Source: Arthrobacter pascens (GTDB taxonomy: Bacteria > Actinomycetota > Actinomycetes > Actinomycetales > Micrococcaceae). Taken from it: DNA of 64,000 nt. The stretch is from assembly GCF_030815585.1 (NCBI RefSeq), contig NZ_JAUSWY010000001.1, positions 1 through 64,000 on the forward strand. The letters are read 5' to 3'. Of the stretch, positions 1 through 64,000 are shown one piece after another. Made by a program: the position numbers and the translations under genes. Position 1 is the first letter of the stretch. The number at the start of each line of letters is the position of its first letter. Under the pieces are notes generated by a model, which saw nothing but the letters and a program-made list of their open reading frames with translations, was not told where the DNA came from and ran no database searches.

Positions 1-249
1 AAGTTTGAAAAGTTGCTCCGGAGCGATCTTGGACCGTTTGGTTTGGGTGGTGTCGGGTGTGTCTGTTGTTTGAGAACTCAATAGTGTGCCAAGTTTGTTG
101 ATACCGGTTTATTTTATATGAATTGGTTGAATTTGCCGGGTCATGCCGCCCCTGTGGTGTGGTCTGGTTTTTACAGCTGGTTTCAAATTTTGCTGCCAGG
201 TTTCCGCGTTTTCCCGTGGTTTCTGGGTGGTGTTCGTTTTTGTTTTACT
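1..249 (+). other. rRNA operon leader
   Basis: This is the transcribed leader upstream of 16S; the promoter itself appears to lie left of the window. The segment contains the antitermination/processing-type motif at 64-88, followed by an AT-rich stretch around 105-120. I see no convincing protein gene here: a 60-codon frame runs through the leader into the 16S 5' end and is not credible. Confidence 0.7.
64..88 (+). promoter_or_regulatory. rrn boxA/nut-like leader motif (copy 1)
   Basis: The core TTGTTTGAGAACT is repeated almost exactly in the 16S-23S spacer at 2161-2183, and a weaker version occurs in the 23S-5S spacer at 5561-5576. Actinobacterial rRNA leaders carry such GAGAACT-containing motifs, assigned to antitermination or rRNA processing. 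The repetition is seen directly; the function is taken from related rrn operons. Confidence 0.6.
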
Positions 250-5455
<5,206 letters not shown>

Positions 5456-5679
5456 ACACACCACCCCTGTAAACCCATTCAAAAGGGGTTTACACCCAGG
5501 GGCGGTAAAAAGATAACAAGACTGCTTGCGTCCACTATGTGGTTCCCAACCAACAAACCCGTTGCTTGAGAACACAACTGAATAAACAACACCACACCCG
5601 CACCACACAAGCTGCGGGGACAGGTTGTAACCAGACTTCCCACACCACCCCCACACCGGGGCGCGTGCCGGGTACAAGG
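5456..5679 (+). other. 23S-5S spacer with right arm of 23S processing stem
   Basis: The spacer contains 5523-5545, complementary to 2171-2193 in the 16S-23S spacer, and a third boxA-like segment at 5561-5576 (GTTGCTTGAGAACAC). No tRNA is present. ORFs crossing this stretch on both strands are treated as chance. Confidence 0.6.
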
Positions 5680-5798
5680 GTTACGGCGGTCATAGCGTGG
5701 GGGAAACGCCCGGTCCCATTCCGAACCCGGAAGCTAAGACCCACAGCGCCGATGGTACTGCACCCGGGAGGGTGTGGGAGAGTAGGTCACCGCCGGAC
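5680..5798 (+). rRNA. rrf: 5S ribosomal RNA
   Basis: About 119 nt. It starts GTTACGGCGGTCATAGCG and ends GTCACCGCCGGACAC; the terminal segments pair (GGCGGT with ACCGCC) to form helix I. The loop segment CCCATTCCGAACCCGGAAG is diagnostic of 5S. It is the last gene of the rRNA operon and is followed within 15 nt by a perfect hairpin. Confidence 0.95.
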
Positions 5799-5809
5799 AC
5801 ACATTAGGC

Positions 5810-5845
5810 TCAGGCCCCAACCACAGGTTGGGGCCTGACCCATTT
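5810..5845 (+). terminator. rRNA operon terminator
   Basis: A perfect 13-bp stem (5810-5822 with 5826-5838) encloses a three-base ACA loop. The core is CAGGCCCCAACC. It is followed by a weakly T-rich CATTTAAAAA run. Position directly after 5S and stem strength support intrinsic termination of the rrn transcript. Confidence 0.9.
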
Positions 5846-5929
5846 AAAAAACCCAAACCCCAAACCGGACCCCCGCAGCATTCCGGGCCCCGGCACCGCC
5901 GTCGAACACCAACGAACCGAACGAACCAC

Positions 5930-6043
5930 AGGAACTGAGAGAGCGTCACCCCAAACCCCGCAGCAACTGAGAGAGCGTCACCCAAAACCCCGCAGGAACT
6001 GAGAGAGCGTCACCCCAAACCGTGCAGGAACTGAGAGAGCGTC
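5930..6043 (+). repeat. Four-copy direct repeat array with exact 32-bp period
   Basis: The core (A)GGAACTGAGAGAGCGTC occurs at 5930-5947, 5962-5979 (one base changed), 5994-6011 and 6026-6043, each exactly 32 bp after the previous one. The rest of the unit (CACCCCAAACC-type) is also conserved, so the whole 32-bp unit is repeated rather than repeats separated by unique spacers. The same unit, with small changes, occurs at 32371-32585. The array lies between the rRNA terminator and the HU gene. Function unknown. Confidence 0.85.
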
Positions 6044-6220
6044 CGCTGTGGGCGCAATTCTCCGAAAAATCCCCGGAAAACTAGTGATTTAAGTCAAAAA
6101 GTCGCGGAAACACGCGGAATTTGCGGACCGCGCGGGCCCAAGCTGGTAAGTTTTCGAACAGTGGCTTGTACGCATGCCGCGTTCAGGCTCCAGAAATCAT
6201 GACAGTCCAGGAGGACATAA
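6044..6220 (+). promoter_or_regulatory. Upstream region of the HU gene
   Basis: No gene is seen here. The stretch should hold the hup promoter, but I cannot pick a convincing -35/-10 pair. A clear ribosome binding site (AGGAGG) lies at the right end, 6 nt before the ATG. Confidence 0.4.
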
Positions 6221-6508
6221 ATGGCTAAGAACCGCAGTGAACTTGTTTCAGAGGTAGCAGGCAAGGCCGGCACCAGCCAGGCAGCCGTGAACTCCGTCCT
6301 CGATGCACTGTTCGAGGTTTTCGAGACTTCTGTCGCCTCGGGCGAGAAGATCACCATCCCGGGCTGGCTCGCAGTCGAGCGCACCGACCGTGCAGCACGC
6401 ACCGGCCGCAACCCGCAGACCGGTGAGACCATCCAGATCGCAGCAGGCCACAGCGTAAAGCTGACCGCCGGCTCCAAGCTGAAGGCTGCAGTCGCCAAGA
6501 AGAAGTAA
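6221..6508 (+). CDS. hup: HU family nucleoid-associated DNA-binding protein
   Basis: A 95-residue HU/IHF-family protein that binds and bends DNA as a dimer and helps compact the nucleoid. It begins MAKNRSELVSEVAGKAG and carries the family's beta-arm signature GRNPQTGE at about residues 66-73, followed by the conserved hydrophobic strand. The length is that of plain HU; the long lysine-rich tail of mycobacterial HupB is absent, with only KKK at the end. AGGAGG sits just upstream of the ATG. It is monocistronic, with its own strong terminator at 6523-6562. Family assignment is secure. Confidence 0.96.
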   Translation: MAKNRSELVSEVAGKAGTSQAAVNSVLDALFEVFETSVASGEKITIPGWLAVERTDRAARTGRNPQTGETIQIAAGHSVKLTAGSKLKAAVAKKK

Positions 6509-6522
6509 TCTTCTCCGGCAGC

Positions 6523-6566
6523 AGCAGTGGAGCGGCGACCTCAGGGTTGCCGCTCCACTGCTTTAA
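6523..6566 (+). terminator. Terminator of the HU gene
   Basis: A perfect 14-bp inverted repeat: AGCAGTGGAGCGGC at 6523-6536 and its complement at 6549-6562, with a 12-nt loop, followed by TTTAAG. It lies 15 nt after the HU stop codon. Confidence 0.88.
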
Positions 6567-6607
6567 GCCGATTCGCCGCGCAGGCACCGGTGGCGGACAA
6601 TGGATAA

Positions 6608-8770
6608 GTGCCTTCCGCAGCAAAGCCCCGTTCAACAGCGCCCCAGCCCGCCCCCGACAAGCGGGCGCACGGCCAGGCTGCCGGCGCCTTGGGGGTTTCC
6701 CGGCCGTGGCAGATGGCGGGGCTCGCGGCCTTGTTCCTGGGGCTGGCGGCGGCACTCCTGTTTTCCGGGGCAGCCGCAGCCCGTGAGGTCTCCGACCCGG
6801 GTGCACTGGTCCGCTGGGGACTTCCTATAAGCAAGGCCATCCACAACGTTTCCCTGGCAACGGTGATCGGCGGCCTGATTTTCGCCGTCGGCATTCTGCC
6901 CAGAACATCAGGACCGCGCTCCCGCGTCAACAACGCGGCCGACGGCGACGCCCCCGAACACCCCGCCTTCTCCCGCGCGCTGGCCGTGGCAGCCGCCGCC
7001 GGTGTCGCATGGACGCTGTCAGCGATCGCGGTTCTGGTGCTCACGTATTCGGACGTCGCTGGCCAAGGGCTCTCCGGGGACGCCGAGTTCACCCGGGCCC
7101 TCGTCTACTTCATGACGGGCATCGAGACCGGGCGCGCCTGGCTGGCAGTAACCATCATCGCCGCCACTGTGACCACCGCCCTCTTCGGGGTGAGATCCTT
7201 GGGAGGCCTGGCGCTCACTCTGGTCCTGGCGCTGGAGGGCCTGGTGCCCACGGCGCTGATCGGGCACTCGTCGAGCTCTTCTGACCACGAGGGGGCCATC
7301 AACTCGCTGGGCCTTCACCTGCTGGGAGTCAGCGCCTGGGTGGGCGGCATCATCCTGCTGGCACTGCTGTCCGGTATCCTCACGGGGTCCAAGCCTGGGG
7401 CTGGCGCTGACATTACCGAGCCCACCCTGCGGCGGTTCTCCTCCCTTGCAGGCTTTGCCTTCGTCTTGGTGTTTGCCTCAGGCGTGATCAACGCGAGCAT
7501 CCGCGTCACCAGCTGGAATGACTTGTTCGGCTCCCCCTATGGCCAGCTGATCCTGGCGAAATCGGTAGCCACCCTGGTACTGGGCGGGATCGGCCTGATG
7601 CACCGTCAATGGGTCATCCCGCAGCTGGGCCGCAAGGGTGGTTCCGCCCTGTCGTCCCGCCGGGTGCTGTGGCAGCTGGTGCTGGTGGAACTCCTGGTCA
7701 TGGGAGCCACCTCGGGGATCGCCGTAGCGCTGAGCAGCTCGGCCCCGCCGCAGCCCACTACTTTTGCACCGGACGCATCGCCGGCGTTCATCCTGTCCGG
7801 ATACGAGCTGCCCCCGGAGCTGACCCCCGTACGGTGGCTCACGGAATGGCGCCTGGACTGGCTCTGGATAGCCGTGGCGCTCTTCGGGCTTGTTTCCTAC
7901 TTCCTGGGCGTGGCCAAGGTGCGCCGCCGCGGCGACAAGTGGCAGTGGTTCCGGTCCGTGAACTGGGTGATGGGCCTGGTGGTGCTGACGTACATCACGT
8001 CGGGACCGCCGTCGGTCTACGGCCGGGTGCTGTTCTCGGCGCACATGGTGGACCACATGGCGCTGACCATGGTGGCGCCGATTTTCCTGGTGCTCGGCGC
8101 TCCGGTGACGCTGGCACTGCGTGCCCTGCCCGCCCGCGGGGACGGTTCCCGCGGCCTGCGCGAATGGCTGCTGGTGTTTGTGCACTCCAAGTTCTCGCAA
8201 TTGGTGACCCATCCACTCTTCGCGGCCGCGAACTTCGCGGGCTCCATTGTGCTGTTCTACAATTCGGAGGCCTTCGGCTTTGCCATGCGGGAGCATGTGG
8301 GCCACGAGCTGATGAACCTGCACTTCGCGCTGACGGGCTACATCTTTGTGCTGAGCATGATCGGCACGGATCCGTTGCCGCGCCGGGCACCGTATCCGAT
8401 GCGGCTGGTCATCCTGCTGGCCACCATGGGCTTCCATGCGTTCTTTGGCGTGGCCATCATGGGCGGTACCGGACTCCTGGCTGCGGACTACTTCGGCAAC
8501 CTTGGCCGTACCTGGGGCCCGTCCGCCCTCCTGGACCAGCAAATGGGCGGTGCGGTGGCCTGGGGCATCGGGGAGGTGCCCACCCTGTTGGTGGCCATCG
8601 GTGTCGCCGTCATGTGGTCCCGGTCCGATGAACGGGAGACGCGACGCACCGACCGGGCCGCGGACAGGAATAACGACGCCGATCTGACTGCTTACAACGA
8701 TATGTTTGCCCAATTGGCTGAACGCGACGCCAAGCTGGCTAAACGCAACTCAAAGCTGGAAGGACGCTGA
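6608..8770 (+). CDS. CopD-CtaG fusion: copper-resistance D domain plus cytochrome c oxidase assembly domain
   Basis: A 720-residue polytopic membrane protein. The first half has helices and a CopD-like region (about 270-370, containing GVINASIRV). The second half is a CtaG/caa3-type domain (about 400-690) with the histidine-containing segment AHMVDHM at 478-484 and HVGHELMNLHF near 562. CopD proteins are linked to copper passage across the membrane and Caa3_CtaG proteins to copper delivery to cytochrome oxidase. The GTG at 6608 has a poor ribosome binding site; ATG at 6713 (residue 36) is an alternative that keeps the first membrane segment. The stop overlaps the next start by one base, implying co-translation. 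Confidence 0.88.
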   Translation: MPSAAKPRSTAPQPAPDKRAHGQAAGALGVSRPWQMAGLAALFLGLAAALLFSGAAAAREVSDPGALVRWGLPISKAIHNVSLATVIGGLIFAVGILPRTSGPRSRVNNAADGDAPEHPAFSRALAVAAAAGVAWTLSAIAVLVLTYSDVAGQGLSGDAEFTRALVYFMTGIETGRAWLAVTIIAATVTTALFGVRSLGGLALTLVLALEGLVPTALIGHSSSSSDHEGAINSLGLHLLGVSAWVGGIILLALLSGILTGSKPGAGADITEPTLRRFSSLAGFAFVLVFASGVINASIRVTSWNDLFGSPYGQLILAKSVATLVLGGIGLMHRQWVIPQLGRKGGSALSSRRVLWQLVLVELLVMGATSGIAVALSSSAPPQPTTFAPDASPAFILSGYELPPELTPVRWLTEWRLDWLWIAVALFGLVSYFLGVAKVRRRGDKWQWFRSVNWVMGLVVLTYITSGPPSVYGRVLFSAHMVDHMALTMVAPIFLVLGAPVTLALRALPARGDGSRGLREWLLVFVHSKFSQLVTHPLFAAANFAGSIVLFYNSEAFGFAMREHVGHELMNLHFALTGYIFVLSMIGTDPLPRRAPYPMRLVILLATMGFHAFFGVAIMGGTGLLAADYFGNLGRTWGPSALLDQQMGGAVAWGIGEVPTLLVAIGVAVMWSRSDERETRRTDRAADRNNDADLTAYNDMFAQLAERDAKLAKRNSKLEGR

Positions 8771-10752
8771 TGAGCGAAACCGTACGCACCCACCACCGGG
8801 TCCGAGCCTCCGAACTGGTGGGCCGCAACTGGCTCAACACCGGCGGCAAGTCTCTGGACCTGGAAGCCCTGCGCGGCAAGATCGTGCTGCTGGACTTCTG
8901 GACCTTCTGCTGCATCAACTGCCTCCACGTCCTCGATGAGCTCCGTCCGCTCGAGGAACAGTACTCCGACGTCTTGGTGACCGTTGGCGTGCACTCACCC
9001 AAGTTCGAGCACGAAGCCGATCCGGTGGCGCTGGCCGCCGCCGTGGAACGCTACGAAATCCACCATCCCGTCCTGGACGACCCCGAGCTGGACACGTGGA
9101 AGGCCTACACCGCACGGGCCTGGCCCACCCTGGTGGTCATCGACCCCGAGGGCTACATCGTGGCGCACCTCTCCGGTGAAGGCCATGCCGACGGCCTGGC
9201 GGTGCTGATCCCGGAACTGATCGCCGAGCATGAGGCGAAGGGAACCCTGCACCGCGGCTCCGGGCCTTACGTGGCACCGGAAGCCACGTCGGGCACCCTC
9301 CGGTTTCCAGGCAAGGCCCTGTACCTCCCGGCTGGGCGGGGTTCTGCCGAGGCAGCGGAAGGATCTGCCCACGGCTCCTGGCTGGTGACCGACACAGGCC
9401 ACCACCGCGTTCTGGAACTGGCCACCGACTTCCGGACGGTACTGGCGACTTTCGGTTCCGGAACCAAGGGATACGCCGACGGCCCTGCCGCCGGTGACGC
9501 TGCCACCGCGCAGTTCAACGAGCCCCAGGGGCTTGTCCTGCTCCCGGAGGATGTGGCAGGGAAGGTGGGCTACGACGTCCTGATTGCCGACTCAGTCAAC
9601 CACCGCCTCCGCGGACTGTCGCTGGCGGACGGGACGGCCACCACAGTGGCCGGAAGCGGTGTGCAGCGCCTGCTGGAGACCGGACCGGCCCGCGTGGACG
9701 AGGACGCAGCGGGCTTCACCGGACGCCTGAGTGACCACCCCCTGGACGTCTCCCTGAGCTCCCCGTGGGACGTCGTCTGGTCCACGAAGCTCAACGCCGT
9801 GGCGATTGCCATGGCCGGTGTGCACCAGATTTTCAGCTTCGATCCGCTGACCGGCGCTGTGGCGATTGCTGCCGGCAACGGCCTGGAAGGCCTGCTGGAC
9901 GGTCCGGCCCACGAAGCCTGGTTCGCCCAGCCCTCCGGCCTGGCCGAGGACGCCGATGGCAACATCTGGGTGGCGGATTCCGAAACGTCCGCCCTCCGCA
10001 AGCTGGTGATTGACGACGCCGGCGCTGTCACCGTGGAATCCGCGGTGGGCAAGGGCCTCTTCGACTTTGGCTTCCGCGACGGCGCGGCGCCCGATGCCCG
10101 GCTCCAGCACCCGCTGGGCGTCACCGTCCTGCCGGACGGCTCCGTGGCCATCGCAGACACCTACAACGGTGCCGTGCGGCGCTACGATCCCACTGCCGGA
10201 ACGGTGTCCACCCTGGCTCGCGGCCTGTCCGAGCCTTCCGACGTGATTGTGGACCACACCCAGGCAGCCGGCTCCGAACCGCTGCTGGTGGTGGTGGAGG
10301 CGAACCAGCACCAACTGGTGTACGTGCCCATCCCCAAGGAAGCGCAGCAGGTGGACGAGGGCGCCGTACAGACCCACCGGCCCAAAAGCCCGGTTGCCCC
10401 TGGCCTGCTGGAACTGACCGTCCGCTTCGAGGCGCCCACCGGCCAGAAGCTCGATGACCGCTGGGGCGATCCCACCCAGCTGAAGATCTCCTCCACGCCG
10501 CCGGAGCTGCTGGTGGCCGGCGCGGGGACTTCCGTGGGCCTGCGCCGGACCCTGGAGCTGGCCTCGGACATCCCCGACGGCGTGCTGCACATTACCGCCC
10601 GCGCGGCGGCCTGCGACGGTCCCGAGACCGACGACGGCGAGATCCCTGACCACGCCGCCTGCCACTTGTACCAGCAGGATTGGGGCATCCCCGTGCTGAT
10701 CCAGGACGACGGCGACACGGAGCTGGTCCTGGACCTGCGCGGAATGGACTGA
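8770..10752 (+). CDS. Thioredoxin-like protein with NHL repeats (NHLRC2-like)
   Basis: 660 residues. An N-terminal thioredoxin/TlpA-like domain (about 1-160) holds a CxxC motif, Cys48-Ile-Asn-Cys51, preceded by another Cys47, in the context FWTFCCINCLHV. This is followed by NHL-type beta-propeller repeats (about 190-500; motifs such as GLVLLPED, VLIADSVNHRLR and IWVADSETSALRK) and a C-terminal beta-rich tail. The architecture matches the NHLRC2 family. No signal peptide is evident. Its start overlaps the CopD-CtaG stop, suggesting a linked role, perhaps thiol redox related to copper or oxidase assembly; that link is inference from position only. Confidence 0.9.
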   Translation: MSETVRTHHRVRASELVGRNWLNTGGKSLDLEALRGKIVLLDFWTFCCINCLHVLDELRPLEEQYSDVLVTVGVHSPKFEHEADPVALAAAVERYEIHHPVLDDPELDTWKAYTARAWPTLVVIDPEGYIVAHLSGEGHADGLAVLIPELIAEHEAKGTLHRGSGPYVAPEATSGTLRFPGKALYLPAGRGSAEAAEGSAHGSWLVTDTGHHRVLELATDFRTVLATFGSGTKGYADGPAAGDAATAQFNEPQGLVLLPEDVAGKVGYDVLIADSVNHRLRGLSLADGTATTVAGSGVQRLLETGPARVDEDAAGFTGRLSDHPLDVSLSSPWDVVWSTKLNAVAIAMAGVHQIFSFDPLTGAVAIAAGNGLEGLLDGPAHEAWFAQPSGLAEDADGNIWVADSETSALRKLVIDDAGAVTVESAVGKGLFDFGFRDGAAPDARLQHPLGVTVLPDGSVAIADTYNGAVRRYDPTAGTVSTLARGLSEPSDVIVDHTQAAGSEPLLVVVEANQHQLVYVPIPKEAQQVDEGAVQTHRPKSPVAPGLLELTVRFEAPTGQKLDDRWGDPTQLKISSTPPELLVAGAGTSVGLRRTLELASDIPDGVLHITARAAACDGPETDDGEIPDHAACHLYQQDWGIPVLIQDDGDTELVLDLRGMD

Positions 10753-10844
10753 TCACCGCCGCCGTCGCCGGCTTCTGAGGTTGCCTGCCGTGCGTGGCGT
10801 CCCGCCGTGCGTGGCTCCTGACCTCCGGGGCCGGAAAGCCGCGT

Positions 10845-11837
10845 CTAGTAGCTCAGGAGCGGCGTGACTTTGATGGTGTCGCCGGTGACGTCCAGGCGCG
10901 TGGTGAAGCTGAAGTCCACCTCTTCGTCCAGCGGGAACCATGCTCCCGTGAAGGAGTTCTGCTGGAGTGCCGCCACCTTCGCCTTGCCGTCCAGCGGCGA
11001 GACCACCCAGCGGCCGTCAAACGGTTCGATGGATACCTCGGGGTACTCCGTGACAGTCCATTTGATGGTCCCGTCCTGGACCCTGTTGTTGCTGGCGTAG
11101 TAGAAGGGGCAATCCGGCTGGAGCTTCTGCTGCTTCACGGCCTCGGCGGCGCAGGCGTCCAGGAATTCCTTGACCTTCGCACCTACATCTTCCCGCAGGT
11201 CCTTGGTTGCCTGTGTCAGCAGGTTCAGCGGAGCCGCCGGAACGTCCCGGGACGTTACCGTGGCGCGGGTGGCGGGGGCGGAAAAGTACTGGCCGTTCAG
11301 CGACGCTTCATACTCTCCCGGGTAGAACACGGCAAAGGAATTGCGGCCGTTGGGCATGTTGACCGGTACACCGTTGAGCGTGGCCTCGCTGGCGTTCACC
11401 ACGTTGACGTCCAAAGTGGGTAACCGCGACGGCACGAAAGCCCAGGTGTTAAAGAACAGCCATTCCGTTCCGGTCTTCTCCAGCGTGAACTCAGTGCGCA
11501 GCCGGCTGCCGTCGATGGTGTACTCCATGGGCACCATCACCTGGTTCCCGGAGCGTTCCTCGGCCTCGCCGATTTTCACGTTTGCGAACCGCGAGGCTGC
11601 AGTCTGCAGAGCGGTTCCGTCGAGCATGGCGGCGCTGCCCGGGGGAACGGCTGCGCGCAGGAGGCCCAGTGCCTTGCCGCCATCGCCGTCGTGCATTGCA
11701 TCCAGATACTCACGGACGGGCTGCTGCGGACTGGCCACTGTGTTGTTCACCAGGTTCACGGCTACGACGCCTGCGGCCACGGCAAGCATGAGGCCCAACA
11801 GCCATCCGGCCGCCATCCTCACCAACGCTTGACTCAT
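10845..11837 (-). CDS. Membrane-anchored protein of unknown function
   Basis: 330 residues when started at the ATG at 11837, chosen because an N-terminal hydrophobic helix (about residues 8-28, WLLGLMLAVAAGVVAVNLV) follows directly; a longer frame to 11942 adds low-complexity residues. The rest is predicted extracytoplasmic: a region resembling small NTF2-like/lumazine-binding lipoproteins (EYLDAMHDGDGGKALGLL, about 42-59), then beta-rich sequence and two cysteines (in CAAEAV and DCPFYY) that could form a disulfide. I do not recognise a named family. It lies 130 bp downstream of the HerA-like gene on the same strand. Confidence 0.75.
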   Translation of the reverse strand: MSQALVRMAAGWLLGLMLAVAAGVVAVNLVNNTVASPQQPVREYLDAMHDGDGGKALGLLRAAVPPGSAAMLDGTALQTAASRFANVKIGEAEERSGNQVMVPMEYTIDGSRLRTEFTLEKTGTEWLFFNTWAFVPSRLPTLDVNVVNASEATLNGVPVNMPNGRNSFAVFYPGEYEASLNGQYFSAPATRATVTSRDVPAAPLNLLTQATKDLREDVGAKVKEFLDACAAEAVKQQKLQPDCPFYYASNNRVQDGTIKWTVTEYPEVSIEPFDGRWVVSPLDGKAKVAALQQNSFTGAWFPLDEEVDFSFTTRLDVTGDTIKVTPLLSY

Positions 11838-11967
11838 CTGCACGTCCCTTACGTTACCTGCAAGCCCGGCGAATCCAGGAGTTGCCGCCCCACCGCATGA
11901 CGCGGAGCGGCCGCCTTCCTGATGCCCGACGGCGGCACGCAAGGCCCAAAAGCACCGTCAGTTTCGC

Positions 11968-13701
11968 TTACCGGCGGCGGCGGGACGAGGTGCCAAACAC
12001 GCCGCGGAGCAGCTCCCGGCCGAGCTGCGTGCCCATGGAACGGACCATGCTTTTGAGCCCGCCGCCAAGGGCTCCGCCCAGTGCTCCGGCGAGGTCGTCC
12101 ACCATGCCGCCGCCGGCCTGTGCCGGTTGCCTGGGTGCCCGCCGTGCTCTCCCCGTGACCGGGCCGGCAGCGTCGGGACCGGAAGTGCCAGGACTGGAAC
12201 TGTCAGGCAAGGAGGCCGGCGCGGTCCGGCTGCTCGGCCGGCCGAGGATCTCCTCCTCGATCCGGCGGGCTTCGGCGTCGACGTCGGCCTGGCTGGCGTT
12301 GGCCGGAACCGGCGGCAGGCCTGGTGCTGCCGGGCCTGTTGTGGCCGCGGCCTTGCCCGTGAGTTTCTCGTAGGCGGAGACGTTGTCCACTGCCGTTCCG
12401 TACTTGGCCAGCAGCGCGGATCCCGCCACTGTGCTTTTGACGAGATCACCGGCGCTGGGCCCCATCACGGACTCAGGCGCCCGTAGTCGGGTGAGGGCCA
12501 CCGGTGTGGGGGCGCCTCTTTCGTTCATAACGGTGATGACAGCCTCGCCGATTCCAGCGGACGTCAGGGTTTCCTCAAGGTCGTAGTCGCTGACTGGAAA
12601 GGTGGAGACCGTGGCCTTGAGTGCTTTGGCATCCTCAGGGGTGAAGGCACGGAGTGCGTGCTGGACGCGGTTCGCCAACTGGCCCAGGACAGCTGCCGGC
12701 ACATCCTTGGGGGTCTGCGTCACAAAGAAGATGCCCACGCCCTTGGAGCGGATCAGCCGGACCGTGGTGGTGATCGCGTCGAGGAATGCCTTTGAGGCGT
12801 CGCTGAAGAGCAGGTGGGCCTCGTCGAGGAAGAACACCAGCTTGGGCTTGTCCAGATCGCCGGCTTCGGGAAGGTCCTCAAAGAGGTCCGCCAGCAGCCA
12901 CATCAGGAACGTGGAGAAGAGCATGGGCTTGGTCTGCAGTGTGGGGAGCTCCAGGCACGTGATCACGCCGCGGCCGTCCGGCGCCGTCCGGAGAAGCTCC
13001 GCGGTGTCGAATTCCGGCTCGCCGAAGAACCTTTCCAGGCCCTGGGCCTCCAGGTTCACCAGTTCGCGCAGTATGACGCCGGCCGTGGCCTTGGACAGGC
13101 CGCCGAGTTCCTCCAGTTCGTCCTTGCCTTCAGCCGAGGTGAGGAACTGGATGACTGAGCGGAGATCCTTCAGGTCGGTAAGTTCCAGGTTCTTTTTGTC
13201 CGCAAAGTGGAACACCAGCTGCAGGCTGGATTCCTGGGTGTCGTTGAGCTCCATAACGCGGGACAGCAGGATGGGCCCGAACGAGGTGACGGTGGCCCTG
13301 ACGGGAATCCCGTTTCCGTCACCGCCCAGGGCAAGGAACTCCACGGGGAACGTCTTGCCGGCCCAGGCCTGGCCGATGCTGTCGGTGCGGGCGCTCAGTT
13401 TTTCACTTCCCGTGGCCGCCGTGGCCAGGCCGGAGAGGTCGCCCTTGATGTCGGCAAGGAACACCGGGACTCCGGCAGTGGACAGCTGCTCTGCCATCAT
13501 GTGCAGCGTGACGGTCTTGCCGGTGCCGGTTGCGCCGGCTACCAGGCCGTGCCTGTTCATCATGGACAACGGCAGCCGGACCTGGGCTTCCTTGTGGACT
13601 TCGCCGTCAATGATGGCGGCCCCGAGTTCGATGGTGGCGCCGTCCAGGGTGTAGCCAATCTGGATGGTGGCAAGCTTCTCTGCTGTGGTTTTGTTGGCCA
13701 T
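11968..13701 (-). CDS. HerA-like ATPase, DUF853 family
   Basis: 577 residues. The Walker A motif GATGTGKT is at 56-63, followed by an ADIKGDLSGL segment (83-92). Walker B KLVFFLDEAH is at 287-296, with a downstream sensor-like FFVTQTPKDVP. This matches the DUF853/YjgR family of HerA/FtsK-superfamily ATPases. The C-terminal 120 residues are proline/alanine-rich low complexity, ending with a glycine-rich patch and an arginine tail (SSRRRR). Family members are proposed helicase or translocase-like ATPases but have no firm physiological role. The start lies 4 bp after the upstream acetyltransferase stop, so an operon is likely. No NurA or other DNA-end-processing partner is adjacent. Confidence 0.9.
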   Translation of the reverse strand: MANKTTAEKLATIQIGYTLDGATIELGAAIIDGEVHKEAQVRLPLSMMNRHGLVAGATGTGKTVTLHMMAEQLSTAGVPVFLADIKGDLSGLATAATGSEKLSARTDSIGQAWAGKTFPVEFLALGGDGNGIPVRATVTSFGPILLSRVMELNDTQESSLQLVFHFADKKNLELTDLKDLRSVIQFLTSAEGKDELEELGGLSKATAGVILRELVNLEAQGLERFFGEPEFDTAELLRTAPDGRGVITCLELPTLQTKPMLFSTFLMWLLADLFEDLPEAGDLDKPKLVFFLDEAHLLFSDASKAFLDAITTTVRLIRSKGVGIFFVTQTPKDVPAAVLGQLANRVQHALRAFTPEDAKALKATVSTFPVSDYDLEETLTSAGIGEAVITVMNERGAPTPVALTRLRAPESVMGPSAGDLVKSTVAGSALLAKYGTAVDNVSAYEKLTGKAAATTGPAAPGLPPVPANASQADVDAEARRIEEEILGRPSSRTAPASLPDSSSPGTSGPDAAGPVTGRARRAPRQPAQAGGGMVDDLAGALGGALGGGLKSMVRSMGTQLGRELLRGVFGTSSRRRR

Positions 13702-13705
13702 GCCG

Positions 13706-14260
13706 TTAGCTTAGCGGTGGCCCCGGGAGATTCTTCGTGAAAGCAAGCGGCCCAATGGTCTCCGGATCCTGCTGCAGATCGAACTGCGGCTCATACCCGG
13801 TTTTGAGGTACAGGTGCTTGGCCTCGGGCTGGCGGGGACCCGTGGTGAGGTACACGCGGCGGTATCCGCGCACGCCGGCCAGCGCTTCCAGTTCCGCCAG
13901 CACCAGCCGCGCCAGCCCACGGCGGCGGTGCGCGGAATGTGTCCAGATGCGCTTGAACTCGGCGGTCCGGGAGTCATACTGCCGGAAGGCTCCGCCGGCA
14001 ACGGATCCGCCGTTTTCCTGGACTACCAGCAGTGCACCGCCCGGTTCCTGGAACTCGGCTGCGGGGTACCGGTTGAGCTCATCGGCGGCGGCACCGCGGC
14101 CAAACCGGTCGCCGTAGCGCGAATCGTATTCCACGGCCAGTTCGTCCAGGAGCGGCCGCACCCGGGGATCGTGCATTCCGAGGCTGAGGATGGTCAGTGC
14201 CGCCGGATCGAGGGGAGCCCTCTTCGAGGGCCGGGCAAGAGGCGCGGTTTCCATGTTCAT
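13706..14260 (-). CDS. GNAT family N-acetyltransferase
   Basis: 184 residues with the GNAT fold signature: acetyl-CoA-binding motif A around HRRRGLARLVL (residues 111-121), then a beta4-alpha4 region VYLTTGPRQPEAKHLYLKTGYE typical of the family. The substrate is not predictable. The ATG at 14260 is used; a second ATG two codons later is equally possible. It starts 3 bp after the stop of the FAD-binding protein and ends 4 bp before the HerA-like gene, so all three are probably one transcript. Confidence 0.88.
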   Translation of the reverse strand: MNMETAPLARPSKRAPLDPAALTILSLGMHDPRVRPLLDELAVEYDSRYGDRFGRGAAADELNRYPAAEFQEPGGALLVVQENGGSVAGGAFRQYDSRTAEFKRIWTHSAHRRRGLARLVLAELEALAGVRGYRRVYLTTGPRQPEAKHLYLKTGYEPQFDLQQDPETIGPLAFTKNLPGPPLS

Positions 14261-14263
14261 GAT

Positions 14264-16240
14264 TCAGGCCTTCCCGACGGCGGCTGGTACGGCGGCCGGG
14301 GCCATCCTGGCCGCTACGGCCAGGATGCTCCTGGCCAGGGCATCGTTCTCGCGGAACGGGGCGGCGTTTGTCCCTGGCCTGGCGAACGCGCCGGCACCCC
14401 AGCCGGAGGTTCCCGGGCCGACGCCGAAAATCCTGTCCTGTGCCTGGCCCTTGGCGTCCACGAGTTGCTGCTCGCGAGATACCAGCAGCTTGCCGGTGGA
14501 GTGGATGCCGTCCGCCGTGAGGAGTTGCTCCTCGCTTCCGAGGCCGCCGCGGTGCACCGACTGCAGCAGCGGGTTCAGGGACCGTGCTGCTGAGGCCGCC
14601 GGGAGACGGGCTTCGATGAAGGCCTTCGCCCGGACGGCCGCACCGGACTGCGGAGAGCCGGCCACGAAGTCTCCGGTGGATTCGTCCGCAGCCACTGTGA
14701 GCCCGGGTCCCAGGAAGTGCAGCAGACCTGCCCGGTGCAGGGCCAGCATTTCACGCAGGCGCCGCGGCGGCGGACCGGAATCCACGAAGCTGAAGAACCC
14801 GTGCCACCAGCCGTGCACGGCCTGCTGCGAACGGGCGTTGAGCCTCTCGGCCGGTACCAGCCGGCCCAGCGCCATGTAGACCTTGAGCAGTGACAGGAAC
14901 AGGGCCAGCGTTTCGGGATGGTCGGGGCCGTCACGGAGGCCTAGATCGCGCTCGATGTAGCCGGCCACGGCCGCCTGGACCTCAGCATGGCCGGCGAACC
15001 GCCGTCCTGCGAACGGATGGTCCAGCCGCTCGAGGTCAAGGTGGAGGCGGCAGTCCGGGACGGAGGCAGCCACCAGTTCCTCGCGGGCGGCGCTGTACCA
15101 GTCCAGTTCAGCGAACCGGGTGGAGAACTCCGCCCAACTGGTGCTGACCCGCCCGGGGCTGCCCGTGAACAGCTCGCGGTAGTAGCCGAAGCCGGCTTCC
15201 TTGGCGATCAGCGGCCAGAGTTGCTCGCGGAAGTCCAGCTCGCCGTGCCGCTCCAGCAGCGCACCCACCGCCGCAGCCATGACGAAGCGCGGCTCGCCGT
15301 GGGCCTCACCGTGTAGCACGGCGGAAATCTTGGAGTGGTAGGGCACGCCCCGCCGCGATCCGGCCCAAAGGTGCGGTTCCCGGCCGGACGCGCGGTACCG
15401 CAGGCCGCCGTCGGGCGTTTCCTCGAACCGCCCGCCGCGCCCTTCCATCAGCAGGACCATCAGGTCCACAAATGCCAGCCCCATCCCGGAGACGATCACG
15501 TCCTGACCCGCGGCGACTGCTGAATAGTCGACGTCGGTGGTGTAGCTGGGCGCCGCATGGAAAGCGCCGTGCCGGGCGGCAAAGCCCGCCCACGCCGCGG
15601 AGGCGGCGTCCGGCTGCGAGTCCGTGTGACCGAGTGCGGTGACCACGACGTCGGCACGCAGCGTGCCGCCGTTGGCCAGCCGCACATGGTGAGCGTCGGC
15701 GTCGGCGCCTGTGGAGGAGTGGTCACCGCAGGAAGAGTCACCGCGGGAAGACCCGCCGGCAGGTTCGATCGCTACGGCGGTGGTGCGGTGGACTGTCACC
15801 TTCCCGCCGAGTGCAGAGACCGTGCGGCGGAAAAACCACTCAAGGTACTGGCTGTTCAGCTGGCGGGTGGGGAACGTCGCGCCGGTCAGGGAGCGCAGCT
15901 GCTCCCGGATAGCCGGCGGGAAGTCCGGAACGTCCGTGATGGAGCCGTCCAGTACGCCGGCTGCCCATTCGGCCAGCCCGGGCCCTTCTACGGCGGGGCC
16001 TTCGCAGGCCACGGAGGAGTCTGTGAACATGGTGACGTCCGCCGCGGCCGAGTTCATCATCAGGCCGGGATGCTGGTCGTAGCGCCAGATCCGGCCGGAG
16101 CCGGGTTCGTAGGGTTCCACCACATGGATGTCCAGCCGGCCGGAAAACAGCGCAGCACGGTTGGCCACGATCCGCTCCAGCACCCCGGCCGCTCTTGGGC
16201 CGCCGCCGATGAAGACAACGGACGGCGCGTTCGCTGGCAT
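14264..16240 (-). CDS. FAD/NAD(P)-binding protein (NAD_binding_9 type)
   Basis: 658 residues from the ATG at 16240, chosen because CAGGAG precedes it; an upstream ATG at 16276 lacks a good site. A Rossmann dinucleotide motif SVVFIGGGPRAAG opens the protein (7-19), with further FAD-family features (GRIWRYDQHPGLMMNSAAAD; VVVTALGHTDSQP; DVIVSGMGLAFVDLMVLL). These large proteins resemble flavin-dependent N-hydroxylases or oxidoreductases of unknown substrate. It is divergent to the ABC/flavin-enzyme locus, sharing the 273-bp promoter region containing GTAAC-N4-GTTAAC, which suggests it acts in the same pathway. The oxidoreductase class is confident, the reaction is not. Confidence 0.85.
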   Translation of the reverse strand: MPANAPSVVFIGGGPRAAGVLERIVANRAALFSGRLDIHVVEPYEPGSGRIWRYDQHPGLMMNSAAADVTMFTDSSVACEGPAVEGPGLAEWAAGVLDGSITDVPDFPPAIREQLRSLTGATFPTRQLNSQYLEWFFRRTVSALGGKVTVHRTTAVAIEPAGGSSRGDSSCGDHSSTGADADAHHVRLANGGTLRADVVVTALGHTDSQPDAASAAWAGFAARHGAFHAAPSYTTDVDYSAVAAGQDVIVSGMGLAFVDLMVLLMEGRGGRFEETPDGGLRYRASGREPHLWAGSRRGVPYHSKISAVLHGEAHGEPRFVMAAAVGALLERHGELDFREQLWPLIAKEAGFGYYRELFTGSPGRVSTSWAEFSTRFAELDWYSAAREELVAASVPDCRLHLDLERLDHPFAGRRFAGHAEVQAAVAGYIERDLGLRDGPDHPETLALFLSLLKVYMALGRLVPAERLNARSQQAVHGWWHGFFSFVDSGPPPRRLREMLALHRAGLLHFLGPGLTVAADESTGDFVAGSPQSGAAVRAKAFIEARLPAASAARSLNPLLQSVHRGGLGSEEQLLTADGIHSTGKLLVSREQQLVDAKGQAQDRIFGVGPGTSGWGAGAFARPGTNAAPFRENDALARSILAVAARMAPAAVPAAVGKA

Positions 16241-16312
16241 GGGGACTCCTGGTGGGGACGGTGTTGGAGTGCCCATGCTAGGCAGCGCGTTCCACGCCGG
16301 TCGAGTGGCCCG

Positions 16313-16348
16313 GTAACGCCCGTTAACTCCGCGTCACAGCGCGTTAAC
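16313..16348. promoter_or_regulatory. Candidate operator GTAAC-N4-GTTAAC (site A)
   Basis: GTAAC (16313-16317), four bases, then GTTAAC (16322-16327); a further GTTAAC lies at 16343-16348. The same 15-bp architecture is at 24226-24240 in the other divergent promoter of this locus. It is located between the FAD-binding protein and the ABC permease. Motif identity is seen; a regulator binding it is inferred, and no regulator gene is adjacent. Confidence 0.5.
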
Positions 16349-16410
16349 CGACGCAAAAAACGGACTCATGACGCGGTGCGAAGCCAGGTGAAGTTATGCA
16401 ACCTGCCGCC

Positions 16411-16440
16411 TTGCTGCCCCTTTCCGGGCCGCCCTAGATT
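16411..16440 (+). promoter_or_regulatory. Possible promoter for the ABC/flavin-enzyme operon
   Basis: TTGCTG (16411-16416), an 18-bp spacer and TAGATT (16435-16440) resemble a sigma-70-type -35/-10 pair, about 74 bp before the permease ATG. A match of 4 of 6 at each box makes this only a moderate prediction. Confidence 0.35.
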
Positions 16441-16513
16441 TGCAGCCAGTCAACAACGTGGGGTGGCCAGTTCCTGCGCAGTGAGGATCCCAGTGAAAGA
16501 AGCGAGGTGGCGC

Positions 16514-17551
16514 ATGAGTTCAACAACAACCAGGGTGGCCCGGTCAACCGAGTCAGCTCAGTCAGCTCCCGGACCGGTGTCCGCCGGAGCAGGAACATCA
16601 CAGGCCACACGCGGTCCCCGAAACCCGGCAGTCGACTATTCCGGCTACCGCCTGGTGGCCGCGAAGCATCCGTGGCGCTGGGCAGGAACGGCAGCGGTGG
16701 CCCTGGGCGTCGCTGCGGTGGCGTGGTCCCTGGCCGCCAACCCGCGGTGGGAGTGGGGAGTGGTGGCGCAGTGGTTCACCGCCCAGTCCGTCATCAACGG
16801 GCTGCTGGAGACGCTGAAACTGACCGCCATCTCCGGGCTGCTGGGATTTGTCCTGGGGTTCATCCTGGCGCTGATGCGGCTGTCCGCCTCGCCGCTGCTG
16901 GTCTCGGTGTCCTGGACCTTCTCCTGGATCTTCCGGTCCACCCCGCTCCTGGTCCAGATGCTCCTTTGGTACAACCTGGGTTACCTGTACGAGAAGATCA
17001 GCTTAGGCATCCCCTTCACCGATGTCCGCTTCTTCGAGGTTCAGACCACCACACTGATCAGCCAGTTTGCGGCAGCAGTGCTGGGCCTGACCCTGAACCA
17101 GGCGGCCTATTCAGCCGAGATCATCCGCGGCGGCATCTTGTCCGTGGACCAGGGCCAGCTGGAGGCCGCAGCCGCGTTGGGCATCCCCGCCTGGCGCCGT
17201 TCCACCCGGATCATCCTGCCGCAGGCCATGCGGGCCATCCTGCCCACGGCGTTCAACGAGATCATCGGCCTGGTCAAGGGCACGTCCATCGTCTACGTCC
17301 TGGCCTATTCGGAGCTGTTCTACACGGTGCAGGTGATCTACAACCGCACCCAGCAGGTGCTGCCGCTGCTCCTGGTGGCTACGCTCTGGTACGTCGTAAT
17401 CACCTCAGTGCTGAGCGTCTTCCAGTACTACATCGAACGGCACTACTCCAAGGGCGCCGTGCGGACCCTGCCGCTGACGCCCCTGCAGAAGGCCCGGAAA
17501 TTCTTCGCCACCCACTCGCCTGTATCCGGGCAAGCAAGGAGCCCCCGATGA
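16514..17551 (+). CDS. Amino-acid ABC transporter permease (HisM/TcyL-like)
   Basis: 345 residues from the ATG at 16514, preceded by GAGGTGG. The N-terminal 45 residues are a soluble Ser/Thr/Ala-rich stretch, then hydrophobic helices. The EAA-loop signature is visible as AAALGIPAWRRSTRIILPQAM, which docks the ATPase. The family is polar amino-acid permeases (HEQRo type). Only one permease is encoded, so the channel is probably a homodimer. It overlaps the ATPase by ATGA. Frames that extend upstream into the divergent gene are not real. Substrate is inferred from neighbours: an S-containing amino-acid derivative is plausible. Confidence 0.92.
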   Translation: MSSTTTRVARSTESAQSAPGPVSAGAGTSQATRGPRNPAVDYSGYRLVAAKHPWRWAGTAAVALGVAAVAWSLAANPRWEWGVVAQWFTAQSVINGLLETLKLTAISGLLGFVLGFILALMRLSASPLLVSVSWTFSWIFRSTPLLVQMLLWYNLGYLYEKISLGIPFTDVRFFEVQTTTLISQFAAAVLGLTLNQAAYSAEIIRGGILSVDQGQLEAAAALGIPAWRRSTRIILPQAMRAILPTAFNEIIGLVKGTSIVYVLAYSELFYTVQVIYNRTQQVLPLLLVATLWYVVITSVLSVFQYYIERHYSKGAVRTLPLTPLQKARKFFATHSPVSGQARSPR

Positions 17552-18372
17552 GCATCGCCACCGCCGTGCCCCACGCCGCTGAAACGCAGGCCACCCGCGG
17601 ACTGGTGGAGATCACCAAGGTCCGGAAGTCGTTCGGCGCCACCGAAGTCCTCAAGGGGATCACCCTCACCGTCGAACCCGGCGGTGTGGCTGTGATCGTG
17701 GGACCGTCCGGCTCAGGAAAATCCACCCTGCTGCGGACCATCAACCACTTGGAAAAGGTGGACGGCGGTCACATCTCAATCGACGGGACACTGGTGGGCT
17801 ATCAGGTCAGGGGCCAGCGGCTGCATGAGCTGCGCGAAAAGGACATCCTGAAGCAGCGCACCGAAATCGGCATGGTCTTCCAGAACTTCAACCTGTTTCC
17901 GCACTTCACAGCCCTGGAGAACGTGGCCGAGGCGCCCGTGGTGGCGCAGGGGCGCTCAAAGGCGGAGGCAAGGCGGCGTGGCCTGGAACTGCTGGACCGC
18001 GTTGGCCTCAAGGACCGTGCGGATGCCTACCCCCGCCAGCTGTCCGGGGGCCAGCAGCAGCGGGTTGCCATTGCCAGGGCCCTGGCGCTGGATCCCAAGA
18101 TCCTGCTGTTCGACGAGCCCACGTCGGCCCTTGACCCCGAACTGGTCAACGAGGTGCTGGACGTCATCAGGGAACTCGCGAAGTCCGGCACCACGCTGGT
18201 CATCGTCACCCACGAAATGGGCTTCGCCCGGGACGTGGCGGACACCGTGGTGTTCATGGACCAGGGCCAGATCGTGGAACAGGGCAGCCCGCAGCAGATT
18301 TTCACCAGCCCGCAGGAACCTCGCACGCGGAGTTTCTTCTCCAAGGTGACCGAACCCGCATTCAATATCTGA
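17548..18372 (+). CDS. Amino-acid ABC transporter ATP-binding protein
   Basis: 274 residues. Walker A GPSGSGKST (52-60), Q-loop VFQNFNLFPH (110-119), signature LSGGQQQ (165-171), Walker B ILLFDEP (185-191), D-loop SALDPE and H-loop VTHEMGFARD. The sequence is of the GlnQ/HisP class that energises polar amino-acid uptake. The start overlaps the permease stop (ATGA). An extra N-terminal 18 residues precede the domain. The binding lipoprotein follows 12 bp later. Confidence 0.95.
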   Translation: MSIATAVPHAAETQATRGLVEITKVRKSFGATEVLKGITLTVEPGGVAVIVGPSGSGKSTLLRTINHLEKVDGGHISIDGTLVGYQVRGQRLHELREKDILKQRTEIGMVFQNFNLFPHFTALENVAEAPVVAQGRSKAEARRRGLELLDRVGLKDRADAYPRQLSGGQQQRVAIARALALDPKILLFDEPTSALDPELVNEVLDVIRELAKSGTTLVIVTHEMGFARDVADTVVFMDQGQIVEQGSPQQIFTSPQEPRTRSFFSKVTEPAFNI

Positions 18373-18383
18373 AGGAACTTCCC

Positions 18384-19424
18384 ATGGCATTTTTCAGCAC
18401 CCGCGCAAGCACCCGAGCCGGTTCCGGAGCCAGCGTCCGCCCCCTAACAGGAACCCGACGCTCGTTCGCGGCGCTGCCCGCCGTCGTCCTGCTTGGAACG
18501 GCCGCACTGACCGCCTGCTCCGATCCCGGCGCGGCAGCCAACGGGGAGCAGCCGGAGACGACGGCGGCACGCAACGGCGTGGCCTACAACACCTCGCCGG
18601 ACCAGCAGCGGGTCCGGGCGCAGAAGGACGCAGCGCTCGCGGCCAAGGTACCGGAGCTGATCGGCAGGGACGGCAAGTTGACAGTGGCCACTACCGCAGG
18701 GTCCATCCCGCTGTCCTTCCACGCCACCGACGACAAGACCCCCATCGGGTCCGAGCTGGACATCGCCCAGCTGGTGGCAGACAAGCTGGGCCTGGAACTG
18801 GACATCCAGGTGACTTCCTGGGAGAACTGGCCGCTGAAGACCCAGTCCGGCGACTTCGAGGCCGTGTTTTCCAACGTGGGCGTCAACAAGGACCGGGTGA
18901 AACTCTTCGATTTCGCGAGCTATCGTGCAGCGTACATGGGCTTCGAGGCCAAGAAGTCCGCCAGCTATGACATCAAGGGCGCGGACGACATCTCCGGCCT
19001 GAGGGTCTCCGTTGGCTCCGGGACCAACCAGGAGAAGATCCTGCTGGCGTGGAACAAGGAGCTCGAAGGCAAGGGCAAGCCGCCGGCCGTCCTGCAGTAC
19101 TACTCCTCCGACGCGGACACTATCCTGGCGCTCTCCTCCGGCCGGACGGACCTCAACATCGCCCCGTACCCGTCCACCGTGTACCGCGAAAACACCCGTG
19201 ATGACCTGAAAGTGGTGGGCAAGGTCAATGCCGGCTGGCCCTCGGAAACGCTGGTGGCCGCCACCACCCTCAAAGGCAACGGCCTGGCGCCCGTGATCAC
19301 GGAGGCGCTGAACTCGGCCATTAAGGATGGCTCCTACGCCGAGGTACTGGAACGGTGGGGCCTGTCCGGAGAGGCGCTTCCCGAATCGAAGACCATCACC
19401 GAGGCAACGTTCGGCTCGCGCTAG
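18384..19424 (+). CDS. ABC transporter substrate-binding lipoprotein (polar amino-acid type), first paralogue
   Basis: 346 residues. A long signal peptide with a twin-arginine-like pair (TGTRRSFAAL) and lipobox LTAC predicts lipidation at Cys45. The mature part is an SBP_bac_3 fold: GKLTVATTAGSIPLSFHATDD, IGSELDIAQLVADKLGLELD and GLRVSVGSGTNQEKIL. It shares organisation and many motifs with the protein at 23130-24113 (NxSPxQxRV near the N-terminus, VGSGTNQE, GRxDLxxxP), so the two are paralogues serving one permease/ATPase pair. It is co-transcribed with the transporter and the flavin enzymes. Confidence 0.93.
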   Translation: MAFFSTRASTRAGSGASVRPLTGTRRSFAALPAVVLLGTAALTACSDPGAAANGEQPETTAARNGVAYNTSPDQQRVRAQKDAALAAKVPELIGRDGKLTVATTAGSIPLSFHATDDKTPIGSELDIAQLVADKLGLELDIQVTSWENWPLKTQSGDFEAVFSNVGVNKDRVKLFDFASYRAAYMGFEAKKSASYDIKGADDISGLRVSVGSGTNQEKILLAWNKELEGKGKPPAVLQYYSSDADTILALSSGRTDLNIAPYPSTVYRENTRDDLKVVGKVNAGWPSETLVAATTLKGNGLAPVITEALNSAIKDGSYAEVLERWGLSGEALPESKTITEATFGSR

Positions 19425-19478
19425 ACGTGACCGCCGCCCCTGCCGAATCTGCCGACCCCAACGTCAACAGGAGCAACC

Positions 19479-20336
19479 ATGCCCACGCACACTGAAACTG
19501 AAACAGCCCCCTTCACCGCAGCCTGGACGGAGTGGCACGCCGCCCATGAACGGCACCGCGCGGACCCGCACGGTTTCCTGGCGGTCACCCACCTGCACTG
19601 GTTGGATTCCGAGCCTGCCGCCCTGGCCGGCGCACCGGGCACCTGGAGTGTTAAGAACGACGCCGTCACCCTGGTTCTGGCGGCAGGCGAAAGCCTGTTC
19701 CGGGACGGCAGGGAGCTGAACCCGGACGGTGCCGGTGCCACCGTTTCCTTCGGTCCCATCGCAGAACGGGAAGGAATTAACTTGAGGTCGGGGGACACCG
19801 TCGTCGAACTCGCCAAACGCGGCGGCGAGTACGTCGTCCGGCCGCGGCACCCGGGCAACCCGCTGCTCGCGGGTTACAGCGGCACCCCGGCCTACGAGCC
19901 GGATCCCCAGTTCAAGGTGGCCGGTACGTTCGTGCCGTTCACGGAATCGCGCGCCATCACGGTGGGGGCCGCCGTCGAAGGCATCCAGCATGTCTACGAG
20001 GCCCCCGGAGAGATCCGCTTCCGGCTGGCTGGCCAAGACCTGACGCTCACCGCCTTCAACGGGCACGCCACGGGCACCCTTTCCGTCCTCTTCACGGACG
20101 CCACGTCGGGGAAGACCACCTACGCTGCCAACCGCTCCCTGGCGGTTGCGGCACCGGGCCCGGATGGAGCCGTGGTCCTGGACTTCAACCGCGCGGTGAA
20201 CCTGCCGTGCGCGTACACCGATCTGGCCACGTGCCCGCTGCCGCCCGCCGAGAACCGGCTGCCGGTGGCCATTGAAGCCGGCGAGCAGATCCCGTTCGAG
20301 CGGGAAAGCACCGCAGAAAGGCGGGACGCGAAATGA
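19479..20336 (+). CDS. DUF1684 family protein
   Basis: 285 residues, soluble, no signal peptide. The motifs HRADPHGFLAVTHLHWLDSEP (split around residues 26-46) and the beta-rich body with PHxF/VPFxES-type segments fit DUF1684, a family of unknown biochemical activity. The C-terminus has a conserved Asn/Pro/Cys cluster typical of the family (NLPCAYTDLATCPLPPAENRLP). The ATGA overlap with the next flavin enzyme gene implies translational coupling and a shared pathway. No catalytic role is claimed. Confidence 0.85.
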   Translation: MPTHTETETAPFTAAWTEWHAAHERHRADPHGFLAVTHLHWLDSEPAALAGAPGTWSVKNDAVTLVLAAGESLFRDGRELNPDGAGATVSFGPIAEREGINLRSGDTVVELAKRGGEYVVRPRHPGNPLLAGYSGTPAYEPDPQFKVAGTFVPFTESRAITVGAAVEGIQHVYEAPGEIRFRLAGQDLTLTAFNGHATGTLSVLFTDATSGKTTYAANRSLAVAAPGPDGAVVLDFNRAVNLPCAYTDLATCPLPPAENRLPVAIEAGEQIPFERESTAERRDAK

Positions 20337-21517
20337 GCGGCACGGAACAGCGCCCGGGGCGCGGACTGCTGCTGATTGAGCTCGACGGCGACGGCGGCCA
20401 CCCGGCCGCGTGGCGGAAGTCCAGGACGGCCCCGGTCGCAGTGCTCGGGCCAGCCAGGTTGCGGGACACCGTCCTGGCGGCCGAGTCGGCCGGATTCCAT
20501 GCGGCCACGTTCGGCGACGGGGCGGTGCCTGAGAACGGGGCGGTGCCTGAGAACGGCGCCGCTCGGCTGAATGCCCTTCAACGGGCAGCCTTCGTGGCTC
20601 CACTGACCCGCTCCATCGCACTGGTTCCCGAAGTGGACACGGTTTACACCGAGCCCTTCCACGTCTCCACACAGCTGGCCAGCCTGGACTATGTGTCCCG
20701 TGGCCGCGCCGGCTGGCTGGTCCGGGCGAGTGGGTCCGGTGCCGAGGCTGCCGCCGTCGGCCGCGAACCCGCGGGCTCCGCGAGGCGCACCCGCGAGGCA
20801 GCCGCCTCGATCGAGGTGGGACGACGGCTTTGGGACACCTGGGAGGACGACGCTGTCATCAAGGACGTGGCGACCGGACGCTACCTCGATGTGGACCGCC
20901 TCCACTACGCCGATTTTGAAGGGCCGGACTACTCCGTGAAGGGCCCGTCCATCATCCCGCGGCCGCTCCAGGGGCCGCTGCCCGTGCTGGTGCCCGCCGG
21001 CCTGCTGCCCCCTGAGGCGCTCGCCGGGGGTGCTGCGGACGCGGTCCTGGTCTCGGCGCCCACGCCCGATCTGCTGGCTGCGGAACTCCGGGACACCGCC
21101 GCCAGCCTGGCGCGGGCCAACCCGCCGGGCACCCAGCCCGCACTCATTGCCGAACTGGACATTGTCCTGGACGCACGCGGCCAGTCTGCGGCGTCCCGGC
21201 TGGCTGAACTGGACGCGCGCGCATTCTGGGAAAGCCCAAGAGCACGGTTTGTGGGAACTGCGGCGGAACTGACGGAACTGCTTGCCGGACTCTTGACCGA
21301 GGCGGCAGGCGTCCGGCTGCATCCTGCCGTAGTGGACGCAGACCTGGAGGAGTTGGCGCAGCTGGTCCTGCCGGAGTTGCGCCGCCGCAGGCTGTTGGCG
21401 CCGGCGACCCCCGACGCCACCTTTCGCGAACTGCTGGGCCTGCCGCGGCCGGTGAGCCGGTACGCCGCGGCGGGCACCGCCGTCGTCCATTTCCCGGCTT
21501 CACGCGCTGGAAACTGA
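20333..21517 (+). CDS. LLM-class (luciferase-like) flavin-dependent oxidoreductase
   Basis: 394 residues related to bacterial luciferase-like monooxygenases. Recognisable segments are EVDTVYTEPFHVSTQLASLDYVSRGRAGWLVRAS and RLWDTWEDDAVIKDVATGRYLD, which correspond to the NtaA/SnaA family core, but the protein is divergent and the C-terminal half is alanine-rich. It contains a perfect 18-bp in-frame tandem duplication at 20519-20554 encoding GAVPEN twice. The start overlaps the DUF1684 stop by ATGA and the stop is 9 bp before the next flavin monooxygenase. It could be a degenerate partner of that enzyme. Confidence 0.85.
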   Translation: MSGTEQRPGRGLLLIELDGDGGHPAAWRKSRTAPVAVLGPARLRDTVLAAESAGFHAATFGDGAVPENGAVPENGAARLNALQRAAFVAPLTRSIALVPEVDTVYTEPFHVSTQLASLDYVSRGRAGWLVRASGSGAEAAAVGREPAGSARRTREAAASIEVGRRLWDTWEDDAVIKDVATGRYLDVDRLHYADFEGPDYSVKGPSIIPRPLQGPLPVLVPAGLLPPEALAGGAADAVLVSAPTPDLLAAELRDTAASLARANPPGTQPALIAELDIVLDARGQSAASRLAELDARAFWESPRARFVGTAAELTELLAGLLTEAAGVRLHPAVVDADLEELAQLVLPELRRRRLLAPATPDATFRELLGLPRPVSRYAAAGTAVVHFPASRAGN

Positions 21518-21526
21518 GGAGCGAAC

Positions 21527-22951
21527 ATGACTGAAGCAAACATCGACGGCGGTTTCAGGCCGTCAGGCCAGCTGCAGCTGGGCGTGTTTTTCCAGGGCGT
21601 CAACTCGGGGACCGTATGGAAGGCCCCGGAATCAGGCTCCCAGACCGACTTCGAATCGTTCCGCCGCATCGCCCAGACGGCGGAGCGCGGGCTGTTCGCC
21701 GCTTTCTTCCTGGGCGAGGGGCTCCGGCTCCGCGAGCATCTTGGCCGGCCGCACGCCCTGGATGTGGCAGGCCGCCCCGATGCCCAGACCATGCTGGCGG
21801 CTCTCGCCTCCGTCACGTCGCACATCGGCCTGGTGGCCACCCAGAACACCACCTACAACGATCCCGCGGATCTGGCCCACCGGCTATCCACCCTGGACCT
21901 GCTCTCCGGCGGCCGCGCCGCCTGGAACGTGGTGACCACCGACAATGCGTGGACCGGCGCCAACTTCCGGCGCGGCGGCTACCTTGACCATGCCGACCGG
22001 TACATCCATGCCGAGGCTTTCGTGGAGACGGCTAAGCGTATCTGGGACGCCTGGGACGACGGCGTCATTGCCGCTTCTCCGTCGGAGGAAGCGTGGGCGA
22101 AACCCGCCTCAATCCGCCGGGCGCGGCACGAAGGCCAGCACTACTCCGTCGACTACCTGCCCAGGCTGCCCCGCAGCGCCCAGTACCGGCCGGTGCTGTT
22201 CCAGGCCGGCGATTCACCGGATGGACGGGACTTCGCCGCCCGCCAGGCGGACGTGATCTTCTCCGCACATCCGAAGTTCGACGACGCCCTCGAGTTCCGC
22301 CGCGACATCGTCGCCCGCTCGCTGAAGGCTGGCCGCGGCGCCAACGACGTGAAGATCATGCCTGCCAGCGAGTTCATCCTGGCCGCCACCCCGCAGGAAG
22401 CCCGCGAGAAGAAGGCCTGGGTGCGGAGCCTGCAGATCGGCCCGCAGCAGGCCATCGCCTACCTGGAGCAGTTCTGGGGACGCGAGCTGCAGGACTACGA
22501 TCCGGACGGTCCGCTGCCGGAAATCGATCCTGTGGTGGAGGAGACGTCCGAGACCCGGGGGAGCGGCTTCCATGGCGCCAAGGCGCGGCAGCTCGCGGAC
22601 CAGTGGCGGGCCGAAGCCAATGAAAAGGGGCTCAGTATCCGTCAGTTCGTCTCCTCGAAGACCAGCCGCGGGGACGCCACGTTCAACGGTTCGTACACCG
22701 AGGTGGCAGACCGGCTGGTGGAGTATGCCCGTACAGGCGCCGTGGACGGCTTCAACATCTCGCCGTGGCTGATCCCCACCGGCCTGGACGACATCGTGAA
22801 CCATCTGGTCCCTGAGCTTCAGGAGCGTGGCATCTACCCCACGGAGTACGCGGGGACAACGTTGCGGGAGAATCTGGGCCTGGCCACTCCCCTGCGTCCG
22901 GCCGCCGGCGTTGCTGACAACGGCGTCGCGGTGGGCGGCCGGCATGCATGA
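21527..22951 (+). CDS. NtaA/SnaA/DszA-family FMNH2-dependent monooxygenase
   Basis: 474 residues, the usual length of nitrilotriacetate/desulfurisation-type monooxygenases. Diagnostic segments: LGVFFQG at the N-terminus, TQNTTYNDPADLAHRLSTLD, SGGRAAWNVVTTDN, then HEGQHYSVDYLPRLPRSAQ and VLFQAGDSPDGRDFAARQAD. The family uses reduced FMN supplied by a separate reductase to oxidise C-N or C-S bonds; the closest functional parallel by gene context is CmoJ (YtnJ) of Bacillus. No flavin reductase is seen in the locus. AGGAG lies ahead of the ATG. It is the last gene of the operon, before the hairpin at 23037-23097. Confidence 0.93.
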   Translation: MTEANIDGGFRPSGQLQLGVFFQGVNSGTVWKAPESGSQTDFESFRRIAQTAERGLFAAFFLGEGLRLREHLGRPHALDVAGRPDAQTMLAALASVTSHIGLVATQNTTYNDPADLAHRLSTLDLLSGGRAAWNVVTTDNAWTGANFRRGGYLDHADRYIHAEAFVETAKRIWDAWDDGVIAASPSEEAWAKPASIRRARHEGQHYSVDYLPRLPRSAQYRPVLFQAGDSPDGRDFAARQADVIFSAHPKFDDALEFRRDIVARSLKAGRGANDVKIMPASEFILAATPQEAREKKAWVRSLQIGPQQAIAYLEQFWGRELQDYDPDGPLPEIDPVVEETSETRGSGFHGAKARQLADQWRAEANEKGLSIRQFVSSKTSRGDATFNGSYTEVADRLVEYARTGAVDGFNISPWLIPTGLDDIVNHLVPELQERGIYPTEYAGTTLRENLGLATPLRPAAGVADNGVAVGGRHA

Positions 22952-23036
22952 CCAGCAAGACCCAACGGCAGAGGCCGACGGCGGGGGACTGGTCCGCCTG
23001 CAGCTGACGGTCTGGGAGCAGCTGCTCTAACCCTTA

Positions 23037-23097
23037 CGCGAACTGGCAGCTAATGACGTCAAATCATGGATTTGGGGTCATCAGCTGCCAGTTCGCG
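23037..23097. terminator. 61-nt bidirectional hairpin terminator
   Basis: A 29-nt arm (23037-23065) and its near-complement (23069-23097) enclose an ATG loop. The outer 15 bp (CGCGAACTGGCAGCT) pair perfectly; the inner 14 bp have two mismatches and one G-U. It lies between convergent genes (monooxygenase on plus, lipoprotein on minus), so it can stop both transcripts. Confidence 0.8.
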
Positions 23098-23129
23098 CTG
23101 TCGTGGGCGGGGATTCTTCGTGGGCGGAC

Positions 23130-24113
23130 CTACTTCTTGGGCAGGCCAGCCGGGTTCAGCTCGGAGGTGGTGACGGCCTCCGAGGACAGGCCCCAGCGGT
23201 CAAGGATCTTGCCGTAGGTGCCGTCCTTGATGAGGTGGTTGAGGGCAGCCTGGGCCGCTGCAGCCAGACCGTTGCCCTTCTGGGTGGTGAAGGCGATATC
23301 GGCCTTCAAGGGCCAGCCGCCATTGAGCGTGCCCACCTGCTTGGTCTTGCCGTCCTGGGCAGCCTTGTACGCGGCCGAGGCGTTCGGGCCAAACGTCAGG
23401 TCCGCGCGGCCGGACTGGAGGGCAAGCTGGGAGGCAGAGTCGTCGTCGTAATACTGGAACTCAACCGGCTTCAGGCCGTTCTGTTTGTTCTCCTCGTCCC
23501 ACCGCACCAGGATCGCTTCCTGGTTGGTGCCGGAACCGACAATGATGCGCTTGCCGGCGACGTCCTTGGCTTCCTTGATTTCGCCGACGGATGAGTCGTT
23601 CTTGGCGTAGAAGCCCAGCAGGTCGGTGCGGTACGTGGCGAAGTCGAACTTCTCCTTGCGCGCCTCCGTGACGGTGACGTTGGACAGGACGGCCTCGTAC
23701 TTGCCGGACTCGACCCCTAGGGGCCAGTCGGCCCAGGCCACGGGAAGCACTTCGACCTGTAGCCCCAGCGTCCCGCCCACCGCGTAGGCGAGGTCCACCT
23801 CATTGCCGATGAGCGTCTTGTTGTCCGTGGCGAACAGGCTCAGCGGAGGCGTGGCGCCGGTTGTCACGACGGTGAGCTTGCCGTCGGCCTTGATGGCGTC
23901 CGGAACCAGTGCGGCGGCCGCGGAGTCTTCGGCCACCTCGACGCGGTCCTGCTCCGGGGACAGGTTGAACTGCTTGACTCCAGAGCCCGCGGCGGATTCC
24001 GACGACGGCGCCCCGGCCGCCGTTGCGCCCGGATCCGAGCATGCTGCCAGAGCCAGAACGGCGGTCACCGCGATTGCTGCACTGACGGCCGGCTTTGTCC
24101 TGAATGCTGCCAT
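23130..24113 (-). CDS. ABC transporter substrate-binding lipoprotein (polar amino-acid type), second paralogue
   Basis: 327 residues from the ATG at 24113, preceded by AAGGGG; the longer frame to 24185 lacks a site. Signal peptide with lipobox LAAC predicts lipidation at Cys25. SBP_bac_3 features: DGKLTVVTTGATPPLSLFATD, NEVDLAYAVG, IIVGSGTNQEAILV, SGRADLTFGP. It has no transporter genes of its own and resembles the lipoprotein at 18384-19424, so it probably feeds the same permease. Its upstream region contains the shared GTAAC-N4-GTTAAC motif. Confidence 0.92.
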   Translation of the reverse strand: MAAFRTKPAVSAAIAVTAVLALAACSDPGATAAGAPSSESAAGSGVKQFNLSPEQDRVEVAEDSAAAALVPDAIKADGKLTVVTTGATPPLSLFATDNKTLIGNEVDLAYAVGGTLGLQVEVLPVAWADWPLGVESGKYEAVLSNVTVTEARKEKFDFATYRTDLLGFYAKNDSSVGEIKEAKDVAGKRIIVGSGTNQEAILVRWDEENKQNGLKPVEFQYYDDDSASQLALQSGRADLTFGPNASAAYKAAQDGKTKQVGTLNGGWPLKADIAFTTQKGNGLAAAAQAALNHLIKDGTYGKILDRWGLSSEAVTTSELNPAGLPKK

Positions 24114-24225
24114 TATTTCCCCTTGGATTTCTCTGTTGTGCGGAACGGAATTTGTCTTCGTGGCAGCAACTATCCGGCAGGGCAATCAAGGGTTCAAAGG
24201 CTGCCGAAACGGGACGATACGGGGA

Positions 24226-24240
24226 GTAACCGCCGTTAAC
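24226..24240. promoter_or_regulatory. Candidate operator GTAAC-N4-GTTAAC (site B)
   Basis: GTAAC (24226-24230), CGCC, GTTAAC (24235-24240). This is the same architecture as 16313-16327. It sits in the 287-bp divergent region between the second lipoprotein and the luciferase-like gene at 24401. A further short palindrome GTGGGGCACCCCAC lies at about 24280. Confidence 0.5.
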
Positions 24241-24400
24241 GGGGCGACTGCGGCGGTCATATTGGGGCTGCCCGCGTGATGTGGGGCACCCCACCGTAGC
24301 CCGCAGAAATAACCCCAGCGCCGCCGTCGTTGTCCACAGTGTGCCCGCCGCCACCCGGCCGGCCCACCACGACGCAACGCATTGAAAGGCCGGCACTGAC

Positions 24401-25390
24401 GTGACTCTTCCCCTCTCCATTCTTGATCTGGCAACTATCGGCAAAGGCCAGACGGCGGCGGAGAGTTTCGCGGGCAGCGTGGCCATGGCGCAGCGCGCGG
24501 AGGAGCTGGGCTACCGCCGGATCTGGTATGCCGAGCACCACAACATGTCCTCCATCGCATCGTCCGCCACGAGCGTGCTGATCGCCCACGTAGCGGCCCA
24601 CACGAAGAGCATCCGGCTCGGAGCGGGCGGAGTGATGCTGCCCAATCACTCACCGCTGACCATCGCCGAGCAGTTCGGCACCCTGGAAACCCTCCACCCC
24701 GGACGGATCGACCTCGGCCTGGGCCGCGCCCCCGGCAGCGACCAGAACACCATGCGGGCCCTCCGCCGGGACCCGGCGTCCGCGGACAGTTTCCCGCAGG
24801 ACGTCCTGGAACTGCAGGGCTACCTCACCGGACCCACCCGGATCCAGGGCGTTGAGGCCACCCCGGGCAAGGGCACCGACGTGCCGCTCTACATCCTGGG
24901 TTCCTCCCTGTTCGGCGCCCGCCTGGCCGCCCAGCTGGGCCTGCCATACGCCTTCGCCTCGCACTTCGCCCCCAACGCCCTGCAGGACGCAGTGGCCCTC
25001 TACCGCCGCGAATTTAAACCGTCGGCGCAACTGGACGCCCCGCACGTGATCGCAGGCGTCAACGTGATTGCGGCTGATTCCGCGTCCGAAGCGCAGGAAA
25101 CCTTCCAGGCCACCAAGCGTGCCCGCGTCTCACTGTTCTTCGGCGGCGGGAGGGAGTTCACCGACGACGAGGCGGACATGGTCCTGGACTCTCCGCAGGG
25201 GCAGCACGTGTCCCAGATGATGACGTACTCCGCCGTCGGCACGCCTGATGTGGTGATGGATTACCTGGACGAGTTCGGCAAACACTCCGACGCCGACGAG
25301 CTCATCGTCGCGCACCAGAGCACCGGAACCGAGGCCAGGCTGCGGTCCGTGGAGCTGCTCGCGCAGGCCGCGGGGCTCGCCCGGGTCTAG
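24401..25390 (+). CDS. LLM-class flavin-dependent oxidoreductase (YtmO/CmoO-like, MsnO8 type)
   Basis: 329 residues from a GTG start. The sequence fits the small luciferase-like group: [65 protein letters not shown]. These segments are typical of the group that includes Bacillus YtmO and YceB. It is transcribed divergently from the second binding lipoprotein, and the shared motif with the permease operon suggests common control. Substrate unknown; by context probably a sulfur-containing amino-acid derivative. Confidence 0.92.
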
Positions 25391-25622
25391 CAAAGCAGGC
25401 CGACGCCGGGCCCCTTCCCGACGTCGCGTGCCGTCCCGCCGTCGGACTTAACACGGCCGCAATAACGGTGACATTCGGGTGAAACTGCCTGCCCGGAAAA
25501 TGGACAGTGCCCCCTCCGGAGTTCCGTCATGGATTTCAGGAGAGGGGCACCACCCGGTCGTCCGCCTGGAAATCCAGCGGCTGCTGTCCCGGGACGGGTT
25601 CTGCCTTTATAGGGGTGCATGG
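25391..25622 (+). other. Intergenic region before the GH15 fusion gene
   Basis: 232 bp. An upstream in-frame ATG at 25479 could extend the next gene by 48 codons, but the intervening residues have no family similarity that I recognise. No repeat or clear promoter is seen. Confidence 0.4.
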
Positions 25623-28262
25623 ATGCCAACGCCGTTGAACCAGAGTGTGGCGGATTCCGCGCTGCTCACCAGATCGCTCCCGCTGGGCCTTCTCCGGGCG
25701 TTCGTCCAGTCAGATGCCGCCGACGACGGGCTCACGCCCACGCTCCTCACGGAGCTGAAGGTCCTGGCCCGGGTGCCCGGCCTCCTGGTGGCGTGCAACT
25801 ACGGCGGGACGCTGTGCGACGCCGAAGGCATTTCCACCGAGACTCTGCCCCTTGGCAGCGCAGCGATCGCGCTGCGCGCCCTGGCTGCCCTTCCCAACAC
25901 TCATGCCGCCGTAATTTCCGGGCGCTCGCTGCGTGACCTTGCAGCGGTGTCACGCCTGCCGGCGGAAGTGCACCTGATCGGATCGCACGGCGCGGAGTCG
26001 GACATGGGCTTTGCCCACGTGCAGTCCCTGGCCACCGAAGCCGCCCTCCAGAAAGTGGCCACAGCCCTTTCCGAGGCTGTGGGCTTCCAGAAGGGCATCT
26101 GGATTGAACGCAAGCCCGTGGCCGTCTCCGTACACACCCGGCCGGCCACGCCCGACGTGGTGGAGGCCGTGACCGAAACCGCGCGCGAGATCGCCCGCGC
26201 TCACGGGCTGTTCTTCATCGTGGACGGTTCCGTCCTGGACCTGTCCGTGGTGGAACCGTCCAAGGCCGAGGCCCTTGAGAACCTCCGGTCACGGCTCGGG
26301 GCCAGCGCGGCGATCTACGCCGGGGATGCATACAGCGATGAGCTGGCAATCGGAACCCTCCGCGGCCCGGACATGGGCCTGCGCGTGGGTCCGGGCGAAA
26401 CAGCCGCCTCGCACCGGCTGCGGGACCCGGAATCCTTCGCCCGGGTCCTCGCCATCCTCTTCGAACTGCGCCGAGCGTGGCTCTTCGGCGAGGATGCGGT
26501 GGGCCTTGAGCGGCACTCGATGATCGGCAACGGGTCCTCCACAGCCCTGGTCACGCCCGATGCCAAGATTTGCTGGATGAGCCATCCGCTGCCGGACTCG
26601 GGGTCCCTGTTCGCCCATATCCTGGGCGGGGACGCGGCGGGGCACTTCTCCGTGGAACCGGTCAAGGCTTCCCAGGTGCTGGGCCAGCGCTACGTGGACA
26701 GCACCATGATTGTGGAAACCAGGTGGGCGGACGTGACCGTGACGGACTACCTGGAACCGGCACCGGACGGCATCACCAGCCTGGTCCGGGTGCTCTCCGG
26801 CAGCGGAGCCGCCAGGGTCATCTTTGCGCCCAGGCCGGACTACGCCAACGCCCCGTTCAGCATGGAGGCGCGCGGTGACGAACTGCACGTGGTGGGTACG
26901 TCCGATCCCATCATTCTCCTGGCTCCCGGCGTCCGCTTCGCGATCGCCTCGGACGGCCGCCATGCCACGGCCACCGCCGTCGTCAATCTGCAGGACGGAC
27001 CCGTGGTACTCAACATGCGCTGCGGTGATACAGAGCCGCAGACCGCCGACCCCGGCGGCGAAACCGAACGGCGCGCCGGAGTGGCCCATCATTCCCGCCG
27101 CTGGGTGCAGGAACTGGAGCTGCCCGGGGTGAAACCGTCCCTGGTGCGTCGCTCCGCGCTGGTGCTCCGCGCCCTGGTCCATGAACCAACGGGTGCCGTG
27201 CTTGCCGCTCCCACTACGTCCCTGCCGGAAGGGATCGGCGGAACCCGGAACTGGGACTACCGGTATTGCTGGCTGCGGGACGGTTCCATGACCGTGAACG
27301 CGTTGGTGGATCTTGGATCCACGGAGGAGGCGGCCGGATTCCTCAGCTGGCTGGGCCGGATCCTGGAGCACGCGCCCGGCCCGGAATGGCTGCATCCGCT
27401 GTATTCCGTCACGGGGGCGCCGCTGTCCACCGAGGCCGTCATCGACAGCCTGCCGGGCTATGCGGGCTCCCGACCCGTCCGGATCGGGAATGCCGCGGAC
27501 CACCAGGTCCAGCTGGATGTGTTCGGCCCGATTGCCGAACTGATCCACGCCGTCAGCGAACGCGAGGACGGGCTCGCCGATGCCCACTGGGAGCTGATGG
27601 TGCAGATGGCTTCGGCCGTACTGGCCCGATGGCACGAGGCAGACCATGGCATCTGGGAGGCCCGGCGGGCACCCCGCCACCACGTTTACACCAAGGTGAT
27701 GTGCTGGGTGACGCTGGACCGGGCGCTGCGCACCGCCGCCCGGCACGGCAGGGAGCCGGAACCCTCCTGGGAACCTACCGCCCGCACCATCCGGGACCAG
27801 GTCCTGCGCGAAGGCTGGGACGATTCGGCTTCGTCCTACACAGTCGCCTACGACAGCCCCGACCTGGATGCGGCTGTCCTGCACATCGGGCTGTCCGGTC
27901 TCCTGGACGTCAGCGACCAGCGCTTCCTGGACACCGTCACGGCGGTGGAACGCGAACTCCGGGTGGGGCCTACCGTTTTCCGGTACAGGTACGACGACGG
28001 TCTGCCGGGCTTGGAGGGCGGCTTCCACATCTGCACCACTTGGCTGATCGAGGCGTACGTTGCGGTGGGCAGGATCGAGGAGGCCTGGGACCTGTTCGAT
28101 CAGCTGGTGAACCTCTTCGGACCCACCGGCCTGCTGCCCGAAGAATATGATCCCGGCACCGAGACGCACTTGGGGAACCATCCGCAGGCGTACTCCCACC
28201 TGGGATTCATCCGCTGCGCACGGATTCTGGACGCCCACCAGCCGGGGACAAGGAAGCCCTAA
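25623..28262 (+). CDS. Trehalose-phosphatase-like domain fused to GH15 glycosidase; phosphatase motifs degenerate
   Basis: 879 residues from the ATG at 25623, chosen for AGGGGTG at good spacing. Residues about 20-285 form a HAD domain of the OtsB type, but motif I reads NYGGTL (59-64) instead of DYDGTL, so both catalytic aspartates are lost, and motif IV reads GDAYSDE (234-240) instead of GDDxTDE. SGR (99-101) is kept. Residues about 300-879 are a GH15 glucoamylase/trehalase-like unit with NWDYRYCWLRD (543-553) and a likely catalytic glutamate in PEEYDP (Glu840/841). I infer an intracellular alpha-glucosidase or trehalase with a non-catalytic, perhaps ligand-sensing, N-domain. Confidence 0.9.
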   Translation: MPTPLNQSVADSALLTRSLPLGLLRAFVQSDAADDGLTPTLLTELKVLARVPGLLVACNYGGTLCDAEGISTETLPLGSAAIALRALAALPNTHAAVISGRSLRDLAAVSRLPAEVHLIGSHGAESDMGFAHVQSLATEAALQKVATALSEAVGFQKGIWIERKPVAVSVHTRPATPDVVEAVTETAREIARAHGLFFIVDGSVLDLSVVEPSKAEALENLRSRLGASAAIYAGDAYSDELAIGTLRGPDMGLRVGPGETAASHRLRDPESFARVLAILFELRRAWLFGEDAVGLERHSMIGNGSSTALVTPDAKICWMSHPLPDSGSLFAHILGGDAAGHFSVEPVKASQVLGQRYVDSTMIVETRWADVTVTDYLEPAPDGITSLVRVLSGSGAARVIFAPRPDYANAPFSMEARGDELHVVGTSDPIILLAPGVRFAIASDGRHATATAVVNLQDGPVVLNMRCGDTEPQTADPGGETERRAGVAHHSRRWVQELELPGVKPSLVRRSALVLRALVHEPTGAVLAAPTTSLPEGIGGTRNWDYRYCWLRDGSMTVNALVDLGSTEEAAGFLSWLGRILEHAPGPEWLHPLYSVTGAPLSTEAVIDSLPGYAGSRPVRIGNAADHQVQLDVFGPIAELIHAVSEREDGLADAHWELMVQMASAVLARWHEADHGIWEARRAPRHHVYTKVMCWVTLDRALRTAARHGREPEPSWEPTARTIRDQVLREGWDDSASSYTVAYDSPDLDAAVLHIGLSGLLDVSDQRFLDTVTAVERELRVGPTVFRYRYDDGLPGLEGGFHICTTWLIEAYVAVGRIEEAWDLFDQLVNLFGPTGLLPEEYDPGTETHLGNHPQAYSHLGFIRCARILDAHQPGTRKP

Positions 28263-28295
28263 GTGCCTGCGGGCTTGGGGCGGCAGGGGCTGCCG

Positions 28296-29222
28296 TCAGG
28301 TCAGCAGCAGGGCGACACCGATCATCGCGGGCACCGCCACCACGGTGGTGATCAGCACGGTGTCCTTGGCTACGGTGAGCCCGGTCTGGTAGCGGCTGGC
28401 GGCAACAAAGACATTCTGCGCCGTGGGGAGCGCTGAGATGACCACCACGGCGAAAAGTGCGTGGCCTTCCAGCCCCAGGGCAAAACGCGCAAAGAGGTAG
28501 GCAACGGCCGGCTGCACCACGAGTTTGAAACCGCTGGCCAGCAGCGTATCCAAGCGTCTGCCCTCTGCTGCCTGCAGGGGCCGGGTGCCGTTCAGGCTCA
28601 TGCCAAAGGCGATCAGCATGGCGGGAATCGCCGCGCCGCCAATCAGGTGGATGGGCTCCATGACCAGCTCCGGGACTTGCCAGCCGGTTCCGGCCACCAC
28701 CAGGCCCAGGGCAGAGCCCACAATCATGGGGTTCCTGAGGACCATCAAGACAAAGCTCAGCGGGGTGGTGCGGTGCGAACTCGTGCTGGCATCCAGGATC
28801 ATCAAGAACAGCGGGCTGAAGAACGCCAGCTGGAAGATCAGCAGGGGCGCCACATAGCTGGCATCCCCCAACACATAGATCGCAATCGGAATACCCAGGT
28901 TGGCGGAGTTGACCAGCGAAGCGGCCATCGACGACATCAAGGCCTCCGGCAGCGCGCGCTTCAACCAGAATTTTGTGATGGCGAAAAAGACCGTCGCGCT
29001 GGTGATTGCCGCCACCGCCGTCACCAGCAGCGGCTCAGCGAAGACCTCCTGCAGCCGTGCCTTGCTGAGGGTTTCGAACAGTAGCGCCGGGCTGGCCACA
29101 AAGAATGTCAGGGAGCTCAGGACCTGCCGCGCGTTCTCCCCAAGGATCCGGCGACGGCCCACGAACCAGCCCACCAGGATGATGCACCACACCACAAAAA
29201 AGCCCGCGAGCACGCCTAACAA
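28296..29222 (-). CDS. AEC family transporter (auxin efflux carrier-like)
   Basis: 308 residues, nearly all hydrophobic, about ten membrane helices in two halves. The family signatures are visible: FFVASPALLFETLSK in the first half, NSANLGIPIAIYVLGD, and ISALPTAQNVFVAASRY in the second. Members move organic acids or other anions. The TTG start at 29222 is supported by GGAG eight bases upstream. It ends 33 bp from the convergent GH15 fusion gene. Upstream, 52 bp away on the same strand, is panD, so the two may be co-transcribed; the substrate is unknown. Confidence 0.9.
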   Translation of the reverse strand: MLGVLAGFFVVWCIILVGWFVGRRRILGENARQVLSSLTFFVASPALLFETLSKARLQEVFAEPLLVTAVAAITSATVFFAITKFWLKRALPEALMSSMAASLVNSANLGIPIAIYVLGDASYVAPLLIFQLAFFSPLFLMILDASTSSHRTTPLSFVLMVLRNPMIVGSALGLVVAGTGWQVPELVMEPIHLIGGAAIPAMLIAFGMSLNGTRPLQAAEGRRLDTLLASGFKLVVQPAVAYLFARFALGLEGHALFAVVVISALPTAQNVFVAASRYQTGLTVAKDTVLITTVVAVPAMIGVALLLT

Positions 29223-29274
29223 GGAATAGCTCCAAAGGCGCAGCGGCAGTGGGGGTTAGGGCACACGCTCCGGA

Positions 29275-29700
29275 CTACAGGGCGGCGTTGTTAAGCGCGA
29301 ACGGGGGGCGCATCAGACCAGGGGTGAGGCCCTCGGCGGGATCGTTGCCCAGCTGGATGATCCTGTTGTTCTGGTCCACATGGACCACCCTCGGCTGGTA
29401 GGCCCTGGCTTCCTCGGTGGTCATCTCTGCATAGGTAATCAGGATGACAACGTCGTTCTCGTGGACCCGGTGGGCAGCGGGTCCGTTGATGCCGATGACA
29501 CCCGAGCCGCGCTCGCCGGCGATGGTGTAGGTCTCGAGGCGGGCGCCGTTGGTCACGTCCACGATGGCCACGAGCTCGCCGGGAAGGATGTCGGCAGCAT
29601 CCAGGAGGTCCAGGTCAACCGTGACCGAACCTACATAGTGCAGGTCGGCATGCGTGACCGTGGCCCGGTGGATTTTGGACTTGAACATTGTGCGATTCAT
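29275..29700 (-). CDS. panD: Aspartate 1-decarboxylase proenzyme
   Basis: 141 residues. PanD makes beta-alanine from L-aspartate for pantothenate and CoA synthesis in the cytoplasm. The autocatalytic cleavage site Gly24-Ser25 in HYVGSVTVD generates the pyruvoyl group. The catalytic context ([33 protein letters not shown]) is intact. The C-terminal extension after about residue 118 is typical of actinobacterial PanD. No other pantothenate gene is nearby. Confidence 0.97.
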
Positions 29701-29798
29701 AACCCGACCAGTCTAGCGCCGGGCTCCGGATCGCGCAGTGACGCAGGAAACACAGGCTCGGGGGTCGTCATGCGGCTGCCGGTACAGGTGCGATCTTC

Positions 29799-30737
29799 CT
29801 ATTCGGAATCCGCGGTCCTGACCACGGACTCGGCGGGCTTTGCCACGGACTCGGCGGTGATGGCCAGGGTCTCGCGGACAGCCAGGATTGCAGGTCGCTG
29901 GGCGCTGGAGCGGCGCACGGACGTGAACACAGTCCGGCGCGGATTTCCCGGCAGGTCCAGCAGCTGCGCTGTGGTGCCGCGGCCGGTCCAGACCAGGTCC
30001 GGCATCAATCCGACGGCGTTTCCGGACTCGATGAGGCGGATCTGGGCCTGCAGGTCCGCCGTTTCAAAACGGACGTCCGGTTCGAAACCTGCGCTGCGGC
30101 AGGCTTGTTCTGCCCAGTGCCGGGACGCGGCGCCCCGCGGTTCCATGACCCAGGCCAGCCCAGCCGTATCCTCGATCGAGGCGATGGGGGCGCGGCCCGG
30201 GGCGTCCGGCGGAACGGCCAGCCTGATGGCGTCGGTGGTCAGCTTTAGGCGGTCCAGTTCCGGGTAGCGAGGTGCGGCGTGGCCCGGATACTGCTCGGCA
30301 ATCACCAGGTCAAAGTCACGTGCCCATGTTTCATGCAGTGCGGTCTCCGGTTCACGCTGGATCATCTCGATCCGGACCTCCGGATACGCTGTGGCCATCA
30401 GGGAGAGGGTGTCCGGCATCAAGGCCAGGGCCGCGGACTGGAACACCGCAATCTTGACAGTTCCCGTGACCGTGGTCAGCGAGGCCGCCAGATCGGCCTC
30501 CGCCTGCTCCATGGTCTCGAGCAGCTGTGCGGTGTGGGCCACCAGGACTTCTGCCTGGGGGGTCAGCTGCACCCGGCGCCCGGTCTTCCGGAGCAGTTCC
30601 ACGCCCACCTCTTTTTCCAGCAGGGCCAGCTGCTGGGATACCGACGACGGGCTGTACTGGAGTGCCTCCGCCACCTCAGCCAAGGTGCCCCGGATCTTTA
30701 ATTCGCGGAGCAACCTGAGCCGGCGGACATCGAGCAT
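29799..30737 (-). CDS. LysR-family transcriptional regulator of the permease/putA module
   Basis: 312 residues. The N-terminal winged helix-turn-helix is at about 17-45 (GTLAEVAEALQYSPSSVSQQLALLEKEVG), followed by a LysR-substrate domain (about 90-300). It is divergent from the APC permease across a 151-bp region that contains the tripartite element repeated at putA. Standard LysR practice (binding its own divergent region and activating the neighbour) makes it the best candidate to control both genes. Effector unknown; proline or a catabolite such as glutamate semialdehyde/P5C is plausible. Confidence 0.92.
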   Translation of the reverse strand: MLDVRRLRLLRELKIRGTLAEVAEALQYSPSSVSQQLALLEKEVGVELLRKTGRRVQLTPQAEVLVAHTAQLLETMEQAEADLAASLTTVTGTVKIAVFQSAALALMPDTLSLMATAYPEVRIEMIQREPETALHETWARDFDLVIAEQYPGHAAPRYPELDRLKLTTDAIRLAVPPDAPGRAPIASIEDTAGLAWVMEPRGAASRHWAEQACRSAGFEPDVRFETADLQAQIRLIESGNAVGLMPDLVWTGRGTTAQLLDLPGNPRRTVFTSVRRSSAQRPAILAVRETLAITAESVAKPAESVVRTADSE

Positions 30738-30754
30738 GAGTATTCCTTACTGAA

Positions 30755-30813
30755 TCTAATGAATATTGGTTAGAAGTAGTCACTTTATCTAATGCAAGCG
30801 CACTTGCATACTG
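30755..30813 (+). promoter_or_regulatory. Tripartite promoter element of the permease gene (copy 1)
   Basis: TCTAA (30755-30759), N10, TTAGA (30770-30774), N13, TCTAATG (30788-30794), N12, CATACTG (30807-30813). The same blocks with identical spacings are found at 32635-32693 before putA. CATACT is a plausible -10, and TTTATC 17 bp upstream is a weak -35. The imperfect LysR-type dyads (TCTAA/TTAGA) fit regulator binding. Overlapping it is ATGCAAG-CGCA-CTTGCAT (30792-30809), a 7-bp-arm palindrome seen only here. Confidence 0.7.
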
Positions 30814-30888
30814 TTGGAGTTGAGTTATCCCCGTCACAGGCCAAGCACAGGGAGTCGAGATGGGGCCCCACCCAAGCAGGAGTTCCTG

Positions 30889-32355
30889 ATGAGTACAACC
30901 AAAGACATGACCCAGTCGATCATGAGGCGAAAGCCAATCGACGACATTGAAGAAGAAAATAAACACAGCGGGCTGTTCAAGTCCCTGGGACTGTGGCAAC
31001 TCACGGCCATCGGCGTCGGCGGCATTATCGGCGTCGGGATATTCTCCCTCGCAGGACTGGTGGCGGCCGGCAATGAAACCACGCCGGGCGTGGGGCCCGC
31101 GGTGCTGATTTCGTTCCTGGTCGCCGGCCTGGCCTCGGCGGCGGCCGCCCTGTCCTACGCGGAGTTCGCGGGAATGATTCCCCGGGCCGGTTCCGCCTAC
31201 ACCTACGGCTATGTCGCCTTGGGCGAAGTGATCGGCTGGTTCATCGGCTGGGACCTCCTCCTCGAATACATCGCCATTGTGGCTGTGGTGGCCATCGGTA
31301 TCTCCGGCTACTTCGATGCCTTCCTTTCCGGGATCGGTATCCACATGCCTATCTGGATGTCCTCCACGCCGGATGAGGGCAAGGGCGGCATCATTAACAT
31401 CCCGGCGATCGTCGTCTGCCTGGTCGTGACCTGGATTTTGTCCCGTGGTACCAAGGCCTTCGGCCGGTTCGAACTGGTAGCCGTGGCCATCAAGGTCGTC
31501 CTGATTCTCTTCATCATCGGCCTGGGCATCTTCTACATCGATACCAACAACTACAACCCGTTCATGCCCAGCGGCTTTGGCCCGGTGCTGGCGGGCTCTG
31601 CGACCGTCTTCTTCGCTGTTTTCGGTTATGACGCTATGAGTACGGCAGCTGAGGAAGCCAAGGACGGCAAGAAGCACATGCCGAAGGCCATCGTCCTGTC
31701 CCTCATCATCGCGATGCTCCTTTACGTCGCAGCCACCCTGGTTCTGACCGGTATGCAGAACTACAAGGACATCGACCCCAAGGCCGGTTTTGCCTCGGCA
31801 TTCACGGGTGTGGGCCTGCCGGTGATTGCCACTATCATCTCCGTCTTCGCGGTGCTTTCCATCCTGACCGTTATGCTGACCTTCCTCCTCGGCGTCACCC
31901 GCGTCTGGTTCTCCATGAGCCGTGATGGCCTGCTCCCGGGCTGGTTCTCCAAGACCGACCGGCACGGCACTCCACAGCGCGTCACCTGGATTGCCGGCAT
32001 CGCCTCTGCACTGCTGGCAGGCGTGTTCCCGATCAAGGCCGTCGCGGACCTCACCAATATCGGCATTCTGGCCGCGTTTGTCGTCGTCTGCTTCTCTGTG
32101 ATCGTGTTCCGCTACAAGAGGCCCGACGCCCCGCGTACCTTCCGCCTGCCCCTCATGCCAGTTATCCCCGCCTTTGGTGTGTTGGCATCGGCATTCCTGA
32201 TGTTCCAGCTGCACTGGGAGACCTGGGCCCGGTTCGGCGTCTGGCTCGTAATCGGCCTGGCGATCTACTTCTTCTATGGTCGCAAGCACTCGCTGATGAA
32301 TCCCAACAGCCCGCGCCACGAGGAGTTGGAGGAGATGCATCGCCCCGTCGGCTGA
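30889..32355 (+). CDS. APC-superfamily amino acid permease
   Basis: 488 residues from the ATG at 30889, which has CAGGAG seven bases upstream; an ATG at 30814 is too early. About 12 membrane helices. APC signature regions are present: GVGGIIGVGIFSLAG in helix 1, AEFAGMIPRAGSAYTYGYVALGE, and FFAVFGYDAMSTAAEEAKD. It resembles the CAT/YfnA-like cationic or neutral amino-acid permeases. Shared promoter elements with putA suggest proline or a related amino acid as the substrate. The gene ends at a 17-bp hairpin inside the repeat array. Confidence 0.93.
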   Translation: MSTTKDMTQSIMRRKPIDDIEEENKHSGLFKSLGLWQLTAIGVGGIIGVGIFSLAGLVAAGNETTPGVGPAVLISFLVAGLASAAAALSYAEFAGMIPRAGSAYTYGYVALGEVIGWFIGWDLLLEYIAIVAVVAIGISGYFDAFLSGIGIHMPIWMSSTPDEGKGGIINIPAIVVCLVVTWILSRGTKAFGRFELVAVAIKVVLILFIIGLGIFYIDTNNYNPFMPSGFGPVLAGSATVFFAVFGYDAMSTAAEEAKDGKKHMPKAIVLSLIIAMLLYVAATLVLTGMQNYKDIDPKAGFASAFTGVGLPVIATIISVFAVLSILTVMLTFLLGVTRVWFSMSRDGLLPGWFSKTDRHGTPQRVTWIAGIASALLAGVFPIKAVADLTNIGILAAFVVVCFSVIVFRYKRPDAPRTFRLPLMPVIPAFGVLASAFLMFQLHWETWARFGVWLVIGLAIYFFYGRKHSLMNPNSPRHEELEEMHRPVG

Positions 32356-32370
32356 CCCCTTCCCGGGACG

Positions 32371-32585
32371 CTCTCTCACCTTTCGCAGCTTTTTCCCGGG
32401 ACGCTCTCTCACTTTTGGTGCGGGAATGATGAACCCTCTCTCACATCCTGTGAGGGAGGGTTCATCTGTTGTGATGGAAGTGAGAGAGGGTTGGCCCAAA
32501 AGGTGCAGGAAGTGAGAGAGCGTTCCGTGAAATGCCGCAGGAAGTGAGAGAGGGTTGGCCCAAAAGATGCAGGAAGTGAGAGAGC
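32371..32585. repeat. Second 32-bp-period repeat array, inverted and direct halves around a hairpin
   Basis: Three minus-oriented copies of the core (CTCTCTCAC at 32371, 32404, 32436) are followed by a hairpin whose right arm holds a plus-oriented copy (32450), then four plus copies of GAAGTGAGAGAG at 32477, 32509, 32541 and 32573. The last four are exactly 32 bp apart; the minus copies are 33 and 32 bp apart. The unit (GCAGGAAGTGAGAGAG, then GTTGGCCCAAAA) is the same as in 5930-6043 with a few changes. It lies between the permease and putA. Confidence 0.88.
32428..32466 (+). terminator. Hairpin inside the repeat array, permease terminator
   Basis: Arms 32428-32444 and 32450-32466 (17 bp, one T-G wobble) with a five-base loop. 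The left arm includes one minus copy and the right arm one plus copy of the repeat core. It is 73 nt downstream of the permease stop, suitable for termination or transcript protection, though no T-tract follows directly. Confidence 0.65.
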
Positions 32586-32634
32586 GTTGGCGGATTTTCC
32601 GAACGTTCGGACGGGGGATTAAATCATCGGTTTT

Positions 32635-32693
32635 TCTAACCTGTATTACTTAGAAAACATCGCTTTATCTTATGTGAATCGAGGCTCATACTG
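32635..32693 (+). promoter_or_regulatory. putA: Tripartite promoter element of putA (copy 2)
   Basis: TCTAA (32635-32639), N10, TTAGA (32650-32654), N13, TCTTATG (32668-32674), N12, CATACTG (32687-32693). Only one base differs within the conserved blocks from copy 1, while the intervening sequence is different, as expected for a selected regulatory site. putA starts 45 bp downstream. Confidence 0.7.
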
Positions 32694-32737
32694 ATGAATG
32701 AGACCCCCTCCGCACCAAGGAAAGTACGAGTACCGCC

Positions 32738-35700
32738 ATGACGAACATTGCAATGAAGACCGGTGTGAATGCCGGACCGGCCAGCTCCACCCGGCGATCA
32801 GATGTGCCTCAGGCCCAGGCTCTCGCGGCGGACACCATCGCGCTGGTTCGCCACTGGTTGACCGAGGCTGCGAAGGTTCCGGTGGACGCCTCTGCAGAAC
32901 AGCTTGCAGGCGTCCTCAAGGACCCCAACGGCCTGGACTTCACGGTGGGCTTTGTGGACGGCGTAGTCCGCCCTGACGACATTCACGTGGCTGCCCGCAA
33001 CCTGGCGGCCTTGGCCCCCAAGGTTCCCGCGTTCCTTCCGTGGTACATGCGCAGTGCGGTCCGCGTCGGCGGCAGCATGGCACCCGTACTCCCGCAAGTT
33101 GTTATCCCCATCGCCCGCCGCGTGCTCCGCGAAATGGTGGGCCACCTCATCGTGGACGCCACCGACGCCAAGCTGGGTCCCGCCATCGCCAAGATCCGCA
33201 AGGAAGGCATCAAGCTCAACGTGAACCTCCTCGGCGAAGCCGTGCTGGGTGAGCACGAGGCCTCCCGCCGGCTCGAAGGAACCCACACACTGTTGTCCCG
33301 TCCGGACGTGGACTACGTCTCCATCAAGGTCTCCTCCACCGTGGCCCCGCACTCGCCCTGGGCCTTCGATGAGGCCGTGGCACACGTCGTGGAAAAGCTC
33401 ACCCCACTGTTTGCCAAAGCCGCGTCCTACGCCGGCGGCGGACAGAAGGCCAAGTTCATTAACCTGGACATGGAGGAATACAAGGACCTGGACATGACCA
33501 TCGCGGTCTTCACCCGGATCCTGGACAAGCCCGAGTTCAAGGACCTCGAGGCCGGAATCGTGCTGCAGGCCTACCTTCCGGACGCGCTCTCCGCCATGAT
33601 CCGCCTCCAGGAGTGGGCCGCTGCCCGTCGCGCCGATGGCGGCGCCGCCATCAAGGTGCGTGTGGTCAAGGGCGCCAACCTGCCCATGGAACAGGTTGAG
33701 GCCTCCGTGCACGGCTGGCCGCTGGCTACCTGCAGCAGCAAGCAGGACTCGGATACCAACTACAAGCGCGTCATCAACTACTCGCTGCACCCGGAGCGGA
33801 TCCGCAACATCCGGATCGGCGTGGCCGGCCACAACCTTTTTGACATCGCTTTTGCCTGGCTGCTGGCCAAGCAGCGGGGCGTCGAATCCGGCATCGAGTT
33901 CGAAATGCTCCTTGGTATGGCGCAGGGCCAGGCTGAAGCTGTGAAGAAGGACGTCGGCTCGCTGCTGCTGTACACCCCGGTGGTGCACCCGGCAGAGTTC
34001 GACGTCGCCATCGCCTACCTGATCCGCCGTCTCGAAGAGGGCGCCAGCCAGGACAACTTCATGTCCGCAGTCTTTGAGCTGAGTGAGAACGAAGTCCTGT
34101 TCGAGCGCGAAAAGCAGCGTTTCGTCGCCTCCCTCGAAAAGCTCGACGGCGCCGTGCCGCCGGCCAGCCGCCAGCAGAACCGCAGCCTCCCGGCTGAGCC
34201 GATGCCGCGTGAGGGCTTCGAGAACACCCCGGACACCGACCCGTCCCTGCCCGCCAACCGCGACTGGGGCCGGGCCATCCTGGAGCGCGTCCCGTCCTCA
34301 ACCTTGGGCAACGCCTCCGTCGAAGCAGCCACCATCACCGACGCCGACACCCTCAACGCCGTGATCGATACAGCCGTGGAAAAGGGCAAGGCCTGGGCGG
34401 CGCTCTCCGGCGACGAGCGCGCGCAGATCCTGCACCGCGCCGGCGACTTCCTGGAGGCCCGGCGCGCCGACCTCCTGGAGGTCATGGCCAGCGAAACAGG
34501 CAAGACCCTCGACCAGGGCGATCCCGAGGTCAGCGAAGCCGTGGACTTTGCCCACTACTACGCCGAGTCGGCCCGCAAACTGGAAAAGGTCGACGGCGCC
34601 ACGTTTGTTCCAGCCAGGCTCACTTTGGTGACCCCGCCCTGGAACTTCCCGGTAGCGATCCCCGCAGGGTCGGCCCTGGCGGCGCTGGCCGCCGGCTCCG
34701 CCGTCGTCATCAAGCCTGCCAAGCAGGCCCGCCGCAGCGGTGCCGTGATGGTCGAGGCACTGTGGGAAGCCGGCGTACCGCGTGACGTGCTCACCATGGT
34801 GCAACTGGGTGAGCGGGAACTTGGCCAGCAGCTGATCTCCCACCCGGCTGTGGACCGCGTGATCCTTACCGGCGGCTACGAGACCGCCGAGCTGTTCCGT
34901 TCCTTCCGCAAGGACCTCCCGCTCCTGGCCGAGACCAGCGGCAAGAACGCCATCATCGTTACTCCGAGCGCCGACTTTGACCTCGCGGCCAAGGATGCTG
35001 CGTACTCCGCGTTCGGCCACGCCGGCCAGAAGTGCTCGGCAGCCTCACTGGTGATCCTGGTGGGCTCGGTCGCAACGTCCAAGCGGTTCCACAACCAGCT
35101 GCTCGACGCCGTGACCTCCCTGAAGGTGGGCTACCCCCAGGACCCCACCAGCCAGATGGGACCGATCATCGAGCCGGCAAACGGCAAGCTGCTCAACGCC
35201 CTCACCACGCTGGATGAAGGCGAGAGCTGGGCCGTTGAGCCCAAGAAGCTGGACGAGACCGGCCGCCTGTGGAGCCCGGGTGTCAAGTACGGCGTCCAGC
35301 GGGGGTCCTACTTCCACCGGACCGAATTCTTCGGACCGGTGCTGGGCATCATGACCGCTGACACACTGGAGGAGGCCATCGCCATCCAGAACCAGATCGA
35401 GTACGGCCTCACGGCAGGCCTGCACTCGCTGAACTCGGACGAAATGGCTACCTGGTTGGACACTATCCAGGCCGGAAACCTCTACGTGAACCGGGGCATC
35501 ACCGGGGCCATCGTGCAGCGCCAGCCGTTCGGCGGCTGGAAGAAGTCGGCCATAGGGGCCGGCACCAAGGCGGGCGGCCCCAACTACCTGGCTGGCCTGG
35601 GTGATTGGGTGAGCAAGGAGAGCCTTGCGGGCTCAGCCGTCACCAACCCCGGCGTCCGCCGGATCGCTGACGCAGCCAGGACTGCCCTGGAGCCGGCCGA

Positions 35701-36244
35701 GCTGGAGTGGCTGCAGCGTTCGCTGGCATCCGACGCCCACGCCTGGGCGGACGAGTTCGGCACCGCCAAGGACGTCTCCGGCCTAAGCGCGGAGCGGAAC
35801 ATCTTCCGCTACCGTTCCGTGCCAGTGACCATCCGCCTCTCTGAGGGTGCGCCGCTGGCGCACCTGGCGCGGACTGTGGCCGCAGGCGTGGTGGCGGGAT
35901 CGGACATCACGGTCTCCACCGCCGTCGAACTTCCCGCCCAGCTGCGTGCGGTGTTCACCGGGCTGGACATCAATGCGAAGGTGGAGTCCGACGCCGGCTG
36001 GCTGGCTTCAGCTGCGCACCTCGCCGCCGCAGGACAGCTGTCCGGTGCGCGGATCCGGCTGATCGGCGGGAACGCCACGGCTTTGGCTGAGGCCACGGAC
36101 GGGCGCCCCGACATAGCCGTTTACGCCCACGAGGTCACCGAGGCAGGGCGCGTGGAACTGCTGCCGTTCCTGCACGAGCAGGCCGTCAGCATCACCGCAC
36201 ACCGCTTCGGCACGCCGAACCACCTCTCGGACGCGCTCATCTAG
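32738..36244 (+). CDS. putA: Bifunctional proline dehydrogenase / L-glutamate gamma-semialdehyde dehydrogenase
   Basis: 1168 residues. PutA oxidises proline to P5C with FAD and then to glutamate with NAD+. The proline dehydrogenase barrel occupies about 120-440 (LEGTHTLLSRPDVDYVSIKVSS; VRVVKGANLPMEQ; NLFDIAFAWLLAKQRG). The ALDH domain covers about 520-980 with TLVTPPWNFPVAIP, catalytic Glu732 in LAETSGKN and nucleophile Cys766 in GQKCSA. A C-terminal 190-residue domain follows. The N-terminal RHH DNA-binding domain of enterobacterial PutA is missing, so it does not regulate its own gene; the LysR gene nearby may. It ends at the bidirectional hairpin at 36261. Confidence 0.96.
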   Translation: MTNIAMKTGVNAGPASSTRRSDVPQAQALAADTIALVRHWLTEAAKVPVDASAEQLAGVLKDPNGLDFTVGFVDGVVRPDDIHVAARNLAALAPKVPAFLPWYMRSAVRVGGSMAPVLPQVVIPIARRVLREMVGHLIVDATDAKLGPAIAKIRKEGIKLNVNLLGEAVLGEHEASRRLEGTHTLLSRPDVDYVSIKVSSTVAPHSPWAFDEAVAHVVEKLTPLFAKAASYAGGGQKAKFINLDMEEYKDLDMTIAVFTRILDKPEFKDLEAGIVLQAYLPDALSAMIRLQEWAAARRADGGAAIKVRVVKGANLPMEQVEASVHGWPLATCSSKQDSDTNYKRVINYSLHPERIRNIRIGVAGHNLFDIAFAWLLAKQRGVESGIEFEMLLGMAQGQAEAVKKDVGSLLLYTPVVHPAEFDVAIAYLIRRLEEGASQDNFMSAVFELSENEVLFEREKQRFVASLEKLDGAVPPASRQQNRSLPAEPMPREGFENTPDTDPSLPANRDWGRAILERVPSSTLGNASVEAATITDADTLNAVIDTAVEKGKAWAALSGDERAQILHRAGDFLEARRADLLEVMASETGKTLDQGDPEVSEAVDFAHYYAESARKLEKVDGATFVPARLTLVTPPWNFPVAIPAGSALAALAAGSAVVIKPAKQARRSGAVMVEALWEAGVPRDVLTMVQLGERELGQQLISHPAVDRVILTGGYETAELFRSFRKDLPLLAETSGKNAIIVTPSADFDLAAKDAAYSAFGHAGQKCSAASLVILVGSVATSKRFHNQLLDAVTSLKVGYPQDPTSQMGPIIEPANGKLLNALTTLDEGESWAVEPKKLDETGRLWSPGVKYGVQRGSYFHRTEFFGPVLGIMTADTLEEAIAIQNQIEYGLTAGLHSLNSDEMATWLDTIQAGNLYVNRGITGAIVQRQPFGGWKKSAIGAGTKAGGPNYLAGLGDWVSKESLAGSAVTNPGVRRIADAARTALEPAELEWLQRSLASDAHAWADEFGTAKDVSGLSAERNIFRYRSVPVTIRLSEGAPLAHLARTVAAGVVAGSDITVSTAVELPAQLRAVFTGLDINAKVESDAGWLASAAHLAAAGQLSGARIRLIGGNATALAEATDGRPDIAVYAHEVTEAGRVELLPFLHEQAVSITAHRFGTPNHLSDALI

Positions 36245-36260
36245 GCGCTGTTGGGAATGC

Positions 36261-36300
36261 GAAGGCAGGGCGGCCACCATTTGGTGACCGCCCGGCCTTC
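36261..36300. terminator. Bidirectional terminator between putA and the zinc-ribbon gene
   Basis: The stem GAAGGC-a-GGGCGGcCACCA pairs with TGGTGaCCGCCC-g-GCCTTC around a two-base TT. It covers 36261-36300, with only one mismatch and one internal single-base pair bulge (A/G). It is placed between convergent genes, 17 nt after the putA stop. Confidence 0.85.
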
Positions 36301-36366
36301 GCTGTATTTGTTGGTTCGTAACTTGTTGGCTCGCGCCGGTGCGCGGCGGCTAGAGACCTGCGGAAA

Positions 36367-36774
36367 TCAGCCCAAGTACCAGCCGGGAGGTGCCCAGGAC
36401 ATCGGAACGCTATGGGCGGAAAAATCTTCGCAGCGGGTGCAGGTGTAGGCAACCTCACCAAGGGTTCTTACCACCCCGTCACCCCGGAAGACGGGCGGGA
36501 CATAGGACTCAAGGTAGATGAATTCGTCGGTGCCGCACTTTTCGCAGGTGGGCTTGCCGACGTATTCGGACTCCACATACTTGGCGACGCTGGCGCCGAG
36601 ATTGGAATGGTGCGTCGTGGTCAGCGGGTGCGCGTTGTTCAGTGGGCGTGCACCGTGAGCTGTGCGTAATTGGGTGTTCCTGGCTGTCGTCATTGGCTGC
36701 CTATCCCGAGCACGACTGCCCATGGGCTGCAGGGCGTGCTCGTGTTGTTTGAACTGGCCCTCTGCTTGACCCAT
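36367..36774 (-). CDS. Small zinc-ribbon-like protein
   Basis: 135 residues as the longest frame; the family-like part starts later (ATG at 36693 gives 108 residues, and the conserved section begins near VAKYVESEYVGKP). Two CxxC pairs, CEKC and CTRC, about 33 residues apart, could bind zinc. The C-terminal VPMSWAPPGWYLG is hydrophobic and conserved-looking. The N-terminal 50 residues are low-complexity (His/Thr/Asn-rich). No named function recognised. It is a solitary gene, convergent with putA. The start is uncertain. Confidence 0.65.
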   Translation of the reverse strand: MGQAEGQFKQHEHALQPMGSRARDRQPMTTARNTQLRTAHGARPLNNAHPLTTTHHSNLGASVAKYVESEYVGKPTCEKCGTDEFIYLESYVPPVFRGDGVVRTLGEVAYTCTRCEDFSAHSVPMSWAPPGWYLG

Positions 36775-36854
36775 GAAAAACCAGCATAGATTATGCAGGC
36801 TTCTTCTTCAATGGTTTTGGCGCCTTGTCCGCAGTGCCCGGAAGGCCGCAGTGC

Positions 36855-37709
36855 TCAGGCGGATTTCTTCAGCGTCCTGCCCACAATGGCCTGAGTCAGG
36901 GCATCAATCACCTCGGCGTTGGCCAGCGGGTTGCGAATGAGGGTGAAATCGACGTCGCCGACCGGCGGCAGGTCGAAGCGGCGCGTGATGATTTTGAGGT
37001 CCTCCGGGACCAGAGACGACGGCATGACGGCCACGCCGATGCCCGCACGGACCGCTGCCAGCACGCCGCTGATCTGCCGGGTGGTGCAGGTGATCCGCCA
37101 GGTCCGGCCGTGGGATTCCAGGGCATCGATGGCCAGCTTCCGGCTGAGGCTGGGGGAGGGGTAGGCGATCAGCGGCACAGGATTGCCGGGCTCCAGCGAG
37201 GTCTGCTCCAGGCCCACCCAGGAGAAGGAATCGTGCTGGACCACGGTGCCGTCCTTGGCGCCGGCCACCCACTTTACAAACACGAGGTCAAGCTGGCCCG
37301 CGTTGAGTTTCTTGTAGAGCTGGTCGCTTTGGCCCACCGTCAGCTCAAGGTTGATCTGCGGGTAGATCTGCCGGAATTCACGCAGGATCCGGGGCAGGCC
37401 CGTGATGGCAAGGTCATCGGCCGTGCCGAAGCGCAGCCGGCCGCGCATCGCGGAGCCGGAGAAATAGCGCGAGGCGGCATCGTGGGCCGAGAGGATGGTG
37501 CGGGCGAACCCTGCCATGGCATCGCCGTTGTCCGTGAGCCGCACATCGCGGGTGTCCCTGGTGATCAGGACCCGCTTCGCGGCAGCTTCCAGTTTGCGCA
37601 CGTGCTGGCTGATGGTTGGCTGCGCCAGGCCAAGCCGCTCGGCTGCTTTGGTGAAGCTGAGCGTCTCGGCCACAGCAAGGAAGGAGCGGAGCTGGGTAGG
37701 TTCAAACAT
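36855..37709 (-). CDS. LysR-family transcriptional regulator
   Basis: 284 residues from the ATG at 37709, which has GGAG six bases upstream; an ATG four codons earlier is the alternative. The HTH is at about 15-40 (SFTKAAERLGLAQPTISQHVRKLE), then a periplasmic-binding-like effector domain. It is divergent from an MFS gene, and a perfect 8-bp palindrome (37749-37767) lies between them, so it probably regulates that exporter and itself. Effector unknown. Confidence 0.93.
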   Translation of the reverse strand: MFEPTQLRSFLAVAETLSFTKAAERLGLAQPTISQHVRKLEAAAKRVLITRDTRDVRLTDNGDAMAGFARTILSAHDAASRYFSGSAMRGRLRFGTADDLAITGLPRILREFRQIYPQINLELTVGQSDQLYKKLNAGQLDLVFVKWVAGAKDGTVVQHDSFSWVGLEQTSLEPGNPVPLIAYPSPSLSRKLAIDALESHGRTWRITCTTRQISGVLAAVRAGIGVAVMPSSLVPEDLKIITRRFDLPPVGDVDFTLIRNPLANAEVIDALTQAIVGRTLKKSA

Positions 37710-37748
37710 GAGGAACTCCATCGGCTGTGGCGGCTCCCGGAATGGGAG

Positions 37749-37767
37749 GCATTGCGTTTCGCAATGC
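37749..37767. promoter_or_regulatory. Palindromic operator between LysR and MFS genes
   Basis: GCATTGCG-TTT-CGCAATGC: perfect 8-bp arms with a 3-bp centre, 40 bp from the LysR start. Beyond it are AT-rich boxes (TTATAG, ACAATACG, TACATAAT) suitable for promoters. A LysR autoregulatory site is the simplest reading. Confidence 0.55.
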
Positions 37768-37858
37768 GACTTATAGACACAATACGCTTACATAATCACC
37801 CTGGCCCGGCCTAGCGTTAAGGGCATCCCAGCCCGCCCGCTTCCTTGAGGACACCCCT

Positions 37859-39223
37859 GTGGCACCCCCACCGCCGTCGTCGGCAACCGTCAGCCAGCCC
37901 GTCATCGATTCCGCCTCCCCCGAAACCCAGCCCATCGCCGTCGTCAGTGAGCACCTGCCGTGGAGGCACACGTTCATCTCACTGAAGGTGCCCAACTTCC
38001 GCATCTTCGCGATCGGGCACTTCGTGGCCGTGATCGCCGTCTGGATGCAGCGCATCGCCCAGGACTGGATGGTCCTGGAACTGTCCGGCTCTGTCACTGC
38101 AGTGGGCATCACGGTGGCGCTGCAGTTCATGCCGTCGCTCTTCCTGGGTCCGTGGGGCGGCATGATGGCGGACAGGTTCGCCAAGCGGAAGATCCTGATC
38201 CTGTGCCAGTGTATGGCCGGCATCCTCGCGGCTGCGCTCGCCACCCTGAGCCTCACCGGCGTGGTGGAGGTCTGGCACGTCTACGTCATCGCGCTGGTGC
38301 TGGGCCTGGTCACCGTGCTGGACCAGCCCGCGCGGCAGGTGTTCGTCAATGAGCTGGTGGGTCCCAAGTACCTCCGCAATGCCATCAGCGTCAACTCCAC
38401 CACGTTCCAACTGGGCGGGCTGATCGGCCCTGCACTGGCGGGACTTCTGCTCACCGCCGTCGGAGCCGGCTGGGCCTTCGCCGCGAACGCCCTGGCATGC
38501 TGTTCCACGGTCACCATGCTGCTGCTCCTGCGGAAGGACCAGCTGATTGTGAGTACGCCCGCGCCCAAACGCAAGGGCATGCTGCGCGAAGGCCTGCGGT
38601 ACGCGCTCAGCAAACCCACCATCTACTGGCCGTGGCTGATGGCCGGCTTCATCGCTGTCTTTGCCATGAGCCTTCCGGTCCTGCTGGCCGCTTTTGCGGA
38701 CCGCGTGTTCGACGTCGGGGCCGGCGGCTACGGCCTGCTCAACGCCCTGGTGGCCTTGGGTGCCCTGGCCGGTGCCGTCGCTTCCACCCGGCGGCGCCAG
38801 CTGCGGCTACGCTCCGTGGTGTTCTGCGCCGGGATGTACGGAGTCATGCTGTGCCTGGCGGCGCTGGCGCCGTCCATGCTGTGGTTCGGCGCGGTGATGG
38901 TGCTGTCCGGGTTCTGGTGCCTGATGTTCCTCACGGGTTCCAACCAGCTGGTCCAGATCAGCTCCAACATGGGGATCCGCGGACGCGTCATGAGCCTATA
39001 CATCATGGTGCTCATCGGCGGGCAAGCCATCGGCGGTCCCATGCTCGGCTGGATCGCCGAACATGCGGATCCGCACGTGGCCCTGCTGGTGTCCGGCGGG
39101 GTGCCGGCGCTGGCCGCCTTGGCTGTCGCCGTCGTGCTTGCCCGCAAAGGTGCCCTGCTGCTCAAAGTGGATCTGAAGGACCGCCGCCTGCTGCGGATCG
39201 TCACCCGGCCCACCGCGGCCTAA
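37859..39223 (+). CDS. MFS transporter, DHA3/EntS-like
   Basis: 454 residues from a GTG start with GAGG nine bases upstream. The first 40 residues are a Pro/Ser/Val-rich cytoplasmic tail, then about 12 helices. The MFS loop motif GPWGGMMADRFAKRKIL lies after helix 2, and VLDQPARQVFVNELVGPKYLRNAIS is typical of the EntS/DHA3 drug or siderophore exporter group. Its stop overlaps the convergent stop of the CEOS-like gene by 3 bases. Substrate unknown. Confidence 0.9.
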   Translation: MAPPPPSSATVSQPVIDSASPETQPIAVVSEHLPWRHTFISLKVPNFRIFAIGHFVAVIAVWMQRIAQDWMVLELSGSVTAVGITVALQFMPSLFLGPWGGMMADRFAKRKILILCQCMAGILAAALATLSLTGVVEVWHVYVIALVLGLVTVLDQPARQVFVNELVGPKYLRNAISVNSTTFQLGGLIGPALAGLLLTAVGAGWAFAANALACCSTVTMLLLLRKDQLIVSTPAPKRKGMLREGLRYALSKPTIYWPWLMAGFIAVFAMSLPVLLAAFADRVFDVGAGGYGLLNALVALGALAGAVASTRRRQLRLRSVVFCAGMYGVMLCLAALAPSMLWFGAVMVLSGFWCLMFLTGSNQLVQISSNMGIRGRVMSLYIMVLIGGQAIGGPMLGWIAEHADPHVALLVSGGVPALAALAVAVVLARKGALLLKVDLKDRRLLRIVTRPTAA

Positions 39224-40374
39224 ACCGGCAGGTGCGGGTACTCCGCCCCACGCTGCTGGAACTCCAGCACATCCTTGTTGAGGACCACGCCGTCGCGGAT
39301 TTCAATGGCCCGGGAAATGGTCTCATTCCCGTCCCACGCTTCCGGGCCGCCGACGACCGTTTCCAGGAACGGCAGCAGTGCCTGGCTGATCTCCCAGCTG
39401 GAGGAATTCCAGAGGTAGGACGGGCTGTGGTCCACCGCGTAGTAGCTGATGTGGTCGCCGACCGTAAACATGGGCTCGGCAAATGTGGTGGAACGGGCCC
39501 AGCTGAAGCCCATACCCTCGTCGCAGGAAACGTCAACGATCAGGCTTCCGGGAGTGAAGGCTTTGAGGTCTTCGGTCCGCAGGTACGTCAGCGGATTGTT
39601 GGGGTCCTGCAGGGTGCAGTTGACCACAATGTCGCTTTCGGCCAGGAACGGTGCCAGCGGAACCCTGCCTCGCTCGGTGATGACCTGGCTCAAAAAGGGG
39701 GCCTCGGCGTCGTGATCAAACTGCACGATGTTGACCGAATGGATCGGGGCGCCCACGGCGGCAACTCCCCGGTTGGTCAGTACCTGGACATCATGGATGC
39801 CGTGCGCGTTCAGGGCCGTGACCGCGCCGCGGGCAGTGGCGCCGAACCCGATGACCACGGCGCTGAGGCGGCGTCCGTAGTCTCCGGTGGAGCCGGTGAG
39901 CGCCAGGGCGTGCAGGACCGAGCAGTAACCGGCCAGCTCATTGTTCTTGTGGAACACGTGCAGGCCGAAGCCGCCGTCGCTGGCCCAGTGGTTCATGCCC
40001 TCGAAGGCAATCAGCGTGAGCTTCTTGTCGATGGCCAGCTGGGTAATGGCGCGGTCCTGGACGCAGTGCGGCCAGCCCCAGAGGACCTGGCCGTCCCGCA
40101 GTTCAGCCAGGTCTGCCGGTTGCGGTTTGGGCAGGAGCACGACGTCGGCCTCCGCCACGAGTGTTTCCCGGCTAACGATTCTGCCCACCAGGGTGGAGAG
40201 GTGGTCATCCGAGACGCCGAAGCGCTCACCGTAGCCCTGCTCCAGGATGATGCTCCGGCGCAGTTCGGGGGCGATGCGCTCAAAATGCCGGGGATGGATG
40301 GGCAGGCGGCGTTCGTCCGGCTTGCGCGTGGAAGCCAGGACGCCCAGGGTCAGCTGGTTCTGTTGGCCACTCAC
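39220..40374 (-). CDS. N5-(carboxyethyl)ornithine synthase-like enzyme (AlaDH/PNT superfamily)
   Basis: 384 residues. N-terminal AlaDH_PNT-like region (LGVLASTRKPDERRLPIHPRHFERI and an RHF-type substrate loop), then a Rossmann NAD(P) domain around RLSAVVIGFGATARGAV (about 170-186). The length and sequence (KNNELAGYCSVLHALAL; VDVSCDEGMGFSWARSTTF) fit N5-(carboxyethyl)ornithine synthase, which reductively condenses pyruvate with ornithine or lysine. Alanine or saccharopine-type dehydrogenases are the nearest alternatives. Its start overlaps the stop of the upstream 46-residue basic protein (ATGA). Confidence 0.85.
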   Translation of the reverse strand: MSGQQNQLTLGVLASTRKPDERRLPIHPRHFERIAPELRRSIILEQGYGERFGVSDDHLSTLVGRIVSRETLVAEADVVLLPKPQPADLAELRDGQVLWGWPHCVQDRAITQLAIDKKLTLIAFEGMNHWASDGGFGLHVFHKNNELAGYCSVLHALALTGSTGDYGRRLSAVVIGFGATARGAVTALNAHGIHDVQVLTNRGVAAVGAPIHSVNIVQFDHDAEAPFLSQVITERGRVPLAPFLAESDIVVNCTLQDPNNPLTYLRTEDLKAFTPGSLIVDVSCDEGMGFSWARSTTFAEPMFTVGDHISYYAVDHSPSYLWNSSSWEISQALLPFLETVVGGPEAWDGNETISRAIEIRDGVVLNKDVLEFQQRGAEYPHLPV

Positions 40375-40511
40375 TTCTTTTTGGCGGCCTTGCTGGACGT
40401 AATGTCCAGGGAGCTTGCCGGAGCTGCAGCCGCCCTTTTGTCTGCGCGCTTTTCCTTGATGGACTTGCCGGCTTTTTTGGATGCTGCTTGACGCGGGGAC
40501 TTGTCAGCCAT
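40371..40511 (-). CDS. 46-residue lysine-rich protein
   Basis: The short protein begins MADKSPRQAASKKAGKSIKE and ends KKK; about a quarter of its residues are Lys or Arg. AGGAG lies six bases before the ATG at 40511; the longer frame to 40568 has no site. Short basic proteins of this type are common in actinobacteria and could bind nucleic acid, but no function is known. The ATGA overlap with the carboxyethylornithine synthase-like gene suggests coupled translation. Confidence 0.75.
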   Translation of the reverse strand: MADKSPRQAASKKAGKSIKEKRADKRAAAAPASSLDITSSKAAKKK

Positions 40512-40568
40512 GATTGCTCCTATAGCGGAACCGGGAGGTTCCTGACTTCTGACGATACACGGCGCCAC

Positions 40569-40808
40569 CTAACGCCTTGACTAGATCGCGGCGGCGCGGC
40601 GGTTGTTGTGCCGGCACGTTCCCGGTGTGAAAATGACGCTCTGGGCTCTGCGCTGGGCATGCTGTCCGGGGCGAGGGAAAGCAGCTACCGGAAACAGGAG
40701 GAGGCCCGGCTGGCTGCCCACAAGAAGGCCGTGGAGCGGCAGGCAAGGCAGGGCAGGAACACCTGGGAAGGTGGACCCCGAGGGGCGTGGATTGTCGCGA
40801 GAATTGGG
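40569..40808. other. Region between the small basic gene and tRNA-Gly
   Basis: 240 bp with no supported gene. A plus-strand frame at 40608-40817 (69 codons) has a basic, alpha-helical-looking stretch (RKQEEARLAAHKKAVERQAR) but runs into the tRNA and has no ribosome binding site. It may be a gene remnant. Confidence 0.35.
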
Positions 40809-40879
40809 AGCGGCTGACGGGAATCGAACCCGCGTATCAAGCTTGGGAAGCTAGCGCTCTACCATTGAGCTACAGCCGC
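40809..40879 (-). tRNA. tRNA-Gly (anticodon CCC)
   Basis: The 71-nt transcript begins GCGGCTGTAGCTCAATGG and ends with the T arm GCGGGTTCGATTCCCGT and acceptor strand CAGCCGC plus U73, as in bacterial glycine tRNAs. The anticodon loop TTCCCAA gives CCC. The acceptor stem pairs fully; the anticodon stem has one T-T mismatch. The 3' CCA is not encoded (the genome reads CCC). Confidence 0.93.
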
Positions 40880-41134
40880 AAGGCCCCCATTTGCCCGGGG
40901 CAGAACTTAGCTTAGCGCAGATGCACGGCCATCTTGTCAATGGTGCCCAGGGTGCGGACCGTGTCCGTCCGCGCATGGCCGGAGGGGCAGCGTCATCCAG
41001 TAACTCTTCAATAACGTCCCGGCCTGTGGCTAGGTCGGGGCGGAATCCTCTGGCTAGTCTGAACCGGATAGCTGCGGTGTCAGGGGGGTGAGGCGGGCTA
41101 CAACGGCAGGCCCCACGTCAACCAAAGGATTCCC
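40880..41134. other. Region between tRNA-Gly and the SRPBCC gene
   Basis: 255 bp. It should contain the tRNA promoter (minus strand) and the promoter of the SRPBCC gene (plus strand). No repeat or convincing -35/-10 pair was recognised, and no protein frame with a ribosome binding site. Confidence 0.35.
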
Positions 41135-41578
41135 ATGGCAATTGCAGAGCACGAGGTCCTCATCCGTCGTGACGCCATGGCCGTGTACACCTTCCTGATC
41201 GACGGATTGAACCTGCCGCAGTGGCGCGACGGTATCCGCAGCATCAGCCTGGCGGCAGGCGCTGCCGGCACCAAGGGAGCCGTGTACCAGCAGACCCTGA
41301 CCGGCAGGTCGGGACGGCCCATCGCTGCCGACTTCGAGATAACGCAAGCCCGGCCAGGCGCAGAGATACAGTTTCAGGTGGTCGCCGGCCCGGCCCGGCC
41401 CGCAGGCGGGTACTATCTCAGCACAGAGCCGGACGGGACGCGTGTGAGGTTCGCCCTCGAATTCCAGCCCAAAGGCCTGCTGGGGCTCATGAACACCATG
41501 GTCCAGCGGAACATGAAGGATGACGTGGCCCAGCTGGAACGGCTCAAGGATGTCCTGGAGCTCCAGCCAGCCACCTAG
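41135..41578 (+). CDS. SRPBCC (START-like) family protein
   Basis: 147 residues of the polyketide cyclase/START-like fold: an N-terminal strand with an ...AVYTFLIDGLNLPQWRDGI segment, a central beta region (FEITQARPGAEIQFQVVAGPARPAGGYYLS), and a long C-terminal helix (LLGLMNTMVQRNMKDDVAQLERLKDVLE). Such proteins bind small hydrophobic ligands in a cavity. AAAGGA precedes the ATG. It ends 2 bp from the convergent CAP/FG-GAP gene. No ligand can be inferred. Confidence 0.88.
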   Translation: MAIAEHEVLIRRDAMAVYTFLIDGLNLPQWRDGIRSISLAAGAAGTKGAVYQQTLTGRSGRPIAADFEITQARPGAEIQFQVVAGPARPAGGYYLSTEPDGTRVRFALEFQPKGLLGLMNTMVQRNMKDDVAQLERLKDVLELQPAT

Positions 41579-41580
41579 AG

Positions 41581-43314
41581 TTATTGCGCGAGCCGCTGGC
41601 CCGACCAGTTTCCGGCGATGTTCGACGGCGCCGCCAGGCCTCCAGTGCTCAGATCCCAGTACTGCACCACGTCGTTGGCCCGGCGCAGGGCCACTCCGGT
41701 GGAATTCAGCCCGGTGACATCCTTCAGCGGCCGGATTCCCGTGACATCCTGCCAACCGGTGGCGACGGTGGGCCGGGCTTCGGCGCGGGGAGCAACAACC
41801 CCGGCGCCGCGGTACAGCTGGACCGCCCCGGTGCCCTGCACTGCCAGGAGGTCCTGGAAACCGTCGGCGTCGTAATCCACCATGGACAGCCTGTTCGCGG
41901 AAACGCCGCTGACCATGAGGCTGCGCACAGACAAATCGGCCAGGCCCTTGTTCGGATACAGATAGGCGTTTCCTGCGGTGTCCAGTGCAACGATTTGGGG
42001 TAGCCGGTTGTTGGCGCACCAGCCGCCTACGGCCAGCGTCAGGCCGGCCCAGCCGCCTTGGCCCAAAGTCACTGCAGCGCCGAAGCCTCCGCCGGCAAAG
42101 CCGGGATGAAGGGTCAGCCGGCCGTCGTTCCACTGTGCGAGCAGATCATACGTGCCGTTGCGTTCCCAGTCGGTGACGAACACTTCCTTCGCGCCGCTGA
42201 AGAAGGAGTTGATGACCCTGGCCGGGCCGTAGGTCCTGTTCCCGGTGGAGGGGCGGTTGATGACCTGGCCTCCGGCGTCGACCGAGACGAGGTCTGCGGC
42301 GCTGGTGATTGCCCCGGCACTCAGGTCGAGCGTGGGAGGCATGTGCCTTACGGGGGCGTCGCAGACGCTGGGCGTGGGTGGCGGCAACCCGGGAGTTCCG
42401 CCGGGGGAGGTGGTGGTTCCGGCCGGAAGGGTGTTGTAGCCAAAGAAGTTCACCAGTCCCCACAGCGTGTACCGGTTGGGCGTGGTTTGCCACTTGCCGT
42501 CCGTGTACGTGATTCCGATGCCCATCACGTTGAAGCGCGGGTCGATCAGCATTGCATTGTGGCCCGGGGAGGTCTTCCACCACTCCACGAGCTGAGCGGC
42601 ATCACGGTCCCAGCGGACGGCGATTACTTCTCCGGCGCCGTTGGTGGGGTTCATCGCACGGGGGTCGGTCCAGAAACTGGAGCGATGCTCGATTACCTCG
42701 CGGGAGGCAATGTTTTTGGTCCACTCCTGCGCCATTCCCGCCACGGTGGCGTGGTACTTCACCGGCGCCAGGCCCCTGGACGCCCGGTATTCGTTGATCT
42801 TGTTGAAGACCGTGAGGATGGCCGCTGCGTTGCTGTCCGACAGGAGGGCTTCCGGAGCCGGAGCCGGGGTGGACTCTGTCCAGGGTGCTGCTGGTGGCGT
42901 GGGCTGGGCCAGCTCGGCATCCGGCGCCCAGAGCGGCGGAACAGAAGCGGGCTCAGGTGGGGTGGTGCTGTCTGCAGACGCCGTGGTTGGCGCAGGACCA
43001 GCTAGCGCCTGGGTGGCAGGCGTGGCATCGGCGCTGGAGACCGCGGGCGATGACCCGGCGGGGGAAGCCGGACGTATTTCCGGTTCAACGGCGGGGGCGA
43101 GCCGGAACCCGGTGCCGGTGTCCGCGGGGGCTGCCCCGCCGTCGTCGTCCGTTGTTGACGAGGGGCCCAGGGCTACAGCGCGGGGACCCGCGGCGCTCGC
43201 GGACTGGCTGGCGTGCTGGAAGGCGGCAGGAGCCGCATAGATGCCCGCAGCCGGGGACGCGAGGGCAAGCGCACAGAACATGGCAACAACGACGCGCGGC
43301 GCAGCTTTTCTCAC
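41581..43314 (-). CDS. Secreted CAP-domain and FG-GAP/VCBS repeat protein
   Basis: 577 residues from a GTG at 43314, preceded by GGGGA. A signal peptide (VRKAAPRVVVAMFCALALASPAAGIYA) predicts export. A Pro/Ala/Thr-rich linker follows (about 30-170). A CAP/SCP domain covers about 180-300 (NKINEYRASRGLAPVKYHA, HRSSFWTDPRAMNP, SPGHNAMLIDPRFNVMGIGI). The C-terminal half has FG-GAP/VCBS-like beta-propeller repeats (FVTDWERNGTYDLLAQWNDGRL; MVDYDADGFQDLLAVQGTG). This is an envelope-associated or secreted protein; the ligand is unknown. Confidence 0.85.
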   Translation of the reverse strand: MRKAAPRVVVAMFCALALASPAAGIYAAPAAFQHASQSASAAGPRAVALGPSSTTDDDGGAAPADTGTGFRLAPAVEPEIRPASPAGSSPAVSSADATPATQALAGPAPTTASADSTTPPEPASVPPLWAPDAELAQPTPPAAPWTESTPAPAPEALLSDSNAAAILTVFNKINEYRASRGLAPVKYHATVAGMAQEWTKNIASREVIEHRSSFWTDPRAMNPTNGAGEVIAVRWDRDAAQLVEWWKTSPGHNAMLIDPRFNVMGIGITYTDGKWQTTPNRYTLWGLVNFFGYNTLPAGTTTSPGGTPGLPPPTPSVCDAPVRHMPPTLDLSAGAITSAADLVSVDAGGQVINRPSTGNRTYGPARVINSFFSGAKEVFVTDWERNGTYDLLAQWNDGRLTLHPGFAGGGFGAAVTLGQGGWAGLTLAVGGWCANNRLPQIVALDTAGNAYLYPNKGLADLSVRSLMVSGVSANRLSMVDYDADGFQDLLAVQGTGAVQLYRGAGVVAPRAEARPTVATGWQDVTGIRPLKDVTGLNSTGVALRRANDVVQYWDLSTGGLAAPSNIAGNWSGQRLAQ

Positions 43315-43434
43315 AACTATCCCCAGCTCCCCAGCTAAGTTGGGCCAGCCGGGCGACCATCCGGCGGCTGTCATTCTGAGGCAACAGTAGCCCTGCTGAG
43401 CGGCGGCAACAATGGATACTGTATTTTGGGAGGC

Positions 43435-44010
43435 GTGCTGATCTCTGACCGCGATATTCGTGCCGAAATAGACTCCCAACGGATTGTCCTCGAACCGTAC
43501 GATTCCGCGATGGTGCAGCCGTCCTCGGTGGACGTGCGGATCGACCGGTTCTTCCGGCTGTTCGACAACCACAAGTACGCGCACATCGACCCGGCCGAAG
43601 AGCAGCCCGATCTGACGCGCCTGGTGGAGGTGGAGACCGGAGAGCCCTTCATCCTGCACCCCGGCGAGTTTGTGCTTGGATCCACGTATGAGACCGTCAC
43701 ACTGCCGGACGACATCGCCGCGCGCCTTGAAGGTAAGTCCTCGCTGGGCCGCCTGGGGCTGCTGACGCACTCGACGGCGGGGTTCATCGATCCCGGTTTC
43801 TCGGGCCACGTGACGCTGGAGCTGTCCAACATGGCCACTCTGCCCATCAAACTGTGGCCTGGCATGAAAATTGGCCAGCTGTGCTTCTTCCGGCTGACCT
43901 CTGCCGCGGAGCACCCCTACGGCTCAGGCCAGTACGGCAACCGCTACCAGGGCCAGCGCGGGCCGACAGCCAGCCGCAGCCACCTGAACTTCCACCGTAC
44001 CGAGGTTTAG
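43435..44010 (+). CDS. dcd: dCTP deaminase
   Basis: 191 residues starting at a GTG (43435), because family members begin [13 protein letters not shown]; a TTG at 43426 would add three residues. Dcd deaminates dCTP to dUTP (some actinobacterial forms go on to dUMP). The motif [29 protein letters not shown] contains the catalytic Ser and Glu region, and the C-terminal [17 protein letters not shown] closes over the nucleotide. The GGGAGG lies immediately before the start, so the leader is unusually short or the RBS serves another start. It diverges from the CAP gene. Confidence 0.95.
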
Positions 44011-44032
44011 CCGGTCCCCCTGAGTTTTGGGA

Positions 44033-44065
44033 TCCCGGCGCACGCGGGGCGTCTCAGCGCCGGGA
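44033..44065. terminator. Hairpin between dcd and the antiporter gene
   Basis: TCCCGGCGC (44033-44041) pairs perfectly with GCGCCGGGA (44057-44065), with a 15-nt loop, between convergent genes. The stem is short, so this is a moderate prediction. Confidence 0.5.
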
Positions 44066-44087
44066 CGTTACTCCTCGCCGCACGAAG

Positions 44088-45269
44088 CTACGCCTGCGCG
44101 GGCGCCGGGGCGGGCCGCGTGACCGCCTGGAGCAGCGGCTCCACGTAGCGCGCGGCCAGCGGACCCAGGATGGCCATGAGGAGGACGTAGGCAGTGGCCA
44201 GGGCCGCCAGCTCGTCCGGGACCACGCCGGACGCGACAGCCAGGCCCGCAATGACGATCGAAAATTCACCGCGGGCTATGAGCGCAGCGCCGGCCCGAAA
44301 GCGGCCGCGGCGGGCGATCCCCACACGCTTGGCCGCCCAGATGCCGGTGAGCATCTTCGTGGCCGCGGTGATGACGGCGAGCACCAGCGCCCAGCCGAGT
44401 ACGGGAGGGATAGAGGACGGGTCCGTGTTGAGCCCGAACGCCACAAAAAAGAGGGCCGCAAAGAGGTCCCTCAGCGGCTCCAGGATCCGGGTGGCGCTAT
44501 GGGCAGTGGCCCCCGAAATGGCGATGCCGAGCATAAACGCCCCCACCGCCGCCGAGACCTGCATGGCCGAGGCGACTCCCGCAACCAGCAGTGCCAAACC
44601 CAGCAGGTTCAGGAGGAACACCTCGGAGTTTTCGCTGTGGACCGCCTGTGACACCCGGTGGCCATGCCGGAGCGCCACCATCAGGACCACGCTGACCACC
44701 GCCAGGGAAATTCCCACCGTGGTCAGCCCGCCCAGGAAGCTCACGCCCGCCAAGGTAGCCGTGAGAATGGGCAGGTACACGGCCATGGCCAGGTCCTCGA
44801 AGACCAGGATGGACAGCACCACTGGTGTTTCGCGGTTACCGATCCGGCCCAGGTCCGTAATGACCTTCGCGGCGATGCCGGAGGAGGAAATGTACGTGAC
44901 GCCGCCCATGACCATGGCCCCCACGGCGCCCCAGCCCAGCCAGACGGCAAGGGCGGCTCCGGGCAGGAAATTCAGCACCAGGTCGAGCACACCGGCCTGC
45001 CAGGACCTCCGCAGGCCGGTGAACAATTCCGCCGCCGTATATTCCAACCCGAGCATAAGCAGCAGCAGGATCACGCCGATCTCGCCAGAGAGGTGTGCGA
45101 ATTCCTGCATGCCTTCAAGCTTGACCACCCCACCTGCGCCGAAGGCGAGGCCGCCCACGAGGTACAGCGGGATGGGGGACATTCCGATCCGTCCGGCCAG
45201 CCTGGCCAGGAGGCCGAGGCAGAACACAACGGCCCCCAGTTCAATGAGGGTCAGGGCCAACGGGTCCAT
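44088..45269 (-). CDS. khtU: CPA2-family K+/H+ antiporter (KhtU-like)
   Basis: 393 residues, about 12 membrane helices, Na+/H+ exchanger fold: LARLAGRIGMSPIPLYLVGGLAFG at the N-terminus, VFEDLAMAVYLPILTA, and LIARGEFSIVIAGLAVASGVVPDELAALATAYVLLMAILGP. The protein stops after the membrane domain, without a fused TrkA domain. The TrkA-C (RCK_C) subunit is encoded just upstream, 5 bp away, as in KhtTU of Bacillus. It exports K+ in exchange for protons. Gene symbol given by analogy. Confidence 0.88.
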   Translation of the reverse strand: MDPLALTLIELGAVVFCLGLLARLAGRIGMSPIPLYLVGGLAFGAGGVVKLEGMQEFAHLSGEIGVILLLLMLGLEYTAAELFTGLRRSWQAGVLDLVLNFLPGAALAVWLGWGAVGAMVMGGVTYISSSGIAAKVITDLGRIGNRETPVVLSILVFEDLAMAVYLPILTATLAGVSFLGGLTTVGISLAVVSVVLMVALRHGHRVSQAVHSENSEVFLLNLLGLALLVAGVASAMQVSAAVGAFMLGIAISGATAHSATRILEPLRDLFAALFFVAFGLNTDPSSIPPVLGWALVLAVITAATKMLTGIWAAKRVGIARRGRFRAGAALIARGEFSIVIAGLAVASGVVPDELAALATAYVLLMAILGPLAARYVEPLLQAVTRPAPAPAQA

Positions 45270-45274
45270 AACGC

Positions 45275-45757
45275 TCAGCCGTTGCGCAGGATATCGGCCG
45301 CTGAGTCCAGGCCTTCTTGCGTACCGACCGCGACGAGCAGGTCACCCGGGTGAAGGACGACGTCGGGCCCCGGCGACGGGACCACCTCGCCTTCGCGCAT
45401 GATCGCCACAATCGAGACCCCGCACCTGGTGCGGATGCACGCCTTTCCCATCGGCTGGTTCTGGAACGGGGAGTCCGGGGCGATGGAAAACTGCCGGGTC
45501 ACGATGCCCGGAATTTCCTTGTGTTCTTCCGTCAGCTTCATGGCCAGGTGTTGCCCGCCCAGGAGGTTGCCCAGGGCGGCTGCCTCATCCCCGGTGAGGG
45601 GAATCGAGGCCTGACAGGTATCGGGATCGTCCCAGGTGGAAACGAAGAGTTCCGTCTGGCCTTCCCGCAGCTCCACGACGCCGATGCGGCGGCCGGAAGC
45701 CGTCATGAAATCCTTCCGCCGGCCAAGGCCGGGGAGGTCCGTCTCGTCCACGTTCAT
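45275..45757 (-). CDS. khtT: Regulatory RCK_C subunit of the antiporter (KhtT-like)
   Basis: 160 residues. The N-terminal half (about 1-75) is a small domain typical of KhtT, and the C-terminal half (about 85-160) is an RCK_C domain (FQNQPMGKACIRTRCGVSIVAIMREGEVVPSPGPDVVLHPGDLLVAVGT). Homologues gate the paired antiporter in response to ligands such as c-di-AMP and pH. The gene precedes khtU in the same operon, spacing 5 bp. No KhtS-like third gene is present. Confidence 0.85.
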   Translation of the reverse strand: MNVDETDLPGLGRRKDFMTASGRRIGVVELREGQTELFVSTWDDPDTCQASIPLTGDEAAALGNLLGGQHLAMKLTEEHKEIPGIVTRQFSIAPDSPFQNQPMGKACIRTRCGVSIVAIMREGEVVPSPGPDVVLHPGDLLVAVGTQEGLDSAADILRNG

Positions 45758-45786
45758 AGTTCCAGCCTAGTCCGCAGGGCGCGGTT

Positions 45787-47190
45787 TTAGGTGGCGGGGA
45801 CCACGGCGATCGAGGTCTTGTCCGGCGCCTTTACTGGGAGCAGGACCAGGAGGCCGGCGAGCAGCACCACCATAATGCCCAGGATTCCCCATCGCTGGGC
45901 CTCGCCAGGGGCAACCAAGGGCGTGGCCAGTGCAATGCAGAGGGTGAACAGTGCTGGTGCCAGGAAACTGACCGCCCGGCCGGTGGTGGCGTACAGGCCA
46001 AAGAGCTCACCGGACTCGCCATGCGGCGCCAGCCGTGCAAGGTAGGCCCGCGAGGAGGACTGGGCGGGCCCCACAAACAGGCACAGGAACAGCCCGAACA
46101 CCCAGAACGTAGTGCTGCCGGCCCACGGCATCCCGAAGAAAACGTAATTGCCGTTGCCGAGGACCAGGATGACGGTGCCGGCAATGAGCAGCCCCACCAG
46201 CGAGCCGATGATTACACTCTTGGGCCCTATCCGGTCGTCCAGGAATCCGCCGATCATGGCCCCCACAGCGGCCACCACATTGCCGAAGATAGCGAAGAAA
46301 ATGACCTGCGACAGCTCAAACCCGAACGTCCCGGCGGCGATAATCCCGCCGAACGTAAACACTGCGGCCAGGCCGTCGCGGAAGACGGCGCTGGCCAGCA
46401 GGAAGTAGATGGTGTGCGGACTGGTGGCGTAGATGGCCTTGATCCGGCGTACCAGCAGGCCGTAGGAGGCCAGAAACCCCAGCGGCCTGGCCTGCCCGGG
46501 CCGCGGAAGTTCGGGGACGGCAAACAGGACGGGCAGGGCGAAAATGAAGAACCAGAGGGCGGAGAACACGGCCACCAAACGGATGTTGAGGCTGTTCTCG
46601 GTGGACGCGCCGAACCAGTCGAAGCTGGGCTGCACAAAGAGCTGCAGGACAATGAGCAGCGCCACGATGCCGCCCAGGTAGCCCATGCCCCAGCCGAACC
46701 CGCTGACTTTGCCGATGTTCTTCGGGGTGGAGATCTGGGCGAGCATGGCGTTGTAGTTGACGCCCGCGAACTCGAAGAACACATTGCCCAGCGCAATAAG
46801 CGAGACACCCAGCAGCAGGAATTCCGGCCGCGGGAAAACAAAGAAGCACGTGGCGGTCAAGACCGCGACGGCGGCAGTGTTGACCCCCAGCCACAGCTTG
46901 CGGCGCCCTCCGGTGTCCGAACGCTGCCCGGTGACGGGAGCCAGCAGGGCGATGGCGACTCCTGCGACGGCGAGGGCGCCGCCCAGCACGGCAGAGGCCT
47001 GGTCCTCGCCGCCGAAGGCGTTTGAGGTCAGGTAAACCGTGAAAACGAAGGTGGTCATGACCGCGTTGAAGGCCGCCGAGCCCCAGTCCCAGGATGCCCA
47101 CGCGAGCACCCGGCCCTTGCTGGTGGCCTGGTTCCCGGCTTCGAGTTCCGACGGCGGTTGCATTGCCTCAGGAGCGCTGGCGGTGTTCAT
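45787..47190 (-). CDS. MFS transporter of the Atg22/UMF1 type
   Basis: 467 residues, about 12 helices. The N-terminal ASWDWGSAAFNAVMTTFVFTVYLTS is the Atg22-like signature, and the loop QRSDTGGRRK matches the MFS inter-helix motif. Members move unknown small molecules or amino acids. The start is at 47190, with a 192-bp divergent region to mrpA. It lies upstream of and parallel to khtT (29 bp gap), so it may be in the same transcript. Confidence 0.88.
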   Translation of the reverse strand: MNTASAPEAMQPPSELEAGNQATSKGRVLAWASWDWGSAAFNAVMTTFVFTVYLTSNAFGGEDQASAVLGGALAVAGVAIALLAPVTGQRSDTGGRRKLWLGVNTAAVAVLTATCFFVFPRPEFLLLGVSLIALGNVFFEFAGVNYNAMLAQISTPKNIGKVSGFGWGMGYLGGIVALLIVLQLFVQPSFDWFGASTENSLNIRLVAVFSALWFFIFALPVLFAVPELPRPGQARPLGFLASYGLLVRRIKAIYATSPHTIYFLLASAVFRDGLAAVFTFGGIIAAGTFGFELSQVIFFAIFGNVVAAVGAMIGGFLDDRIGPKSVIIGSLVGLLIAGTVILVLGNGNYVFFGMPWAGSTTFWVFGLFLCLFVGPAQSSSRAYLARLAPHGESGELFGLYATTGRAVSFLAPALFTLCIALATPLVAPGEAQRWGILGIMVVLLAGLLVLLPVKAPDKTSIAVVPAT

Positions 47191-47382
47191 AGGCTGAATG
47201 CTATCCGCCTGTGGCGAACATCAAGCGGAGGATATCCCGGACACCCGGGAATCCCGCCGTCGGGCGGTCACGGCGAGGCAAAAGTGTCAGTGGTGCCTTG
47301 ATAAACTGCGGGCACCGAATCCTACGAATAACCGCCTGCCCTGACCCTTGACAATCGAATCCCTGACGTTGCGGAGATACCA

Positions 47383-50300
47383 GTGATCACAGTTCTTGCC
47401 GTGCACTTTGCGGTGGCCGCTGTGGCGCCCTTCCTGTTCAGGGCTTGGGGGCGGAACGCCTTCTACGCGTTGGCTGCCGTACCGGGGATTTCCTTCCTCT
47501 GGCTCCTCTTCCAGCATGGCGCCGTGTACTCGGACTCCGGGGCCGCCACCGAGGTCTTCCCCTGGATTCCAGGGCTCAAGCTTGAATTCGCCTTCCGGAT
47601 GGACGCCCTCGCCTGGGTAATGTCGCTGCTGGTCCTGGGCGTCGGCTGCCTGGTGCTTGTCTACTGCGCGAGGTACTTCAAGAAGAAGGACTCTGACCTC
47701 GGCGGCTTCGGCTCCCAGCTCCTGGCCTTTGCCGGGGCCATGTTCGGCCTGGTGGCGGCGGACGATCTCCTCCTGATGTTCATCTTCTGGGAGCTCACCA
47801 CCATCCTGTCCTACCTGCTGATCGGCTTCGCCCGCACCAGGCTTGCAGCACGGCGCTCCGCCCTGCAGGCCCTGATGGTCACCACGGCGGGCGGACTGGC
47901 CATGCTGGTGGGCCTGGTCATGCTGGGCTCCTCCGCAGGCACCTACCGGATCTCGGCCATTCTCGGGCAGGCCCCCGAGCTGGCAACAGGGCCGTCCGGC
48001 GCAACGGTGGGCGCCGCCGTCGTACTCGTCCTGGTGGGCGCCATCACCAAATCCGCGCTGGTGCCGTTCCACTTCTGGCTGCCGGGCGCCATGGCTGCGC
48101 CCACACCCGTGAGCGCCTACCTCCACGCCGCGGCGATGGTGAAGGCAGGCATCTACGTGGTGGCCCGGCTCGCCCCGGGATTCGCCGAAACGGCCTACTG
48201 GCAGCCCATAGTGCTCGGGCTGGGACTGGCCACCATGCTGGTGGGCGGCTACCGGGCGCTGCGCCAGACCGACATCAAGCTCATCCTTGCCTACGGCACG
48301 GTCAGCCAGCTGGGGTTCCTCACCATGGCGGTGGGGCTGGGGACGCCGGACGCCGCGCTGGCCGGGCTCGCCCTGCTCCTGGCCCACGGGCTGTTCAAGG
48401 CCACCCTGTTCCTGGTGGTGGGCATCATCGACCACCAATCCGGCACGCGCGATGTCCGCAAGCTGTCAGGGGTTTTCAGCTCGTCCCGTGCCCTGGGCAT
48501 CGTGGCCGGGATCGGCGCCGCCTCCATGGCAGGGGTGCCGCTGCTGGCAGGGTTTGTGGCCAAGGAATCGGTACTTGAGGCTTTTGTCCACCATGCCGGC
48601 AACGGAGACCCGTGGGGTGTTGTGGTGCTGGCGGGGATCGTGCTCGGCTCCATTCTCACCTTCGCCTACAGCGCCCGTTTTATGTGGGGCGCGTTCGCTG
48701 TGAAGCCGGGAGTGGACCGGACTCCGTTCAAAGCGGTCAAGCCCTCCTTTCTCGTCGCCCCCGCCCTGCTCAGCCTCCTCACCATTGCGTACGGCGCGTG
48801 GCCGGCCCCCGTGGACGGCTGGATCCAGCCGTACGCTGCCCTGTTTGCTTCAACCGCGCCCGACGCCGGTACACCGGCCGGGCAGGCAGGCCACCTGGCG
48901 CTGTGGCACGGCTTGACTCCCGCGCTGGGGCTGACTGCGGTCACCTTCGCCCTGGGCCTGGCGATGCATTATGGGCGCGACGTCGTGGCACGGGCGCAGT
49001 CCCGGGTGCCTGGATGGGTGGACGGTGACCGCATGTACCAGCAGACCATCGGTGCCTTGGACGATATCGCGGTGTGGGTCACCGGGCGCACCCAGCGCGG
49101 TTCCCTCTACTTCTATCTGGCCGTCATCCTCACCGTGGCGTTTGTGCTTCCCCTCACTGCGATGGTCGTGGCCAACAAGCCCCTTCCGGAGGGCCTGTAC
49201 TTCATTGATCCCAACTCGCCCCTCCAACTGGTGGCCGGCGCGGGCATTGTGATCGGAGCCCTCGCCGCCGTCAAAGCCAACAAACGCTTCCTGGCCGTGC
49301 TGATGGTCTCCGTGACCGGCTACGGGATCGCCCTGATGTTCGCGCTCCAGGGCGCACCGGACCTGGCCCTCACCCAGATGCTGGTGGAAACCATCGTCCT
49401 GGTGGCGTTCGTCCTGGCTATGCGCAGCCTGCCCGCCGAACTCCGGGACCGCACCGGCGGCAAGTACCGCGTGGTGCGGGTCATCATCGGGCTGGCGTTC
49501 GGGGCCACCATGATTTTCGCGGCCATCTACGCCATGGGTGCCCGGGTGGCCACTCCGGTGTCACTGGAGTTTCCCCGCCTTGCCTACGAGGGCGGAGGCG
49601 GACTGAACATTGTCAACGTGACGCTTGTGGACATCCGCGTCTGGGACACCTTCGGTGAAATCGCGGTCCTTGCCCTGGCCGCTACGGGCGTTGCCAGCCT
49701 CATCTTTGTCCGCAGCCGCGGCGACGGGATCCGGGTGTCCTCCGCCATTGCGGAAGGCGCTGTGGGCCGGCGCACCAGGGTGGATCCCGGGTCCCGGGAC
49801 GCCGCCACGCTGGCCATCAGCCGGAAGTTTGCCGCGTCCACCCGCGATGCGTGGATTGTGGCGGGACGGACCCTGGCCCCCGAACGGCGCTCCATCATCT
49901 TTGAAGTAGTGACCCGGCTGATCTTCCACTCCATGATCATCTTCTCCCTCTACCTCCTGCTGGCCGGCCACAATTTCCCCGGCGGCGGGTTCGCCGGAGG
50001 CCTGGCGGCCGGCCTGGCGCTCGCCATCCGGTACCTGGCCGGCGGCCGTTTCGAACTGCGGGAGGCCACGCCCATCAGCGCCGGGACGCTGCTGGGGATC
50101 GGACTCGCCACGGCGGCGGCGTCCGGCGTGGTGCCGCTCCTGCTGGGCGGCCAGGTGTTCCAGACGGCAATTATTGAGCTGTGGCTGCCAGTGTTTGGCG
50201 ACATCAAATTTGTCACGTCCACCATCTTCGACATCGGCGTGTACACCGTGGTGATCGGCCTGGTGCTGGACGTGCTGCGCAGCCTGGGCGCGGAGATCGA

Positions 50301-50391
50301 CGAACACTTTGAAGAACAGGCAACGGCGCCTGCCGGGGAACAGGAGCCGCTGGGCGTCCCTGCCGAAACCAGCGCAAAGGGCAAAGCATGA
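47383..50391 (+). CDS. mrpA: Mrp/Mnh antiporter subunit A with fused MrpB domain
   Basis: 1002 residues from a GTG with GGAG eight bases upstream. The N-terminal part is the NuoL/ND5-like proton-pumping core (DDLLLMFIFWELTTILSYLLIG; KSALVPFHFWLPGAMAAPTPVSAYLHAAAMVKAGIY, split into two helices). The C-terminal 150 residues are an MrpB domain (RLIFHSMIIFSLYLLLAGHNFPGGGFAGG). The complex exchanges Na+ or other monovalent cations for protons. This fused A-B form is followed by C, D, E, F and G in the usual order, each overlapping its neighbour. Confidence 0.95.
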   Translation: MITVLAVHFAVAAVAPFLFRAWGRNAFYALAAVPGISFLWLLFQHGAVYSDSGAATEVFPWIPGLKLEFAFRMDALAWVMSLLVLGVGCLVLVYCARYFKKKDSDLGGFGSQLLAFAGAMFGLVAADDLLLMFIFWELTTILSYLLIGFARTRLAARRSALQALMVTTAGGLAMLVGLVMLGSSAGTYRISAILGQAPELATGPSGATVGAAVVLVLVGAITKSALVPFHFWLPGAMAAPTPVSAYLHAAAMVKAGIYVVARLAPGFAETAYWQPIVLGLGLATMLVGGYRALRQTDIKLILAYGTVSQLGFLTMAVGLGTPDAALAGLALLLAHGLFKATLFLVVGIIDHQSGTRDVRKLSGVFSSSRALGIVAGIGAASMAGVPLLAGFVAKESVLEAFVHHAGNGDPWGVVVLAGIVLGSILTFAYSARFMWGAFAVKPGVDRTPFKAVKPSFLVAPALLSLLTIAYGAWPAPVDGWIQPYAALFASTAPDAGTPAGQAGHLALWHGLTPALGLTAVTFALGLAMHYGRDVVARAQSRVPGWVDGDRMYQQTIGALDDIAVWVTGRTQRGSLYFYLAVILTVAFVLPLTAMVVANKPLPEGLYFIDPNSPLQLVAGAGIVIGALAAVKANKRFLAVLMVSVTGYGIALMFALQGAPDLALTQMLVETIVLVAFVLAMRSLPAELRDRTGGKYRVVRVIIGLAFGATMIFAAIYAMGARVATPVSLEFPRLAYEGGGGLNIVNVTLVDIRVWDTFGEIAVLALAATGVASLIFVRSRGDGIRVSSAIAEGAVGRRTRVDPGSRDAATLAISRKFAASTRDAWIVAGRTLAPERRSIIFEVVTRLIFHSMIIFSLYLLLAGHNFPGGGFAGGLAAGLALAIRYLAGGRFELREATPISAGTLLGIGLATAAASGVVPLLLGGQVFQTAIIELWLPVFGDIKFVTSTIFDIGVYTVVIGLVLDVLRSLGAEIDEHFEEQATAPAGEQEPLGVPAETSAKGKA

Positions 50392-50978
50392 GCGTCAACC
50401 TGACCCTCCTCACGGTTATGGGGGCCCTGTACGCATGCGGCATCTACCTGATCCTGGAACGCAGCCTTACCCGGGTACTGCTGGGACTGATGCTCCTGGC
50501 CAACGCCACCAACCTCCTGATCCTGGCCACAGGGGGTTACGCAGGGCTGGCGCCGTTCTATGCCAAGGACATCCCTGCCCAGGACTACAGCGATCCCCTT
50601 CCCCAGGCCCTGATCCTGACGTCAATCGTCATTTCGTTCGCGGTGACGGCCTTTATGCTCGGCATCATTTACCGCACCTGGGTGCTGGCGCGGCAGGACG
50701 AGATCCAGGATGACCTGGAAGACCGCCGCGTCGCCGAGACGCCCAGCTTCGATGCGGAGGACGACGCCGAGATCCCGGTGGAGACGTCCGAGTTTCCGTT
50801 GACCATGCTCGGCAGCGATGGACGCGCGGTATCCGACCACTCCACGGCGGGTGACGCGCCGGAGACCGCCGAGCCAACCATCGTGGCCGGCGTCACGCTC
50901 ACCGCCACGGATGCCTCAGCGGAAGAGCAGCCCGGATCGCAGAACGTCAATCCTGGCCCCGAAGGAGGTGTGAAGTGA
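50388..50978 (+). CDS. mrpC: Mrp antiporter subunit C
   Basis: 196 residues; the NuoK-like core of about 110 residues has three helices (MGALYACGIYLILERSLTRVLLGLMLLANATNLLIL and PLPQALILTSIVISFAVTAFMLG). It is followed by an acidic, hydrophilic C-terminal tail of about 85 residues that standard MrpC does not have. It overlaps mrpA by ATGA and mrpD by GTGA. Confidence 0.94.
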   Translation: MSVNLTLLTVMGALYACGIYLILERSLTRVLLGLMLLANATNLLILATGGYAGLAPFYAKDIPAQDYSDPLPQALILTSIVISFAVTAFMLGIIYRTWVLARQDEIQDDLEDRRVAETPSFDAEDDAEIPVETSEFPLTMLGSDGRAVSDHSTAGDAPETAEPTIVAGVTLTATDASAEEQPGSQNVNPGPEGGVK

Positions 50979-52579
50979 ACATCGCAAGCTTTGCCCCGCT
51001 CGCCGTCGTACTTCCCATTCTCGGCGCGGCCCTGACTTTTGTGCTGATCCGGCACTCACGGGCCCAGCGCACCGTGAGCATCGCACTGCTGTCGCTCACC
51101 CTCCTGCTGGAGTGCCTGCTGCTGGCCTCCGTCTGGGAAGGCGGGACCGCGGCCGTGAACGTGGGCGGCTGGCTGCCTCCGTGGGGCATCGTGATGGTGG
51201 TGGACCAGTTCTCCTCGCTCATGCTGGTGGTCTCTTCGTCGGTGAGCCTCGCCGTGCTGGTCTACGCCACCGGCCAGGGCATGGCCGACGGCGACCAGGA
51301 TGCCCCGGTCTCGATCTTCCACCCCACCTACCTGATCCTGGTGGCCGGTGTGTCAAACGCCTTCCTGTCCGGGGATCTGTTCAACCTGTACGTTGGTTTT
51401 GAGATCCTGCTGACGGCGAGCTATGTCCTGATGACGCTGGGCGGCACCGGTCCACGGATCCGGGCCGGTGTCACATACGTGGTGGTGTCAGTGGTTTCCT
51501 CGGTGCTGTTCCTGATCTCGATTGCCATGATTTACGGGGCCACCGGAACGGTGAACATGGCGGACCTGGCCATCAAACTCGCGGACCTGGACCAGGGAAC
51601 CAAGACCCTCCTGCATGTGATGCTCCTGGTGGCGTTCGGCATCAAGGCGGCCGTGTTCCCGCTGTCCTTCTGGCTGCCCGACTCCTACCCCACGGCACCC
51701 GCGCCCGTCACCGCCGTGTTCGCCGGCCTGCTCACCAAGGTGGGCGTGTACGCCATGGTGCGCACCGAGACCCTGCTCTTTCCTGGGGACACCCTGAACA
51801 CTCCGCTGATGGTGGCAGCTCTGCTCACCATGGTGGTGGGAATCCTTGGCGCCCTGGCGCAGAGCGACATCAAACGTCTGCTCTCCTTCACGCTGGTCAG
51901 CCATATCGGCTACATGGTGTTTGGCCTCGCCATGTCCTCCGTCGCCGGGCTGGGTGCCGCTGTGTTCTACGTAGCCCACCACATCACCATCCAGACCAGC
52001 CTGTTCCTGGTCACAGGCCTGATCGAACGCCGTGGCGGCAGCTCTTCCATTGACCGGCTGGCGGGCCTGGCCAAGTTATCGCCCCTGCTGGCGCTGCTCT
52101 TCTTCGTGCCGGCCATGAACCTGGCCGGCATCCCGCCCTTCTCCGGATTCCTGGGGAAGGTGGGGCTCATGCAGGCCGGCGTCGAGCTGGGCACGCCGCT
52201 GGCCTACGCCCTGGTCATAGGAGGCGTGGTCACCAGCCTTCTGACCCTTTTGGCAGTCGCCAGGGTCTGGAACCGCGCGTTCTGGCGCAAGCCAGCGGAC
52301 GCTGACCACCCGGATCCTGTTCTACTTGCCGCCCGCGGGGATTCGGACAGGGGCCGCCGCGCCGGCCGCAACAACGTCACCCTGCTTCCGCGCACCATGG
52401 TGGGCTCCACCATGGGCCTGGTGCTGCTTGGCGTGGCGCTGACTGTCTTTGCGGGCCCGCTGTTCAGAGTCTCGGACCAAGCTGCGCAGGACATGCTGGA
52501 CAGGTCCTCCTACATCCAGGCGGTGCTTGGCGAGAACGCGCCGGTGCCCCTGGTACTGACCTCCGGAGCCAACAAATGA
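50975..52579 (+). CDS. mrpD: Mrp antiporter subunit D
   Basis: 534 residues from a GTG with AAGGAGG upstream. A NuoM/ND4-like proton-transport subunit: FEILLTASYVLMTLGG, KAAVFPLSFWLPDSYPTAPAPVTAVFAGLLTKVGVYA with the conserved lysines, and GLIERRGGSSSIDRLAGLAK. It pairs with the MrpA core in the hetero-oligomer. Overlaps both neighbours by 4 bases. Confidence 0.95.
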   Translation: MNIASFAPLAVVLPILGAALTFVLIRHSRAQRTVSIALLSLTLLLECLLLASVWEGGTAAVNVGGWLPPWGIVMVVDQFSSLMLVVSSSVSLAVLVYATGQGMADGDQDAPVSIFHPTYLILVAGVSNAFLSGDLFNLYVGFEILLTASYVLMTLGGTGPRIRAGVTYVVVSVVSSVLFLISIAMIYGATGTVNMADLAIKLADLDQGTKTLLHVMLLVAFGIKAAVFPLSFWLPDSYPTAPAPVTAVFAGLLTKVGVYAMVRTETLLFPGDTLNTPLMVAALLTMVVGILGALAQSDIKRLLSFTLVSHIGYMVFGLAMSSVAGLGAAVFYVAHHITIQTSLFLVTGLIERRGGSSSIDRLAGLAKLSPLLALLFFVPAMNLAGIPPFSGFLGKVGLMQAGVELGTPLAYALVIGGVVTSLLTLLAVARVWNRAFWRKPADADHPDPVLLAARGDSDRGRRAGRNNVTLLPRTMVGSTMGLVLLGVALTVFAGPLFRVSDQAAQDMLDRSSYIQAVLGENAPVPLVLTSGANK

Positions 52580-53052
52580 GCCGCCGGCGTATCTCGCTGC
52601 GCCAGGAACTGCCGCTCCTGGTGTGGCTGGTGGTGGTCTGGGGCGCTCTATGGCAGGACTTTAGCCCCGGCAATCTCCTCTTCGGCGCGCTGCTGGCGGT
52701 GGTGGTGGCCAGGATGTTCTACCTGCCGCCAGTGGAACTGAGCGGGCGCTTCAACATCCTTTACGCCGTCCCGTTTGCCGTGGTCTTCCTCTGGCGGGTG
52801 GCGGCAGCGAGCTTCCAGGTCATGTACCTGGCTGTCGCCCGCGGGCCCGAGGTGACCAACGCCGTCGTCGCCGTCCCGTTGCGGAGCCACCAGGACCTGA
52901 TGGTCACCGCCACGGGGCACGTGATTTCCCTCATCCCAGGTTCCCTTGTGGTGGAGGTGGACCGGTCAACGTCCACCCTGTACCTGCACGGGCTCAACGT
53001 GGAAAAACCCGGAGGACGTGGCCAAACTGCGCCGCGAAGTCCGGGCCATTGA
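52576..53052 (+). CDS. mrpE: Mrp antiporter subunit E with a frameshifted C-terminus
   Basis: 158 residues as read, versus about 180 expected. The first 144 residues are good MrpE (ISLRQELPLLVWLVVVWGALWQ; SLIPGSLVVEVDRSTSTLYLHGLNVE). After GTGGAAAAACCC (A5 run 53003-53007, C3 53008-53010) the frame turns into non-family GGRGQTAPRSPGH and stops. Removing one base restores PEDVAKLRREVRAIEAGLIRIMG and a stop at 53120-53122 that overlaps mrpF by ATGA, as for the other subunits. It is either a sequence error or a recent mutation. Confidence 0.9.
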   Translation: MSRRRISLRQELPLLVWLVVVWGALWQDFSPGNLLFGALLAVVVARMFYLPPVELSGRFNILYAVPFAVVFLWRVAAASFQVMYLAVARGPEVTNAVVAVPLRSHQDLMVTATGHVISLIPGSLVVEVDRSTSTLYLHGLNVEKPGGRGQTAPRSPGH

Positions 53053-53122
53053 GGCGGGGCTCATCCGGATCATGGGCACCAGGGAAGAACTCGACGCGAT
53101 CCGGCTGGAGGCCGCAGCATGA
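53011..53122 (+). pseudogene. mrpE: Displaced, out-of-frame C-terminal part of mrpE
   Basis: Translated in the plus-one frame relative to the mrpE start, this segment gives EDVAKLRREVRAIEAGLI, then RIMGTREELDAIRLEAAA and a stop at 53120-53122. That is the expected cytoplasmic tail of MrpE. It is separated from the main frame by a single extra base in the AAAAACCC run. Confidence 0.8.
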
Positions 53123-53397
53123 TGCAGACTGTTCTGGTTGTCACGTCAGTCATCCTTTCGCTGGCAGCCGCCGGTGCCATCATCAGGATTGCCCGCGGCC
53201 CCTCGCTGCTGGACCGGGTGCTGGCTTCCGACGTCCTCCTGGCCATCCTCGGTGCGGCGCTGTGCATCGACATGGCCGTAAACCGGCACCTGAACAACCT
53301 CATGCTGCTGGTGGCGCTGTCCATCATCGGGTTCATCGGCTCGGTGACTGTTGCCCGATTTGTGGCCGACCGGCGGGAGCAGCCCCATGATTCCTGA
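53119..53397 (+). CDS. mrpF: Mrp antiporter subunit F
   Basis: 92 residues with three helices. The family segments RIARGPSLLDRVLASDVL and IDMAVNRHLNNLMLLVALSIIGFIGSVTVARF are intact. A second ATG one codon in could be the start. The ATGA overlap with the corrected mrpE stop supports the annotated start. It overlaps mrpG by 11 bases. Confidence 0.93.
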   Translation: MMQTVLVVTSVILSLAAAGAIIRIARGPSLLDRVLASDVLLAILGAALCIDMAVNRHLNNLMLLVALSIIGFIGSVTVARFVADRREQPHDS

Positions 53398-53803
53398 TGC
53401 CGGCACGATGGATGCGGTCACCGACGCCGTGTCCGCGGTGTTCATGGTGGTGGGTGCCCTGATGTCCCTGGCCGCTGCGGTGGGGTTGCTGCGGTTCCCG
53501 GACCTCATGAGCAGGATGCACGCAGCCACCAAGCCGCAGGTCCTGGGGCTCTTCCTCCTGCTGGCCGCCGTCGGACTGCAGCAGCGGACCTGGTGGGTGT
53601 GGCCGGTGCTGCTGGTGGCCTGGATCTTCCAGCTGCTCACCGTGCCGGTGTCCGCGCACATGGTGGGCCGCGCCGGTTACCGGACCAAGCACCTGCACAG
53701 GGAACTGCTCAGCTCCGATGAGCTGGAGGCCGTGGTGCAGAAAGCAGCCGCCAAAGCGGCCCGTGAGGACGCTTCAGACGGCGGCCCTGTGGACTCGCCC
53801 TGA
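53387..53803 (+). CDS. mrpG: Mrp antiporter subunit G
   Basis: 138 residues from the ATG at 53387, with GGGAG upstream. The MnhG core reads LMSLAAAVGLLRFPDLMSRMHAATKPQVLGLFLLL. A longer frame from 53351 overlaps mrpF too far. It is the last subunit, followed by the inverted repeat at 53809-53871. Confidence 0.92.
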   Translation: MIPDAGTMDAVTDAVSAVFMVVGALMSLAAAVGLLRFPDLMSRMHAATKPQVLGLFLLLAAVGLQQRTWWVWPVLLVAWIFQLLTVPVSAHMVGRAGYRTKHLHRELLSSDELEAVVQKAAAKAAREDASDGGPVDSP

Positions 53804-53808
53804 CCGCT

Positions 53809-53871
53809 GAGTTTTTGTCCGGATAACGCGGCTTCGAGGCTAATTAGCGTGCATTATCCGGACAAAAACTC
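53809..53871. terminator. Perfect 18-bp inverted repeat, bidirectional terminator
   Basis: GAGTTTTTGTCCGGATAA (53809-53826) and its exact complement (53854-53871) enclose a 27-nt loop holding the small palindrome GCTAATTAGC. The right arm ends ACAAAAACTC, so each strand has a T-rich arm. It lies between mrpG and the convergent DUF4235 gene, 6 bp from the mrpG stop. Confidence 0.75.
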
Positions 53872-53910
53872 CGGGGGCGGGCCGGAGAGAACCCGGGCCA
53901 CCAGGAGTTC

Positions 53911-54171
53911 CTAGACGATGTCCTGGCTCTTTGCGAAACGGGTAATGGCGCGCTGCGTGCCACGGTTGGCCAGCACCTGGATGATGGTGCTCACCGAGGC
54001 CGAGATGAGCGCGAACGTCAGGGCAGAACGGAGGCTGGTGGGAGTGTCCTCCTTGCCGGTGGGCGGTTTCCGGCCAGTGGACTTTTCCCACACGGCGTTG
54101 ACCACCTTGGTGCCGACAAGTCCGGCGCCGATGCTTACTCCGGTACCAAGCAGCTTGATGAAGAGGTTCAT
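53911..54171 (-). CDS. DUF4235 family small membrane protein
   Basis: 86 residues. Two membrane segments (IKLLGTGVSIGAGLVGTKVVNAVW and ALTFALISASVSTIIQVLAN) flank a short basic Pro/Thr-rich loop (EKSTGRKPPTGKEDTPTS). This fits DUF4235, a small actinobacterial family of unknown role. It is a single gene between the mrp operon and the glycosidase-like gene. Confidence 0.88.
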   Translation of the reverse strand: MNLFIKLLGTGVSIGAGLVGTKVVNAVWEKSTGRKPPTGKEDTPTSLRSALTFALISASVSTIIQVLANRGTQRAITRFAKSQDIV

Positions 54172-54315
54172 TTCTGGGGACTCCTTGTGGGCGGAAAGGG
54201 ACTGACCTTAGCCTAACGTCCGGAGACCGGGCACCTGCCCGCATACGCGCCGGTTCGCTCTCAGCGTGCAGCTGTGTTTGTGGCAGAGCGGCCCGGCGCG
54301 TCGTCATCCCTCTGC

Positions 54316-56490
54316 TCAGGGCGCGGCCACCAGTCCTTCCCAGGCAACGGTCCAGTCCGCGGGGAAACCGGGCGCATGCCGGTCCGGGCCGTGGTCCCAG
54401 CCGGCCGCCATCAGGGCCGCGGCGACCAGCAGCCCGCCATTTCCCGGCAGGTAAACGGGGAGTGAGTCAGTCTGCCTGTTGTGGCCGTTCGGCAGGGCGG
54501 TGTTCTTCCCGGTTCCCTGCAGGAGGGCGTCGACGGCGGTCTCCGGGTCATCCAGCCGGGCGGCAGTCATGGCCATCACGGGGTAGTCCCAGCCCCAGGT
54601 GCTGTCCCAGTCCCAGTGAGCCAGGACGTCGGCGAGCGTGGCGCACATGGTCTCCGGATCGATGAGGTCAGTCTGCGGAAGCACGCCGAGGGCGCACAGC
54701 ATGGAAGGGTGGTCTTCCCGGATGGTGAACGGCTCGACGTCGATCGCGGCGTAGACGCCGTTGACGGTACGCGGGTGCACCATGCCGTCCGCAACAGCCA
54801 GCCACTTCTCCCTCGGCTCCAGGCCAAGCCGTTCCCCCCACGTGACGGCGACGCGGAGTGCCCACTGCCAGTAGGCCAGCTCAAACGTTGGGTTGGTAAG
54901 GGTGCTGCGGATGGAACCGTAACTTTCCTGGGCGGGGATCAGCGGCGGGCCGAGCTCGAAGCCTCGCTCCGTGGGATGGGCGAAGCTCGCCATGAATTCT
55001 GCGGTTTCGAAAACGATCTCCGCGAACTCCTCCAGCAGCTCGTGGGACGGCTCGGCCCGGTAGGCCAGCTCGGCCAGGTAGATGGGATGCGGCTGCTGCC
55101 AGATCAGGAAGGTGCCGATAGGGCTGGGACTTTCCCGCCCGTCCGGACCTACCTGCTTGGGCCAGCGGACGCCGTCGAACCCCTGTGCCTTGGCCGTCTG
55201 ACGTGCTGATTCCAGGATGGTTCCGTACCAGCGAAGGCTCGGAAGCAGGAGCCCTGTCCGGTTCCAGAGGGCGAAGTGCGCCGTGTGCCACCAGTGCATC
55301 TCCAGATGAAAGCGGCCGCGCCAGGAGTTGCACACCAGCCCGGTCTCCTGGGGCGGCAGGGAGCCTGCGCAATTGATGGCCGTGACGTACTGCGAAAGCA
55401 CGATCCTGCGCTCAAGCTCGGCGGCCCGCAGATCCGCCGTGCCGTGCAGGTCAATGGCGCCGCCGGACCGCCAGAACTGCGGCCAGTAGGCTCGGGAGGC
55501 TTCAATGACCGCGGTGCCGGACGCTGGAGAGTGTCGGTCTTGGCGGGCCGCCGAACCAGCTCCTCGAATGACGCATTCGCCCTGGCCGGTGCTGATGAAG
55601 TGGATGGCCACGTCCAGGGTTTCCTGCCCGCCGGCCGGCCGCAGAAGCAGTTCGTGCTTTGCCACCCGCTCCAGCCGGAGGCCTTCACCAGAGATTTGGA
55701 CTTGGTAGCCGGAGCCGTCCAAGGCGCGGTGCACAGTCCAGTCCTGAGGGCTCCCGGTGCCTGCGGGGTCCGGGTTTTCCAGGATGGTCTTGTGGGCATC
55801 CGGCCTGTTCCAGTCCGCGGCGTCATGCCAGGCGTCCGAGCCGTAGGGGAAGGCCAAGGAGATCATCAGCCCGTCCAGCAGGGCGGGGGATTCCACCCGG
55901 ATGCCCAGCTGGTCCCGGTCCGGGTGGCAGGCTGTGCTGACGCTGACCGGGTGTCCCCTGAGGGTGAAGGTGCTGGTCACCGTCCCTGTCCAGAGGTCGA
56001 GAGCCTGTACGGGGTCAACAATGTCGGCTTCGGTCAGTGGGCTTGCGGACCCGGCGGCGTCGTCTCCGGAAAGGGCGAAGCCGATCCGGCCCAGGTCCAG
56101 GCGGTGCGGGTTTGCCCGCAGCCATGTCTCCGCGCCGGTCGTCTGGTTTTCCCGCCCATCAACAATGTTCCCCACCATGTCCACATACGGGACCTGGCCG
56201 CGCGGGGAATCGTAGAGCACCGTGGAGTCCGCCAGGCTGTAGTCCTCTGCGGCCGGGATGGAATGCCAGCCCCACTGTGATTGGGTACCGAGCAGGGTCC
56301 CGGGCGGAAGCTCGCTGCGGGCACCCACGGGGTAGACGGCGGGGAGGGTCTGCAGACCCGTGAGGTCCATGGTGAAGCAGAATTCGCCGTTGCCCACGGA
56401 CACAGGGCTCCGTGGGTCGAGCATCCGCTGCTCCACGTTGTGGCGGCGGACCAGGGCTTTCCGGTCAATGGCGTTGCGTTGGCTGTGCAT
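54316..56490 (-). CDS. Six-hairpin glycosidase-like protein
   Basis: 724 residues, cytoplasmic (no signal peptide). AGGAGG lies about ten bases before the ATG at 56490. An N-terminal beta domain (VSVGNGEFCFTMDLTGLQTL) is followed by an alpha/alpha barrel region (HWWHTAHFALWNRTGLLLPSLRW; SYGSIRSTLTNPTFELAYWQWAL; DWDSTWGWDYPVMAMTAARL). The layout resembles GH65/GH95-like families, but I cannot name the catalytic residues or the substrate. Upstream at 56592-56614 are LacI-type operator-like sequences, suggesting sugar-dependent control. Confidence 0.78.
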   Translation of the reverse strand: MHSQRNAIDRKALVRRHNVEQRMLDPRSPVSVGNGEFCFTMDLTGLQTLPAVYPVGARSELPPGTLLGTQSQWGWHSIPAAEDYSLADSTVLYDSPRGQVPYVDMVGNIVDGRENQTTGAETWLRANPHRLDLGRIGFALSGDDAAGSASPLTEADIVDPVQALDLWTGTVTSTFTLRGHPVSVSTACHPDRDQLGIRVESPALLDGLMISLAFPYGSDAWHDAADWNRPDAHKTILENPDPAGTGSPQDWTVHRALDGSGYQVQISGEGLRLERVAKHELLLRPAGGQETLDVAIHFISTGQGECVIRGAGSAARQDRHSPASGTAVIEASRAYWPQFWRSGGAIDLHGTADLRAAELERRIVLSQYVTAINCAGSLPPQETGLVCNSWRGRFHLEMHWWHTAHFALWNRTGLLLPSLRWYGTILESARQTAKAQGFDGVRWPKQVGPDGRESPSPIGTFLIWQQPHPIYLAELAYRAEPSHELLEEFAEIVFETAEFMASFAHPTERGFELGPPLIPAQESYGSIRSTLTNPTFELAYWQWALRVAVTWGERLGLEPREKWLAVADGMVHPRTVNGVYAAIDVEPFTIREDHPSMLCALGVLPQTDLIDPETMCATLADVLAHWDWDSTWGWDYPVMAMTAARLDDPETAVDALLQGTGKNTALPNGHNRQTDSLPVYLPGNGGLLVAAALMAAGWDHGPDRHAPGFPADWTVAWEGLVAAP

Positions 56491-56724
56491 GATGCACGCC
56501 CTCCTGATGGTGTCAGCTCTGCTGCTGCGGGCAATCTGGTCGAGGGTCTAGTTGAAGGGTTTAGCGGGCAGTGGAAGAACCCGGGTGCTAAGAAAACGGT
56601 TTCCGAAACGATTCAATCCTATGCCGGAGGCCTGGGCTGTCAACCCCGGCTGCGACCGCTAACGCACCGGGGTCAGAGATCACATAGATCTAGCCGGCGC
56701 GGCTGTTCGCCAAGACGTTCTTAG
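56491..56724 (-). promoter_or_regulatory. Promoter region of the glycosidase-like gene with LacI-type operator-like sequence
   Basis: GAAAACGGTTTC (56592-56603) and GAAACGATTC (56605-56614) are CG-centred pseudo-palindromes of the type bound by LacI-family repressors, about 100 bp upstream of the gene. GGAACCGGTTTC before the sugar-binding protein at 62671-62682 is similar (10 of 12 positions). The operators are predicted only; no LacI gene lies in the window. Confidence 0.4.
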
Positions 56725-58233
56725 TCAGTCGGAGGACGAGGGGGCGGTGCCGCTGTCCCCGGTGGCCTCTGCTGCAGTCTGCGCGTACGACGCCGAGACC
56801 CGGCGGTAGACCGGGGCCAGGAAGGCCAGTAGCGCGGCCGCGATCATGATGATCCCAGCCACTAGGAACACCAGGGCGATGCCGCGGGAGGTGCCCTCGC
56901 CCAACAGCGGGGCCAACTGGGCGGCGCCCTCAGCGGACCGAGCGTACGGGATGATCCAGAACTGGGCGATCGGTGCGATGAGGAACGCGGTGATCGGCGC
57001 TGCCGCGGACTCGAATGCCATGGCGAATCCGAACACGCGGCCCTGCCGCTGCAGAGGTACCACCTGCTGGATGACCGTCTGCTCGGCGGCCTCCACGAAA
57101 GGCACCAGGACCAGGTACGCCCAGATGCCGGCTATGTACAGCCATGCCCACTCGCGCACCGTGAACACCGCGCCCAGGACCCCCATCAGGATCACCGCGA
57201 TAAGCATGGTACGCAACGGGTTGGACCCTAGCCCGAACTTGCCGATCAGCGCGCCGCCCACGATGAACCCGGTGGCGCCGAGCGCAAAGACAGCGCCCCA
57301 CAGCTCTACGGGGAACATCTCCAGGCCGTAGGGATCCATCAACGCCATGTAGACGCCGCCGATGAAGTTGTTGAACGTGGAGAACAGGATCAGCGCAAAC
57401 AGCCCGGAAACGGCCAACACAGCGGCGAGGGAGCCGCGCAAGTCGAATCCGCCGTGCGCGTCCGTTGCTGCCGCGCGCACCTCTTCGGGGATACGCAGCG
57501 TGAGCAGGTGCGCGAATGCCAGCGCCGTGAGCACCAGGGCGACGACGATGGTCCAGCCCATGCCCAGCAGCCCGACCGACAGCCCGGAGAGCAGCGAGGT
57601 GACAATGAACATCAGTCCCTGCACCATGCCCACCAGCCCGTTGGCGTTGGCCCGCCGCTCGGGCTCGATGAGGATGGTGACCGTGGTGGAGAGGGCAATG
57701 TTGCGCATGTTCTCAACCACCGCACCGATCAGGATGATCAGGGTGAAGATCCAGAACCAAGGCTGTGTCAGGTCCAGCAGCCGGGAGGCGGGTGTCAACA
57801 GGAACATGACCCCGGACAGCACGAACATCACCAGGGTGAAGCCGGCGGCGAAGCGCATCACGGCCAGCTTGCGGTAGCGGTCAACGAAGGTGCCGAAGCT
57901 GATACTGGAAAGGGCGATCAACAGCATGTAGGCGCCGCCGACCACCCCGGTGGCGATCACGTTCCGTGTCTCCAGGTACACCCAGAACGTCAGGGCGAAC
58001 CACAGGTAGCTGGTGGTGATGTTGGCGAGCGCGGTGTTCACCAGGATCCCGGTGAACGTGCGGGACCGCTGCTCCGGACTGCGCAAGGACGTGTCGACGG
58101 CGTCGGGATCGGCCAGGCGCGGGGCGTCGCCGTCCTCGACCATCGCAGAGGTGACGGCAGCGTCCTCGGGGAGGCCAGCACCGCCGTCGCGAGCCGCAGC
58201 GGCCTTGGGGAAGGCCGGATTCTGCTCGGTCAT
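56725..58233 (-). CDS. MFS transporter
   Basis: 502 residues from the ATG at 58233; the longer frame is not supported upstream. The first 60 residues are hydrophilic, then about 12 helices (NTALANITTSYLWFALTFWVYLETRN; FGTFVDRYRKLAVM loop motif; VFGFAMAFESAAAPITAFLIAP). It resembles drug-efflux or solute exporters of the MFS class. It is divergent from the RidA gene across 114 bp. Substrate not predictable. Confidence 0.88.
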   Translation of the reverse strand: MTEQNPAFPKAAAARDGGAGLPEDAAVTSAMVEDGDAPRLADPDAVDTSLRSPEQRSRTFTGILVNTALANITTSYLWFALTFWVYLETRNVIATGVVGGAYMLLIALSSISFGTFVDRYRKLAVMRFAAGFTLVMFVLSGVMFLLTPASRLLDLTQPWFWIFTLIILIGAVVENMRNIALSTTVTILIEPERRANANGLVGMVQGLMFIVTSLLSGLSVGLLGMGWTIVVALVLTALAFAHLLTLRIPEEVRAAATDAHGGFDLRGSLAAVLAVSGLFALILFSTFNNFIGGVYMALMDPYGLEMFPVELWGAVFALGATGFIVGGALIGKFGLGSNPLRTMLIAVILMGVLGAVFTVREWAWLYIAGIWAYLVLVPFVEAAEQTVIQQVVPLQRQGRVFGFAMAFESAAAPITAFLIAPIAQFWIIPYARSAEGAAQLAPLLGEGTSRGIALVFLVAGIIMIAAALLAFLAPVYRRVSASYAQTAAEATGDSGTAPSSSD

Positions 58234-58347
58234 GCGTCCCAGTGTACTGACAACTAACCTGGACGGAAACGGTCGCCGCCCGGCACCTCGCCACCACGAG
58301 TCGGCTGGGGCTGCCACGGTGTCGGCGGTCCGTGAGATCATACGGGC

Positions 58348-58749
58348 ATGGCAGCCATCCAGCGTATCCGTCCCCAGGGGCTCGTCTCGAGCCCGGCCTT
58401 CAGCCACGTCGCCATCGTGCCGCCCGGCGCGACCACTATCTATGTCGGCGGCCAGAACGCCGTCGACGTCGATGGTGCGCTCGTCGGAGAGGGCGACGTG
58501 GCCGTGCAGTCTGCCCGCGCCCTCGAGAACGCGAGGACCGCGCTCGCCGCGGCCGGCGCGACCCTCGCCGACGTCGTGCACTGGACGGTGCTCTTCGTCG
58601 ACGGCGTCGACCTCGCAGCAGGGTACGGGGCGATCGCGTCGGAGCTCGCGTCCGATGAACCGGCTCTGGTGACCGCGGCGCGTGTCGCCGGGCTGGGCGT
58701 GCCCGGCGCGCTCGTCGAGATCAGCGCGGTCGCCGCCGTTCTGCGATAG
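58348..58749 (+). CDS. RidA (YjgF/YER057c/UK114) family protein
   Basis: 133 residues. The RidA fold is clear: VSSPAFSHVAIVPPGATTIYVGGQNAVDVDG, GDVAVQSARALENARTALAAAGA, and the C-terminal RVAGLGVPGALVEISAVAAVLR with the family Arg-containing site degenerate (R then VAGLG). RidA proteins hydrolyse reactive imines, but not all subgroups do. Leu and Val codons are mostly CTC and GTC, unlike the CTG/GTG-rich neighbours, which suggests horizontal acquisition. Confidence 0.9.
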   Translation: MAAIQRIRPQGLVSSPAFSHVAIVPPGATTIYVGGQNAVDVDGALVGEGDVAVQSARALENARTALAAAGATLADVVHWTVLFVDGVDLAAGYGAIASELASDEPALVTAARVAGLGVPGALVEISAVAAVLR

Positions 58750-58770
58750 GGGTCCCGCCGTCAGCCGAAG

Positions 58771-59316
58771 CTATCGGGCCCGTTGCATCGACCGCAGGAT
58801 TTCCCGCAAGGCTTCGACCACCAAGTCGTGGTCCTGCTGCTGGGGAAGCCCGGATACGGTCACGGTGGCTACCGCACCCACGCCGGCCACATAAAGCGGA
58901 AAGGAGCCGCCGTGGGGAGCATACGTTGACTCATCAAACCAGCCTTTGTCCTCGATCCTCCCGCCGTGCAGGCGGCCCCGGAGTCCCACCAGCAGGGAGG
59001 GGACCTCGTACCGTGCGGCAGTTCGCTGCTTCGCCCGGATCCAGTGCTCGTTATCCGGCGTTGCCCCGTCAAGGGCCACGTGGAAAAGGACCTGGTCACC
59101 CTTGGTGATGTCGATGGCGATGGGCAGCTTGCGTTCCTTGCCACGCTCCACGAGGAGCAGCCCCAGGTTCAGCGAGTCGTCCTTGGTGAAACGCGGAAAC
59201 TGCAGCTCGTTGACCTCCGCCTCGATCCGCCCGATCAGTGCCTCAAGCGACCCTTCAGGCTGGCTTTTGACGGAGTCGGGATCGAACGCTGTCACAGGGG
59301 AGGATTCGGGAGTCAT
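58771..59316 (-). CDS. UPF0303 / heme-degrading-domain family protein
   Basis: 181 residues from the ATG at 59316; a longer frame to 59376 crosses the promoter of the TPP riboswitch. The motif SLNLGLLLVERGKERKLPIAIDI and the following KGDQVLFHVALDGATPDNEHWIRAKQRTA, GGSFPLYVAGVGAVATVTVSGLPQQQDHDLVVEAL are the HbpS/UPF0303 (YBR137W-like, PF03928) signature. Some members bind heme; the role is not known. The stop is 22 bp from the RidA stop (convergent). Confidence 0.9.
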   Translation of the reverse strand: MTPESSPVTAFDPDSVKSQPEGSLEALIGRIEAEVNELQFPRFTKDDSLNLGLLLVERGKERKLPIAIDITKGDQVLFHVALDGATPDNEHWIRAKQRTAARYEVPSLLVGLRGRLHGGRIEDKGWFDESTYAPHGGSFPLYVAGVGAVATVTVSGLPQQQDHDLVVEALREILRSMQRAR

Positions 59317-59348
59317 GGCCCACAATCTACCCCTCCCGCGGTGTAAAC

Positions 59349-59377
59349 TTGACCACGCCCACAAGGGCAGATTCATT
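59349..59377 (+). promoter_or_regulatory. Possible promoter for the TPP-riboswitch operon
   Basis: TTGACC (59349-59354) and ATTCAT near 59371-59376, about 16-17 bp apart, are the best -35/-10 candidates, placed just before the riboswitch. The -10 box is weak. Confidence 0.4.
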
Positions 59378-59381
59378 TACG

Positions 59382-59503
59382 ACAGGGGAGCGCCGCCGTC
59401 GGGCATCACTGGCATTGCCAGGGAACCGCAGGTGGGCGCTGAGAGTGCGGACAGCCGCAGACCCTCGAACCTGATCCGGTTAGTACCGGCGCAAGGGAGT
59501 CGA
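59382..59503 (+). promoter_or_regulatory. TPP riboswitch (THI element)
   Basis: The diagnostic segments are CTGAGAGTGC (near 59438), ACCCTCGAACCTGATCCGGTTAG (starting at 59461) and GCGCAAGGGAGTCGA (ending at 59503), with the 5' GACAGGGGAGC strand closing the P1-P2 helix region. It precedes ykoE by 77 nt. Thiamine pyrophosphate binding would shut off the downstream ykoEDC genes, in high-GC bacteria usually at translation. Confidence 0.95.
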
Positions 59504-59580
59504 GTTCTCGAAGTGTCTGGCAAGGCGGCCAACGCCGCAGGCCAGGTGCACTTTCCCCTCCTGTTCCTCAGGAGGACCAC

Positions 59581-60231
59581 ATGACAACTGCAGCAATCAA
59601 AAAGACCAGCAATACCTGGCGCGTCGTGGACATCGTGGTGGCAGCGCTCATTGCCATCGCCGGCGGCGTGATCTTCTGGGCCTGGTCCCAGGGGGCCGGC
59701 ATCGTATCCACCCCCATGAACGCCGTCTACCCGCCGCTGACCGGCCTGATCGCCGGCGGCTGGATGATCCCCGCAGTGCTGGGCATGCTCATCATCCGCA
59801 AGCCGGGCGCGGCGATCTTCTGCGAAACCGTGGCAGCCACCGGCGAACTCATCATGGGTTCGCAGTACGGCGCCACTGTGCTCATCTCCGGAGTCCTCCA
59901 GGGCCTGGGTGCCGAGCTCGTGTTCTTCCTTCTCGTGTACGGCCACTTCAAGTTCAAGTCGTTCCTCTTCCAGAAGTACAACCTCATCGCTGCACTGCTG
60001 GCCGGTGCCGGCGCCGGACTCTTCTGCGGCATCAATGATGCTTTCCTGCCGTGGGGCTGGAACATCGCCTACGAAGCCGGCGACAAGCTCGTCTACATCG
60101 TGTTCTGCGCGGTCTCCGGTGCCATCATCGCCGGCGTCCTGTCCTGGATTGCCACCCGCGGCCTGGCGAAGACCGGCGTGCTGAGCTCCTTCGCCTCCCG
60201 CAAGGCCGGAACGGAGCCCGTCTTCAACTGA
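59581..60231 (+). CDS. ykoE: ECF transporter S component for thiamine precursor (YkoE)
   Basis: 216 residues, about six membrane helices. VVDIVVAALIAIAGGVIFWAW, YPPLTGLIAGGWMIPAVLGMLIIRKPGAAIFCETVAATGELIMGS and LIAALLAGAGAGLFCGINDAFL are YkoE-family segments. YkoE binds hydroxymethylpyrimidine (HMP) or thiamine. AGGAGGACC precedes the ATG. It is under the TPP riboswitch, and its stop shares one base with the ykoD start. Confidence 0.95.
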   Translation: MTTAAIKKTSNTWRVVDIVVAALIAIAGGVIFWAWSQGAGIVSTPMNAVYPPLTGLIAGGWMIPAVLGMLIIRKPGAAIFCETVAATGELIMGSQYGATVLISGVLQGLGAELVFFLLVYGHFKFKSFLFQKYNLIAALLAGAGAGLFCGINDAFLPWGWNIAYEAGDKLVYIVFCAVSGAIIAGVLSWIATRGLAKTGVLSSFASRKAGTEPVFN

Positions 60232-61802
60232 TGGCCGCTCCCGACGCCGGCACTTCCGTTGTGCGGCCGGCCGCAGTGTCCGCCCGGGGCTGGGGATGGC
60301 GGCACGCCGGCCGTTCCACGCCCGCCATCCGGGGGCTCGATCTGGAGATTGGCCCCGGTGAGCGCGTGCTGCTCCTGGGCCCCTCCGGGGCGGGTAAGTC
60401 CACGCTCCTGCACGCCCTCGCCGGTGTGCTTGGTGATGAAGAGGACGACGCCGACGAGACAGGTGCGCTGCTGGTCGACGGCGTTGCTCCCCGCGGGCAG
60501 CGCGGCCGTTCCGGGCTCATGCAGCAGGATCCGGAAACGCAGGTGGTCCTGTCACGGCTCGGCGACGACGTCGCCTTTGGCGCCGAGAACCTGGCGGTGC
60601 CCCGGGACGAGATCTGGAGGCGCGTCCATGAAGCGCTCGACGACGTCGGGCTGCGCCGCGCCAGCGCCGCGGAAGGTGCCGGCGGGCTCCCGCTGGACCA
60701 CCCGACGTCGGCCCTCTCCGGCGGGCAGAAGCAGCGCCTGGCGCTGGCCGGCATCCTGGCGATGCGGCCCGGACTGATCCTGCTGGATGAACCCACGGCA
60801 AACCTGGATCCGGCCGGCGTCCTGGAAGTCCGTGACGCGGTGGGCCGGTGCCTGGACAAGACGGGCGCCACCCTTGTGGTGGTGGAGCACCGGGTATCCG
60901 TCTGGAAAGGACTGGTGGACCGAATCGTGGTGCTTCAGCCGGGCTCGGCAGCCGATCCTGCGGTGCTGCTGGACGGGCCGCCGGACCAGGTATTGGCCGA
61001 GGCCCGGGACATACTGATGGCCGCGGGGGTCTGGGTGCCTGGCTACGTCCCGGCCACCCGGGTCCGCAGCACTGCGGGTTCGGGCGGGCTGCTGCTCGCC
61101 GCCGAGGGACTGGCCGTGTCCCGCGAACGGCCACACCGCCGCGGCCTCAAATCCATCCCGCCGGTTCCGGTCCTGCAGGGTATTTCAGCGCAGGTCCGCG
61201 CGGGCCAGGCGCTGACCGTAACCGGCCCCAACGGTGCCGGAAAGTCCACCTTTGCGCTGACGCTGGCCGGGCTGCTGGCCCCCGTTGACGGAAAGGTTTC
61301 GGCCACCGTGGAGCTGAGCGGCGGCGCCGGCATCGACCCCTACAAATGGAAGGCCGATCAGCTGATTTCCCGGATCGGAACGGTCTTCCAGGAACCCGAA
61401 CACCAGTTCGTTACGGGGCGCGTGCTGGACGAGCTCATGTTCGGCCCCCGCCACCTGGGACACGGCGAGGAGCGCGTTGACGAACTTGTGGAACGGCTGC
61501 GGCTGACGCATCTGGTGGACGCTAACCCGTACACGCTCTCGGGCGGCGAAAAACGCCGTCTCTCGGTGGCCACAGTACTCGCGGCCCACCCGAGGGTGCT
61601 GGTGCTCGACGAACCAACGTTCGGCCAGGACGCCAATACCTGGGCTGAGCTGGCATCCTTCCTCTCCGAGCTGCTGGACGCCGGAACTGCCGTGGTGTCA
61701 GTGACCCACGACCAGGAGTTCAGCGCAGTCCTGGGCGGCACGGAATTGCGCCTGGACCCTGCTTCCCGGGACGGGGACCGCCTGGAAGCCGGTGCGGCGT
61801 GA
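60231..61802 (+). CDS. ykoD: ECF transporter ATPase, two fused ABC domains (YkoD)
   Basis: 523 residues; the ATG at 60231 overlaps the ykoE stop. Two ABC cassettes are fused: domain 1 with Walker A GPSGAGKST (50-58), ALSGGQKQRL and ILLDEPTANLDP; domain 2 with GPNGAGKST, TLSGGEKRRLS and LVLDEPTFGQD. This is the YkoD layout that powers YkoE/YkoC. It overlaps ykoC by GTGA. Confidence 0.95.
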   Translation: MAAPDAGTSVVRPAAVSARGWGWRHAGRSTPAIRGLDLEIGPGERVLLLGPSGAGKSTLLHALAGVLGDEEDDADETGALLVDGVAPRGQRGRSGLMQQDPETQVVLSRLGDDVAFGAENLAVPRDEIWRRVHEALDDVGLRRASAAEGAGGLPLDHPTSALSGGQKQRLALAGILAMRPGLILLDEPTANLDPAGVLEVRDAVGRCLDKTGATLVVVEHRVSVWKGLVDRIVVLQPGSAADPAVLLDGPPDQVLAEARDILMAAGVWVPGYVPATRVRSTAGSGGLLLAAEGLAVSRERPHRRGLKSIPPVPVLQGISAQVRAGQALTVTGPNGAGKSTFALTLAGLLAPVDGKVSATVELSGGAGIDPYKWKADQLISRIGTVFQEPEHQFVTGRVLDELMFGPRHLGHGEERVDELVERLRLTHLVDANPYTLSGGEKRRLSVATVLAAHPRVLVLDEPTFGQDANTWAELASFLSELLDAGTAVVSVTHDQEFSAVLGGTELRLDPASRDGDRLEAGAA

Positions 61803-62593
61803 GGGCGGCCCTGAACCTGCGAGGCAACCACGCGCTGCTGACCCGCGCCAACCCCTTGGCGAAGTTCGCGGCGGTTTTCCTCATCACCCTGGTGCTGGCA
61901 CTTTCCATCGACTGGGTGTCCGCCACCACGGCGCTGGTCGCGGAACTTGCGCTCTTCCCACTGGCAGGTCTCACGCTGCGCCTCCTGTGGCAGAGGGCCT
62001 GGCCCTTGATCCTCGCCGCGGCGCTGGGCGGCTGGAGTACTTCGATTGTCGCGGCGGATGCCGGCGCGGTGCTGCTCGACGTCGGGATCTGGTCCATCAG
62101 TGAAGGTTCACTGCAGCTGGGGCTGGGATTTATGCTGCGGGGCCTGGCGATCGCCCTGCCGGCCATCCTCCTCATGACGTGCACGGACCCCACAGACCTC
62201 GCCGATGCTTTGGCGCAGAAGGCCCGGCTGCCGCACCGCTTTGTCCTGGGCACCCTTGCCTCCATGCGCCTGGTGGGGCTCATGGCGGAGGAATGGCAGA
62301 CCATCGGCATGGCCCGGCGGGCCCGCGGAGTCGGCTCGCAGGGGAGTCCCCTGCAACGGATGCGCGCCACCCTGGGCCAGAGTTTCGGCCTGCTGGTTCA
62401 GGCGATCCGCAGGGCATCGCGGCTGGCCGTCACCATGGAAGCCCGCGGATTTGGCGGCGGCCCGCGGACGTGGGCCCGTGAATCCACCTACTCCATGCTG
62501 GATGCGTGGGTCCTGCTAGGCGGCCTGGTGATTGCGGTTGCAGCTGTGCTGGCGGCGGTGGGTTTAGGGACCTGGAGCTTCGTCTGGCGCTAG
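61799..62593 (+). CDS. ykoC: ECF transporter T component (YkoC)
   Basis: 264 residues from a GTG start. An EcfT-family transmembrane protein with the coupling motifs ARRARGVGSQGSP and TMEARGFGGGPRTW, whose Ala-Arg-Gly triplets contact the ATPase. It completes the YkoEDC thiamine/HMP importer. No further thiamine gene follows; the next gene is a sugar-binding lipoprotein. Confidence 0.93.
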   Translation: MRAALNLRGNHALLTRANPLAKFAAVFLITLVLALSIDWVSATTALVAELALFPLAGLTLRLLWQRAWPLILAAALGGWSTSIVAADAGAVLLDVGIWSISEGSLQLGLGFMLRGLAIALPAILLMTCTDPTDLADALAQKARLPHRFVLGTLASMRLVGLMAEEWQTIGMARRARGVGSQGSPLQRMRATLGQSFGLLVQAIRRASRLAVTMEARGFGGGPRTWARESTYSMLDAWVLLGGLVIAVAAVLAAVGLGTWSFVWR

Positions 62594-62656
62594 GCGGGCG
62601 CCTGATCCGGGGTTGACCGCCGTTTGACCGACGGGTCTTGACGCTCCCGGGCAGTC

Positions 62657-62700
62657 TTGATACGTTTCAGGAACCGGTTTCTGACGTAAAGGTTGTATAC
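62657..62700 (+). promoter_or_regulatory. Promoter region of the sugar-binding protein gene with LacI-type operator-like site
   Basis: TTGATA (62657-62662) is a possible -35. GGAACCGGTTTC (from 62670) holds the perfect 8-bp palindrome AACCGGTT at 62672-62679, where a LacI-family repressor would block transcription. Similar to 56592-56603. AAAGG at 62688-62692 is the likely ribosome binding site. Confidence 0.4.
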
Positions 62701-62703
62701 CCA

Positions 62704-64000
62704 ATGACGCGTAACATTATCCGTCGAGTCCGCAGATCTGTTGCCATCCTCACTGCCGTTAGCCTCCTTGGCCTCACGTCGGCATGTTCCACCGGCCCCA
62801 CAAACCAGCCCGAAAACGGCAACGTTGAAATCCGTTTCTCCTGGTGGGGGAACACCACCCGGGCCGAGCTCACCAACAAAGCCATCAAGGCTTTCGAAGC
62901 GGAAAATCCCAACATCACCGTCAAACCGGAATTCGGGGACATCGGCGGATACTTCGACAAGCTGGCCACCCAAATGGCCGCCAACGACGCGCCGGACGTC
63001 ATCACCATGGGCGGAGCCTATCCCGCCGAATATGCCAACCGGGGTGCGCTGCTGGATCTCTCCAAGGTCAGCGGCACGCTGGACCTGTCCGGAATCGACG
63101 AAGGCGCCCTCCAGAACGGCCAGGTCCAGGGAAAGCAGTACGGCATATCCACCGGCGCCAACGCACTCGCGGTCGTTGTAAACCCCGCCGTCTTCCAGGC
63201 CGCCGGAGTGTCCCTGCCCGATGACAGTTCATGGACCTGGGAGGACTTCGCCCGCGTAGCCGCCGAGGTAACCGCAAAGAGTCCACGTGGAACGTTCGGG
63301 ACCGCAACGGTGCTGAGCCATGACTCCCTGGACGCGTTCGCCCGCCAGCGCGGGGAAAGCCTCTATACCGAGGACGGGCAGCTGGGGCTGGGCCAGGAAA
63401 CTGTCCAGGAGTACTTCGACTACTCCCTGAACCTGAGCGGCTCCGGCGCCGCGCCCAGTGCTTCGGAGACGGTGGAAAAACTCGACGCCAGTACCGAACA
63501 GACCCTCATGGGCATGGGCAAAGCCGCCATGATGCTGACTTGGAGCAACTCCTTGACCGCCCTCAGCAAGGCCGCGGGAACCGAACTGAAGCTCTTCAAG
63601 CTCCCCGGCGAGACGCCCACCCCCGGAATCTGGCTGCAGTCTTCGCAGTTCTACACCATTTCCGCGCGGAGCAAGCACGCTGAGGCTGCGGCCAGGCTGG
63701 TGAACTTCCTCGTGAACCACGAGGAGGCCGCCAAGACCATCCAGAGCGACCGCGGCGTACCCAGCAATGCCCGGATGCGGTCTGCCATCCAGGAACTCCT
63801 GACGCCGCAGGGCAAAGCAGAGGCTGCTTACATTGACGAAATCGGCAAGCTGAAGTTCGCCCCCACGTTCATTGGGCCCACCGGCTCAACGGCCGTCGCC
63901 GAAATAACGGCCAGAATCAACACCGAGGTGCTCTTCAAGAGGCTGACACCGGAGAAGGCTGCCGAACAGTGGATCAGCGAAAGCAAGGCGGCCATCGGCA
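62704..64000 (+). CDS. Sugar ABC transporter substrate-binding lipoprotein, cut by the window end
   Basis: At least 432 residues; the frame is open at 64000. Signal peptide with lipobox LTSAC predicts lipidation at Cys28. SBP_bac_1 features: EIRFSWWGNTTRAELTNKAIKAFEAENPNITV, DAPDVITMGGAYPAEYANRGALLDL, GKAAMMLTWSNSLTAL and PTPGIWLQSSQFYTISARSKHAEAAARLVNFL. Such proteins bind oligosaccharides or sugars; permease genes probably follow beyond the window. The LacI-like site upstream fits sugar induction. Confidence 0.93.
   Translation, partial: MTRNIIRRVRRSVAILTAVSLLGLTSACSTGPTNQPENGNVEIRFSWWGNTTRAELTNKAIKAFEAENPNITVKPEFGDIGGYFDKLATQMAANDAPDVITMGGAYPAEYANRGALLDLSKVSGTLDLSGIDEGALQNGQVQGKQYGISTGANALAVVVNPAVFQAAGVSLPDDSSWTWEDFARVAAEVTAKSPRGTFGTATVLSHDSLDAFARQRGESLYTEDGQLGLGQETVQEYFDYSLNLSGSGAAPSASETVEKLDASTEQTLMGMGKAAMMLTWSNSLTALSKAAGTELKLFKLPGETPTPGIWLQSSQFYTISARSKHAEAAARLVNFLVNHEEAAKTIQSDRGVPSNARMRSAIQELLTPQGKAEAAYIDEIGKLKFAPTFIGPTGSTAVAEITARINTEVLFKRLTPEKAAEQWISESKAAIG

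Follow-up and report, generated by a model that had tools for sequence, protein, structure and literature searches.

Structure of the array between the permease gene and putA

The analysed window, i.e., the whole stretch of 64,000 nucleotides from Arthrobacter pascens, contains an array of short repeats between the gene for an amino-acid permease and putA, which encodes a proline dehydrogenase/aldehyde dehydrogenase. The features of this region and of a second array in the window are:

30892..32355, + strand, amino-acid permease gene (open reading frame with Pfam AA_permease_2, 1.4e-53)
32367..32381, - strand, inverted core 1, outermost, adjoining the permease stop codon (15-mer core)
32400..32414, - strand, inverted core 2, 33 bp from inverted core 1 (15-mer core)
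32428..32466, no strand assigned, central hairpin with 18-nt arms (32428-32445 and 32449-32466) and a 3-nt loop
32432..32446, - strand, inverted core 3, which forms the left hairpin arm and keeps the 32-bp register
32448..32462, + strand, degenerate direct core with 3 mismatches, the right arm of the hairpin
32478..32492, + strand, direct core 1 (15-mer core)
32510..32524, + strand, direct core 2 (15-mer core)
32542..32556, + strand, direct core 3 (15-mer core)
32574..32588, + strand, direct core 4 (15-mer core)
32738..36244, + strand, putA, the downstream gene (Pfam Pro_dh 4.6e-60, Aldedh 8.5e-99)
5682-5798, 5S gene of the rRNA operon of the window
5933..6043, + strand, second array, with four direct cores, between the rRNA operon and an HU-type gene

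The whole array spans 32367-32588; its first core lies 11 bp behind the permease stop codon, and putA starts about 150 bp to its right. The mapping of the cores confirmed the two-sided arrangement of three inverted cores, a hairpin and four direct cores that had been described in the initial annotation. The direct copies are indeed exactly 32 bp apart, but the first inverted spacing is 33 bp instead of 32 bp, the one exception in the array. A hairpin is present as described, with arms of 18 nt rather than 17 nt, which are 94% complementary. A copy of the core had been assigned to each arm, and this holds for the left arm, which is the third inverted core, and in a degenerate form for the right arm. 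The claimed relationship to the repeats at 5930-6043 was also confirmed; the four direct cores there are again 32 bp apart.

The predicted RNA fold of the central hairpin has an energy of -34.9 kcal/mol (z -6.87), and the whole array region also folds strongly (z -6.55). A similar hairpin, GAACCCTC...GAGGGTT, was seen at the same place in relatives. The hairpin at 32428-32466 is strong by folding, and no clear T run follows it in the window; the rule that the GC-rich hairpin of an intrinsic terminator precedes a T run may not hold in actinobacteria. The hairpin is probably the terminator of the permease gene, and it is potentially bidirectional. At the gathering score, Rfam had no family at the array; elsewhere in the window, at 59374-59515 on the + strand, it revealed a TPP riboswitch.

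The array family in the A. pascens genome

The sequence AASTGAGAGAGSGTT was found, with up to two mismatches, 63+59 times in the 4.73-Mb genome, compared to 4+4 matches of a reversed control pattern. The matches fall into about 31 array places, and all 77 cores with no or one mismatch have neighbours in an array. All 15 two-sided arrays have the order inverted-centre-direct, and 10 inverted-only and 7 direct-only arrays were present in addition. Cores that differ from the consensus were counted only beside a neighbour at 31-33 bp. A single small reversed hairpin, AGCTGAGAGAGGGCC / GACCCTCTCTCAGCT, which has a degenerate core and lies directly after a stop codon (L139:3360-3395), was thereby left out; it is the sole array-like pair of opposite order seen in this genome. 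Array places were not significantly enriched near the origin, as 20 of 31 were located in its half of the genome (p 0.15). In another genome of the genus, G303, few array pairs lay around the terminus among the about 100 of 203 pairs that were listed.

An array was found after each rRNA operon of both genomes, i.e., 4/4 in A. pascens and 5/5 in G303, in agreement with their four and five 5S genes, and the nearest core was about 60 to 175 bp away. The strict pattern detected the arrays behind eight of these nine operons; the ninth array (L141) has imperfect cores and was found with mismatches. At three of the nine operons, including that of the window, the copies nearest to the operon have the opposite polarity.

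The flanking genes are ordinary ones. Pfam families were matched by 29 of the 30 flanking proteins scanned, e.g., methionyl- and arginyl-tRNA synthetases, PEP carboxylase and formate-THF ligase, and no transposase was among the 30. A phage or plasmid origin of the arrays was rejected, as no phage match was obtained and the plasmid matches comprised just two Arthrobacter replicons of 1.0-1.35 Mb.

Polarity and 32-bp phase of the arrays

Among named species representatives, at least 116 stretches with arrays were found (L009-L124), and the 80 stretches that were listed belong to Arthrobacter, Pseudarthrobacter, Paenarthrobacter or are designated Micrococcaceae bacterium. The 116 stretches contain 142 arrays of at least two cores, namely 56 two-sided, 47 inverted-only and 39 direct-only arrays. 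The order inverted-centre-direct was observed in 56/56 two-sided arrays, and the order direct-inverted in none. The mirror arrangement, which had been considered unlikely to result from slippage, is thus systematic, and the suggested check whether other arrays also flip at their centre was positive for all two-sided arrays, 56/56 in the other genomes and 15/15 in A. pascens. In 40 stretches of G303, 12 simple two-sided, 14 inverted-only, 16 direct-only and two compound arrays were present; the compound arrays look like neighbouring arrays that have run together.

The spacing between cores on the same strand was exactly 32 bp in 342 of 358 cases in L009-L124 and in 130 of 135 cases in G303. The spacer length is therefore kept (about 96% of the spacings) while the spacer letters diverge: the mean identity was 66% within arrays and 46-48% between arrays, and indels would be expected at such a divergence. 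The spacers have an A/T tract in their middle and a partly conserved GCRGGAA that precedes the core. Compared with CRISPR arrays on the repeats alone, the arrays have a conserved core of about 11-20 bp and spacers that are partly conserved.

The central hairpin and the outer units

In the two-sided arrays of other genomes the inner gap was 26 in 25 of 56 cases, mostly with a centre like ACTTTC-loop-GAAAGT, and at least six of the seven centre bases pair in 13 of these 25 arrays. Compensated variants are present in some cores. The two arms were compared rung by rung in 71 arrays, of which 49 have an inner gap of at most 40 and 22 a wider one. At inner gaps of up to 40, the six bases beyond the innermost core matched in 53%, compared to 37% between unrelated arrays, and the match was 35% or less for the second and outer rungs. 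In the 22 arrays with wider gaps the innermost pair showed no excess of complementarity. As the outer rungs have no register-specific complementarity, the stem that is kept is limited to the innermost pair, and to arrays in which this pair is close. One long hairpin of all units was ruled out by this nested-pair test; the fold of the whole region looks strong (z -6.55), but its outer pairing is generic, from core to core. The proposed role as an RNA end-protection module was not supported in the form of a long stem, because the arms beyond the innermost pair lack register-specific pairing and 86 of the 142 arrays are one-sided. Instead, an array probably consists of a terminator hairpin and of outer sites that are kept by sequence and phase.

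Position of the arrays at gene ends

The distances to stop codons were pooled for the A. pascens genome and L009-L124. Between the outer edge of the arrays and the stop codon that it faces, the median distance was 12 bp, with 97 of 154 edges within 20 bp. For the opposite edge of one-sided arrays, the median was 61 bp, and 10 of 48 edges were within 20 bp. Where one-sided arrays lie between co-directional genes, the sense strand is the CTCTCTC-type one in 36 cases and the reverse one in 12 (p 7e-4), and thus 12 of these 48 arrays run against the polarity rule. Convergent gaps contain 59 of 121 arrays in L009-L124, 10 of 27 in A. pascens and 17 of 43 in G303, and in the latter genome this is an enrichment over the background gaps of the same stretches (82 of 453, p 0.002). 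These context counts cover the arrays that lie away from the edges of a locus and outside of called genes, and they contain noise from the crude gene calls that were made for this analysis. The earlier suggestion of a functional insulator or binding platform would fit the polarity and the position at gene 3'-ends.

Distribution among relatives

The 32-spaced pair TGAGAGAGSGT-21-TGAGAGAGSGT was present in 15 of 295 sampled members of the family, 14 of which belong to the 24 sampled members of the own genus and one to the 271 others; its reversed control had no match in the 295. The more generic TGANNNNSSGT, twice at 32 bp, yielded at least six pairs in 51 of 61 genus members, with a maximum of 340 (G334), compared to at most three per genus member for the reversed control. 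The remaining 10 of 61 had zero to four pairs, and since they have fewer than five unit pairs, the arrays are dispensable in the genus. Among 396 genomes of the order, more than four pairs outside of the genus were found only in G024 (22+28) and G604 (3+11). A literature search, with a coverage of mostly open-access papers, met no description of this element.

Species-specific dialects of the core

The inner bases of the core differ between species. Among the matches listed, they read GAGAG in A. pascens, mostly GGGAG in G321, CCGGG and GCGAG types in G340, GCGCG and GCGGG in G344, and mostly TGGGG in G295. A comparison at one locus was possible for the gap between the permease gene and putA, for which 40 orthologous stretches were collected; three without a permease match were dropped, and the remaining 37 and the own stretch make up a set of 38. 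An array is present in 25 of the 38 gaps, and most of these arrays are nearly uniform in one dialect. Relaxing the pattern at this gap yields artefacts, e.g., CGGACGCT in G227.

The conserved locus without the repeat, which the initial annotation had named as an argument for dispensable filler, does occur. By the pattern, 13 of 38 orthologous gaps have no array, and thus the array is not indispensable at this locus. One of the 13, in G326, has degenerate units, and visual inspection showed a different hairpin in most of the remaining 12. Array-less gaps with often one long hairpin of another type are those in L154, L157, L158, L162, L164, L166, L170, L176, L183 and L185; an example, also by eye, is TTGCGCTATCACTT...AAGTGATAGCGCAA, in which a word of the GTGAT type again faces outward.

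On a tree of the permease coding sequences, the dialect labels need at least 16 changes, compared to a mean of 23.1 for shuffled labels, with the labels assigned by eye in seven states including 'none' and with G326 labelled TAGAG though it has no pair. Two supported sister pairs, G307/G338 and G345/G300, have different dialect labels at this same locus. The inverted arm could be aligned between G227 and G244 on the one hand and G339 and G208 on the other: the free units have GGGAG instead of GAGAG, and CTCTCTC is retained in the central hairpin. The direct arm in this comparison also reads GGGAG, and its spacers do not align.

Dialects can also be mixed, within single arrays at the permease-putA gap (G346, G329) and within the genomes of G340 and G303. 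A sharp sequence-specific reader fits poorly with the mixed genomes. In G303, the use of A or G at position 7 of the core correlates with the replication strand (63:26 vs 26:48 in the pooled data, p 8e-6; p 6e-6 for the right arm and p 0.19 for the left arm when taken separately). The choice between GCGGG and GCGAG (L191-L230) thus tracks the leading and the lagging strand and is a natural marker of mutational bias within the repeat. Judged from these letters, position 7 appears to be near neutral in G303 and to have changed in place by mutation rather than by recent copying.

Possible function and origin of the arrays

The reading that we prefer, to which a probability of about 45% is assigned, starts from the observed anatomy, polarity, phase, gene-end position, rRNA-operon association and dialects. 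The arrays might be polar 3'-boundary elements at gene ends, genus-wide, with cooperative sites for a co-evolving putative factor. The hairpin, often between convergent genes, would act as a transcription terminator. The sites stand on one side of the hairpin or on both, and their 32-bp phase, about three helical turns, would place them on the same face of the DNA. As the sites point outward, a polymerase that leaves a gene would usually meet one polarity, i.e., ACGCTCTCTCAC in the sense strand in A. pascens. From the sequences we infer the putative factor, its cooperative binding to the sites and its effect on transcription: once bound, it would make the boundary tight by blocking or insulating against read-through and antisense transcription. 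Because the cores are uniform and the spacers are not, something seems to read the core; the kept phase argues for an action at the level of the DNA with touching neighbours; and the polarity and the position suggest that polymerases are affected as they leave genes. The specificity of the factor may drift between species, and the free sites would follow, resulting in the dialects. The species-specific spelling of the core word suggests a partner molecule that reads it. A stronger version is doubtful, namely that of a polar roadblock terminator whose DNA sites, cooperative and helically phased, follow many genes and the rRNA operons; upon a change of its specificity, the fast-evolving putative reader would pull its sites, tens to hundreds of them, towards another species dialect.

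The main rival is a selfish or domesticated repeat similar to REPs and REPINs, which is tolerated at safe gene ends and has a secondary use for the host. This is unlikely, in spite of several shared traits. Like REP/REPIN elements, the units are extragenic with a bias for 3'-ends and convergent gaps, the innermost pair is an inverted dimer that forms a hairpin, the copy number varies widely among relatives, and by eye some arrays from different loci of G303 have spacer types in common, several of these arrays lying at rRNA operons. In PMC3733652, REPs are described downstream of ORFs, in uni-directional and convergent gaps, and for two species families most convergent REPs are less than 20 bp from stop codons. 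REPs, BIMEs and REPINs (PMC3733652, PMC3116915, PMC2817692) resemble the arrays in being interspersed and extragenic, in their 3'-end/convergent bias, in their foldable inverted dimers and in species-specific types. However, the unit, GCRGGAAGTGAGAGAGSGTY-N5-AAAA-N4, has by eye no inverted repeat in its profile and is not a palindrome, in contrast to the stem-loop units of 20-40 bp of REPs and REPINs. The units form 32-bp tandem strings in phase and with outward polarity, and sister species can have different core dialects at an orthologous locus. The REP transposase (RAYT, Y1_Tnp, PF01797) had no match in the A. pascens genome and was matched in 1 of 61 genus members, the flanks, as described above, are ordinary genes without a transposase among the 30 proteins scanned, and no phage match was obtained. 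In addition, the cores agree though the spacers differ between arrays, and thus their agreement is not simply due to recent copying of whole units. Even if they were selfish, a repeat family with a fixed phase, polarity and dialect and without a known transposase would be of a new type.

Three further readings are weaker than the boundary element and the REP-like repeat. Termination could occur at the RNA level only, with a C/U-rich CUCUCUC after the stop codon loading Rho and the hairpin ending the transcript, so that a DNA-binding factor would be unneeded. Rho prefers pyrimidine-C pairs, the sense strand past the stop codon is rich in CUCUCUCAC, in line with the polarity rule, the central hairpin is stable (z -6.87), and the spacers have a mild excess of C in the sense strand (519 C to 406 G in A. 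pascens, 1981 to 1524 in L009-L124). This excess is small, however, RNA sites do not need an exact phase of 32 nt, and other dialects in the same polarity (GCGCG, CCGGG) are not C/U runs, so that this mode of action is quite unlikely. Very unlikely is a supercoiling or nucleoid element, similar to the BIMEs of E. coli with their sites for gyrase or an architectural protein, where torsion builds up by transcription; BIMEs are characterised by the binding of gyrase, IHF or Pol I. The rRNA operon ends, the convergent enrichment and the 32-bp phase with a central A/T tract would agree with it, but a conserved housekeeping enzyme is not expected to need species dialects, and the polarity is unexpected for a torsion sink.

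DNA uptake sequences occur at a high density, with thousands of copies per genome that are mostly solitary or paired, and their inverted pairs serve as terminators. That the cores are similar words, spread by biased transformation, is highly improbable: they share the dialects and the inverted pairs at gene ends with a genome-wide short word such as that of the Neisseriaceae, for which species dialects are described (PMC3630211), but they are far fewer (tens to hundreds; 122 core matches with up to two mismatches in 4.73 Mb) and confined to phased tandem arrays, without a solitary copy among the 77 closest cores of A. pascens.

Two known types of terminators share parts of the architecture. 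Bidirectional intrinsic terminators also have a central hairpin in convergent gaps, but they lack phased units outside of the hairpin, which in the arrays are not kept by pairing. The terminators of eukaryotic rDNA are Sal box arrays that are bound by TTF-I. They also consist of several oriented sites in a row behind rRNA genes, and a polar stop of the polymerase is proposed for the arrays as well. In contrast to Sal boxes, the arrays are bacterial, have a hairpin in their centre, are also found behind many ordinary genes, and their reader protein is putative.

A core word that is uniform per genome, differs between sisters and is independent of the spacers resembles the footprint of a partner with changing specificity, and we are aware of few such cases in bacteria. 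If the partner of the boundary elements were found, a testable system would be available for the insulation of transcription units, for the ends of rRNA operons in a large soil genus and for the co-evolution of regulators and sites.

Similar 32-bp strings, of ACTGATTGCCCGTT, were observed at gene ends in G604, which belongs to another family of the order (L231-L236). In the clearest cases (L231, L233, L235) the strings directly follow a plus-strand stop codon in direct orientation, i.e., with a polarity opposite to that in Arthrobacter, and they may form an independent system of the same kind.
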